Below are positions 1 through 34,236 of a stretch of DNA of 34,236 bases, in pieces. How positions within the stretch are numbered: position 1 is the first letter of the stretch; the number at the start of each line of letters is the position of its first letter. The stretch is from an uncultured Erysipelotrichaceae bacterium. Its GTDB lineage: Bacteria > Bacillota_I > Bacilli_A > RFN20 > CAG-826. Made by a program: the position numbers and the translations under genes. Where the stretch lies: positions 1 through 34,236 of the forward strand of contig CACYCS010000032.1 in NCBI GenBank assembly GCA_902773005.1. The letters run 5' to 3'. The notes under the pieces were generated by a model that saw only the letters and a program-made list of their open reading frames with translations, searched no databases and was not told the origin of the DNA.

Positions 1-819
1 GCCGCCATCGTGATTTCCTTCCTTGGCGTCGGCGCGGATTGGCCGTGGTGGGCCGTGATGGTCCTCGCCATGGCGGCAGGGGCCTTATATTCGATGCTTG
101 CCGGGGTGCTCAAGGCGTTCTTTAACGTCAACGAGGTGATTTCCGGCATCATGCTGAACTGGATCGCTTTGTATTTCGCTAACGGCGTCCTCTCGGTTAG
201 CCCCTTCTATGATTTTTCCCACTCGGAAGTGCCTACGCTGAATAACGCCTCGAATGCCTTCATCCCCTCCATTGGGCTTGATGTGGCATTCGCGGGCAAT
301 CCGATCGTGGGATTAGGCATGGTTTTGGTCTTATTCGTCGTGGCCATCGTCTTCGTTTTGTTCCAATGGACCACCATCGGCTATGAGCTAAAGGCCACCG
401 GCTTGAATGGCGACGCGGCAAGATACGCCGGCATCGGCAAAATCAAAAGCATCCTCATCGCCACGACGATTTCCGGCGCCTTGGCGGGGTTAGCGGCCTC
501 GCTCAACCTGCAAAACGGTTTTTCTTCCTGGAAGCTATCCTCGACCCCGCCCGATATCGGATTCCAAGGCATTTCCTCGGCGTTTTTGGGAGGGCTTCAT
601 CCGATTGGGGTTATCTTCTCTTCCTATTTCATCGTCCATATCACCGAAGGCGGATCGATGATTACCGATTTAGGCTTCTCCCCCGAAGTCGCTTCCATCA
701 TGACCTCGGTCATCATCTATCTTTCGGGCTTCGTCTTCTTCGTTAAGGAAATCATGCGTAGAAACGAAATCAAAGACGAGTTCGCCAAATTGTCTCGGGA
801 AAAGGAGAACGAAACATGA
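1..819 (+). CDS. nupP: Nucleoside-type ABC transporter permease, 5'-truncated
   Basis: Inner-membrane permease of a BMP-type (basic membrane protein family) ABC importer, related to NupP/YufP, which takes up nucleosides. The reading frame is open to base 1, so the N-terminus (roughly 80 or more residues of a usual ~350) lies outside the window; the GTG at 10 is probably internal. What is visible is several hydrophobic segments and the conserved cytoplasmic loop with LNGDAARYAGI, typical of these permeases, followed by an Ala/Gly-rich segment. The stop overlaps the next permease by 4 nt (ATGA, 816-819), with AAAGGAG just upstream, so the two are translationally coupled. Family assignment is firm; nucleoside as substrate is inferred from the family. 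Confidence 0.88.
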   Translation, partial: AAIVISFLGVGADWPWWAVMVLAMAAGALYSMLAGVLKAFFNVNEVISGIMLNWIALYFANGVLSVSPFYDFSHSEVPTLNNASNAFIPSIGLDVAFAGNPIVGLGMVLVLFVVAIVFVLFQWTTIGYELKATGLNGDAARYAGIGKIKSILIATTISGALAGLAASLNLQNGFSSWKLSSTPPDIGFQGISSAFLGGLHPIGVIFSSYFIVHITEGGSMITDLGFSPEVASIMTSVIIYLSGFVFFVKEIMRRNEIKDEFAKLSREKENET

Positions 820-1772
820 TCGTCGCCTTATCCACGATTTCCTTCCTTCTAGCCTACGTGTCGGCATTGACCATCACCGCGCTTGGCGGCATGTTCTCCG
901 AGAAAAGCGGCACGATGGCTTTGGCGCTAGAAGGGTGCATGACCTTCGGCGCTTTCATCGCGGGCATCGTGATGTATTCTTTGCCTGTTGGGGTTCCCGA
1001 TGGCCTTGGGGCGTTGATCGTGATCGTTGCCGCCCTCGTCGGCGCGGGATTATATTCGCTATTGCTCGCGGTGGCTTGCATCCTCTTCAAAGCGAACCAG
1101 ACCTTGGTGGGAACGGCCTTGAATATTCTTAGCACCGCTTTGGCAGTGGTGATCATCAAGCAGCTGACGCGGACCGAGGCCTTGCCGGTAGGGAATTCCC
1201 GTCTCAACTTCACCCGCTTCTACGAGATCTTCAACGTCGATATGTTTGGGATCCAAGGCGTTAAGTTCAACTGGCTTATCCTGATTGTGCTGGCCTTGGT
1301 CCCCATCGTCTATTTCGTGCTTTACAAGACCCAATATGGATTGCGCTTATCGAGTTGCGGCGAGAATCCTTCAAGCGCGGATTCGCTGGGCATCAACGTG
1401 AAAAAGACCCGCTTCGTCGGCGTTTTGCTTTCGGGATTGTTCGCCGGGTTAGGTGGGCTATTGCTCATCACGATGAACGCGGAATGGGAATTCGCCAACG
1501 GGGCTTCCGGATTTGGGTTCCTTGCCTTAGCGGTATTGATCTTTGGCCAATGGAAGCCTTTGTTTGTCTTCCTTGGCGCGTTCATCTTCTCAAGCTTCAA
1601 GACCATCTCCGTCATCTATCCTTCCATCGATTTCCTTTCCAATTTGGGCATTTCCTCCTATTTCTACTTGGCTTTGCCTTATGTGGTGTGCTTGATCGTC
1701 TTGGTCTTCACCTCCAAAAAGAACGTTGGGCCCAAGGCGTTAGGGACCCCCTACGACAAAGAAAAACGTTAA
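816..1772 (+). CDS. nupQ: Nucleoside-type ABC transporter permease, second subunit
   Basis: Second permease (318 aa, close to the usual length) of the same BMP-family importer, NupQ/YufQ-like. It begins with a hydrophobic segment, has the motif EKSGTMALALEG near residue 30 (early Gly/Glu-rich region conserved in these permeases) and the coupling loop with CGENPSSADSLGI near residue 180 that contacts the ATPase. Start is set by the ATG overlapping the upstream stop and by the AAAGGAG at 801-807. The ATPase and substrate-binding lipoprotein are expected upstream, outside the window. It is the last gene of the operon; no convincing terminator follows. Confidence 0.9.
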   Translation: MIVALSTISFLLAYVSALTITALGGMFSEKSGTMALALEGCMTFGAFIAGIVMYSLPVGVPDGLGALIVIVAALVGAGLYSLLLAVACILFKANQTLVGTALNILSTALAVVIIKQLTRTEALPVGNSRLNFTRFYEIFNVDMFGIQGVKFNWLILIVLALVPIVYFVLYKTQYGLRLSSCGENPSSADSLGINVKKTRFVGVLLSGLFAGLGGLLLITMNAEWEFANGASGFGFLALAVLIFGQWKPLFVFLGAFIFSSFKTISVIYPSIDFLSNLGISSYFYLALPYVVCLIVLVFTSKKNVGPKALGTPYDKEKR

Positions 1773-1869
1773 CGGGGTGGAAGATAAACCTCAGTTCGGT
1801 GGCTTTTCACCACGTATTTTCATCAAATAATATGTTCGGTCACATCTGCATGATAGGCATGGTCTAGAA

Positions 1870-2241
1870 GCTGATGGTGTGTTGCATTAAAAGATGGTAG
1901 ATATGCTCTTTTAGAATTTAAATTGCGCAATTTTTGAACATATAAAGCACATATTGGAAGAAGGGGAACTGGACGAAGATTCAGTTGTTCGGAATTTCCG
2001 AACAGTTCAAAAGGAAGGCGAGCGCGAAGTTGGAAGAAACATTGCTTATTACAATCTCGATATGATCCTCGCGATCGGTTACCGTGTCCGAAGCAACATC
2101 GGGACCAACTTCCGAAAATGGGCGACCTCAACGCTGAAGGAATATGTTACCAAAGGCTTTGCGCTAAACGACGAGATGCTAAAAGAAGCGGGTGGGGGAC
2201 GCTATTTCAAGGAACTGCTCGCCCGCAGAGGTCTCACCTAG
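1870..2241 (+). pseudogene. RhuM-family protein remnant
   Basis: Remnant of a RhuM-family gene (virulence RhuM, often carried on mobile or defence-rich regions). One frame reads a degenerate HTH-like start (KMVDMLF), a stop at 1912-1914, then EHIKHILEEGELDEDSVV, the family hallmark YYNLDMILAIGYRV, and GGGRYFKELLAR before a stop at 2239-2241. A further in-frame stop lies at 1888-1890. Intact family members are about 300 residues or more, so the C-terminal half is gone. The longest open piece (from TTG at 1954, 95 aa) has no ribosome binding site. I read it as dead; the family match is by recognised motifs, not by search. Confidence 0.7.
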
Positions 2242-2288
2242 CAGGAAGTCGCAGCGGCTTTGGGCTTTGTATAAAAACATCAAAGTCT

Positions 2289-2339
2289 CCCAAATGATTC
2301 TAACGTTCTTGGTGCGATAGCGTCAGGAACTATTTTGGG
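2289..2339 (+). other. Two-tier stem-loop in gap after RhuM remnant
   Basis: Outer arms CCCAAA (2289-2294) and TTTGGG (2334-2339) enclose inner arms GTTCTTG (2305-2311) and CAGGAAC (2324-2330), with one G-U pair. It is followed by a weak T run (GTTCTTT). It may be a terminator or simply a fortuitous hairpin. Confidence 0.25.
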
Positions 2340-2384
2340 TTCTTTAGAAAAGCATAGGTTTTAATACGATTCTTATCTAATCGC

Positions 2385-2415
2385 TTGACGTATATGTGCT
2401 ATATTTAAGTAAATA
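2385..2415 (+). promoter_or_regulatory. Possible promoter of the 841-aa lipoprotein gene
   Basis: TTGACG at 2385-2390 is a good -35. The -10 is ambiguous: TAAGTA at 2406 (15-nt spacer) or TAAATA at 2410 (19-nt spacer). A clear ribosome site GGAAGGGGGAG lies at 2424-2434, before the ATG at 2444. Confidence 0.4.
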
Positions 2416-2443
2416 GATTTTTTGGAAGGGGGAGTTTCCATTT

Positions 2444-4969
2444 ATGAAGAAGACAATAGCATTTGCTTTAGGTACTATTTGTTGTTTTTCATTAGCGGCT
2501 TGCGGCAACAAAGACGAAGTCAAACTGCCTTCATCAGATTATGAAAAAGTCCAGTTTGCTTTCAATGGCGTCGAACGCAGCTTAAATAGCTCTCATTCAT
2601 CAAAAAAGTCAAAGGCAAAAACCGATATAACACTTGCGACGCCATATGGAGAACCAGCAATGAAATTGATGGCCAATACTATAAATGCCGATGATATTTC
2701 AACCATTTATGGCGCGCTTTCAGTAGAAAAAGAAACATCTAACCCAGATTTTGAATATGATGAACCGCCAATGATTCAATTCCAATACATGAAAGCTCTT
2801 TATGAAGAGGTTGGAGAAGGTTTTGAATTTGGCACCAAATACTCTTACACCATAACCGGGGAAATCAATTACGATTTCGCTAATAGGGAAAGCACGGATC
2901 AGCAAAAGTTTTTAAATCAGTATACGATGGAGCTTTCCGTTTTGATCGATATCGATGAAGCTGATTTGATTACTGCTGAAGTCGGTTTCGATTTGACTTA
3001 TACAAATGGCGGAGAAAGCCGCCATCAAAAGAAATATTCCGAGCTGGTCCTTGATTATGATATGAATGAGACTAGCCCGACATATGAACTTACCATAATC
3101 GATTTGGATGACCTTTTATCTTTTGCGAATGATGAGGAAAAATATATAAGCGCCGAATACGATTACGTAAATGTTGAAAAGAACGTCATCAAAGAGTGGA
3201 GAAAGTTTGGCGTTTGCTCTCCTGAGGAACTATCTCATTATCAAAACGATAATTTCGTGTATAAGTATTCCGTTCTTAGAGCCTATAAAGATAACAGAAT
3301 TTACCGCATCGAAAATGCATTTAAAAAAGATGCTCGTTTGAAATCGGCTGTGCTGAATATCCTTGGATTCATCGATGAGCTAAGCAGATTAGACGCGTTC
3401 AATCGCAAACAAAGCACCCAAAACAGCAAAATTCAAACCGTTGTAAATAGGTTTAACAACATATTGGGAAAAGATATCGTCAATAGCCTTGTCTACACAG
3501 GCGCAACCGAGAAATGGGAATCGGATACTCCGCAAAATCAAGATAATCTATTTTTAAGAGTTGAATCGACAGGCGGCTATCAATTATATGACGATGCACT
3601 GCTTATCAATCTATTCAACCCGAGTATCGGCTGGGATGAAAAAGGGACGAGGCAGCACTTAACGATTTATTATAAAAGCGGTGAAGAAGAAACTCTTGCT
3701 GAGTACCATGATTTCAATGAACTGAATGTGAAAGTTCGTTCTACATCCTACGATAAAACGAAATGGATCGATGTCACAGATGGGAATGTCTCATTTACGG
3801 AAGCCATCAAGCAATCTGGATTCATCGGCTATTACGACGAAAACAATCTTGATTATCAATCGATGACTTTGGAATTTGACATATCCTTAAAAGAGAACCC
3901 TAACGTAACGCTGCAATCCAATTTCCGCATGGATTTATATAATGGCGATTGTTACGAAGAGCTTTTGAGCGATTGGGATTTGGTAGATGAATATATCGAC
4001 GCTTATGCCCCTATAAAAGATGCGATTCCTGAATTCGATCAAGATTTTACTGGATCAATAAGATTTAGCCCTCAGATATATGGCGGCTCTAGTGGGGCTA
4101 TAGGCTTATATTCGAAAGTTGGATTGGCGAGCGCTGTTACGGATTATCAAAACAAACTCAAGGGGTTAGGCTTTGTTGAAAACGCTTCTAACAGCACCTA
4201 TACAAAGCGCGTAAGCGATGATTACGTTTTGGTTTTGACAGTAGCTAATCCAAGCGAAAAAGAGTATTCCTCTGCCATTCGGTTTGAATTCAAACAAAGC
4301 GCAAAAAAGCAGGACACAATAACAGACGTATTGAATGAACTGATCGGCAATAGCAACGTTATTATTCCTAGTTTCGAAGAAGAGCTTCCAGGCGAATACG
4401 AATATAGCGTCCAGGATAATTTGATTCGAATCGAGACAGATAACACTACATTGATAAATAGCTATGTGTCTTTGTTCTCAAATATCGATTACGGATTTGC
4501 GACTTATGAATACTTAGGCAGCCTTGCGGCAATCAAATACGTGGGCGGAACGATATACAGAATCCGCGATATGGGCAAATCGATTGCCGTTGAGAAAGGC
4601 GAAGTTTCAGTGTCCTTAGTTGGCGATTTCAATGGTTGGAACGTACTCGACACTACCTATGACATGACGGCATTGTCTATCGAAAACAATGATTTATGCT
4701 TTACTACCAATGTTTTAATAGAAGCGAATCAAGCGTTCAAAATAGTAACCAATCATTCGTGGGACAATGGAGGATACGGGTTTGATATATTTGCTGGCTC
4801 AGAATCATTTATGTTCAATGCAGAAGCGTTTGAACGAGGTGAAAACGGCAACATTATAGTAAAGGAAACGTGCACATATACGATAAAGGTCAGATTTGCT
4901 TTCTCTTATGCCGATCCTACGCATTATTCAATTGCAGTTTCCATGATAGATATCATAAAGAATAAGTGA
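2444..4969 (+). CDS. Large AT-rich surface lipoprotein, function unknown
   Basis: 841-aa predicted lipoprotein. The N-terminus has a Lys-Lys start, a hydrophobic core and a lipobox ending LAAC, with Cys about residue 20, so it should be anchored outside the membrane. The body is acidic, Asn/Tyr-rich and beta-strand-like, with no enzyme motif I recognise. From about residue 720 a separate module starts with VSLVGDFNGW, which recalls the beta-sandwich carbohydrate-binding modules of the CBM48/SusE type. A role in glycan binding is therefore possible but unproven. Base composition and codon use are clearly more AT-rich than the flanking transporter and Rnf genes, suggesting transfer or relaxed selection. 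It stands alone, with its own ribosome site and a terminator at 4988-5019. Confidence 0.85.
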   Translation: MKKTIAFALGTICCFSLAACGNKDEVKLPSSDYEKVQFAFNGVERSLNSSHSSKKSKAKTDITLATPYGEPAMKLMANTINADDISTIYGALSVEKETSNPDFEYDEPPMIQFQYMKALYEEVGEGFEFGTKYSYTITGEINYDFANRESTDQQKFLNQYTMELSVLIDIDEADLITAEVGFDLTYTNGGESRHQKKYSELVLDYDMNETSPTYELTIIDLDDLLSFANDEEKYISAEYDYVNVEKNVIKEWRKFGVCSPEELSHYQNDNFVYKYSVLRAYKDNRIYRIENAFKKDARLKSAVLNILGFIDELSRLDAFNRKQSTQNSKIQTVVNRFNNILGKDIVNSLVYTGATEKWESDTPQNQDNLFLRVESTGGYQLYDDALLINLFNPSIGWDEKGTRQHLTIYYKSGEEETLAEYHDFNELNVKVRSTSYDKTKWIDVTDGNVSFTEAIKQSGFIGYYDENNLDYQSMTLEFDISLKENPNVTLQSNFRMDLYNGDCYEELLSDWDLVDEYIDAYAPIKDAIPEFDQDFTGSIRFSPQIYGGSSGAIGLYSKVGLASAVTDYQNKLKGLGFVENASNSTYTKRVSDDYVLVLTVANPSEKEYSSAIRFEFKQSAKKQDTITDVLNELIGNSNVIIPSFEEELPGEYEYSVQDNLIRIETDNTTLINSYVSLFSNIDYGFATYEYLGSLAAIKYVGGTIYRIRDMGKSIAVEKGEVSVSLVGDFNGWNVLDTTYDMTALSIENNDLCFTTNVLIEANQAFKIVTNHSWDNGGYGFDIFAGSESFMFNAEAFERGENGNIIVKETCTYTIKVRFAFSYADPTHYSIAVSMIDIIKNK

Positions 4970-4987
4970 TTCCAGCGCCTAGGCATT

Positions 4988-5019
4988 GCCATTCTCATTA
5001 ATTTGGGAGTGGCTTTTTT
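4988..5019 (+). terminator. Rho-independent terminator after lipoprotein
   Basis: GCCATTCTC pairs with GGGAGTGGC (G-U pairs allowed) and is followed directly by six T residues at 5014-5019, 18 nt after the lipoprotein stop codon. Confidence 0.85.
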
Positions 5020-5062
5020 GCACCATTATCTGCCGTCATGAGAAAAGAGGTTCAATTCATTC

Positions 5063-5097
5063 TAGCGATAAGTCAAATTTTTAACCACTTATCGCTA
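5063..5097. repeat. Perfect 11-bp inverted repeat
   Basis: TAGCGATAAGT (5063-5073) and ACTTATCGCTA (5087-5097) are exact inverted arms around a 13-nt AT-rich loop. No T tract follows on either strand. It could be an operator, an RNA hairpin, or the end of a lost mobile element. Confidence 0.6.
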
Positions 5098-5262
5098 AAT
5101 CGAATTTAGATTTGGAAGAGGCTTCCTGATAATCAAAAATGAATACACGCCCCCCATCGGATTAGGCGCCCCATTTATCCGAATTTTGCATATACCGTTG
5201 CCATGTGCTGTCCAGCCGCCTTGAAGCCCATACGTAAATCCATGGCGAAGAAGCGTTTTTGC
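5095..5262 (-). pseudogene. Possible C-terminal gene fragment, unknown family
   Basis: On the minus strand a frame is open for 55 codons between a stop at 5263-5265 and its own stop at 5095-5097. Its composition looks protein-like, with Gly/Asn-rich motifs such as GLQGGWTAHGNG and INGAPNPMGGVYSF. There is no start codon with a ribosome site, and upstream sequence looks coding-like in other frames, so I read it as a decayed 3' end. I do not recognise the family. Confidence 0.25.
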
Positions 5263-5595
5263 CTAAGAACGCATTGCTTGATGAAGAGTGGTGCCCAGCC
5301 GATAAGCGATCGTCAATGAGAGAAGACAATCCTCTATTATCTAGGAAAGGGGTGAACTCACGGATTCTTGGTGCTCAGCCATTGGCTTTTTCCGTCTTTA
5401 TTTTCGTTCAAATTTTCAAAAAAAGACAAAAATGACATTTATTGAATTCAAAAAATGACAAAAATGACATTTATTGAAAAATGATTTCAATAAATCCGCC
5501 TTGAGCAATCGTTATATATTATGGGGAGGGAAAATGGGCGATGCATCTCTGATCAGGAAGCTTAGGACGAGGGAACGTTCATGCCTTATTGGACC
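5098..5595. other. Gene-poor stretch with repeats
   Basis: Apart from the minus-strand fragment and a 22-bp direct repeat at 5425-5478, I see no gene. A short open frame at 5474-5671 lacks a ribosome site and family features. Confidence 0.5.
5425..5478. repeat. Direct repeat, two exact 22-bp copies
   Basis: The unit beginning GACAAAAATGACATTTATTG occurs at 5425-5446 and 5457-5478, 32 bp apart (about three helical turns), in an A/T-rich stretch. It may be a binding-site pair or slippage product. Confidence 0.75.
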
Positions 5596-5621
5596 GTTTT
5601 TGGCACCGGTTTTTGGCACCG
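5596..5621. repeat. 13-bp tandem duplication next to a -35 box
   Basis: GTTTTTGGCACCG occurs twice head to tail (5596-5608, 5609-5621), ending 4 bp before the -35 hexamer of the small lipoprotein promoter. Its position suits an upstream regulator site. Confidence 0.75.
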
Positions 5622-5625
5622 TTTC

Positions 5626-5654
5626 TTTACATGCGCACGCGAATAGTCTACAAT
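5626..5654 (+). promoter_or_regulatory. Promoter of small lipoprotein gene
   Basis: TTTACA (5626-5631), 17-nt spacer, TACAAT (5649-5654). This near-consensus promoter puts transcription start about 25 nt before the chosen ATG at 5685. Confidence 0.75.
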
Positions 5655-5684
5655 ACGAGCGCTATCAATAATGGGAGCACAAAA

Positions 5685-6239
5685 ATGAAGAAAACCATCT
5701 TACCGGCCTTAGCAGCCTTAACCCTCCTCGCCTCCTGCGGAGCGGGGAATGCCTCCGAACCCACCATCGCCTCCTCCGAACCCACCGTCGCCTCCTCCAA
5801 AGAGGCGGAATCCACGCCCACCATCCTCCAAAGGGCCCTCACGAGCCTTGCCGATGGCGAACTCTATTTCGACATCAACCTTTCTTCGATCCCGCAAGGC
5901 GTGAGCTTCTCAGTTGGCGGGGCAGCCGTGACCGAGTCCAAGAAGATCACGATGAAGCAAGGGATGGAATTTAGCTTCGCGGGCGATTTTGGGAAGGATA
6001 TCTACATCTATCACATCATCGACGGGAGCTCTTCCGTCGCCAGCGGAGGCGGAAAGCAAACCCCGGATAAATGGCTCGCTTACTCCAATAGGATCTTTGG
6101 CAGGTTCGCCGAAACCTTCTACGGCGACCGCGTCTATTTCTGCATCACCGACACCAAAGGCGGCTGGAGCAAAACCTTCGCAGGCGTTGATGCGACCCTC
6201 AGTGTCCAATTTCCTGTCGGCGATACCTCTGCGAACTGA
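5685..6239 (+). CDS. Small secreted lipoprotein, function unknown
   Basis: 184-aa predicted lipoprotein. I start it at the ATG at 5685, not the longer open frame, because the promoter (-10 at 5649-5654) lies inside the longer version and GGGAG sits at 5673-5677. The N-terminus has two Lys, a hydrophobic core and the lipobox LASC. Next comes a low-complexity Ser/Glu/Pro linker with a repeated SEPT(I/V)ASS unit, then a compact domain of about 130 residues rich in beta-strand-like stretches (SFSVGGAAVTE, WLAYSNRIFG). I do not recognise the domain. It is monocistronic: own promoter, own terminator at 6263-6293. Confidence 0.85.
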   Translation: MKKTILPALAALTLLASCGAGNASEPTIASSEPTVASSKEAESTPTILQRALTSLADGELYFDINLSSIPQGVSFSVGGAAVTESKKITMKQGMEFSFAGDFGKDIYIYHIIDGSSSVASGGGKQTPDKWLAYSNRIFGRFAETFYGDRVYFCITDTKGGWSKTFAGVDATLSVQFPVGDTSAN

Positions 6240-6262
6240 TCGTTAACCTCTTTGGCCCTCCT

Positions 6263-6293
6263 GCCCGGTTCTGCATTTTGGAATCGGGCTTTT
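6263..6293 (+). terminator. Rho-independent terminator
   Basis: GCCCGGTTC (6263-6271) pairs with GAATCGGGC (6281-6289) around an internal mismatch and is followed by TTTT. Confidence 0.75.
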
Positions 6294-6430
6294 AAATTTC
6301 TAATGGAAAGACCCAGTGGGATTATCCATTAGAATCCGCAAACATCGGGTTTCGACCGTCATATGGTTTTGCGAAACAGGATACCGCCGCTATTGAATGG
6401 ACCGCATCTCGTAGTCAGGTATCGATTCCT

Positions 6431-6800
6431 TCAAACAAAATGGGCCATCACAGTTAACTTAAACGAACCGAGGCTTCCTAAGATTGGAGAAATCGAGGAA
6501 TCGTCGGTCGTTTTTTCTATTTGCTCAAGGACGCTGGTTCGTATTACGTTAAATAACACCCCCACCTTGCCCCCGTTCTCGACCTCGATGCGGTTGATCA
6601 TGCAGTCGAAGATGGATGATTTGACGATCTCTTCTTCGGCGGCGAGGATCTTCTTCGTGAGAATCTTGCCGAGGCCCGGGTTCTTGATGACGGAGTCGAG
6701 CATCGAGTCCATCTCCTTCTAGAACTTGTCAATCTTGGCCTTCATGAGGTCGCTCTCGGAGACGGTTCCCTTCCCGTCGGCCCGCTTCCTGGGGCCGCTC
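6431..6800 (-). pseudogene. Possible site-specific recombinase C-terminal remnant
   Basis: On the minus strand one frame runs through SESDLMKAKIDKF, a TAG stop at about 6720, then EMDSMLDSVIKNPGL, KKILAAEEEIV and FDCMINRIEVENGGKV. A charged coiled region followed by an FD-x-M/L-x-x-R-I-x-V strand resembles the C-terminal part of large serine recombinases. The in-frame stop and the loss of any upstream catalytic domain mark it as a remnant. The family call is tentative, from motif style only; the opposite-strand frame of similar length looks like a shadow. Confidence 0.3.
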
Positions 6801-6953
6801 CTATTTTCTCAAGGCGAGCTTTGGCCAGTAGGAAGGTGTTCTCGCCCACGATGGAGGAACTCACCTCGCAGACGACGGTTTTCCTTCCCTTCTTTATTGC
6901 GGGCTGGCGAAGACGTATGGAAAAGGACTTTCGGCTGTCATATTATTATCGGC

Positions 6954-7887
6954 ATGGAAAAAGGGAAGACAGACAAATTGGTCTCCGCGCTGGTGGAGAA
7001 ATCGAAAGAGTCCGCTTACTTGGCGGTGGAAATCATGAATAAGCCGACGATTCATTACAGGACGGAGGGCTTTTGCTTTTTCATCTGCAATGCATGGGAG
7101 CTCCTTCTCAAGGCGTTTTTGATTAGAGAGAGGGGGGGCGGCCAGCATCGAGCTTCCGTCAAAGGACGGTGCCCCGAGAACCAAGGGCCTATCCCAGTGC
7201 ATCGACGACGTCTTCACCTCAACAGACAACGCTGTCAAGTCGAACCTTGTCCTCATTGTGAGAATGAGGAACAGGGCGACCCACCTCGTCGCTTCTTCCG
7301 ATGACAAAAAATACGCCCCTGGCTTTTAAACGTGCGTCTCGAATTTCTTCCAGTTTCTCAAGAGACACTTCCCTGATCGGAGTTCTCTTGACATGACCCC
7401 TTTCATAAGCTTGGCCGTTGGGACGGCGGAAGAGCGCGAGCCGGTGTTGATTGAGCCCGAACTTTCCGATTTCTTCCAAGCCGACGGCGCATCGTTCGAA
7501 CCCTTGCTCAAAGGGAAGCTCTTCATCACGAAGAAAGAAGCGGACGCGGATTTCACCGCCCATATCGGCAAGGAAGGGGAGCATGGCCTGATTAAGGTCG
7601 AAGTTCCCAAGGACACCAAGACGACGCACCCTTATACGCAAACGACCGCCGTAAAGAAAATCAAAGAGCTTATCTCCGCAAACGGTCTTCCGCCCGAGAT
7701 GTTCAACAAATACTCATTCGGCAGAATCAAAAAGGACCTTGCCTTGGCCGACAATCAAACGTATTGCTACAAGGATACGCATTACCAGGCCGCGCTCTAC
7801 TATTATTCTCAAGCGGCGATAGATTTGATTGCCTCTAGGTTCGTCTCGGACGAGGAGTTCAGGGAAAGATACAAAGCGAGGTCATAA
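6954..7887 (+). pseudogene. DUF3644 protein gene, broken by frameshift and stop
   Basis: Full-length (about 311 codons) DUF3644-family sequence in two frames. The N-terminal part from ATG 6954 reads LVEKSKESAYLAVEIMNKPT and FCFFICNAWELLLKAFLI, the family signature. A run of seven G (7132-7138) then shifts the frame; with six G the frame continues as SIELPSKDGAP and MRNRATHLVAS. A TAA at 7327-7329 interrupts it where the family has an aromatic-Gln (probably CAA to TAA), after which the same frame runs to 7887 (YYYSQAAIDLIASRF near the end). The function of DUF3644 is unknown; it tends to occur in accessory regions. TATTAT lies 7 nt before the ATG, suggesting a leaderless start. Confidence 0.75.
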
Positions 7888-7889
7888 TG

Positions 7890-7912
7890 AAAAAAATCCC
7901 GGATTCCGGGAT
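7890..7912 (-). terminator. Hairpin with T tract on the minus strand
   Basis: ATCCCGG (7896-7902) and CCGGGAT (7906-7912) form a perfect stem with a 3-nt loop. The A run at 7890-7895 gives a T tract only for minus-strand transcripts, so it would end transcription arriving from the right. No intact minus-strand gene is visible there. Confidence 0.45.
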
Positions 7913-8619
7913 AATGAATGAGGATGAACCCAAGCCAGAGGATTGCTCGGCGCAGCCTTCCAGCCCTTGCTCAGCTGCGCTTACCGCCATCGGCGACCCA
8001 TGGAGGACGCTATCACGATCCATCCACCCAAATTGTAAAAGACTAACGGGTCGGTTTCAAGAGCTACCGCTTGATTAGGGTATCGAATTATGTCAAAGCT
8101 GGTTTCGACGCCTCTTGCAAAGGGAATTTCGTTAAGTACAATTTGCGTAGGCGGCTTGTGAAGGATCAAAGCAGAATTGGCCTTGCCAGTACCGTAAAAG
8201 GGAGAATCCTCCAGCTCCTGGGGTCGCCATCATAACGAAATGAGATGCTCTAGTAGCTCTCTTTTTGTTTTTGGTCACTTTTAATCTAACATCAAAGCCT
8301 ATTGCAAACCTGTTTTTCGTGGCTCAAAAATCTATTGGGAAAAAGGCCATAAAGCCCTTCCTTTCCTTAGGGCCCGCTTCGGCCGGCGCCCGTCGGCTTA
8401 ATTGCAGACTTTTTCAGACCCTCTCCCTCATGCGCGTTTAAACGCGTTTAAAGGACAGCGTTACCTTCTTCTGACCTCCCGAATCCCCATGAGCTTCTTC
8501 GTGGAAACCAGATGATGGAGGAAAAACGGATAGATGGAAGAGTATTGTTTCGTTTTATCTTATTCTCGGTCCACGAACTAAGTTTTTCCCATTTTCATGG
8601 CCCGTTTTGTTATTGGACG
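7913..8619. other. Gene-poor stretch, probably decayed sequence
   Basis: No credible gene. A plus-strand frame around 8060-8236 reads coding-like text (YRLIRVSNYVKAGFD) without a start or recognisable family, and could be a further remnant. A 14-bp palindrome lies at 8433-8446. Confidence 0.45.
8433..8452. repeat. Palindrome and 10-bp direct repeat
   Basis: CGCGTTTAAACGCG (8433-8446) is a perfect palindrome, and CGCGTTTAAA is repeated directly at 8433-8442 and 8443-8452. It could be a protein-binding site; no gene start is near. Confidence 0.55.
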
Positions 8620-8835
8620 GATCAAATAGCCCCGCTTCGCAAAGCAAAGTGGGGGGTAAAGTGGGGGGTAACCTCAACGCAACCCAAAGGATAATGCTAG
8701 AGTTGCTGCGAGACAACCCGAACCTAACGCAACCACAGCTCATGATTTTGATGGGTCTTGGGAAAGCGTCCGTTCAAAACAACATTTCCTTTTTGAGAAA
8801 CAACGGCTTCATCCGCGATAATCTTGAGAAAATGG
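8620..8835 (+). pseudogene. 3' remnant of a winged-helix (AlbA_2-type) regulator
   Basis: The frame reads KVGGKVGGNLNATQRIMLEL, then LTQPQLMILMGLGKASVQ and NNISFLRNNGFIR, a C-terminal winged helix of the kind found after AlbA_2 (divergent AAA_4) and ATPase-like domains in accessory regulators. The KVGG unit is a 12-bp tandem repeat in the DNA (8647-8670). The large N-terminal domain is missing and the usual GxW-x-V ending after the helix is replaced by unrelated sequence, so both ends are lost. The 120-aa open frame from 8607 overstates what remains. Confidence 0.55.
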
Positions 8836-8902
8836 CACGCCTATTGTCGGGAACGTTTTTTGGTTCTTTACCAAACGCTTTCGACTATGCGCGTGCACCC
8901 CG

Positions 8903-8908
8903 TATAAT
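8903..8908 (+). promoter_or_regulatory. Possible -10 box upstream of the MORN-like gene
   Basis: A consensus TATAAT lies 96 nt before the ATG at 9005. The sequence at the expected -35 position (TTCGAC) is poor, so the assignment is moderate. Confidence 0.4.
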
Positions 8909-8928
8909 GAAAGGCGGAGGCTCAGGCC

Positions 8929-8988
8929 ATGAAAATGCGCCTTTGGCCCGAACAATACGAAGCGCTTAGGAGAAAGCAAGACACATAA
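8929..8988 (+). CDS. Possible 19-aa leader ORF
   Basis: An ATG at 8929 opens a 19-codon frame (MKMRLWPEQYEALRRKQDT) ending in TAA at 8986-8988, 16 nt before the next gene. It has a purine-rich site (GGCGGAGG, 8914-8921) and lies just after a TATAAT box. It may be a leader peptide, or the decayed start of an HTH protein, since Leu-x-x-x-Arg-x-x-x-Gly type starts are common there. Evidence is only the start context. Confidence 0.25.
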   Translation: MKMRLWPEQYEALRRKQDT

Positions 8989-9004
8989 CAGAGGAAGGGA
9001 AACG

Positions 9005-9988
9005 ATGAACGAACCATTCGAAATCAAATTGATCCGCGACGGTATCAAGCGCGGAAGGCCCGATGACTATTCCTTTGAGGCAGGGCATTTCAAAGACGGC
9101 GCGCTGGAAGGCGTGGGTCTAAAGGAAGAGTCGCATTCTAACGATGGCAAAGTGATCATCCAAAGCGAATTTGGCCTTTTCCACGACGGCCTTTTGGAAG
9201 GCCCTGGCTTCATCGGGGACAGCCGTCACAAGGTTTCTCTGATCGGTTATTTTGAGAAAGGAAAACTCGTTAATCCTGAGGATTTGCAGGGTTTTTCCGT
9301 CGAATCCATAGAAGACATCCACCTCGATACCTATCGGCATTTCCTCGTCACGGGGGTGAAACGTTACGTCAAAAAGACCGAATACGGCACGATCGAAATG
9401 GTCTTTGGACAACATACGCATCTCGTCAGCAACACCTTTAACGGCCCCGTGACCGAGCCTTTGAAGTACCCTTTCCCATACGTTCGCCTGGCATTGCGGG
9501 ACGAGAAGGAGGAAGTCTTCTCCGTCCTCACCACCATGAACGACATGGGCAATAGTTACCTAAAGATATCGACCAATAACGATCTGGCTGAGCGCGATAG
9601 CCCTTATCTGGACCCGCTTTGCCGCTTCCGGAAATACGTGTTCGAGGATGTGCGCGTCGCCAAAGGAAGGCAATCCATTGATGAGACGATTTACTCCGGC
9701 CCTTATAGCGTAAGGCTATTCCTTCCTCGTAGCGTCAAGAAGATCATCCCGCAGGCCCTAAGCGAGGCAAAGCATTTCGTCCGCCTCGTGGAGGTGATTT
9801 ATGACGGCACCAAGGAGGAGTGGGAAAAGATCATCAAAGACGATTCCCGTTCCGTGACAACCGAGGATTGGTATGGCTATTACTACCACAACGCGGAACG
9901 CTATTCGTCGTATTACGTGCATTCCACGTTCCCCGAAATGGGAAAGCTCATCGCCGTCCATTGCGTGGACGGGGATATCTTGGATTGA
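9005..9988 (+). CDS. Cytoplasmic protein with MORN-like and LRR-like parts
   Basis: 327 aa, no signal peptide or membrane segment. Residues about 20-95 hold three MORN-like units (GHFKDGALEGVGL, GLFHDGLLEGPGF, GYFEKGKLV). The C-terminal third resembles one BspA/LRR_5-type repeat: LFLPRSVKKIIPQAL, IYDGTKEEWEKI and an ending VHCVDGDI that matches the usual VHCTDGDI close of those repeats. The middle, about 110-225, is not recognised. LRR_5 proteins are normally exported, so a version without a signal peptide is unusual. Start fixed by GAGGAAGGG at 8991-8999. Likely a binding or scaffolding protein; no catalytic motif seen. Confidence 0.8.
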   Translation: MNEPFEIKLIRDGIKRGRPDDYSFEAGHFKDGALEGVGLKEESHSNDGKVIIQSEFGLFHDGLLEGPGFIGDSRHKVSLIGYFEKGKLVNPEDLQGFSVESIEDIHLDTYRHFLVTGVKRYVKKTEYGTIEMVFGQHTHLVSNTFNGPVTEPLKYPFPYVRLALRDEKEEVFSVLTTMNDMGNSYLKISTNNDLAERDSPYLDPLCRFRKYVFEDVRVAKGRQSIDETIYSGPYSVRLFLPRSVKKIIPQALSEAKHFVRLVEVIYDGTKEEWEKIIKDDSRSVTTEDWYGYYYHNAERYSSYYVHSTFPEMGKLIAVHCVDGDILD

Positions 9989-10026
9989 CGCCCATCTTTA
10001 GCCCAGGACGGAATTGCCAGTCGCGC

Positions 10027-10054
10027 CCGCGCCTATTTTTGCGCGGAAGGTTTT
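10027..10054 (+). terminator. Possible weak terminator
   Basis: CCGCGC (10027-10032) pairs with GCGCGG (10041-10046), then AAGGTTTT. The stem is GC-rich but the T run is short and displaced. Confidence 0.45.
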
Positions 10055-10065
10055 CTTAGGCGTTA

Positions 10066-10074
10066 TGGTATAAT
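10066..10074 (+). promoter_or_regulatory. Extended -10 promoter
   Basis: TGGTATAAT combines a TGn extension with a consensus -10 (TATAAT 10069-10074). No good -35 is visible, which extended -10 promoters tolerate. It lies 47 nt before the ATG at 10121. Confidence 0.6.
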
Positions 10075-10120
10075 TTCCGCTGACGCTCAGGCGTTAGATC
10101 AGCCAAAAGGAGAGGGACGT

Positions 10121-11383
10121 ATGTACGATTTCGACAGTTATTTGCTCTATGAAGTGTATAAACGTGACTACTTTTCCATCAGGATCAAAGTCATATTGAA
10201 CCAAGAAATTGAACCTGAGGTCCTTAAATCTGCGGCCCCCAAGGCCTTCGCGCGTTTCCCCTATTACCGCAAGAAAGTCGCTTATGACGAAAAAGGCGGC
10301 ATATTGCTTCTAGATAATGATGCGCAAATCGTCGTAACCAAAGACGATCATCCGATAATTCTAGGCACGGAAGAGTCAAACGGCCTCTTCTTCCTCGTGA
10401 GCTACGAAGACAATGTCGTGTATTTCAACTTCTGCCACAACTTCTGCGGCGCGTGCGGAGCGATGTGGTGGGTCAAAGCAACTTTATGGCAATACCTTAA
10501 GGACCTTGGCTACGATTTGGATCCGAAGGGTATCATGACTCCCGATACCCCGCTTGACCCAGCCGAGTCAGCGTTGCCTGACGTCAGTTCCCTTCCGCTA
10601 GACGAGCCTTTAGGCAGCGATGAAGCCCCGTTCGAGCCATTTTCCCCGATTTCGGACTATATCGAATTCATGCAGAATCCAAACGCGATAGACGGATATT
10701 ACCCTCTATTCATCCCCAAGAGTGACCTCATGGCCTTCGCCAAAGGAAATGACGGTAGCCCCAACTCGATTCTTTCCGCCTTGATATTCAAGATGTGCAC
10801 CAGGGTATTCCCTGGGCAAAAAGGATTCGAATCAAGAATCGCCTGCAATTATCGCGCCGAGGTCGGCTGCCCCGACACACATTCGGATTTGGTTAGGACC
10901 TTCCCCGTCTATTATCGGACAAAGATGAAGGATTGGCCGATCGACAAGATCTCGACCGTTACAAGAACCCAGATGTATCTCCAGATGCAGCCGGAATATA
11001 GCTTCCGCTGGTATAGGGAAGTCGAAGCTTTCCGCAAAAAGATCGACGCGCTAGAAGGGATTGAAGCCAAATCCGATTACGCCTTGAAGAATAGTCCCCT
11101 AGTCAGGGCGGGGGCGAAATCCACTTTCTGCGTGAGCTACGTCGGCAAAATCGATTGGGGTGACCTCGCCCCCTTCCTCAAAGGGGTATTCACCATCACT
11201 CCAGGCAACATCATGCTTGAAGTGAATGCAACCGAGAAGGATTTCTGCATCAGCTTCCAAACGGTTCGCCAGGATGGCAAATACATCAAGGAATTCCTAA
11301 AGCTACTTGACGAAGAAGGAATTTCCTACGAGGTCGGCGAATACCAGAATAGGAAAAGGCCAAAGACCTTATTGAGGATGTAA
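10121..11383 (+). CDS. CoA-dependent acyltransferase-fold protein (alcohol acetyltransferase/condensation-like)
   Basis: 420-aa cytoplasmic protein of the CAT/condensation-domain superfamily, closest in style to the alcohol-acetyltransferase-like proteins of Firmicutes. The N-terminal half has the expected layout of strand, LLLDNDAQIVV, then YFNFCHNFCGACGAMWW at about residues 101-117, where the family has HxxxDG. His106 is kept but the Asp is replaced by Gly (HNFCG). The C-terminal half has SYVGKIDWGDL, matching the usual second-lobe motif (SNxG). The substrate is unknown. Ribosome site AAAGGAGAGG at 10106-10115. It has its own promoter and sits near three other acyltransferase-type genes. 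Confidence 0.75.
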   Translation: MYDFDSYLLYEVYKRDYFSIRIKVILNQEIEPEVLKSAAPKAFARFPYYRKKVAYDEKGGILLLDNDAQIVVTKDDHPIILGTEESNGLFFLVSYEDNVVYFNFCHNFCGACGAMWWVKATLWQYLKDLGYDLDPKGIMTPDTPLDPAESALPDVSSLPLDEPLGSDEAPFEPFSPISDYIEFMQNPNAIDGYYPLFIPKSDLMAFAKGNDGSPNSILSALIFKMCTRVFPGQKGFESRIACNYRAEVGCPDTHSDLVRTFPVYYRTKMKDWPIDKISTVTRTQMYLQMQPEYSFRWYREVEAFRKKIDALEGIEAKSDYALKNSPLVRAGAKSTFCVSYVGKIDWGDLAPFLKGVFTITPGNIMLEVNATEKDFCISFQTVRQDGKYIKEFLKLLDEEGISYEVGEYQNRKRPKTLLRM

Positions 11384-11561
11384 AGCTCCTCATTTCTATA
11401 ATTCCCACGTGAAATCCCCTTTTACCTTCGCTAACATCGCTTTCCTGCAATCAAGGTGGCTCCGATTCGATTCATTCCAGCGGTGCGCAACCTGCTCTTA
11501 CCTCCCGCGCTCCCCTCTACAAACTTCCGATGTAGACACGAAAATTATTCGCTTCATTTGG

Positions 11562-11590
11562 TTGAGAAGCCCTCATCGAAGTATTACAAT
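11562..11590 (+). promoter_or_regulatory. Promoter of XRE regulator gene
   Basis: TTGAGA (11562-11567), 17-nt spacer, TACAAT (11585-11590), followed 36 nt later by the ATG at 11627. This promoter sets the start at 11627 and not the longer open frame from 11456. Confidence 0.75.
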
Positions 11591-11626
11591 AGATGCGGCT
11601 TTAATTCTAAAAGAAGGAGACGCGTT

Positions 11627-12016
11627 ATGAGCAAGAGCTTCGGCAGAAGGATCAAATCGGTGAGAAATAAGTTGGGGCTTACCCAGCAAGAGCTCGCGTT
11701 GTCATTAGGATATTCCGACAAATCGATGATCGCGCACATCGAAAATGGCGATAACGAGATGGCGGTCGAGAAGATTGCTTTGCTTGCAAGCGAGTACCAT
11801 ATCGACGCCAATTACCTCATCGGAGTTAAGGGCTATAACAAATCCATTGAGGATGCCTTGGCCTACATCGATACCTTCAAAGAAGAGATTCCTTTGACCG
11901 ACGGGAAAGATGTTCCGCCAAGCGAATACGCCCAGAGGCTTTTCGTTCTATATAAGCGTGGGGACATCGATTTGGAGACTGCCAAAATCGCGCTGAAGCG
12001 GAGATATATGAAATAG
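11627..12016 (+). CDS. XRE-family transcriptional regulator
   Basis: 129 aa. Residues 5-65 form a Cro/C1-type helix-turn-helix: RIKSVRNKLGLTQQELA, then YSDKSMIAHIENGDNEM and VEKIALLASEYHIDANYLIG. The C-terminal part (about 70-129) is a short helical extension not matching a known sensor. Start at ATG 11627 is supported by AGAAGGAGA at 11611-11619 and the promoter at 11562-11590. It probably regulates itself or a neighbour (the acetyltransferase gene starts 116 nt downstream), but no operator could be proved. Confidence 0.9.
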   Translation: MSKSFGRRIKSVRNKLGLTQQELALSLGYSDKSMIAHIENGDNEMAVEKIALLASEYHIDANYLIGVKGYNKSIEDALAYIDTFKEEIPLTDGKDVPPSEYAQRLFVLYKRGDIDLETAKIALKRRYMK

Positions 12017-12085
12017 ATCCGCCTCCTAATTCGCAATAAAACAGGTCGATAATGAACGACAAAAAATTTTTTAAAAAATTGTCAA

Positions 12086-12121
12086 TATAATCCGAGGTGC
12101 ACAATCGTCAAATTCACCTCG
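12086..12121 (+). promoter_or_regulatory. -10 box and inverted repeat before acetyltransferase
   Basis: TATAAT at 12086-12091 follows an A/T-rich tract, with no clear -35. Immediately after it CGAGGTG (12093-12099) and CACCTCG (12115-12121) form inverted arms that would sit at the very start of the transcript, as an operator or RNA hairpin. Confidence 0.45.
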
Positions 12122-12132
12122 AGTTTGAGTAG

Positions 12133-12714
12133 ATGGAAGAGACTATAACCAGTATGGATAACCCTTTCTTTGAGAAAGTAGATCACTGCGGAATGGCTCG
12201 TAACGATGAGCCGTCGTTTGACTATGCCTTGCCTGAAATGATTCGCTCTCACGAACTCAGCCTTAAGATTTCTGCCAAGAAGCCGACCGATGAAGACTAC
12301 CGCCAACTCCTATGCGAGCTATTTCAAGAGGATATCGATGAGTCGGTTTCCATCGTTTCGCCGTTCTATTGCGATAACGGTTGCAGGGTGAAACTTGGCA
12401 AAAACATCACAATCAATAAAGGCGCGACATTCTTATCGGCTGGGATCATTGAAATAGAAGACGATGTCCTAATTGGGCCCGATGTTAAGATCGCAACCGT
12501 GAACCACGATTACGAAGATCGGCATCACCAGTTCTATTTCAAGAAGGTCACGATTAAGAAAAACGCCTGGATTTGCATCGGAACAATCATTTGTCCAGGA
12601 GTGACGATTGGCGAGAACGCAGTAGTGGGGGCGGGAGCCGTTGTTACGAAAGACGTTCCAGCTAATGTCGTGGTTGGAGGTAATCCGGCCCGGGTCATCA
12701 AGCATCTTAAATAG
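12133..12714 (+). CDS. Hexapeptide-repeat O-acetyltransferase (maltose/galactoside type)
   Basis: 193-aa left-handed beta-helix acetyltransferase of the LacA/Maa/NodL group, transferring acetyl from acetyl-CoA to a sugar hydroxyl in the cytoplasm. After an N-terminal helical part come the isoleucine-rich hexapeptide repeats (IGPDVKIATVNHDY, where the family His of catalysis is in NHD, and VTIGENAVVGAGAVV) and the closing GGNPARVIKHL. Length is usual. No strong ribosome site precedes the ATG at 12133; a second ATG (12154) is possible. The broken FMN-reductase gene follows 26 nt downstream, probably co-transcribed. Confidence 0.9.
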   Translation: MEETITSMDNPFFEKVDHCGMARNDEPSFDYALPEMIRSHELSLKISAKKPTDEDYRQLLCELFQEDIDESVSIVSPFYCDNGCRVKLGKNITINKGATFLSAGIIEIEDDVLIGPDVKIATVNHDYEDRHHQFYFKKVTIKKNAWICIGTIICPGVTIGENAVVGAGAVVTKDVPANVVVGGNPARVIKHLK

Positions 12715-12740
12715 CCAAGGAACCATGAGGAGAAAACGAT

Positions 12741-13049
12741 ATGGCAAAGAAGGCCGTCGTCGTGAATGCTGGCCCGCGAATCGGCTGGAATACGGACATG
12801 TTACTCCGCGAGGCCGAGAAAGGCCTTATCGAGGCTGGCGCAGAGGTTGTTCGATTCGATTTGTTCCGCCTAAATCAATACATGGGGTGCGTATCTTGCT
12901 GAGGCAAAGAATTCAGTCCCGCCGCTAGCGAAAACGAGTTCTCTACGATGTCCTTAAGAAAGCGGCTTCTTCGATCTCGCATCGCTATGAGGAAGGCGAT
13001 AAACGCAATTTCGTCGAAATCGAACTTGGTTTCACTCAGATGCAGTGAA
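12741..13049 (+). pseudogene. NADPH-dependent FMN reductase-type gene, broken
   Basis: From ATG 12741 (ribosome site GAGGAGAAAA) the frame reads KAVVVNAGPRIGWNTDMLLR, then FDLFRLNQYMGCVSC, the start of a flavodoxin-fold NADPH-dependent FMN reductase with its CxxC motif. A TGA at 12900-12902 follows where the family has Phe (CFGC/CFGK). Downstream, a different frame (about 12935-13049) reads VLYDVLKKAASSISHRYEEG and ends LGFTQMQ, so at least a stop plus a frameshift or deletion occurred. Only 53 residues remain open, versus about 180. TGA is used as a normal stop elsewhere in the window, so recoding is unlikely. Confidence 0.75.
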
Positions 13050-13052
13050 ACC
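13028..13052. terminator. Strong hairpin between convergent genes
   Basis: GGTTTCACT (13028-13036) and AGTGAAACC (13044-13052) form a perfect 9-bp stem with a 7-nt loop, between the broken FMN reductase and the converging CAT-like gene. No T tract on either side, so a terminator role is uncertain. Confidence 0.45.
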
Positions 13053-13086
13053 TACTGAACAATCGAAAAACAGATACACGTCCCGC

Positions 13087-13977
13087 CTAGTTTTTGAAAA
13101 TTGTGCCTGGGACAGGGGTGGAAAAAGGCTCGTCCAAAATCTCTGGATGGGCAAGGATGCGCTTGAATAGGCGCATGCTCTTCGCGTAGTAATAGCCATC
13201 GGCGATTCGCTCGTCGAGGGTGAACCCCATGTCGACGGTCTCGGAGATTTTTGCGGTTCCGTCCCTTTGGATGGATGCCGTTTTCTTTTTCCTGCCGATT
13301 AAGCTAAAGATAGAGCACGTTCCCCAATTGGTGAGGTGGTGGTACCCGGATTCAAGACCCATAGGTCCAATATTTGAAAGGACGATGCTGCTATAGAAAG
13401 GATCGCTCTCGATAAGAGATTTCGGCACCTTGCCATGGCGGTCCAAATAACGGCAGATCGCAGCCATGGCGGTCGAAATGAAACGCGGAAGCTTCATGAT
13501 CTTGTCCATTCCCTGTGTTGACGGATCGCCTTCTTTGGAGCGGGCGATGCGGATCTGCTCCTGGATCTGAGCATGGATATTGTCCATAGTGGTTGTCTCA
13601 TCTGCAAAAACAATAGCCAAGCTTTCATCGCCGTCGTCGCGGAATTCCTTTTTCACGGTGAAGGACGCGGAAATGTAGTTCCTCTGATATACGCGATGGT
13701 TAACAATGAAACGATTGAGCTGAGGCCGGAGGACGATTGTTTTAAGGAACGCCGCAATGAAAACGTGGAAGTATGTGATCATCGTTTCTGGGTGTCCGGC
13801 GTTCTTCCGATTGATGTAGGCCATGATGGGCTCCATCTCAATCCGCTCGGTATTGAATACCTCGTTATCGCAACGATTCGGATGGATGAGCGGCGTGATG
13901 AAGTGCATGGAGTCGATTTTGCGAATCAAAGCTCCGTCTCGCCTGTCCCCCCAACGTTTTTTCTGCTTCTTTGCCAT
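13087..13977 (-). CDS. CAT/2-oxoacid dehydrogenase E2-fold acyltransferase-like protein
   Basis: 296-aa stand-alone protein with the trimeric CAT/E2 acyltransferase fold but no lipoyl or peripheral-subunit-binding domain. Visible motifs include RPQLNRFIVNHRVYQRN (strand-turn typical of CAT), SIVLSNIGPMGLESGYHHL and, near residue 255, DERIADGYYYA, where E2/CAT enzymes have HxxxDG. Here Glu256 stands in place of the catalytic His, with Asp260-Gly261 kept. It may be inactive as an acetyltransferase or use another mechanism. It is the last gene of the minus-strand operon, 40 nt after the permease stop. The acyl acceptor is unknown. Confidence 0.8.
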   Translation of the reverse strand: MAKKQKKRWGDRRDGALIRKIDSMHFITPLIHPNRCDNEVFNTERIEMEPIMAYINRKNAGHPETMITYFHVFIAAFLKTIVLRPQLNRFIVNHRVYQRNYISASFTVKKEFRDDGDESLAIVFADETTTMDNIHAQIQEQIRIARSKEGDPSTQGMDKIMKLPRFISTAMAAICRYLDRHGKVPKSLIESDPFYSSIVLSNIGPMGLESGYHHLTNWGTCSIFSLIGRKKKTASIQRDGTAKISETVDMGFTLDERIADGYYYAKSMRLFKRILAHPEILDEPFSTPVPGTIFKN

Positions 13978-14017
13978 GATTGTATTCAGATCCTCACTTC
14001 TTAAAACCCAAAAGATT

Positions 14018-16453
14018 TTACTCGCGACTTCTCGTGTTGTCAGCGATATTCCATTTGCCGATCGATCTCATCGAGATGAGATGCGCGACTAGAATCACCG
14101 CGAACACAAAGGCGATCGCGATCAAGAACCAGCGGTAATCCGCAATCGAAGGGTAAGAGGCGTCAACTCCAGAAGCCTGGCGCATGAGCAATCTTAAGAC
14201 GGCAAACGCAATAGGAGAAGCGATTGCGGCGGAAAGAATGGATTCCACCGCCCTTTGGATAAGCCAGATGCGCGAAATGTCCGCTACTTGGTATCCCTCA
14301 GCACGTAGAATCGACAAGGATTTCTTCTGCTCGATAAGCTGGTCTTGAGCGGTGATCGTAAGCGTGGCAAGGGCCATTGCGAGAGAGAAGGCAATCACCG
14401 TCCAAGCGACCGCGTTGATTGGGTCATGCCGTTCATGGAGATCAGCCCGATACGAAGAGGAATTGACGACGAATGAGCCGAGCTTTTTCATCGAGACATA
14501 GGTCATGAGAGCCTTCTCGTCGCTCGTATTCACGAAATAAGTCGAAACATATAAGGACGAGATCTTTTCGACGTTCTTCATCGAAAGATAGCCGACGTAG
14601 TGCATGTATTGGGTGGAGATGGCCGTCACCTTTATCTTCGCTTCGCCAAAAGTCAGTTCATCCCCAACCGCGCAGCCAAGATAATTCGCGACGTACTCAG
14701 GAAGGATTAGCCCCTCTTCTTGTACTTGAAGCCTCTCGCTTGCACCAAGAGAAGGAATATATTGGAGAGATTGATTCTCCACATCGACCCCCACAAGCTC
14801 GACGAACGTCTTCTTGCCGCCGAAGCTAGCCTCTGACCAAGTGAAATACCCTTGCTCCGCCTTGCTGATATAGGATTCGGAAGATAATCCTTCTAGGAAA
14901 GTGGAATCGCTTTCAGCGGAAGTGCAATATACCTGCGCGTCGTAACGAAGACGAGTATGAATCGTCTGTTCGATCGTCGAATTCACGGATACGTTGAATA
15001 GTCCAGCGATGATAATCATCATGGTTGAAGCGACGATTGCGAATAGAGATACAAGGAATCTGCGGGGATTCTGCGCGATTGAATTGCTTGCCATCCGCAA
15101 AGGAGTAGGCATTTTATCCATCCCTTTTTCTAGGAATCTTGGAAGCTTTTTACGCTTCGACTCATTGGAGATCATCGCGTCTTTCGGCGTGATGCGGAAG
15201 ACGTTATGCGAGGCAATTAGAACGGCGATCTGCGATACGACCGCGGCGATAAGCACCGCAAGGAAAGTCGCTAGCCCATCTAGCCCAAACGTAATCGTCG
15301 GCATGAAGTAAGCGGACTTAAAGATGTTCACTAGACCGAACATGATGATGGAGCCAAATCCGATTCCAACGGCCGAAGCGATGCCAATCACCGTCAAAGT
15401 GCAACACGAGAGTAGTCCTATCACCGCCATATGAGATACCCCAACCGAAAGCATCGTTCCGATATCTCGCGTCATGATCTTGACGATCTGAATCGTGAAC
15501 AAAGCCATGATGGCAAGCGATACGGCGAAGAAGAACAAAGGCAAGAATAGTCCAGCCGTATGGAAATGCGCATCTACTCGCCTAATGAAAACATCGTAAA
15601 TCGATTCGCTCTCCTTAATTGTCTCAAGGACCTTCGTTTTGCCTTCGAGGAATTCGTTGATTGAGTTCGCAACCTGTTCCTCACTATACCCCGCCTTCGC
15701 TTCGACTAGGACCTCGGTGAAGTAATGGTCAATTCTTTCTGGATTGCCCGTTATATCGGCTAGCGCCTCGAATAGGGCTTCATTGTCCCAAGTGCCTTCC
15801 GGCGGAACGAAGTCAGGATGGGCTTCGATAAAGGGCCTGATCACATATTCTTCGGCTTTTTTGAGCTCGCTTCTAGGAATCATGATATGCCCGAAGTCGC
15901 GATTGTCGGCGGCGATGAAAGGCGATGGCCTGATGTAGATAGCGGTGGGGTGAGCGTAAATCGCGTAGACGTGAAATTTGGTGAAGGTATCGCCAAACCC
16001 TAAGTCGATGTCTTGACCGACGGAGATGCCATTGCTTTTCGCTAGCGCTTCCGAGACGGCAACGTTCATCATGTCATCTTGGATTGGGGCTTTCTCTTCA
16101 AAATAAGGTTTGATGATTCCCTTGCGTTCATCTTCAAATGAAAAGATGCGAGCGATGAGAGGCCTGCCGTCCTCGCGGCGGAGATAAGAATCGAATCGCA
16201 TCCTTTTCTCAATCTCACCAACGCCATCGACAAGTTCGATTCCCGTGACATCTTCGTCTTTCGTCAAATCCATGTAGAAGCTGACGCTAGGCGAGCCGGA
16301 GTCGTTTTTGAAAGCATCGTATGAAGTTTCAAGCTGCGTCAATGAGCCTAGCAGCCCAACCATGATGGAGATGGCGAGCATCGTGATGAAGGCCATGCTG
16401 AAAAACGGTCCTTTGAAACGTTTTAGCATGGGGAATAGATAGGAGCGGATCAT
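14018..16453 (-). CDS. ABC transporter permease, FtsX/MacB type, two domains
   Basis: 811-aa membrane protein with an N-terminal membrane segment (FSMAFITMLAISIMVGLLGS), a large extracytoplasmic region to about residue 300, three membrane helices to about 420, then a second unit: a membrane helix near 490, a second extracytoplasmic region, and three C-terminal helices. This duplicated MacB_PCD-FtsX layout is that of mechanotransmission-type exporters that move lipoproteins, peptides or lipids and do not import. Its ATG (16453) lies 3 nt after the ATPase stop, so it pairs with the ATPase at 16457-17161. Substrate unknown; the operon's acyltransferases suggest a lipid-linked cargo. Confidence 0.9.
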   Translation of the reverse strand: MIRSYLFPMLKRFKGPFFSMAFITMLAISIMVGLLGSLTQLETSYDAFKNDSGSPSVSFYMDLTKDEDVTGIELVDGVGEIEKRMRFDSYLRREDGRPLIARIFSFEDERKGIIKPYFEEKAPIQDDMMNVAVSEALAKSNGISVGQDIDLGFGDTFTKFHVYAIYAHPTAIYIRPSPFIAADNRDFGHIMIPRSELKKAEEYVIRPFIEAHPDFVPPEGTWDNEALFEALADITGNPERIDHYFTEVLVEAKAGYSEEQVANSINEFLEGKTKVLETIKESESIYDVFIRRVDAHFHTAGLFLPLFFFAVSLAIMALFTIQIVKIMTRDIGTMLSVGVSHMAVIGLLSCCTLTVIGIASAVGIGFGSIIMFGLVNIFKSAYFMPTITFGLDGLATFLAVLIAAVVSQIAVLIASHNVFRITPKDAMISNESKRKKLPRFLEKGMDKMPTPLRMASNSIAQNPRRFLVSLFAIVASTMMIIIAGLFNVSVNSTIEQTIHTRLRYDAQVYCTSAESDSTFLEGLSSESYISKAEQGYFTWSEASFGGKKTFVELVGVDVENQSLQYIPSLGASERLQVQEEGLILPEYVANYLGCAVGDELTFGEAKIKVTAISTQYMHYVGYLSMKNVEKISSLYVSTYFVNTSDEKALMTYVSMKKLGSFVVNSSSYRADLHERHDPINAVAWTVIAFSLAMALATLTITAQDQLIEQKKSLSILRAEGYQVADISRIWLIQRAVESILSAAIASPIAFAVLRLLMRQASGVDASYPSIADYRWFLIAIAFVFAVILVAHLISMRSIGKWNIADNTRSRE

Positions 16454-16456
16454 AAT

Positions 16457-17161
16457 TTACCAATTAATCGTCGAAGCTTTGCAGGGTTTTTCGTTCGTGT
16501 ACTCATCAATAATCTTGCCATCTTTCATATGAATGACGCGGGTCGCCATCGCGGCGATCTCCCGCGTATGGGTAACTAGAACTATGGTTTTGCCTTCGTT
16601 ATGAAGTTCTTCAAGCAATTCGAGCATGGCTTTGCCGCTACTTGCATCTAACGCCCCGGTTGGCTCATCGCAAAGCAAAAGCTCGCATTCCTTATTAAGA
16701 GCACGCGCGACGGCGACTCGCTGTTGCTGCCCGCCGCTAAGCTGGCCGGGGAATTTGTCTATCTTGTCGGAAAGACCCATCCGTTCCAATATGTCCAAAG
16801 CGCGTTGTTTGTGTTTATTGGATCCGGGGGCGATCATTACGTTTTGAAGCACAGTCAAATCGTTCAGCAAATTGAAAAACTGATATACGAATCCGATCGA
16901 ATCGCGGCGGTACACGGTGAGTTCGCGCCTAGTGGCCTTGGCGATGTCTTTGCCATGGAAATAGATTTGGCCTTCATCAACCCGGTCCATTCCGCCGAGC
17001 ATATTAAGCAAAGTGGATTTGCCGGATCCCGATCCGCCCAAAATGACTAGGAACTCGTTTTCTTTGACTTCCATATCAACGCCATTGAGGGCGTAGGTCT
17101 TTCCGCCTCCTTCGCCATAGGCCTTGACGAGGCCTTTCGCTTGAATGATTGTTTTACTCAT
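16457..17161 (-). CDS. ABC transporter ATP-binding protein, LolD/MacB type
   Basis: 234-aa ATPase of the MacB/LolD/FtsE group. Walker [10 protein letters not shown] at residues 42-50, signature [15 protein letters not shown], Walker [14 protein letters not shown] and the switch His in VLVTHT are all present, so it should be active. I start at ATG 17161 (MSKTII), which overlaps the upstream stop (ATGAGTAA, 17154-17161) and has AAGAGG 9 nt upstream; the longer open frame begins inside the previous gene. It powers the permease at 14018-16453. Confidence 0.95.
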
Positions 17162-17987
17162 GTTCGGACCTCTTTTTGCTCCCAAATCTTTTCTTTGCTT
17201 CTTCGTCAATCATACGCCAATACCCAGAGAAGTCGTTCTCATATTGTCCGTACGCTTTGTACCATCGTTTATCCATGAAGTGAATCGGCTTGTGCGGCTT
17301 CATGGATTGGGCAACTCTCGTGATCTCCGATTCGAGGTGAGTGCGTATCGTTTCCCGTTGCGCCGATAGCGATAGGCCTGGGTCATACGATATGGGTTTG
17401 CCCACGTGGATCTCGTTGTTCTTGCGGCACACATACACCGGGAAGAATCGGATGCATTTGCCAGTCTTTTTATAATACTGAGGGCCGAGAAGCAAGAAAC
17501 CGTCCTGAAGTTCATTTATGTAATCGGAATACGGCTTAGGAGATTCGCCGAAGATGACGATATCATTGCCTGCTTGCAACTTCTCAACGCTCTCGCGGAA
17601 TGCGCTGAAACTCCTAGAGTCATGGTAAACCGCAATTACATTTTCATGGGAGAGCATCGCCGCCATGTGAGGAGCCAAAACCCTCGATAAGGCGCGAAAT
17701 GGCCATTTGATCGCCCGAGAGTTTCCTAAAAACACATCGTGAAACATGTAGCTTCGCGCCGAGACTTTTTCTAATGACGCCCCGATAGTCCAACAATAAT
17801 GAGGGCGATTAAATCTTGTCGTAATTCCAGCAGGGCCATCGATCTTTGCGTGATTTGAGATAAAGACAGCTGGCTCTTCGCCTGGGTCGACGTCGTATAT
17901 CACTTGCATATGGCGGTACCGATGAACGGCCATAGGCCATAGTATTTTGGTAATGAATGGCTTGTTTTGGTTTCTACGCGCGCCCAT
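17154..17987 (-). CDS. PlsC-like lysophospholipid acyltransferase family protein
   Basis: 277 aa, first gene of the minus operon. The glycerolipid-acyltransferase-like core shows VFISNHAKIDGP at residues 41-52, where the family HX4D motif is HX3D (His46, Asp50), and later a FGES-type block near the usual EGT position (VIFGESPKPYSDY), followed by GPQYYKKTGKCIRFFPVYV. It probably uses acyl-CoA/ACP or an acylated lipid donor at the inner membrane face. Start at 17987 has no ribosome site; a possible AATAAT -10 lies 8 nt before it, as in leaderless starts. Its role with the exporter is inferred from context. Confidence 0.75.
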   Translation of the reverse strand: MGARRNQNKPFITKILWPMAVHRYRHMQVIYDVDPGEEPAVFISNHAKIDGPAGITTRFNRPHYCWTIGASLEKVSARSYMFHDVFLGNSRAIKWPFRALSRVLAPHMAAMLSHENVIAVYHDSRSFSAFRESVEKLQAGNDIVIFGESPKPYSDYINELQDGFLLLGPQYYKKTGKCIRFFPVYVCRKNNEIHVGKPISYDPGLSLSAQRETIRTHLESEITRVAQSMKPHKPIHFMDKRWYKAYGQYENDFSGYWRMIDEEAKKRFGSKKRSEHE

Positions 17988-18010
17988 AGTGGCAATTATT
18001 CCATATTCCG

Positions 18011-18028
18011 AGGCGTTTTAAAACGCCT
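18011..18028. promoter_or_regulatory. 18-bp perfect palindrome upstream of PlsC-like operon
   Basis: AGGCGTTTTAAAACGCCT is perfectly symmetric and ends 23 bp before the minus-strand start at 17987, overlapping a possible TTTTAA -35 for that operon. Its position suits a repressor operator. Confidence 0.6.
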
Positions 18029-18057
18029 TAGGCGCATGCGAAAGACGGAAATGGGTA

Positions 18058-18088
18058 TAAAAAAATGACCAAGTCAGCTGACTTGGTC
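18058..18088 (-). terminator. Terminator of the 18098-18481 gene
   Basis: A perfect 22-bp palindrome (18067-18088, arms GACCAAGTCAG and CTGACTTGGTC) is followed on the minus strand by ATTTTTTT, 9 nt after the stop codon. Confidence 0.9.
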
Positions 18089-18097
18089 GGTATGAAT

Positions 18098-18481
18098 TTA
18101 TTGAAGAACTCGGAAATGCATCTCGACGTGGAATGGGTATCTATTACCATCAAGTTCAATTTCAACGTCTTCGATTACATCGTCGCCGTCTTTGAGGTTA
18201 TCGACTTTGATGATTGTGGCGTGCTTGCCGGAATGATCGTGGGTGAAGAACTCTACATTGGCAACCCCACGGAACACGTCGGCCTCAAGCGCCCAGTTAT
18301 CAATTGGTCCGGGTCGGAATTCCATGCCGCGAAGATGGGTTCCGCCAAAAGAATTGAGGCAGAATTTGGTAAGCGGGAGCCTGAACTCCTTGCCCAAAAC
18401 CAATATCTCTAATTCAGGTCTATCGTCAAATACGATGGAACCAAACCCTTCTCCGGGGTTTGCGTTTAAATCAGAACCCAT
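18098..18481 (-). CDS. Hypothetical 127-aa protein
   Basis: 127-aa acidic, beta-rich soluble protein with no signal peptide; blocks such as FGSIVFDDRPELEILVLG and DGDDVIEDVEIELDGN are visible, but I recognise no family. I prefer this strand over the overlapping plus-strand frames because it has a ribosome site (AGAGGTG, 5 nt before the ATG), a plausible promoter (TTGCTC, 16 nt, TATACT) and a strong terminator at the right place. Monocistronic. Confidence 0.75.
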   Translation of the reverse strand: MGSDLNANPGEGFGSIVFDDRPELEILVLGKEFRLPLTKFCLNSFGGTHLRGMEFRPGPIDNWALEADVFRGVANVEFFTHDHSGKHATIIKVDNLKDGDDVIEDVEIELDGNRYPFHVEMHFRVLQ

Positions 18482-18503
18482 ATATGCACCTCTGCTTAAT
18501 TAA

Positions 18504-18531
18504 AGTATATTCCTAGTTCGATTTTGAGCAA
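18504..18531 (-). promoter_or_regulatory. Promoter of the 127-aa gene
   Basis: On the minus strand: TTGCTC (18526-18531), 16-nt spacer, TATACT (18504-18509), 22 nt before the ATG at 18481. Confidence 0.55.
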
Positions 18532-18861
18532 GGGTTAGCGTACACGGAAATAAACTTGCATTAATCGCTATTTAGTCAAAATAAATCAATTTTTAAAAGT
18601 AAATAATACGGAAAAAAGAAAAACCAAGCATAATAATTCCAATGATGAATTTTCTATATGTCCTTTTTTGTTCAAAAGTTTGATGTTGTTGACGGCGGTC
18701 TCGCCTTATTTAAGGAAGGATTTGGTTATTCGATTCACGAACACATACGCGTGCAAAGGCCGCTCACTCTGACGATATGAATTATGTGTGCATATGCACA
18801 AACACGTAAGGCAATGTAACAAGGAATTTTACATTTTTGAACGAGACGAAAAATTCCGAGT
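18532..18861. other. AT-rich intergenic stretch
   Basis: No gene seen. It contains a 14-bp palindrome TGTGCATATGCACA at 18787-18800, then a cre-like box beginning at 18862. Confidence 0.5.
18787..18800. promoter_or_regulatory. 14-bp palindrome, possible operator
   Basis: TGTGCATATGCACA is a perfect palindrome lying about 90 bp upstream of the promoter of the 45-aa ORF. Confidence 0.35.
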
Positions 18862-18876
18862 GTGAAAGCGTTTTCC
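18862..18876. promoter_or_regulatory. cre-like catabolite response element
   Basis: GTGAAAGCGTTTTCC fits the pseudo-palindromic cre consensus bound by CcpA (TGaaANCGnTnnCa-like core). It lies 16 bp upstream of the -35 of the small ORF at 18951, a location usually linked to activation by CcpA. Confidence 0.6.
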
Positions 18877-18892
18877 AACCTCATTTACCCCA

Positions 18893-18920
18893 TTGCAACC
18901 CCTTGCGATAAGACTATGAT
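18893..18920 (+). promoter_or_regulatory. Promoter of the 45-aa ORF
   Basis: TTGCAA (18893-18898), 16-nt spacer, TATGAT (18915-18920), then a strong ribosome site AAGGAGGT at 18936-18943. Confidence 0.65.
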
Positions 18921-18950
18921 GATGCCGTCCAAGCCAAGGAGGTAGAGGAC

Positions 18951-19088
18951 ATGAAAAAGGAAAATAAAGTTCGTAAAGGTCTATTCGGAAAAGAATCCCG
19001 TGACAACCGTTCTGAAAAAGAGACCCAGGGCAACTTCGCCAGCAATCGCTGGACCGTCGCGGCCTTCATTCAAACGTATCGTTTCTAA
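18951..19088 (+). CDS. Small 45-aa basic protein, unknown
   Basis: A complete small gene too short for usual calling. The ATG at 18951 follows AAGGAGGT by 7 nt. The product is highly charged and basic for its first 25 residues (KKENKVRKGLFGKESRDNR), followed by an aromatic, more hydrophobic C-terminus (NRWTVAAFIQTYRF). There is no double-Gly leader, lipobox or membrane helix. A cre-like box, a promoter and a rho-independent terminator frame it as a single-gene unit, arguing that it is really expressed. I do not recognise a family; a peptide signal, small regulator or nucleic-acid binder are all possible. Confidence 0.65.
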   Translation: MKKENKVRKGLFGKESRDNRSEKETQGNFASNRWTVAAFIQTYRF

Positions 19089-19116
19089 TCAAAACCAACG
19101 ACTGACTAACCAAATC

Positions 19117-19145
19117 GCCTCGCCATTCGACGGGGCATTTCTTTT
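19117..19145 (+). terminator. Terminator of the 45-aa ORF
   Basis: GCCTCG (19117-19122) pairs with CGGGGC (19131-19136) across an 8-nt loop, followed by ATTTCTTTT. Confidence 0.75.
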
Positions 19146-19154
19146 GCAAAAATG

Positions 19155-19194
19155 TTTATTGTAGAACGATAAAATTTTATTGTAATACGATAAA
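19155..19194. promoter_or_regulatory. Twin operators for the DUF2975/XRE operon
   Basis: TTTATTGTANNACGATAAA occurs twice (19155-19173, 19176-19194), 21 bp apart, that is two helical turns. Each copy is itself nearly palindromic (TTTATTGT/ACGATAAA). The second copy overlaps the -35 region, so binding would repress. The XRE protein encoded downstream is the obvious candidate binder. Confidence 0.7.
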
Positions 19195-19207
19195 CAGAAT
19201 ATATAAT
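19180..19207 (+). promoter_or_regulatory. Promoter of the DUF2975/XRE operon
   Basis: TTGTAA (19180-19185), 16-nt spacer, TATAAT (19202-19207), embedded in the twin operators. Confidence 0.7.
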
Positions 19208-19225
19208 TGCCATCGGAGGTTCTCT

Positions 19226-19753
19226 ATGACCATTCGCAGAATCAAAATCATCACCCTTATCCTAGTTGCCTTGTTCGCCTTCGCGAGCATAATATCCGCC
19301 GCGTTTATCGCGCCGGTTCCCTATTTCTATGATTTACATTTTTCGTCTTCGCCTACCCCGCTAGGCCTCGTTGAGATGATTGCGTATCTAGTGTGTTCCT
19401 TGGCGGTCTATTACCTATTGTTTGCTGCTGGTCGGACTGCGTTAAGCATGAAAGGGGACACACTTCTTATTGAATCAATCGCACGTCCCGCTAAACGCGC
19501 AGGCATTGTGCTTCTTTGCGGTTCGATCATGTTCACTTTGTTTTTCTTCGCGTCTCTCATTGCCCGAGCAACTATTTACGATGCCTTTCATGCCGAAAAC
19601 GCCTACGAGGCAATCGTCAGCACTTTGGGATTTGAGTTTGCCTGCGTCATCATCGGGCTTATTGGAATCGCGATTTCGGTCGCGATATTGACATTCGCCA
19701 AAGCTTTGATGGATGGCGAGCGATACAGGCAAGACAGCGAGGCCATCGTATGA
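19226..19753 (+). CDS. DUF2975-family membrane protein
   Basis: 175-aa integral membrane protein with four predicted helices (near residues 8-30, 52-72, 92-115, 135-158), as in DUF2975, a family almost always encoded with a small YozG-like XRE regulator. That is the case here: the stop overlaps the regulator start by 4 nt (ATGA, 19750-19753). The pair is thought to be a regulatory or stress module, but no biochemical function is established. Ribosome site GGAGGT lies 7 nt before the ATG. Confidence 0.8.
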   Translation: MTIRRIKIITLILVALFAFASIISAAFIAPVPYFYDLHFSSSPTPLGLVEMIAYLVCSLAVYYLLFAAGRTALSMKGDTLLIESIARPAKRAGIVLLCGSIMFTLFFFASLIARATIYDAFHAENAYEAIVSTLGFEFACVIIGLIGIAISVAILTFAKALMDGERYRQDSEAIV

Positions 19754-19953
19754 TCAAAGTCAAACTGGACCTCGTCATGCGTGACCGCGGCGTGACGCTT
19801 ATCGAACTTGCGGAAAAAGTCGGCATCACCAACGCCAACATGTCTCTTCTTAAAAACGGAAAGGTCAAAGGCATCCGTTTTGAGACCCTCGAACGGATCT
19901 GCCAAGTATTAAACTGCCAACCTGGCGACATTTTGGAGTACGACAATGAATAA
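19750..19953 (+). CDS. YozG-like XRE-family regulator
   Basis: 67-aa protein that is little more than a helix-turn-helix: MIKVKLDLVMRDRGVTLIEL, then VGITNANMSLLKNGKVKGIR and LERICQVLNCQPGDILEY. This is the typical partner of DUF2975. It probably binds the twin 19-bp sites at 19155-19194 and represses its own operon (inference from position and symmetry). Starts inside the DUF2975 stop and overlaps the next gene by 8 nt. Confidence 0.92.
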   Translation: MIKVKLDLVMRDRGVTLIELAEKVGITNANMSLLKNGKVKGIRFETLERICQVLNCQPGDILEYDNE

Positions 19954-21076
19954 AGAAACGTCTAGCGATAAGCGCAATAACCGCCCGCTGATCATCGTTT
20001 CACTAGTGTGCTGGATTTTAGCAATCGGATTTGCCATCGCCTCTATCTTCCCGATGGTTTCTCATACCGATTCGCTTGCCTTTGGACTGGCCATTCCTTC
20101 CGCGCTTTTGTTTTTCGTCTCAGTCGTTTTCTTCGTGATTCTCGCCGTGCGAAACAAAGGCGAGCGCAGGGGACTTAGTATTGCCCTCATCGTCCTTTCG
20201 CTATTATCTTCGCTCAGCGTGACCGGAGGCTTAGCGGTCTATGCGAATTTCGATCCTACCGCGGATGATAGGAAGTTCGTCGCAGATTACGGAACTCCAT
20301 CCGCCTTATTGAGCCATAACTCCTCAAGTGCCAACTGGATTACAAGCGCAGAAGGCGAGATCTGCTATGACGCCTTCGATGAGGTGAAAAGCGTAATCCT
20401 AACCGCGGATTATGCTCCGTATAATGCAACACCTAGCAAAGAGGCTTTTTCCTCCGATAAATTTACTTATCAGGTTAGCTGCCTGGAATCCTCCTACCTC
20501 ACCTTTTATCGAAGTGGATATTGCTACCTCTACGCCTCGGAAGGTCACGCCTTTGGACATAGCTACAACCACTGGTTCTCTATTGAAGTCAACCAAGTCG
20601 AAAGAATTGCCACTGCTATGGACAAATTGGTCGTAGATGCCTTAGATGCTCACAAAGAGGCGTGGAATAAAGCGATTGAAAACCTCTCCATCGAGGATTT
20701 CATCCATACGCTCAAGTGGAGTCAAGCACGCTATGTCCACCAATACTTCTCATCTAAGCTTCCAGATCATGTGGTGGACAATGGCCAAGTCATCGATGCG
20801 ATCTCTAACGCGGATTATCAGACTATTTCGCTTCAAGATCTTAAGAATTGTCCGGCTAAACTATCTTTCGCGTATTACAACGTTCCGAAAAACCCATCTG
20901 TTCCCGCGCTAACCTTCTACTTGGCTTCGACCTTGACGGAAGCCTACTTTCGTTTCCCTTCCTTCGTTGATCGCTATGGCCGCGAAGGCTACCCGATGAT
21001 GGAATGCTCACTCGATTATGATTCTGGCGAGGCAATCTACGACTCAGCCTATAACGCCGTCTTCATGGCAAGTTGA
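19946..21076 (+). CDS. Membrane-anchored protein, function unknown
   Basis: 376 aa. The first 100 residues have three hydrophobic helices (near 14-37, 45-67, 78-98). A long soluble region follows, rich in Tyr, Ser and Asp (e.g. TFYRSGYCYLYASEGHAFGH at about 182-201), probably facing outward. No domain recognised. Its ATG at 19946 overlaps the regulator's stop by 8 nt, so it is translated in the same operon and controlled by the same operators. The DUF2975-XRE pair is common; this third partner is the unusual member. Confidence 0.8.
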   Translation: MNKETSSDKRNNRPLIIVSLVCWILAIGFAIASIFPMVSHTDSLAFGLAIPSALLFFVSVVFFVILAVRNKGERRGLSIALIVLSLLSSLSVTGGLAVYANFDPTADDRKFVADYGTPSALLSHNSSSANWITSAEGEICYDAFDEVKSVILTADYAPYNATPSKEAFSSDKFTYQVSCLESSYLTFYRSGYCYLYASEGHAFGHSYNHWFSIEVNQVERIATAMDKLVVDALDAHKEAWNKAIENLSIEDFIHTLKWSQARYVHQYFSSKLPDHVVDNGQVIDAISNADYQTISLQDLKNCPAKLSFAYYNVPKNPSVPALTFYLASTLTEAYFRFPSFVDRYGREGYPMMECSLDYDSGEAIYDSAYNAVFMAS

Positions 21077-21084
21077 GGGAATAT

Positions 21085-21114
21085 GAAAAGGCATCCGAGC
21101 ACGCCCGGATGCCT
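21085..21114. terminator. Shared terminator of convergent genes
   Basis: AGGCATCCG (21089-21097) and CGGATGCCT (21106-21114) form a perfect 9-bp stem. The T tract is on the minus strand (TTTTCATATT), serving the S41-type gene best; it may also stop the plus-strand operon. Confidence 0.75.
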
Positions 21115-21128
21115 CATAATCCATATTA

Positions 21129-23222
21129 TTATTTCGTCGCGTAGAATTCGTTCATCGCGCTTGAGATGGCATTCAGGTCAAAGAAGTTCGAGAAGTCGTA
21201 GCCATCATTTGTCGCGGTGACGAGGGTCGTGTCGCATGGAACGCCGCGATCATATTCTTCGCCGTTTTTGCCGATCATGTGGACCGGAGAGGAGATGCGA
21301 ATATATAGCCCCTCAGCGCTGCAGGAATCAAGAACCGCGCAGGCGCCTCCGCCAGATTTGTCGCCTAGAAGCATGATCCCGTTATCCATCGCTTGAAGCG
21401 GGAGGAGATTGCCGCACGAGAAGCTCCTCGCGCTAGAAAGGATGCCGAAGTTATAGTCGTAATGGACTTCCTTGTCTGCTTCGTCGAACTTACCGTCGAA
21501 GTTCGCGTCGAATTCATAGGTGGTCGTGCAGACGTTGCCGCTAATCATGTCGCGATAATGGAGATAGCTTTCCCCGCACATGAGGCCCATGAAGCTAAAG
21601 ACCAGATCCCCGTACCCGCCACCGTTTTGGCTGATGTCGAGAACGATGTTCTTGATCTCTCTGGAATCCTTATATTTATCTAAGATCCGTTTGAAGTTGC
21701 CCAGCGCATCCTTTGGCATCGAGGACTCGCCCTTAAGGTAGGCGGCCCAATCGGCCATGTTCATCATGAAGGAGTCGAAGGTGTAGAGGACGGTGTCTCC
21801 GCTAACCTTTTCGCCGAGGTTATCGATCCCTGCCGCTAGGCTTGCCCGCGCGAGTCCCCGCGCGTAATAGTAGTCGTAATTGGCGCTCGCTGCCTTATCG
21901 TAATAGGAATACCCGCATTTCTCTTCGACGCCTCCCACCGCGTAAGACAAGGAATCGTCTTCTTGCATGACCGCGCCTGCCCCGGCGTCGATTACGGTGT
22001 GCCCGGCGTCGGAAAGAAGCCCATCGAGGAGCTCTAGCCCCGTAAAGTATTCCGCCTTATCCTGCGACTTAAGCAGTTCCCTCGTCTTCTTGGAATAGCC
22101 ATCTCCATTTTTTAGGGTTTCATCGAGGCTCCCTCCTCTGAGATAGGCATCATGAAGCGATTCGCGGCCCGGATGCCCATAGAAGGTATCGAGATAGAAG
22201 CAAAGCTCACCATAGGAGAACTCGGCCTGTTCCTCGCTTCGCTTTCCGCCTGGGAAATAGGCTCCGATGGATTCGATGTAGCTCTTGCTCCCCACGACGG
22301 CGTCTGTGTCGTAGCTTAAATCGCTTGGGTCGACGAAGTAGAGGTTATTCTCGTCGTAGAAGCAGGTGATCATCGTGGGGCCCGAGAATAAGTTCGACGC
22401 GGTCACCAAAGGAAGGTAGACATCCTCGCCTATTCCTACTAAGTCGATTCCATATTTCTGAAAGTCGATCAATTTGGGTTCTGCGGGCTTATCGGCAATC
22501 GTTTCCTTGATGCGGATGAAGGGCGCGCCATCGAAATAGGTGTTGCTTACCCCCTCTTGGCGGTAGATCGTCGTATTGACGAAATTCATGAGGTCGTCGC
22601 AAGACAATGTGTTGGCTTTCGTATCGAGAGTCGCCTTCGTCCCGGTCGCGGATGTCAAATCATAGACCCCATTGCCTAGACGCTCGATCTCGATGTCTTT
22701 GTCAAGCAGCAAAGCGTAGTAGTCGCTTAGCTTGACAAAAGGGAGAAGCTCAAGCTTATCGGTGCGGTAAAAGCAAGTGATGGAATCGCTCACTTCCGCG
22801 GAATATCGATGCACGTCCATCGTCTTTTCGTTGAATTCGACTTCCTCTTCCATTGGCTCACTGGAGGAGTCGGAGGCGACAGGAAGAACGGCATCGGAGA
22901 TCGTGAACGCGCATCTAGCGACGATATCGGGATAATCGATGCTTGTGGCACTTATCGTGGCGTTACCTCTAGATAAGGCGGTCACTAGGCCATCTTTGCT
23001 CACGCTAGCGACATCTGGCGCAGAACTAGTCCAGCTCAGCAAGGTGCCTAGCTTCGCGTCGCTAGGAGTGAAACTAGGCTCAAGAAGATAGGTTTCGCCT
23101 ACTTCTAGAACCACCTCGCTCACGCCGAAACGGATCTCTTGAAGCTTTGATTCGCCTGCAGAACAAGCGGACAAACTCGATAAGGTAAGCGCTAATATCG
23201 GGAAAAATCTATGGACGTTCAT
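21129..23222 (-). CDS. S41-family peptidase lipoprotein with Big_2 domain
   Basis: 697-aa lipoprotein. Signal peptide with lipobox SSLSAC (Cys20). Residues about 28-110 form a Big_2 immunoglobulin-like domain (EVVLEVGETYLLEPSFTPSD, SWTSSAPDVASVSKDGLVTA). The C-terminal half is an S41 (tail-specific-protease-like) domain: IVLDISQNGGGYGDLVFSF, SSARSFSCGN with the likely nucleophile Ser602, and LLGDKSGGGACAVLDS. An EF-hand-like loop DANFDGKFDEAD lies at about 572-583, an insertion in the domain. No PDZ domain is obvious. Probably an extracellular processing protease. Ribosome site GGAGCC. Divergent from the flavoprotein gene at 23313. Confidence 0.85.
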   Translation of the reverse strand: MNVHRFFPILALTLSSLSACSAGESKLQEIRFGVSEVVLEVGETYLLEPSFTPSDAKLGTLLSWTSSAPDVASVSKDGLVTALSRGNATISATSIDYPDIVARCAFTISDAVLPVASDSSSEPMEEEVEFNEKTMDVHRYSAEVSDSITCFYRTDKLELLPFVKLSDYYALLLDKDIEIERLGNGVYDLTSATGTKATLDTKANTLSCDDLMNFVNTTIYRQEGVSNTYFDGAPFIRIKETIADKPAEPKLIDFQKYGIDLVGIGEDVYLPLVTASNLFSGPTMITCFYDENNLYFVDPSDLSYDTDAVVGSKSYIESIGAYFPGGKRSEEQAEFSYGELCFYLDTFYGHPGRESLHDAYLRGGSLDETLKNGDGYSKKTRELLKSQDKAEYFTGLELLDGLLSDAGHTVIDAGAGAVMQEDDSLSYAVGGVEEKCGYSYYDKAASANYDYYYARGLARASLAAGIDNLGEKVSGDTVLYTFDSFMMNMADWAAYLKGESSMPKDALGNFKRILDKYKDSREIKNIVLDISQNGGGYGDLVFSFMGLMCGESYLHYRDMISGNVCTTTYEFDANFDGKFDEADKEVHYDYNFGILSSARSFSCGNLLPLQAMDNGIMLLGDKSGGGACAVLDSCSAEGLYIRISSPVHMIGKNGEEYDRGVPCDTTLVTATNDGYDFSNFFDLNAISSAMNEFYATK

Positions 23223-23258
23223 GGGAGGCTCCTTCTATGAATCAACAACATTTTAATA

Positions 23259-23283
23259 AACGCGTGGCAAAATCGCACGCGTT
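23259..23283. promoter_or_regulatory. Inverted-repeat operator between divergent genes
   Basis: AACGCGTG (23259-23266) and CACGCGTT (23276-23283) are perfect 8-bp half-sites spaced by 9 bp. The site lies in the 90-bp divergent gap, just upstream of a TACAAT -10 (23289-23294) for the flavoprotein gene and overlapping its expected -35 position. Confidence 0.6.
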
Positions 23284-23312
23284 AGGCTTACAATACCCCC
23301 GAGGTCAACACT

Positions 23313-23849
23313 ATGAAGAAAATCGCAATCATATCCGCTAGCCTTAGAGGCAATAGCAACTCAGAGATCTTAGCCAGTCAATTCGCCCAAGGGGCAATCG
23401 AAGCGGGGCATGATGTCGAATTCGTCTCATTGAAGGACAAGAAGCTCGCCTTTTGCGCCGGCTGCATGGCGTGCCAAAAGATGAAGAAGTGCGTCATTTC
23501 CGATGATGCGAATCAAATCGCCGACATCGTCTCTAGTAGCGACGCCGTCGTCTTCGTTACCCCAGTTTACTATTACAGCATCTCGGGGCAGCTAAAGACC
23601 CTCATCGACCGCATGAATTGCCTCTATGTTCGCGAGAACCGCTTCAAGGAAGTTTACCTTCTCTGCGTCGCCGCGGAAGACGAGGAATTCACTCCCGATG
23701 GAGCAAGGAAAGCGATCCAAGGCTGGGTCGATTGCTTCGAGGGCGTCGAATTTGTGAACACCTTCTTCTTCGGCGGGCTCGACAAGGCGGGCGAAGCGAA
23801 GAAAGAGGAGCTGCTTGCGGAAGCCAAAGAATGCGGCAAATCGCTCTAA
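23313..23849 (+). CDS. NADPH-dependent FMN reductase/flavodoxin-fold protein
   Basis: 178-aa flavoprotein of the NADPH-dependent FMN reductase group. The N-terminal phosphate-binding loop is SASLRGNSNSEILA (residues 9-22); then CAGCMACQKMKKC (about 50-62), a Cys cluster typical of iron-sulfur flavoprotein-like members; and VFVTPVYYYSISGQLK (about 80-95), the FMN-binding edge of the fold. It would bind FMN and pass electrons from NAD(P)H to small acceptors in the cytoplasm. The Cys pattern is compatible with a metal or Fe-S site, but that is not certain. Start supported by GAGGTC. Terminator at 23882-23915. Confidence 0.9.
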   Translation: MKKIAIISASLRGNSNSEILASQFAQGAIEAGHDVEFVSLKDKKLAFCAGCMACQKMKKCVISDDANQIADIVSSSDAVVFVTPVYYYSISGQLKTLIDRMNCLYVRENRFKEVYLLCVAAEDEEFTPDGARKAIQGWVDCFEGVEFVNTFFFGGLDKAGEAKKEELLAEAKECGKSL

Positions 23850-23881
23850 GCGTTCCTTATCGGTAAATCTTTATCTTTATG

Positions 23882-23915
23882 AATTGTCTCGACAGAATCG
23901 AGGCAATTTCTTTTT
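23882..23915 (+). terminator. Rho-independent terminator of flavoprotein gene
   Basis: AATTGTCTCGA (23882-23892) pairs with TCGAGGCAATT (23898-23908; one G-U), followed by TCTTTTT. Confidence 0.88.
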
Positions 23916-23950
23916 GATCTAGGCAGCCTCTTCTTACCGATTTACCGATT

Positions 23951-23959
23951 TGTTATAAT
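23951..23959 (+). promoter_or_regulatory. Promoter of the Rnf operon
   Basis: TGTTATAAT: extended -10 (TATAAT 23954-23959). A weak -35 TTCTTA lies at 23931-23936, 17 nt upstream. The 34-nt leader holds a small GGGCG/CGCCC hairpin (about 23970-23982) and no strong ribosome site before ATG 23994. Confidence 0.6.
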
Positions 23960-23993
23960 AATAAGGATAGGGCGATCCGCCCGATAGACGACG

Positions 23994-25295
23994 ATGATTT
24001 CACGGCCGAAGCATATTGAAGATACCAAGGGACTATTAGGACAACTACCGACAATCGACGCCCCCGTTCCCGATTTTCTTTATCTCGCGACCGATAACGC
24101 GAGGTGCAAGGGGGCGGAGATCTACGTAAAGGAGGGCGATCGCGTCCTGATGGGACAGAAGATCGGCCTTCGCCGCGCCGCGTTTTTCGAGCAGCCCATC
24201 CACGCGACTTGCTCGGGGATATATCTCGGCAAGGAAAAGCATTACCACCGTTCAGGAAAGCTCGTCGACTTCCTGAAGATTCAAAACGACCACCTCGACG
24301 AATGGGACCCTAGCCTCAAGGAAAGAAGCGACGAAGAGATCGCTAAGCTTAGCAAGGAAGATATCATCGAGATCCTTAAGGAATGCGCATCGGTTGGACT
24401 AGGCGGCTCTAGCTTCCCAACCTACATCAAAATGCAGGGTAAGCAACCCATTCATACGATTTTGATCAACGGCATCGAATGCGAACCCTATATCTCCGCG
24501 GACCATCGCCTGATGCTAGAAGACCCCGAATCCATCATCGGGGGCATCCGCATCCTCCAGCAGGCATTCTCCTGCAAGGATGCCCGCATCTGCGTGAAAT
24601 CGAAATACAGCGACCTCCGCCAAGTATATGGCGCCTTCTTGAAGCGTCCCGAGGCGGAAGGGATCTCGCTTTGCCCCGTCGGCAATTTCTATCCGCAGGG
24701 CTGGGAGATCGCGATGATCAAATCCGCGACCGGGATCGAAGTCCCTTCAGGCCACCTCCCTGGCGAATTTGGAATCGCGAACTTCAACGTCTCGACCGTC
24801 TCTGGCATCTACCAGGCGGTCAAATACAATCGCTCGGTTGTGGAAAGACTCGTTTCCGTGACTGGGGACGGCATCGCCTATCCCTCGAATTTCCGGGTAA
24901 GGGTAGGCACCCCACTAGAATATTTGTTGCAGGCCTGCGGCGGATTCGTCAAAGAAGAGGTGCCCAAGGTATTGATTCTAGGCGGCCCCATGATGGGCGC
25001 CTCAATCCCGTCTTCAGATTGCATCGTCACCAAAACGGTCACTAGCTGCATCGTGCTGAACGCGGAAGAAGTGAAGGAAGAGCCTTGCATCCGCTGCGGC
25101 TCTTGCGTCCTAAGCTGCCCAACTGGCCTAGAGCCGCAACAGATCATGCTGGCGGTCAAAGCAAACGATAAGGACCGCATCAAGGCACTTAACCCGCTCC
25201 GCTGCATCGAATGCGGATTATGCACCTATGTGTGCACGAGCAAGATCAGGGTTACCGATTTCGTGCGGAGGGCGAAGATACTCGCGAAGCTATGA
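23994..25295 (+). CDS. rnfC: Rnf electron transport complex subunit C
   Basis: 433-aa peripheral subunit that carries the NADH/FMN-type Gly-rich region (SVGLGGSSFPTYIKM about 134-148), an SLBB-like middle and two C-terminal 4Fe-4S motifs (CIRCGSCVLSCP near 364 and CIECGLCTYVCT near 404). In the Rnf complex it exchanges electrons with NAD(H) and passes them along the membrane chain. Length is usual. First gene of a ten-gene operon; its stop overlaps rnfD by 4 nt (ATGA 25292-25295). Confidence 0.95.
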   Translation: MISRPKHIEDTKGLLGQLPTIDAPVPDFLYLATDNARCKGAEIYVKEGDRVLMGQKIGLRRAAFFEQPIHATCSGIYLGKEKHYHRSGKLVDFLKIQNDHLDEWDPSLKERSDEEIAKLSKEDIIEILKECASVGLGGSSFPTYIKMQGKQPIHTILINGIECEPYISADHRLMLEDPESIIGGIRILQQAFSCKDARICVKSKYSDLRQVYGAFLKRPEAEGISLCPVGNFYPQGWEIAMIKSATGIEVPSGHLPGEFGIANFNVSTVSGIYQAVKYNRSVVERLVSVTGDGIAYPSNFRVRVGTPLEYLLQACGGFVKEEVPKVLILGGPMMGASIPSSDCIVTKTVTSCIVLNAEEVKEEPCIRCGSCVLSCPTGLEPQQIMLAVKANDKDRIKALNPLRCIECGLCTYVCTSKIRVTDFVRRAKILAKL

Positions 25296-26440
25296 TTACC
25301 ATCGTAAACGAAAAATCACCGCACCTGCGCCGCAAGGATTCCCTCGCCCGCATGCTTGCTGACGTCTTGATCGCCCTTGCGCCGACCATCGTTTTCGCGC
25401 TTGTCGTGTATCAATGGGACGCCGCGAGGAACCTCGCCATCAGCTGGGCGACCATGGTCGCTTCCGAAATCGTCTACGTTTTGATCGTCAACCGCATCAA
25501 ATATGACGGCAAGAAGCACACCTTCAAGGAACATCTTGCAGCCGGGTGGTCGAAACTCACGGTCAACAATATCTTGGCTCCAAGCGTGTCCGCCGCGATC
25601 TTCGCGCTCATCATGCCCGCCCGCACCAATCCCTATTTCATGATCTATCCCGCGCTAATCCTAGGAAGCCTATTCGCGATGATCATCGGCAAGCTCGTCT
25701 TCGGCGGGACGGGGAGCAACATCTTCAACCCCGCCGCCGTCGGCATGGTGTTCTCGAAGATCTGCTTCGGCTCGAAATACATCTATCAATCCCGCCCCTT
25801 CTTCATCGTAACTGGTGGCACGCCCCTCACGAATTCCATTGCCGAGGTCCCTGGCCTCAATAGTTTGACTGGCAAGTGGATGGGGATCAACGACGTTCCG
25901 CTAGAGGGCCTATTGTTTGGGCAAGTCGGAGGAACGATCGGCGAGGCGTTCAAGATCGCGATCCTCGTCGGCATGGTGTATCTATTGATCCGCAAGGCCG
26001 CGGATTGGCGGATCATCGTCTCGTATCTATCGACCTTCGTGCTCCTAATGGCCTTAGCAGGCGCCATCATCTGCACGAGGCACGATATCAATTTCTTCCG
26101 CTTCCTCGCGTTCCAATTGCTTTCTGGCGGGATGCTGTTCGGGGTCACGTTCATGCTCACCGACCCCGTCACTAGCCCCATCAATTCGCCAAGTAGGTTT
26201 ATCTATGGCTCGGCTGCGGCCATCATCACTGTCATCATTCGTCTATTCGGCGCACTGCCTGAAGGCATGGCGTATTCGATTCTCATCTGCAATATGCTCG
26301 CCCCGGCCCTAGACTACTACAAGTGGTCCTCGCCCAAGTGGAATAGGCGCTACGTCATCATCCTTTGCGTTGCCCTTGGTATCGCTCTTCTAGCGGTTGG
26401 GCTAGGCTTAGGATTCGGAGGGGAGGTCGTCGCAGCATGA
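25292..26440 (+). CDS. rnfD: Rnf complex membrane subunit D
   Basis: 382-aa integral membrane subunit (NQR2/RnfD family), the putative ion-translocating, FMN-carrying protein. The start is the ATG overlapping the rnfC stop, not the longer open frame. Hydrophobic helices fill most of the sequence; hallmark GGTGSNIFNPAAVG at about 147-160. FMN is normally attached to Thr in an (S/T)GAT motif: here the motif is VTGGTPLT with Thr177 as likely acceptor, so the Ala is replaced by Gly. Stop overlaps rnfG by 4 nt. Confidence 0.95.
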   Translation: MITIVNEKSPHLRRKDSLARMLADVLIALAPTIVFALVVYQWDAARNLAISWATMVASEIVYVLIVNRIKYDGKKHTFKEHLAAGWSKLTVNNILAPSVSAAIFALIMPARTNPYFMIYPALILGSLFAMIIGKLVFGGTGSNIFNPAAVGMVFSKICFGSKYIYQSRPFFIVTGGTPLTNSIAEVPGLNSLTGKWMGINDVPLEGLLFGQVGGTIGEAFKIAILVGMVYLLIRKAADWRIIVSYLSTFVLLMALAGAIICTRHDINFFRFLAFQLLSGGMLFGVTFMLTDPVTSPINSPSRFIYGSAAAIITVIIRLFGALPEGMAYSILICNMLAPALDYYKWSSPKWNRRYVIILCVALGIALLAVGLGLGFGGEVVAA

Positions 26441-26970
26441 ACGAATTCGCGAAGAAAGCCCTGAAGGTCGCCTTGATCCTCGCCTCGATCGGCGGGGTAA
26501 GCGCGATCACCGTTAGCGCGGTCAACCTTTTCACCGCCCCGAAGATCGAGGCGAACCGCAAAGAGAAGGAAAAGAAAGCCCTCAATGAGATCTTCCCTTC
26601 CGCCACAGTCGGAGAAGCGGTGGAAATCAAGCAAAACGCATACACGTCCCTACTGAAATATTGGCCAGTGCAAATCGGAAACGAGGATGCCCGCATCTAT
26701 AGCTGCTCTGGCAAAAACGGCTATGGCGCGGTCAGCCTACTCATCGGCGTCTATGGCGATTATAGCCTTGGACGGATGTCGATCATCGATAATACCGAGA
26801 CCTATGGGCAGACATTGAATCAGAATTACATCGCCCCGTATCAGTATTATGAAGACGGTGAGTCGCGACAAACTGCCCTCGATAACGTCACTTGCGGCGC
26901 CACCTATGGCGCAAAGCTCATCAAAGGCATGGTGGAGCAGGCCGTGGCCCACTACAAGGAGGCAAGATGA
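26437..26970 (+). CDS. rnfG: Rnf complex subunit G
   Basis: 177 aa, one N-terminal membrane helix (VALILASIGGVSAITVSAVN) and an extracytoplasmic FMN-binding domain. The covalent FMN motif is VTCGATYGAK with Thr156 as the expected flavin acceptor (family S/T-GAT; the residue before G is Cys here). ApbE encoded downstream is the enzyme that would load it. Ribosome site GGAGGGGAGG lies within rnfD; start at ATG 26437 overlaps the rnfD stop. Confidence 0.95.
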   Translation: MNEFAKKALKVALILASIGGVSAITVSAVNLFTAPKIEANRKEKEKKALNEIFPSATVGEAVEIKQNAYTSLLKYWPVQIGNEDARIYSCSGKNGYGAVSLLIGVYGDYSLGRMSIIDNTETYGQTLNQNYIAPYQYYEDGESRQTALDNVTCGATYGAKLIKGMVEQAVAHYKEAR

Positions 26971-27752
26971 TGGAAAAGAAGCGTTCCGCCCATTTCGAAT
27001 CGTTCGTCTCCGGCATCTGGAAGGAGAACCCGCTTTTCGTCTCGTTGCTCGGCCTTTGCCCAGCCCTTGCGGTCACGAAATCCATCGAGGCGGCTTTCGG
27101 AATGGGGATTTTGTTCACTTTGGTCCTAGTTTGCTCAAACGTCTTGGTCTCAGCCCTTCGCAAGGTGATTCCAGAAGAGGCGAAGACCCCGTGCGAAATC
27201 GTGATCATCGCGACCTTCGTCACCCTGGTCAAAATGCTCACTGAAGCCATCCTCCCAGAACTCTATAGCACCTTAGGCGTGTTCCTTTCGCTTCTAGTCG
27301 TCAATTGCATCGTATTGGGCCGAAGCGAGGCGTTCGCCATCAAAAACGGAGTGTTCGATTCCTTCCTCGATGGCATCGGCAATGGCATCGGCTACACGAT
27401 CGCCATCATGATCATCGCCCTCGTTAGGGAGGTGTTAGGGACCGGGATGATCACTTTCGGCGAGACATTCACCTTCATCGCTAGTGCCAATGGAGGGCAG
27501 CCGTTCCGCATCTACTTATTAACCGGCCCATCCCCGAGTCCGATCGAAGGGCCCGCGTGGGATTTCTCGATGTCGTTCTTCACTAACCCCGCCGGCGCAT
27601 TCTTAGTGCTAGGGGTCACCCTTGCCATCATCGCCGCGATTCGAAACGGCAAGGCGGAGAAAGCGAAAGTGGATGCTAGGCTCAAGGCGCTTGAAGAGAA
27701 AAAGAGCGCACCCGTGAACGCGAATTCAACGCCCAAGAAGGAGGAGAAGTGA
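26967..27752 (+). CDS. rnfE: Rnf complex membrane subunit E
   Basis: 261-aa membrane protein (Rnf/Nqr family, NqrD/RnfE). Shows ENPLFVSLLGLCPALAVTKS and VNCIVLGRSEAFA, conserved in RnfA/E with the Cys that help hold a membrane Fe-S centre. A charged tail of about 35 residues (KAEKAKVDARLKALEEKKS) extends the C-terminus, longer than in many members. A second ATG follows directly (ATGATG, 26967-26972). Confidence 0.95.
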   Translation: MMEKKRSAHFESFVSGIWKENPLFVSLLGLCPALAVTKSIEAAFGMGILFTLVLVCSNVLVSALRKVIPEEAKTPCEIVIIATFVTLVKMLTEAILPELYSTLGVFLSLLVVNCIVLGRSEAFAIKNGVFDSFLDGIGNGIGYTIAIMIIALVREVLGTGMITFGETFTFIASANGGQPFRIYLLTGPSPSPIEGPAWDFSMSFFTNPAGAFLVLGVTLAIIAAIRNGKAEKAKVDARLKALEEKKSAPVNANSTPKKEEK

Positions 27753-27754
27753 TC

Positions 27755-28345
27755 ATGCAATACCTCGTGGCATTCGTCTTAGGCATCCTCTCCTATGCCC
27801 TCATCAATAACGTCGTCCTCGTCCGCTTCTATGGCATCTGTTCCTTCGTAGGCGTCGGAAACAAGGTGAAATCGGCCGCAAGCATGGGGATCGCCGTGAG
27901 CTTCGTCATCATTTTGGCGACGCTCATCTGCTATCCGATCTACCATTTCATCCTGGTCCCTGCCGGCGTCCCATTCCTCGACACGATCACCTATATCCTT
28001 GTCATCGCTAGCTTAGTTCAGGTGGTGGGCCTATTCATCAAGAAGCATTCGCCCACCTTGTATCGGAACCTCGGCATCTATTTGCCCCTCATCACCACCA
28101 ACTGCGCCGTCCTAGGCGTCGTGACCGAGAATACCGACGCGGGCCTTGGCTTCTTGGAATCGCTCTCCAATGCCTTTGGGACCTCGGTCGGGTTCTTCAT
28201 CACGATCTTCCTGTTCGCTTGCATCAGGGTGAGACTCGAATCGAGCAATGCGCCGAAAGCGTTCAAAGGCATTCCCTTGGCGCTTATCTGCGCTGCCATC
28301 ATGGCAATGGCCTTCATGGGCCTAAGTGGGGTGATCAGCCTATGA
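27755..28345 (+). CDS. rnfA: Rnf complex membrane subunit A
   Basis: 196-aa partner of RnfE with the same fold. Motifs NNVVLVRFYGICSFVGVG near 22-39 and TTNCAVLGVVTEN near 110-122 carry the conserved Cys for the shared Fe-S centre. I choose ATG 27755 over GTG 27749, because AGGAGG (27739-27744) is too close to the GTG and well spaced from the ATG; with GTG the overlap would be GTGA. Confidence 0.93.
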   Translation: MQYLVAFVLGILSYALINNVVLVRFYGICSFVGVGNKVKSAASMGIAVSFVIILATLICYPIYHFILVPAGVPFLDTITYILVIASLVQVVGLFIKKHSPTLYRNLGIYLPLITTNCAVLGVVTENTDAGLGFLESLSNAFGTSVGFFITIFLFACIRVRLESSNAPKAFKGIPLALICAAIMAMAFMGLSGVISL

Positions 28346-28545
28346 ACCCGATTCTAGCGCTAGTTCTAGCGATTGGCATATTGGTGGTCCTAGTCGCCAC
28401 TTTCGTCATAAGCTTCATCGCCTATCGCCGTACCCCAGTTCCCAAAGGATGCGAGGATCTAGTGGCGAATAAGAAGAAATGCGATGGCTGCCAGGAGGCC
28501 CATTGCCCATTCGCGGAAGCATTAGGCAAGAAGGGGGGCGAATGA
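28342..28545 (+). CDS. Small Cys-rich membrane protein in Rnf operon
   Basis: 67 aa. One N-terminal membrane helix (ILALVLAIGILVVLVATFVI) followed by a basic stretch and a Cys cluster CEDLVANKKKCDGCQEAHCP (four Cys), then a Gly/Lys tail. It overlaps rnfA by 4 nt and is followed 2 nt later by the shortened RnfB. I do not recognise a named family. Location and Cys pattern suggest a Fe-S or metal site associated with Rnf, perhaps part of a split RnfB. Confidence 0.7.
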   Translation: MNPILALVLAIGILVVLVATFVISFIAYRRTPVPKGCEDLVANKKKCDGCQEAHCPFAEALGKKGGE

Positions 28546-28546
28546 T

Positions 28547-28873
28547 ATGGATCCCATGACGATACTTTACGCATTCCTGATTTTAGCAGGCGTCGCCTTA
28601 TTGTTTGGCTTTTTGCTTGCAGTTGCAGCAAAGATCTTCTACGTCAAGGAGGACGAGAGGATCGGGGCGGTCGAGAAGATGCTCCCCAATTACAATTGCG
28701 GCTCCTGCGGATACGCTGGCTGCCACGAGATGGCCGAAGCGATCGTAAGCGGCAAAGAAAAGAAATTGTCCAAGTGCAAGCCGGGGAAGAAGGATAAGAA
28801 CTTCGACCCGATCATCGCCTATATGGATGAGCATCCCGACGAAGACGGCGCCAAGCACGTCCCGACGGTATGA
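28547..28873 (+). CDS. rnfB: Shortened RnfB with a single Fe-S domain
   Basis: 108 aa. An N-terminal membrane helix (about 5-29) is followed by the RnfB Fe-S domain: PNYNCGSCGYAGCHEMAEAI and KLSKCKPG. Canonical RnfB continues with two or more ferredoxin-type 4Fe-4S clusters that take electrons from ferredoxin and is usually 180-350 aa. Here the protein ends soon after the first domain, with an acidic tail (MDEHPDEDGAKHVPTV). The stop overlaps the apbE start (ATGA 28870-28873), so there is no room for a lost end: the short form is the intact gene. Confidence 0.88.
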   Translation: MDPMTILYAFLILAGVALLFGFLLAVAAKIFYVKEDERIGAVEKMLPNYNCGSCGYAGCHEMAEAIVSGKEKKLSKCKPGKKDKNFDPIIAYMDEHPDEDGAKHVPTV

Positions 28874-29838
28874 AGCGCTTGCCCCTAATCGCCATATTTG
28901 CTTTTGCTGTGTCTTGTGCGCCGCTACTGTCCTCTTGCGAGAATCAAGGCGGAAGCGCGACCTCCTATGGCTTCGATACCCTTTGGACGATCGACCTATA
29001 CGAAGGGAGCCAATCCGATTGCGATCACATCAAGAATCTGATCGCCGATGTTTCTGACACTTTGGATCCATACAAATCTCATTCCCCGTTAGCGAAGCTC
29101 AACGCAAATCGAACCATCGAGATGAACGATACCCTAAAAGAAGCGTTATCTATTTCGACGAAGCTTCAAGAAGAGACGCAAGGCGCGTTCAATCCATTCA
29201 TGCTGGAACTCAATGACGCCTGGAAGCAAAACCTAGCCCAAGGAAAAGCCCTAGAACGGGATGAGGTGCATAGCCTTTTAGACAAAATAGCAGGGACGTG
29301 CATCGAGTTTTCCCTAGATTCCATTCGGCTGGAAGGGCAGGGGAGCATCGATTTAGGGGCAATCGGGAAAGGCTATTGCATGGATTTGATCGCGCGTTAC
29401 CTCAAGGAGAAGTCCATCAAGGCCTATCGCATCTCGGGCGGAAGGTCGAGCTTGCTTCTTGGTTCATCGGGGAACGCGGCAATACAAGCCTACAACATCA
29501 TTCCCGAAGATTATCCAACTCATTCTTTCAAAGCCATCGAATGCGGGATATCGACGAGCTCGATCTCGCAGCAGCGTTATGAGATCGACGGCTTCACTTA
29601 CTCCCACATCGTGAATCCGTTCACCGGCGAAGCGCGTCCGCAATACAAGATGACGCTTGCTAGGCTCAAATTCGATGACATGTCCCCCTTCGATTTTCCA
29701 AATAGCATGCTAGATGCCTCGACGACGGCTTTCTTTTCGATGGGGGTCGACGAGATTTCGTCGTATTGCAGCCAAAGGCATCTTGATTACATCGTCGGCG
29801 GCGAAGATGGGATCTTAAGGAATTCGCTTGGCCTATGA
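28870..29838 (+). CDS. apbE: FAD:protein FMN transferase, lipoprotein
   Basis: 322-aa ApbE that uses FAD and Mg to attach FMN to Thr of RnfD and RnfG outside the membrane. Lipobox SSC near residue 22. Family motifs present: SIDLGAIGKGYCMD near 159-172, GGRSSLLLG near 195-203, SHIVNPFTG at 245-253, and D282-A-S-T-T-AFFSMG. Length usual. Encoded directly after rnfB and before the NusG-II gene, with 4-nt overlaps on both sides. Confidence 0.95.
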   Translation: MKRLPLIAIFAFAVSCAPLLSSCENQGGSATSYGFDTLWTIDLYEGSQSDCDHIKNLIADVSDTLDPYKSHSPLAKLNANRTIEMNDTLKEALSISTKLQEETQGAFNPFMLELNDAWKQNLAQGKALERDEVHSLLDKIAGTCIEFSLDSIRLEGQGSIDLGAIGKGYCMDLIARYLKEKSIKAYRISGGRSSLLLGSSGNAAIQAYNIIPEDYPTHSFKAIECGISTSSISQQRYEIDGFTYSHIVNPFTGEARPQYKMTLARLKFDDMSPFDFPNSMLDASTTAFFSMGVDEISSYCSQRHLDYIVGGEDGILRNSLGL

Positions 29839-30227
29839 AGGAATTCGCGAAGAAGCATAAGGCCGATCTTATCATCTTTGGCTGCGTGTTGGCTCTTTCC
29901 CTTGGCGGACTAATTCCGTTTTTCATTTATAGGAATTCGAATCGAAACGGCCTAATCGCCTCTATTTACCGACAGGGGGAGCTACTACTTAAGATCGATC
30001 TCGCGGAGGAAAAAGAAGAAAGGACGTTTGAGATAGAGGGGACAAAGTCGAAGATGGAAATCGCAGTCAGAAGGAACGCGATCAAGGTCGCCCACTCGGA
30101 TTGCCCAACCCAATATTGCGTCCATATGGATTACGTGAGTTCGCCAGGGTTACCGATCGTATGCGCCTATAATGGCGTGTCCATCGTTTTGGAGGGCGGG
30201 GATTCTTCCTCGATCGTCGTCGGATGA
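29835..30227 (+). CDS. NusG domain II protein (EetA-like)
   Basis: 130 aa, one N-terminal membrane helix (LIIFGCVLALSLGGLIPFFI, about 12-31) and an outward NusG-II domain with the family's Cys pattern HSDCPTQYCVHMDYVSSPG and IVCAYN. This domain is found with ApbE and with the Gx-transporter-like gene in redox operons, including the Listeria-type EetA/EetB pair for extracellular electron transfer. Function is not proven. Overlaps both neighbours by 4 nt. Confidence 0.85.
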   Translation: MKEFAKKHKADLIIFGCVLALSLGGLIPFFIYRNSNRNGLIASIYRQGELLLKIDLAEEKEERTFEIEGTKSKMEIAVRRNAIKVAHSDCPTQYCVHMDYVSSPGLPIVCAYNGVSIVLEGGDSSSIVVG

Positions 30228-30808
30228 ATTGGATTGGCGGATTGCTCATTATTGCGGCTACGCTTTTCACCGTTTTCGCACTCACGCCCCTGCTGAATTC
30301 GTTTTCTTTCACGAATAAGAAGATCGCGCGATTTGGCGTGTTCGCTTCGCTTTCAATCGCCCTTGGCATCGCCGAGAGCTTCTTGCCTGACTTCTTGCTG
30401 CCTGGCATGAAGATCGGCCTCCCGAATCTTGCGATCCTCATCTTGCTGTATTTAAATGGCTTCTTCCCGGCGCTAGTCGTTAGCCTAGTTAGGGTAGTGG
30501 TCGTGAGTCTGCTCCGGGGAAGCTTTCTTGCGATGGGCGGGTGGATGTCTTTGGCCGGAGCGCTTGCCTCAATCCTAGCGATGGCCATCATCAAGAAGGC
30601 TTTTAAGAGCGCAACTCCCGTTGGGGTTTCGCTGATCGGCAGCGTTTTCCATGTCTCTGCTCAAATCGCGGTCGCGGTGGCCTACATTGGAAGCGCAGCC
30701 ATCTTGTATTATTTGCCATTCATGGGTTTACTTGCCATCGTATCGGGGCTTGCGGTTGGGCTTGTTGACGCGCGGATTCTCAAGATACTCTCGCGAATCG
30801 GCAACTGA
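30224..30808 (+). CDS. Gx transporter-family membrane protein (EetB-like)
   Basis: 194-aa membrane protein of the family often named heptaprenyl diphosphate synthase component I, now called Gx transporter family. Hydrophobic throughout; key part is LPGMKIGLPNLAILILLYLN (about 64-83) and RVVVVSLLRGSFL. Related to ECF S-components, so quinone or flavin transport is proposed for the group. Last gene of the Rnf operon. The annotated name prenyl synthase is likely misleading here, as no polyprenyl synthase catalytic motif is present. Confidence 0.85.
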   Translation: MNWIGGLLIIAATLFTVFALTPLLNSFSFTNKKIARFGVFASLSIALGIAESFLPDFLLPGMKIGLPNLAILILLYLNGFFPALVVSLVRVVVVSLLRGSFLAMGGWMSLAGALASILAMAIIKKAFKSATPVGVSLIGSVFHVSAQIAVAVAYIGSAAILYYLPFMGLLAIVSGLAVGLVDARILKILSRIGN

Positions 30809-30854
30809 TTCTGTAAGGGCTTTCAATTTTTTCGTTTGAAATGGCTTGTTGGTG

Positions 30855-30883
30855 TTGATTTTGCCCATCAATGCCTGTATTAT
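30855..30883 (+). promoter_or_regulatory. Promoter of the TetR gene
   Basis: TTGATT (30855-30860), 17-nt spacer, TATTAT (30878-30883). It lies inside the longer open frame, which supports the start at 30916. Confidence 0.65.
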
Positions 30884-30915
30884 GGGCTGGAACTCAAAGG
30901 AGAAATTCAGTTTCC

Positions 30916-31500
30916 ATGAAACAAAACGGACGAAACGTCAAAGACGAGATAGCCGACGCTTTTGTGACCGAGTTCAATCGCAACGGTCCTAAACTCACGC
31001 TCGACGGCGTGACCGCTATCATCCACATTTCTAAGAAGACGATCTACAAGTATTTCCAGTCGAAGCAGGATATCTATCGCTATATCCTTGGCAAGACAAC
31101 CGCCTACGTCGAAGAGAAGCAGCGCGAGATCCGCGATAACCCCGATCTCCCGCTTCGGGAGAAGATCGAGAAGATCATCACGATCACCACGCCCTATGAA
31201 ATTCAGCTCGACGTCGCTCGCATCCCCGAATTGAAGGAAGCTGAGCCCGAGGTTTTCGCCGAAATCGACGCCGCATTCCACGTCCAGTGGGAAGCGGTGC
31301 GCGATGTGCTGGAGGAGGCGATCAGCAAAGGAGTGGTCCGCACGAGCTGCACCCCGAACTTCATCATCACCGTGCTTTATGCCTCGATGACCGATTTCCT
31401 TCGCGAGCCCTTCCTCCGCAGCGAATCCCTTTCTTACACCGAGGCCGTCCATCGCTTGGCAGACCTGGTCCTCAACGGGATCTTCGCCCAAGACAATTAG
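30916..31500 (+). CDS. TetR-family transcriptional regulator
   Basis: 194 aa. The N-terminal TetR helix-turn-helix is LDGVTAIIHISKKTIYKYFQ (about 29-48); the C-terminal helical ligand-binding part is acidic and variable. I start at ATG 30916 because the promoter lies at 30855-30883; AAAGGAGA (30896-30903) is the ribosome site, somewhat far. It is encoded before the GPH symporter on the same strand and may regulate it; the ligand is unknown. Confidence 0.88.
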   Translation: MKQNGRNVKDEIADAFVTEFNRNGPKLTLDGVTAIIHISKKTIYKYFQSKQDIYRYILGKTTAYVEEKQREIRDNPDLPLREKIEKIITITTPYEIQLDVARIPELKEAEPEVFAEIDAAFHVQWEAVRDVLEEAISKGVVRTSCTPNFIITVLYASMTDFLREPFLRSESLSYTEAVHRLADLVLNGIFAQDN

Positions 31501-31610
31501 CTAATTTAGGCGTGTATCGCCTAGCAATACCTCATCCTGCCGATTTCGGCCGCCGTTCCGGCGCATCATCTACGCAAAAGCGCATGCAGTCCCGCGCCAC
31601 GATGGGCTGC

Positions 31611-31635
31611 GATCCCCATTAGGGTAGTGGGGGTC
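31611..31635 (+). promoter_or_regulatory. Hairpin in leader of symporter gene
   Basis: GATCCCCA (31611-31618) pairs with TGGGGGTC (31628-31635, one G-U) over a 9-nt loop, 12 nt before the ribosome site of the symporter. It lacks a T tract; it may be an operator or translational control element. Confidence 0.35.
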
Positions 31636-31661
31636 AAAGGCGCAGCGAAAAGGAGGTTACT

Positions 31662-33329
31662 ATGTCAACCAACACCAATGCCTTTACAGGCGATAAGGTT
31701 CCAACGCTGACGAAGATCCTGTTCCCGTGGTCAGGTATCTTCAGAGACGCTTGCTACGCCCTCGTCGGAACCTTCTTACTACAGTACGCCCTGACCGCCG
31801 GCGTGCTCTCGTCCGAAGGAGCTGCCTTCACGAGCCAATATGGCGTCATTACCACCGCGATGTTCATCGCCCTTGTGTGGGATGGCATCAACGACCCGAT
31901 CATGGGATTCATCCTTGAGAAATGCCACTTCAAGGCCGGCAAATTCCGTCCTTGGATCGCACTAGGAGCGATCGGCAATGGCCTCGTCGTAATGCTCATG
32001 TTCCTTCTCCCGATGGTCTTCACCGGCCTCCGCGGATGGGGATACGTCGCGTTCATGATCATCATGTACATCCTCTGGGATACCTGCTTCACCATGAACG
32101 ACATCGGCTACTGGTCGATGCTCCCAGCTCTCACTAACGACCCCAAGACCAGAGCGACCCTCACCACCCATACGGCCATCGCCGCCTCGATCGGTACCTT
32201 CATCATGAACATCGCCATGTTCTTGCTGCCGGGCCTCATCAAGGCTTCCACCATCCAGATCTACGCCTTCGCGGGCATCGCGATCGCCGCGCTCTTCCTC
32301 GCCTCTCAGCTCATCGTCTTCTTCCTCTGCAAAGAGAAGGTGCGCGATGCGAAGCAAGAGGAAGTTTCGGAAAAGTCCTCCATTCTTGACTTGTTCCGCG
32401 TCGTCGGAAAGAACAAAGAGCTGCTCGTCGCGGCCATCGCGATGTTCCTCTATTACTTCGCTTCCTTCATCCTCACCGGCATCGGCCAGAACTACTTCTA
32501 CATGGTCTATGGCTATGGCGGCGGAAAAGGCGGCATGGTCGCCACCGCGATCAGCGCCTTCTATGTCATCGGCACCGTGGCCGCGCAGGCCTTCTTCCCG
32601 ATGATGGCGAAGCGGATGCCGAAGCAAAAGATATTGCTCATCTCCACGATCGTCGTCCTCGCTTCTTACCTCGCCTTCTTCTTGATCGCCTTCCCGGTCT
32701 TTGGGGAACACCCGCTTGCTTACGCTGATCCAGGAGACGGCTCCAACATGTTCTGGGTCTTCACCGGAACCATGCCGCTTCTATATGTCCTCTGCGTCCT
32801 CTTCTTCGGCGCTTCGGGCATCTTCTACCTCACCTTGCTTGTCATGTTCCAGGATGCCATCGACTATGGCGAATGGAAGAATGGCGAGCGCAAAGAGTCC
32901 ATCTGCTTTGCCTGGCGTCCGCTTGACGTGAAACTAGCTTCCGGCTTCAACAGGATCCTCCAGTTCATCGTCTTCGCCGCTACTGGCACCTCGGCCTTCA
33001 TCACCGCCGTCTCGAACTCCGAAGGCACTTACTATGCCGAACTCGCGGAAGGGGTTAATAAAGAGACCGCTACCGCGACCCGCGACGTCGCGATCGAAAC
33101 CGCAAGGGAGGGCGTCGAAAGATGGCAGCTCGTCGTATTCGGAATCATCGTCATCGGCGTCATCATCATCCTCTTCCTCGCCGCATTCATCCTTCTCCGC
33201 ACCAAATACCACATCGATGAGAAGATGGAAGCGGACATCGTCAAAGAGCTTGAGGCGCGCCATGAACAGAACGCGAAACTCATCGCCGAAGGCCAGCCCG
33301 CTGAACCCGTCGAAGACGCTCTTAGCTAA
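31662..33329 (+). CDS. GPH-family sugar:cation symporter
   Basis: 555-aa MFS-type transporter of the glycoside-pentoside-hexuronide group (MelB-like). Hallmark block DGINDPIMGFILEK followed by GKFRPWI at about residues 71-93; N-terminal KILFPWSGIFRDACYAL and the RATLTTHTAIAASIG loop also fit. Hydrophobic helices fill most of it; the C-terminal ~45 residues are charged and cytoplasmic. Takes up a glycoside or hexuronide with Na+ or H+; the exact sugar is unknown. Ribosome site AAAGGAGG. No sugar-hydrolase gene is next to it in the window. Confidence 0.92.
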   Translation: MSTNTNAFTGDKVPTLTKILFPWSGIFRDACYALVGTFLLQYALTAGVLSSEGAAFTSQYGVITTAMFIALVWDGINDPIMGFILEKCHFKAGKFRPWIALGAIGNGLVVMLMFLLPMVFTGLRGWGYVAFMIIMYILWDTCFTMNDIGYWSMLPALTNDPKTRATLTTHTAIAASIGTFIMNIAMFLLPGLIKASTIQIYAFAGIAIAALFLASQLIVFFLCKEKVRDAKQEEVSEKSSILDLFRVVGKNKELLVAAIAMFLYYFASFILTGIGQNYFYMVYGYGGGKGGMVATAISAFYVIGTVAAQAFFPMMAKRMPKQKILLISTIVVLASYLAFFLIAFPVFGEHPLAYADPGDGSNMFWVFTGTMPLLYVLCVLFFGASGIFYLTLLVMFQDAIDYGEWKNGERKESICFAWRPLDVKLASGFNRILQFIVFAATGTSAFITAVSNSEGTYYAELAEGVNKETATATRDVAIETAREGVERWQLVVFGIIVIGVIIILFLAAFILLRTKYHIDEKMEADIVKELEARHEQNAKLIAEGQPAEPVEDALS

Positions 33330-33351
33330 TTAAATCCAACAACTAAAAAAG

Positions 33352-33380
33352 GCGCAGCCCCAATAACGCTGCGTCTTTTC
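33352..33380 (+). terminator. Terminator of symporter gene
   Basis: GCGCAGC (33352-33358) pairs with GCTGCGT (33368-33374, one G-U), followed by CTTTTC. Confidence 0.75.
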
Positions 33381-33384
33381 TCTT

Positions 33385-33444
33385 GGCGCCCAGCCTAATC
33401 TTCCTTTGGCGCACAGCCTAATCTTCCTTCGGCGCCCAGCCTAT
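33385..33444. repeat. 23-bp tandem repeat, about 2.6 copies
   Basis: Units start with GGCGC(C/A)CAGCCTA at 33385, 33408 and 33431, differing by single bases; the third copy is partial. Lies between the symporter terminator and the next gene. Confidence 0.75.
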
Positions 33445-33494
33445 TCGATTATTCGCTAGCTTCCCTAGGTCTTGCATCTACGAAAGGCACTTGC

Positions 33495-33902
33495 CTATTC
33501 TTCGTAATCCTCAAGGATCCTTGCGAACTCGATTTTGCTACTAGGATCGTCGAGGTCCCAGCCATATGGCTTGAACTCGCCCGAGATCAAATTCTCATAC
33601 ACGTCCCCAATATCTTTCTCCCAAAGGGCGTCGAAATCGTCCTTGGAGGAATGGTATGCCACGAAGGGCATCATGCGGAGGTGGGGGTAGGAGGAGTAAT
33701 CGAATTGCTTCTTGAACCAAGGTATGCCTAGTAGGCTTTTTTCGCTTACGCCTGCGCTTAGCAATAGGATGACGATGCGATTCGGATCGATGTCTTGGTC
33801 GCCTGAATCGATCACCTCATATCCTGCTTCACGAAGCGCTTTGATTGCTTCAAGGGCAATCGCTTTCTGATTCTCGCCATAGGCAAACTGCAATGTTTCC
33901 AT
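33495..33902 (-). CDS. Hypothetical 135-aa protein, possibly leaderless
   Basis: Soluble alpha/beta protein with no signal peptide. Early block FAYGENQKAIALEAIKALRE, then NRIVILLLSAGVSEKSLLG and HLRMMPFVAYHSSK. The strand-helix-strand pattern is compatible with a TIR-like or Rossmann-like fold, but no diagnostic residue is clear, so no function is claimed. Start: ATGACA (33933-33938), 17 nt, TAATAT (33910-33915), then 7 nt to ATG 33902. This puts transcription start at the ATG, and there is no ribosome site; the longer frame from 33938 would begin within the -35 box. Confidence 0.7.
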   Translation of the reverse strand: METLQFAYGENQKAIALEAIKALREAGYEVIDSGDQDIDPNRIVILLLSAGVSEKSLLGIPWFKKQFDYSSYPHLRMMPFVAYHSSKDDFDALWEKDIGDVYENLISGEFKPYGWDLDDPSSKIEFARILEDYEE

Positions 33903-33909
33903 GGCTTGA

Positions 33910-33938
33910 ATATTACCATTCGATGGGGGTGGTGTCAT
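33910..33938 (-). promoter_or_regulatory. Promoter giving a leaderless start
   Basis: On the minus strand ATGACA (33933-33938), 17-nt spacer, TAATAT (33910-33915), and the start codon 7 nt on. Confidence 0.6.
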
Positions 33939-34013
33939 TAGAATTGCGCAAAGGATATGTGCTGCTTACATATGCTTCTCGCGCGTGCGCGAAACAATAT
34001 TGTAAAAATTGTT

Positions 34014-34042
34014 TTGCCATTGTCCATAGAGGTGTCTATAAT
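34014..34042 (+). promoter_or_regulatory. Promoter of tRNA genes
   Basis: TTGCCA (34014-34019), 17-nt spacer, TATAAT (34037-34042), 35 nt before tRNA-Ala. Confidence 0.75.
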
Positions 34043-34077
34043 AATCGAGCCGCGAAAGCGGCAAGAACAATTCGGCT

Positions 34078-34153
34078 GGGACTTTAGCTCAGTTGGGAGA
34101 GCACCTGCTTTGCAAGCAGGGGGTCGTCGGTTCGAGCCCGATAAGTTCCACCA
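34078..34153 (+). tRNA. tRNA-Ala(TGC)
   Basis: Cloverleaf of 76 nt with CCA encoded. Acceptor GGGACTT/AAGTTCC has the G3-U70 pair that identifies alanine tRNA; anticodon loop TTTGCAA (anticodon TGC) sits on CCTGC/GCAGG; T arm with GGTTCGAGCCC. Confidence 0.95.
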
Positions 34154-34159
34154 TATAGT

Positions 34160-34236
34160 GGCTGAGTAGCTCAGCTGGTTAGAGCGCCCGGCTCATACCC
34201 GGTATGTCGAGGGTTCGAATCCCCCCTCAGCCACCA
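34160..34236 (+). tRNA. tRNA-Met(CAT), probably elongator
   Basis: 77-nt cloverleaf with CCA encoded and ending at the window edge. Acceptor GGCTGAG/CTCAGCC, D arm GCTC...GAGC, anticodon loop CTCATAC (CAT) on a stem CCCGG/CCGGT with one mismatch at the base, T arm GAGGGTTCGAATCCCCC. A full 1-72 pair argues against initiator tRNA. Lysidine-modified Ile-CAT is not excluded. Confidence 0.9.

Follow-up and report, generated by a model that had tools for sequence, protein, structure and literature searches.

An unannotated gene of 45 residues in the window (the whole 34,236-nucleotide stretch of DNA analysed here) is, as its relatives in other genomes indicate, real and conserved. It belongs to a new class defined by its regulatory cassette, in which very small, rapidly evolving proteins of gut and rumen Bacilli, not named as a group before, are united by a conserved promoter switch of the sugar-control type, tandem cre boxes, and not by protein sequence; the function assigned to the peptides is a proposal. 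In the preferred reading, to which a probability of about 0.5 is attached, the gene stands alone, encodes a microprotein and is switched on by a CcpA-like regulator of the LacI family acting at cre boxes upstream, and its cytosolic product carries a partner-binding C-terminal helix. The analysis itself demonstrates the gene, its relatives, selection on the C-terminus at the protein level, the geometry of the promoter, the class of similar genes and the presence of a CcpA-like protein in the genomes; that the boxes activate and do not repress, which regulator acts on them, that the ORF is translated in vivo and that its product binds a partner are what we infer from the sequences. The window locus consists of the following elements.

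18863..18875, plus strand: cre-like box TGAAAGCGTTTTC, seen in the sequence, its position relative to the promoter being the same in four loci.
18876..18888, plus strand: second box, degenerate here (CAACCTCATTTAC), offset by 13 bp from the first, from comparison with G003, G018 and G127.
18893..18898, plus strand: -35-like TTGCAA, from the promoter scan, with a 16-nt spacer kept in four loci.
18915..18920, plus strand: -10 element TATGAT, from the promoter scan, with the transcription start predicted near 18927.
18927..18950, plus strand: short 5' leader with a predicted GUCC/GGAC hairpin enclosing the Shine-Dalgarno sequence (folding, -7.9 kcal/mol, z -3.1).
18936..18943, plus strand: Shine-Dalgarno sequence AAGGAGGT, seen in the sequence.
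18951..19088, plus strand: ORF of the 45-residue microprotein MKKENKVRKGLFGKESRDNRSEKETQGNFASNRWTVAAFIQTYRF, with ATG at 18951, a stop ending at 19088 and a conserved C-terminal segment, W34-T42.
19117..19145, plus strand: intrinsic terminator GCCTCGCCATTCGACGGGGC with a T-rich tail, from the terminator scan.

The first-pass annotation had described a complete transcription unit, and this description holds, with the cre-like site, promoter, strong Shine-Dalgarno sequence, 45-codon ORF and terminator all located in the sequence. Scans of the single sequence found six promoters against 3.1 expected and two terminators against 1.9 expected, both near chance and weak evidence by themselves; the argument had to come from comparison, and it is conservation among relatives that makes the window gene solid. 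An Rfam scan returned tRNAs only, with no match at the locus.

Related ORFs occur in four other genomes, each with a strong Shine-Dalgarno sequence and with the common C-terminus W-x-[VI]-A-A-F-[MI]-Q-T-x-x-x-stop always equally far from the stop. When 60 nearby genomes were searched, weak matches appeared in two congeners; these proved to be complete small ORFs that share this C-terminus, and the motif W-x-[VI]-A-A-F-[MI]-Q-T brought in two more family members, in G127 and G228. These last two loci (L010 and L011) are nearly identical over about 3 kb, with the genomes assigned to different genera, which may reflect recent exchange or a contaminated bin; the two copies were therefore counted as one origin. 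A five-member profile recovered its own loci at E 1e-18 to 1e-24, as expected since those loci built it, and nothing else better than E 0.01 over 224 genomes, weak matches at E 0.01-1 being taken as chance. The exact motif including the stop has only four matches in the GTDB contig collection (257 Gb), all of them these relatives and all in MAGs of Bacilli (one from a water deer abomasum, two of the RUG series), and none in viral contigs. A two-mismatch match in G221 (L049), which lies antisense in an AMP-ligase-like gene without a Shine-Dalgarno sequence, was judged to be chance, and of 152 stretches from an alignment scan tblastn confirmed none.

Each locus has different neighbouring genes, and no linked partner gene was found. 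Conservation and synonymous/nonsynonymous analysis, named in the first-pass annotation as a check on this gene, speak for it: frame, Shine-Dalgarno sequence and stop are kept in the relatives, and over the 12 codons of the core every one of the six pairs has dS above dN (dS 0.48 to saturation, dN 0.07-0.45), a comparison over few sites. The accompanying suggestion that the peptide is truly made is thereby well supported at the level of sequence, by the conserved frame, Shine-Dalgarno sequence, stop, terminator and promoter geometry together with dN below dS in the core.

The class to which the gene belongs emerges from the promoter. A second, different ORF of 49 residues lies behind similar boxes in G009 and G010, and across 279 genomes of the order two boxes with a 13-bp period occur at about 70 sites, compared with about 8 in the control. 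These sites are concentrated in the window's genus and in genus g50, where most precede stand-alone ORFs of 35-56 codons with strong Shine-Dalgarno sequences; outside the two genera they are mostly chance or stand before ordinary genes. A promoter profile, built from sequence only on 28 loci, matches 29 of the 31 genomes of the window's genus, a micro-ORF being read behind the boxes in 27 of the 31, and it finds the window site in its own genome at E=1.7e-7, the window being one of the 28 training sequences. Behind 50 of the 59 distinct profile matches stands a micro-ORF with a Shine-Dalgarno sequence (random positions, 1.2%; TATANT sites without boxes, 2.5%); these 59 are partly training loci, and about 25 are new, nearly all of the latter with a micro-ORF. 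A terminator follows 48 of 56 units, where 2.2 would be expected, and dN/dS points to purifying selection in several sister copies. The papers searched contained no previous account of small proteins under CcpA control or of tandem cre boxes.

Several arrangements around these promoters were observed in addition. Two paralogous microgenes stand in direct tandem, about 400 bp apart, in G009, G010 and G028 (L066, L069 and L142), each copy with a multi-box cre promoter and a terminator of its own. Order-mates of family f3 (L106 in G038, L107 and L232 in G050, L230 in G059) have similar tandem cre promoters before 16-codon ORFs, whose conserved, hydrophobic-basic products are MVLFRSILLLIRFFKR and MSVIKSILVLIKFYKR. 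In genus g7 (L195 in G124, L200 in G134, L218 in G114), a related promoter precedes a conserved protein of 75 residues (MRVYKIKDAYVRNEH...) without a known family. Beyond the order, most profile matches lie at ordinary genes, such as gapA in G390, a genome from another family of the class, where tandem cre boxes and a good -10 element lie directly before the gene (L243), an arrangement consistent with activation of glycolysis.

The peptides themselves are strongly divergent, and 47 of the 56 class members are acidic. One group shares the motif YxxxLxxIAxxGPIFxDE, while a second has an acidic tail and a C-terminal A-x-x-Y-A-x-L-S segment. By eye, the window family resembles this second group (SNRWTVAAFIQT versus SNAYIAAVYAQL of other class members), a likeness for which hhalign gives no support; against the YxxxLxxIA..GPIF group the hhalign probability is 0.2%, and profile comparison gave no evidence that the window family is homologous to either of the two groups. 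A single ancestral gene may have diverged until its copies no longer look related, or the cassette may have picked up new ORFs. The first-pass annotation's statement that the product matches no family agrees with the searches, in which the window peptide had no Pfam or NCBIfam family at E<=10 and the class peptides matched no named family in Pfam, NCBIfam or PHROGs.

Such divergence behind a constant promoter gives weight to the main rival of a partner-binding microprotein, a dual-function RNA. The RNA would then be the main product, a catabolite-activated small regulator, possibly dual-function, that base-pairs with transporter or enzyme mRNAs, with the ORF secondary and its peptides drifting. 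Conservation is indeed higher in promoter, 5' leader and terminator than in the peptides; the leaders, which often begin with a hairpin, are more stably folded than shuffled versions (mean z about -1.75 in 40 units); and in the f3 order-mates the ORFs behind similar promoters are only 16 codons long. Precedents also exist. SR1 of the Bacillales is likewise a small stand-alone, carbon-controlled RNA of dual function, encoding the 39-residue protein SR1P, which binds GapA (PMC8152036); it differs in being repressed under glycolytic conditions and in the high conservation of SR1P, whereas the geometry here is of the activation type and the peptides are highly variable. VcdRP of Vibrio cholerae is an RNA under a carbon regulator whose 29-residue protein VcdP binds a metabolic enzyme (PMC8672173), but it is CRP-repressed and belongs to an unrelated organism. 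Against an RNA with a secondary ORF stand the strong Shine-Dalgarno sequences throughout, dS above dN both for the window core and for the majority of G009/G010/G028 comparisons, and recurrent peptide motifs such as YxxxLxxIAxxGPIFxDE in one group; Rfam offers no match. This alternative, though the main rival, is considered unlikely.

For the activated microprotein gene preferred here, the promoter architecture supplies one line of argument. In all four distinct loci, counted on the sequences, the box starts exactly 30 nt before the -35 element and the -35/-10 spacer is 16 nt, while the second box is intact or partial in the relatives compared (G003, G018 and G127). Boxes of the form TGAAAGCGYTTNC number 34 in nine genomes, compared with 3 for the reversed control, and precede sugar-type ABC lipoproteins, an ABC ATPase and the microgenes. 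Their distance to the -10 element is bimodal, with modes at 37-40 and 47-52 bp (37-40 in 20 units, 46-51 in 21 and 41-45 in only 1), a 10-bp phasing counted in 44 units; distances that almost never fall between the two modes indicate helical phasing, typical of activation. A cre upstream of the -35 element marks CcpA activation dependent on the helix face, as at ackA, pta and ilvB of Bacillus subtilis, and the boxes fit the high-affinity CcpA consensus TGAAAGCGCTTTCA given in the same study (PMC3463425). At the window locus, both a cre consensus box and its placement upstream of the -35 element on the correct helix face are found. The present system differs from ackA, pta and ilvB in its tandem boxes of 13-bp period, in driving microproteins and not enzymes, in that HPr kinase went undetected and in the replacement of the HPr-contacting Arg.

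The regulator of the boxes is probably a CcpA-like LacI protein, as judged by homology. The best PDB matches of this LacI-family protein are to CcpA (E=5e-39, versus 3e-24 for PurR), homologues occur in G000, G003, G018 and G127, and it is conserved in microgene-bearing genomes, although it scores below the strict TIGR01481 cut-off. HPr kinase (PF07475) was not detected in 14 of 14 genomes of family f1, including G000 and G003, and was found in both order-mates of family f3 that were searched; the search also missed the B. subtilis control, which should carry the gene, so that absence is likely and not certain. R304 of B. subtilis CcpA contacts HPr-Ser46-P (PMC4591507), and the residue aligned to it in the CcpA-like protein is Tyr. 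Together, the undetected kinase and the replaced Arg make the classical CcpA/HPr-Ser-P sugar signal doubtful, and the boxes are probably of CcpA type with a signal other than the classical one. The proposed tie to sugar status consequently survives in part: the CcpA-like protein, and the presence of these boxes ahead of an ABC ATPase and of sugar-type ABC lipoproteins, make the link plausible, while the undetected kinase and the Arg-to-Tyr change suggest that it perhaps does not run by the textbook route. These same two departures, along with several other LacI proteins present in some genomes, would suit cre boxes that serve in repression or are recognised by another member of the LacI family, but boxes upstream of the -35 element with 10-bp phasing fit activation (PMC3463425), the boxes match the CcpA consensus TGAAAGCGCTTTCA, and this explanation appears rather improbable.

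Under activation by the CcpA-like protein, the regulator would sit on the tandem boxes, which repeat every 13 bp and have their centres about 58 and 45 bp upstream of the predicted transcription start, on the helix face suited to contact with RNA polymerase, and would switch the promoter on. A short terminated mRNA with a strong Shine-Dalgarno sequence would yield one small cytosolic protein, made of a variable charged tail and a conserved C-terminal helix (W34-T42), which may dock on a partner protein and adjust carbon metabolism or uptake, in the manner of SR1P, VcdP and SgrT. SgrS/SgrT of enterobacteria provides a small peptide that answers sugar status and acts on a PTS permease; it is a Gram-negative system, and the likeness lies in a small peptide answering sugar status, with no sequence relation shown. 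For the window peptide, only a 15-residue C-terminal helix is predicted (residues 29-43), in a low-confidence AlphaFold model (mean pLDDT 59.5, pTM 0.26). The product was first described as basic at the start, which fits the window peptide (net +6, pI 10.4) but is not a conserved trait, since the relatives' peptides have net charges of -8, -4 and +2, the charge changing sign over an N-terminal half that is not conserved.

Fast divergence might instead reflect specificity in a peptide that leaves the cell or targets membranes or other cells, as a signal, antimicrobial or small toxin. Conserved expression machinery around a rapidly diverging sequence would agree with this, as would the 16-residue hydrophobic-basic peptides of f3. 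Yet inspection of the window family revealed no obvious signal or transmembrane segment of the kind found in a type I toxin or exported pheromone, the N-terminal half carries charged residues, most class members (47 of 56) are acidic, and no recurrent export or immunity gene lies beside the loci; an exported peptide seems decidedly improbable.

For the lineage as a whole, a tentative extension, possible but on balance doubtful, is that a CcpA-like activator uncoupled from HPr-Ser-P drives the microprotein class, with the promoter inherited and the protein rapidly replaced or rewritten, so that the identity of the gene would reside in the regulatory cassette and not in its product. Should the regulator indeed function with no HPr kinase, it would represent a variant carbon-control circuit of uncultured Bacilli in rumen and gut, one in which tiny proteins count among the chief outputs. 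Homology search, the usual way to find microproteins, all but misses this class, which stands out by its promoter; this offers a method for finding others.

Within the window, the near-chance scores of the single-sequence promoter and terminator scans would allow the ORF to be a chance frame or the leader peptide of the 175-residue membrane gene at 19226, a very remote prospect that the relatives already contradict on sequence grounds, with frame, stop and Shine-Dalgarno sequence conserved beside unrelated neighbours, a terminator separating the ORF from 19226, and the 19226 gene having its own promoter-like site at 19180-19207. Further along, positions 23994-28345 hold an Rnf-type electron transport operon, annotated by eye and ordinary for anaerobes.

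Follow-up and report, generated by a model that had tools for sequence, protein, structure and literature searches.

The window, by which we mean the whole 34,236-nucleotide stretch of DNA from an uncultured Erysipelotrichaceae bacterium that was analysed here, carries ten consecutive forward-strand genes at positions 23994-30808. These are rnfC, rnfD, rnfG, rnfE, rnfA, a gene for a 67-amino-acid membrane protein, a short rnfB, apbE, a NusG_II gene and a PF07456 gene. The NADH-side subunit RnfC (23994-25295) has two [4Fe-4S] motifs and matches TIGR01945 (2.7e-106) together with the Complex1_51K, SLBB and Fer4 families. It is followed by RnfD (25292-26440; PF03116, 4.2e-69), in which a motif alignment places TGGTPLT at the flavinylation-motif position, and by RnfG (26437-26970), a single domain of 177 amino acids with a flavinylation-like motif, TCGAT. 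RnfG matches TIGR01947 (7.9e-8) and, weakly and below the cut-off, FMN_bind (0.015). RnfE (26967-27752; PF02508, 1.5e-60) and RnfA (27749-28345; TIGR01943, 1e-64) each show both of their [2Fe-2S] cysteines in the aligned columns, and the core of the complex consists of RnfC, D, G, E and A with all four of these cysteines.

The remaining genes begin with the small membrane protein (28342-28545), which an alignment of 32 members shows to have one helix and then a C-x2-C-x4-C motif. Next is a mini-RnfB of 108 amino acids (28547-28873), a membrane helix plus one [4Fe-4S] domain, with PF04060 (4.5e-13) as its sole family match. The operon ends with an ApbE flavin transferase with a lipoprotein-like N-terminus (28870-29838; PF02424, 9.8e-35), an EetA-like NusG_II protein (29835-30227; PF07009, 4.1e-21) and an EetB-like ECF-S subunit, a predicted FAD exporter (30224-30808; PF07456, Hpre_diP_synt_I/Gx, 3e-31, over the cut-off). 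A sequence-only reading of this DNA had placed an ApbE, NusG-II and Gx-transporter trio at the end of an Rnf operon; its coordinates are right and the three family matches are clear. The same reading held that all ten genes overlap. This is correct for eight of the nine junctions, each with a 4-nucleotide overlap, but the small-protein gene and rnfB lie 1 nucleotide apart. With eight overlaps and a single 1-nucleotide gap, one transcript is very likely. What had been overlooked is the truncation of RnfB, and that the tenth gene encodes a small, cysteine-rich membrane protein. On the 3′ side of the operon, at 30913-33329, lie a TetR-like regulator and an MFS-type transporter, both named from the sequence and not from a family search; a similar regulator also follows the operon in two other loci (L040 and L041).

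In Listeria, EetB is the ECF-S subunit of a FAD exporter and binds FAD, PplA is not flavinylated when EetB is missing, and deletion of eetA gives no phenotype in extracellular electron transfer (EET) (Rivera-Lugo et al. 2023, PMC9973259). In its current annotation, Listeria eetB encodes the FAD exporter subunit of a flavinylation system. A search of the PDB with the sequence of the window's EetB gave no matches. Its AlphaFold model is of low confidence (mean pLDDT 63.7, built from a two-sequence alignment). Rows 1-13 of the Foldseek results for this model are all ECF S-components, headed by TmRibU 5kbw with a probability of 1.00 and TM-scores of 0.63/0.71, at an E-value of only 0.018. VIA-align gives a Z-score of 13.9 to RibU 3p5n, with the first non-ECF row at 9.4. 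The genome also has one ECF-T gene (CbiQ, 1.4e-39), adjoined by two ABC ATPases; this ECF-T/A/A′ set is not linked to the rnf operon and may serve vitamin import only. The modelled fold is consistent with a FAD exporter, and that is the function we predict for the window's EetB.

On the published activities of EetB and ApbE, the operon could work as follows. EetB, partnered by ECF-T and ATPase subunits whose genes lie elsewhere in the genome, would move FAD outward, with EetA as its putative accessory. The lipoprotein ApbE would then use the exported FAD for the covalent attachment of FMN to RnfG and RnfD, outside the membrane. Electrons would enter the complex via the minimal RnfB, which consists of the membrane-tethered [4Fe-4S] domain only. 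A PDB search with EetA returned NusG_II-like proteins (named only hypothetical, Lin0431 or uncharacterized) and, weakly, some alcohol dehydrogenases. A natural EetB-EetA fusion is seen in another locus (L188:7459-8406), where a PF07456-type protein of 315 amino acids has a C-terminal part that resembles the NusG_II domain and coincides with a NusG_II profile match.

The trio is found beside Rnf well beyond this genome. Of 196 genomes sampled across the window's order, 111 have NusG_II, and from these 111 we hand-picked 60 loci for spread and searched them with profiles made from the window's proteins. The eetA and eetB genes lie beside rnf genes in 48 of the 60, so the association of the trio with Rnf is not due to chance; apbE-eetA-eetB directly follows rnfB in 42 of 49 loci, the window counted. 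This arrangement is known, and its role in flavin supply is already published for other Firmicutes: in the eetB-apbE-Rnf clusters of Rivera-Lugo et al. (2023, PMC9973259), ApbE, EetA and EetB adjoin Rnf as they do here, and the model proposed there, as for the window, is FAD export for the flavinylation of Rnf subunits. The same study counts 2,169 genomes in which eetB is colocalised with apbE; Rnf and EET systems are the most frequent company of eetB, which occurs with Rnf in 572 Clostridia genomes. The emphasis of that paper is on Clostridia, and in the text consulted it mentions neither a short RnfB nor a small CxxC protein like those of the window. An rnfCDGEAB operon is also reported in the Peloplasma paper.

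These results also bear on whether EetA and EetB have anything to do with Rnf at all. EetB could be an S-component for another substrate, with the pair merely co-transcribed, and there are points that fit this: the Pfam name of PF07456 is heptaprenyl diphosphate synthase component I, the FAD specificity of the window's EetB is a prediction, and 12 of the 60 order loci have eetAB with no rnf genes nearby, although contig ends cut some of these loci short. The order-wide linkage to both rnf and apbE, the 4-nucleotide overlaps, RibU as the best fold match and the published binding of FAD by EetB (PMC9973259) all argue against it, and we regard an unrelated EetA/EetB pair as very improbable indeed.

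Candidate flavinylation sites are kept in the alignments, TCGAT in RnfG and TGGTPLT in RnfD. The flavinylation motif has been given as [S/T]GA[S/T] (Meheust et al. 2021, PMC8238504), and both of the window's motifs depart from it, by the cysteine in RnfG and by GGT in RnfD. The cysteine is not peculiar to the window, as it stands before GAT in place of the usual serine or threonine in 29 of 47 aligned short RnfG sequences. RnfD itself varies in length within our collection: it reaches 504-996 amino acids in ten loci (L068, L074, L076, L077, L079, L082, L089, L091, L092 and L093), and in the two that were scanned, L091 and L092, the Pfam match covers only the first ~340 residues, with none in the extension.

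The sequence-only reading also considered that the operon could mean flavin transfer to surface acceptors, as in flavin-based EET. For comparison we used three annotated EET loci, one from Listeria and one from each of two Enterococcus species (L190, L191 and L194). Like the window, these have EetA, EetB and an ApbE in one locus. They also have PplA, a FAD-dependent oxidoreductase and a polyprenyl synthetase, and the Enterococcus ones have menA genes, whereas the window has Rnf instead. Genes for PplA, an Ndh2-like protein or (demethyl)menaquinone synthesis are absent from the ten-gene operon, and none was recognised by eye in the neighbouring frames. A search of the genome, which is 82% complete, with FMN_bind gave one match only, RnfG itself, below the family cut-off; a UbiA prenyltransferase was likewise not found in it, by a search that was positive in 14 of 14 control genomes. 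Given a fragmented assembly at this level of completeness, the absence of PplA and UbiA is only suggestive, and since RnfG itself falls under the FMN_bind cut-off, a divergent surface flavoprotein could be missed. Within the window's class we identified one EET-like locus (L153), which has a 729-amino-acid NADH dehydrogenase-like protein.

In the EetB tree (90 rows; L048, with a partial EetB, was left out) the four EET rows form one clade (100/99; 200/200 bootstrap trees) with the window outside it, inside a set of 43 rows (97/97), of which 38 are Rnf-linked and 5 are of other kinds. Forcing the window and the EET rows into one EetB clade is rejected (p-AU 0.0034). The Rnf label is scattered over the tree, with 15 changes rather than one clade, so this tree splits EET from the rest but does not set Rnf apart from all else. 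The EetA tree, which is short of columns, is poorly resolved; the EET rows again form one clade (100/98), and among the rows listed the window and L048 form a pair (96/73) within a group of three, all of them Rnf-linked (99/66). The refutation test set by the sequence-only reading itself goes against EET, because the window's EetB groups with Rnf-linked and other non-EET rows and not with the EET clade. Nor can EetA and EetB be read as a sign of EET in the first place, given that the Listeria eetA deletion has no EET phenotype and that EetB is a FAD exporter and not an electron carrier (PMC9973259). A role for the pair as EET electron carriers was dropped on this published function and on the tree. 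Flavin transfer to surface acceptors is not supported for the window's genome, and the trio is not evidence of extracellular electron transfer there.

A rival reading is a true Rnf-EET hybrid, in which electrons from RnfG would also reach extracellular acceptors via flavins, with EetA and EetB as EET parts. Support for it comes from relatives. RnfG has 353-515 amino acids in 6 of 15 same-genus loci (L034, L036, L041, L042, L043 and L044), some with at least two flavinylation-like motifs; multi-flavinylated RnfGs have been proposed to feed extracytosolic acceptors (PMC8238504); and relatives without the ferredoxin half of the complex, described below, still have RnfC/D/G-ApbE-EetAB. The window's own RnfG is a short, single domain, however, and the missing EET genes at the locus, the lone FMN_bind match, the UbiA search that found none in the genome and the position of its EetB outside the EET clade count against a hybrid as well. 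We judge it improbable, less so than an unrelated EetA/EetB pair. Flavin supply for RnfD and RnfG, the simpler of the two meanings first proposed for the trio, is well supported by the RibU-like model of EetB, the ECF partners, the linkage to rnf, the motifs and the tree. We therefore consider it highly probable that the trio serves this Rnf complex as its cofactor-supply module, for FAD export and the flavinylation of RnfG and RnfD, and that the complex is otherwise complete, with a minimal RnfB.

This RnfB is the unusual part of the operon. The solved Rnf complexes, of Clostridium tetanomorphum and others, have the same subunits C, D, G, E and A and the same four [2Fe-2S] cysteines, and their RnfB shares the membrane helix and the first [4Fe-4S] domain with the mini-RnfB. 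However, only the first ~75 residues of the window's RnfB align to the solved chains of 174, 274 and 333 amino acids, and the C-terminal ferredoxin-type domain, on which ferredoxin docks, is missing. Structurally characterised RnfB proteins carry two to seven [4Fe-4S] clusters in this domain according to a 2025 review (PMC12174285); the mini-RnfB carries none there. A frameshift or assembly error was dropped as an explanation because of the uniform length of the protein: RnfB is short in 90 of 93 distinct loci of the order and class, with 48-60 amino acids, 4-5 of them cysteines, after the first FeS cysteine. The three long ones all belong to one family (f12). These 93 loci are not a random sample, as the 30 class loci are the 30 best-scoring ones, and five duplicates (L032, L099, L101, L112 and L119) were dropped before the count. 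Further class genomes outside the 93 have longer RnfB frames (183-194 amino acids in family f14, 279 in f12), so long RnfB may be commoner in the class than 3 in 93. A full second RnfB elsewhere in the genome was also looked for and set aside: the only other PF04060 match lies inside a 586-amino-acid frame on another contig (G000:C128:23339-23428).

A pyruvate:ferredoxin oxidoreductase is present in the window's genome, in two pieces, so a ferredoxin donor exists. The [2Fe-2S] path is also widely kept; in a survey of 91 loci, all four RnfA/E cysteines are present in 87, two (L100 and L117) are gapped at a single RnfE position, and two have none of the four. Since RnfB here is a membrane-tethered [4Fe-4S] domain only, soluble ferredoxin probably docks directly on that domain. 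Structurally known Rnf complexes take ferredoxin electrons via the multi-cluster RnfB domain, with which this stub contrasts; a widespread Rnf without the domain would show that a flexible single-cluster domain suffices, and would offer a small system for testing this.

Alternatively, the mini-RnfB may need a partner in place of its ferredoxin domain, either a separate 2[4Fe-4S] protein or the small CxxC protein, an idea that is compatible with the cofactor-supply reading of the trio. The small protein directly precedes rnfB in 82 of the 93 loci and is absent from all three long-RnfB loci, and its cysteines C47, C50 and C55 are invariant in the alignment of 32, with C37 nearly so. On the other hand, the operon has no ferredoxin gene, and 8 of the 90 short-RnfB loci have no detectable copy of the small protein, which is therefore not obligatory. 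The resemblance of the small protein is to FeoB-associated cysteine-rich proteins and is weak: PF12669 matches 14 of the 32 members, at best with 8e-4, and the listed matches of the window's own copy do not include it. We think a required partner possible but rather doubtful. A PDB search with the small-protein profile returned only unrelated membrane helices. An identity as NqrM was dropped for want of PF04400 support; in the window's own genome this short profile found nothing beyond a 12-bit match located on another contig, and it gave no match over the cut-off in the control genomes either. A guess, taken by analogy from the review's account of NqrM (PMC12174285), is that the small protein may deliver iron or a cluster to RnfA/E.

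Some relatives have gone further. Seven loci (L178, L179 and L196-L200; genera g85, g145 and g162 of family f16) have neither rnfB nor the small protein, and retain rnfC, rnfD, two rnfG, rnfE, rnfA, apbE, eetA and eetB. In all seven, other residues or gaps stand at the positions of the four [2Fe-2S] cysteines in RnfA and RnfE, whereas the four cysteines are intact in all eight RnfB-bearing loci of families f16 and f21 aligned alongside; the RnfC cluster cysteines are retained in each of the six RnfB-less loci aligned. PF04060 is found in none of the seven whole genomes (96-99% complete) and is present in both controls. Pyruvate:ferredoxin oxidoreductase is likewise absent from all seven, whereas all 12 of the RnfB-bearing comparators, among them the window's genome, have it. 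The ferredoxin-entry half is lost in a coordinated way in these relatives. The seven are close kin, which implies one or two loss events and not seven; the RnfB-less state requires two changes on the RnfD tree, so the loss in L200 may have happened independently, as a second event. Neither a truncated nor a missing RnfB was found reported in the open-access literature, a scope that takes in few subscription papers.

Coordinated loss of this kind, read from gene content, suggests that in the RnfB-less species the half leading from NADH through RnfC and RnfD to RnfG may work alone, served by its flavin supply. In these species nature has in effect knocked out one half of the pump, which raises the questions of whether the RnfC-D-G half can run by itself as an outward NADH oxidase and of what then becomes of energy conservation. 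A tentative scenario, which we put forward as somewhat short of an even chance, is that Rnf has been dismantled from the ferredoxin side in this class. RnfB would first have shrunk to a single-cluster stub. At least one lineage, and perhaps a second, would then have shed RnfB together with its small CxxC partner, the RnfA/E [2Fe-2S] ligands and pyruvate:ferredoxin oxidoreductase, leaving RnfC-D-G-G′ and ApbE-EetA-EetB as a one-way machine from NADH to an outer flavin. The operon of the window would be an intermediate stage, in which the trio sustains the outer flavin half. Comparable one-way systems related to NQR and RNF have been described (Meheust et al. 2021, PMC8238504), and the RnfB-less relatives are similar in that one electron path to an outer flavoprotein is kept. 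As reported there, those systems are NqrB/RnfD-NqrF fusions, mainly from Actinobacteria and the candidate phyla radiation; unlike them, the RnfB-less relatives keep RnfC, RnfD, two RnfG and cysteine-less forms of RnfE and RnfA.
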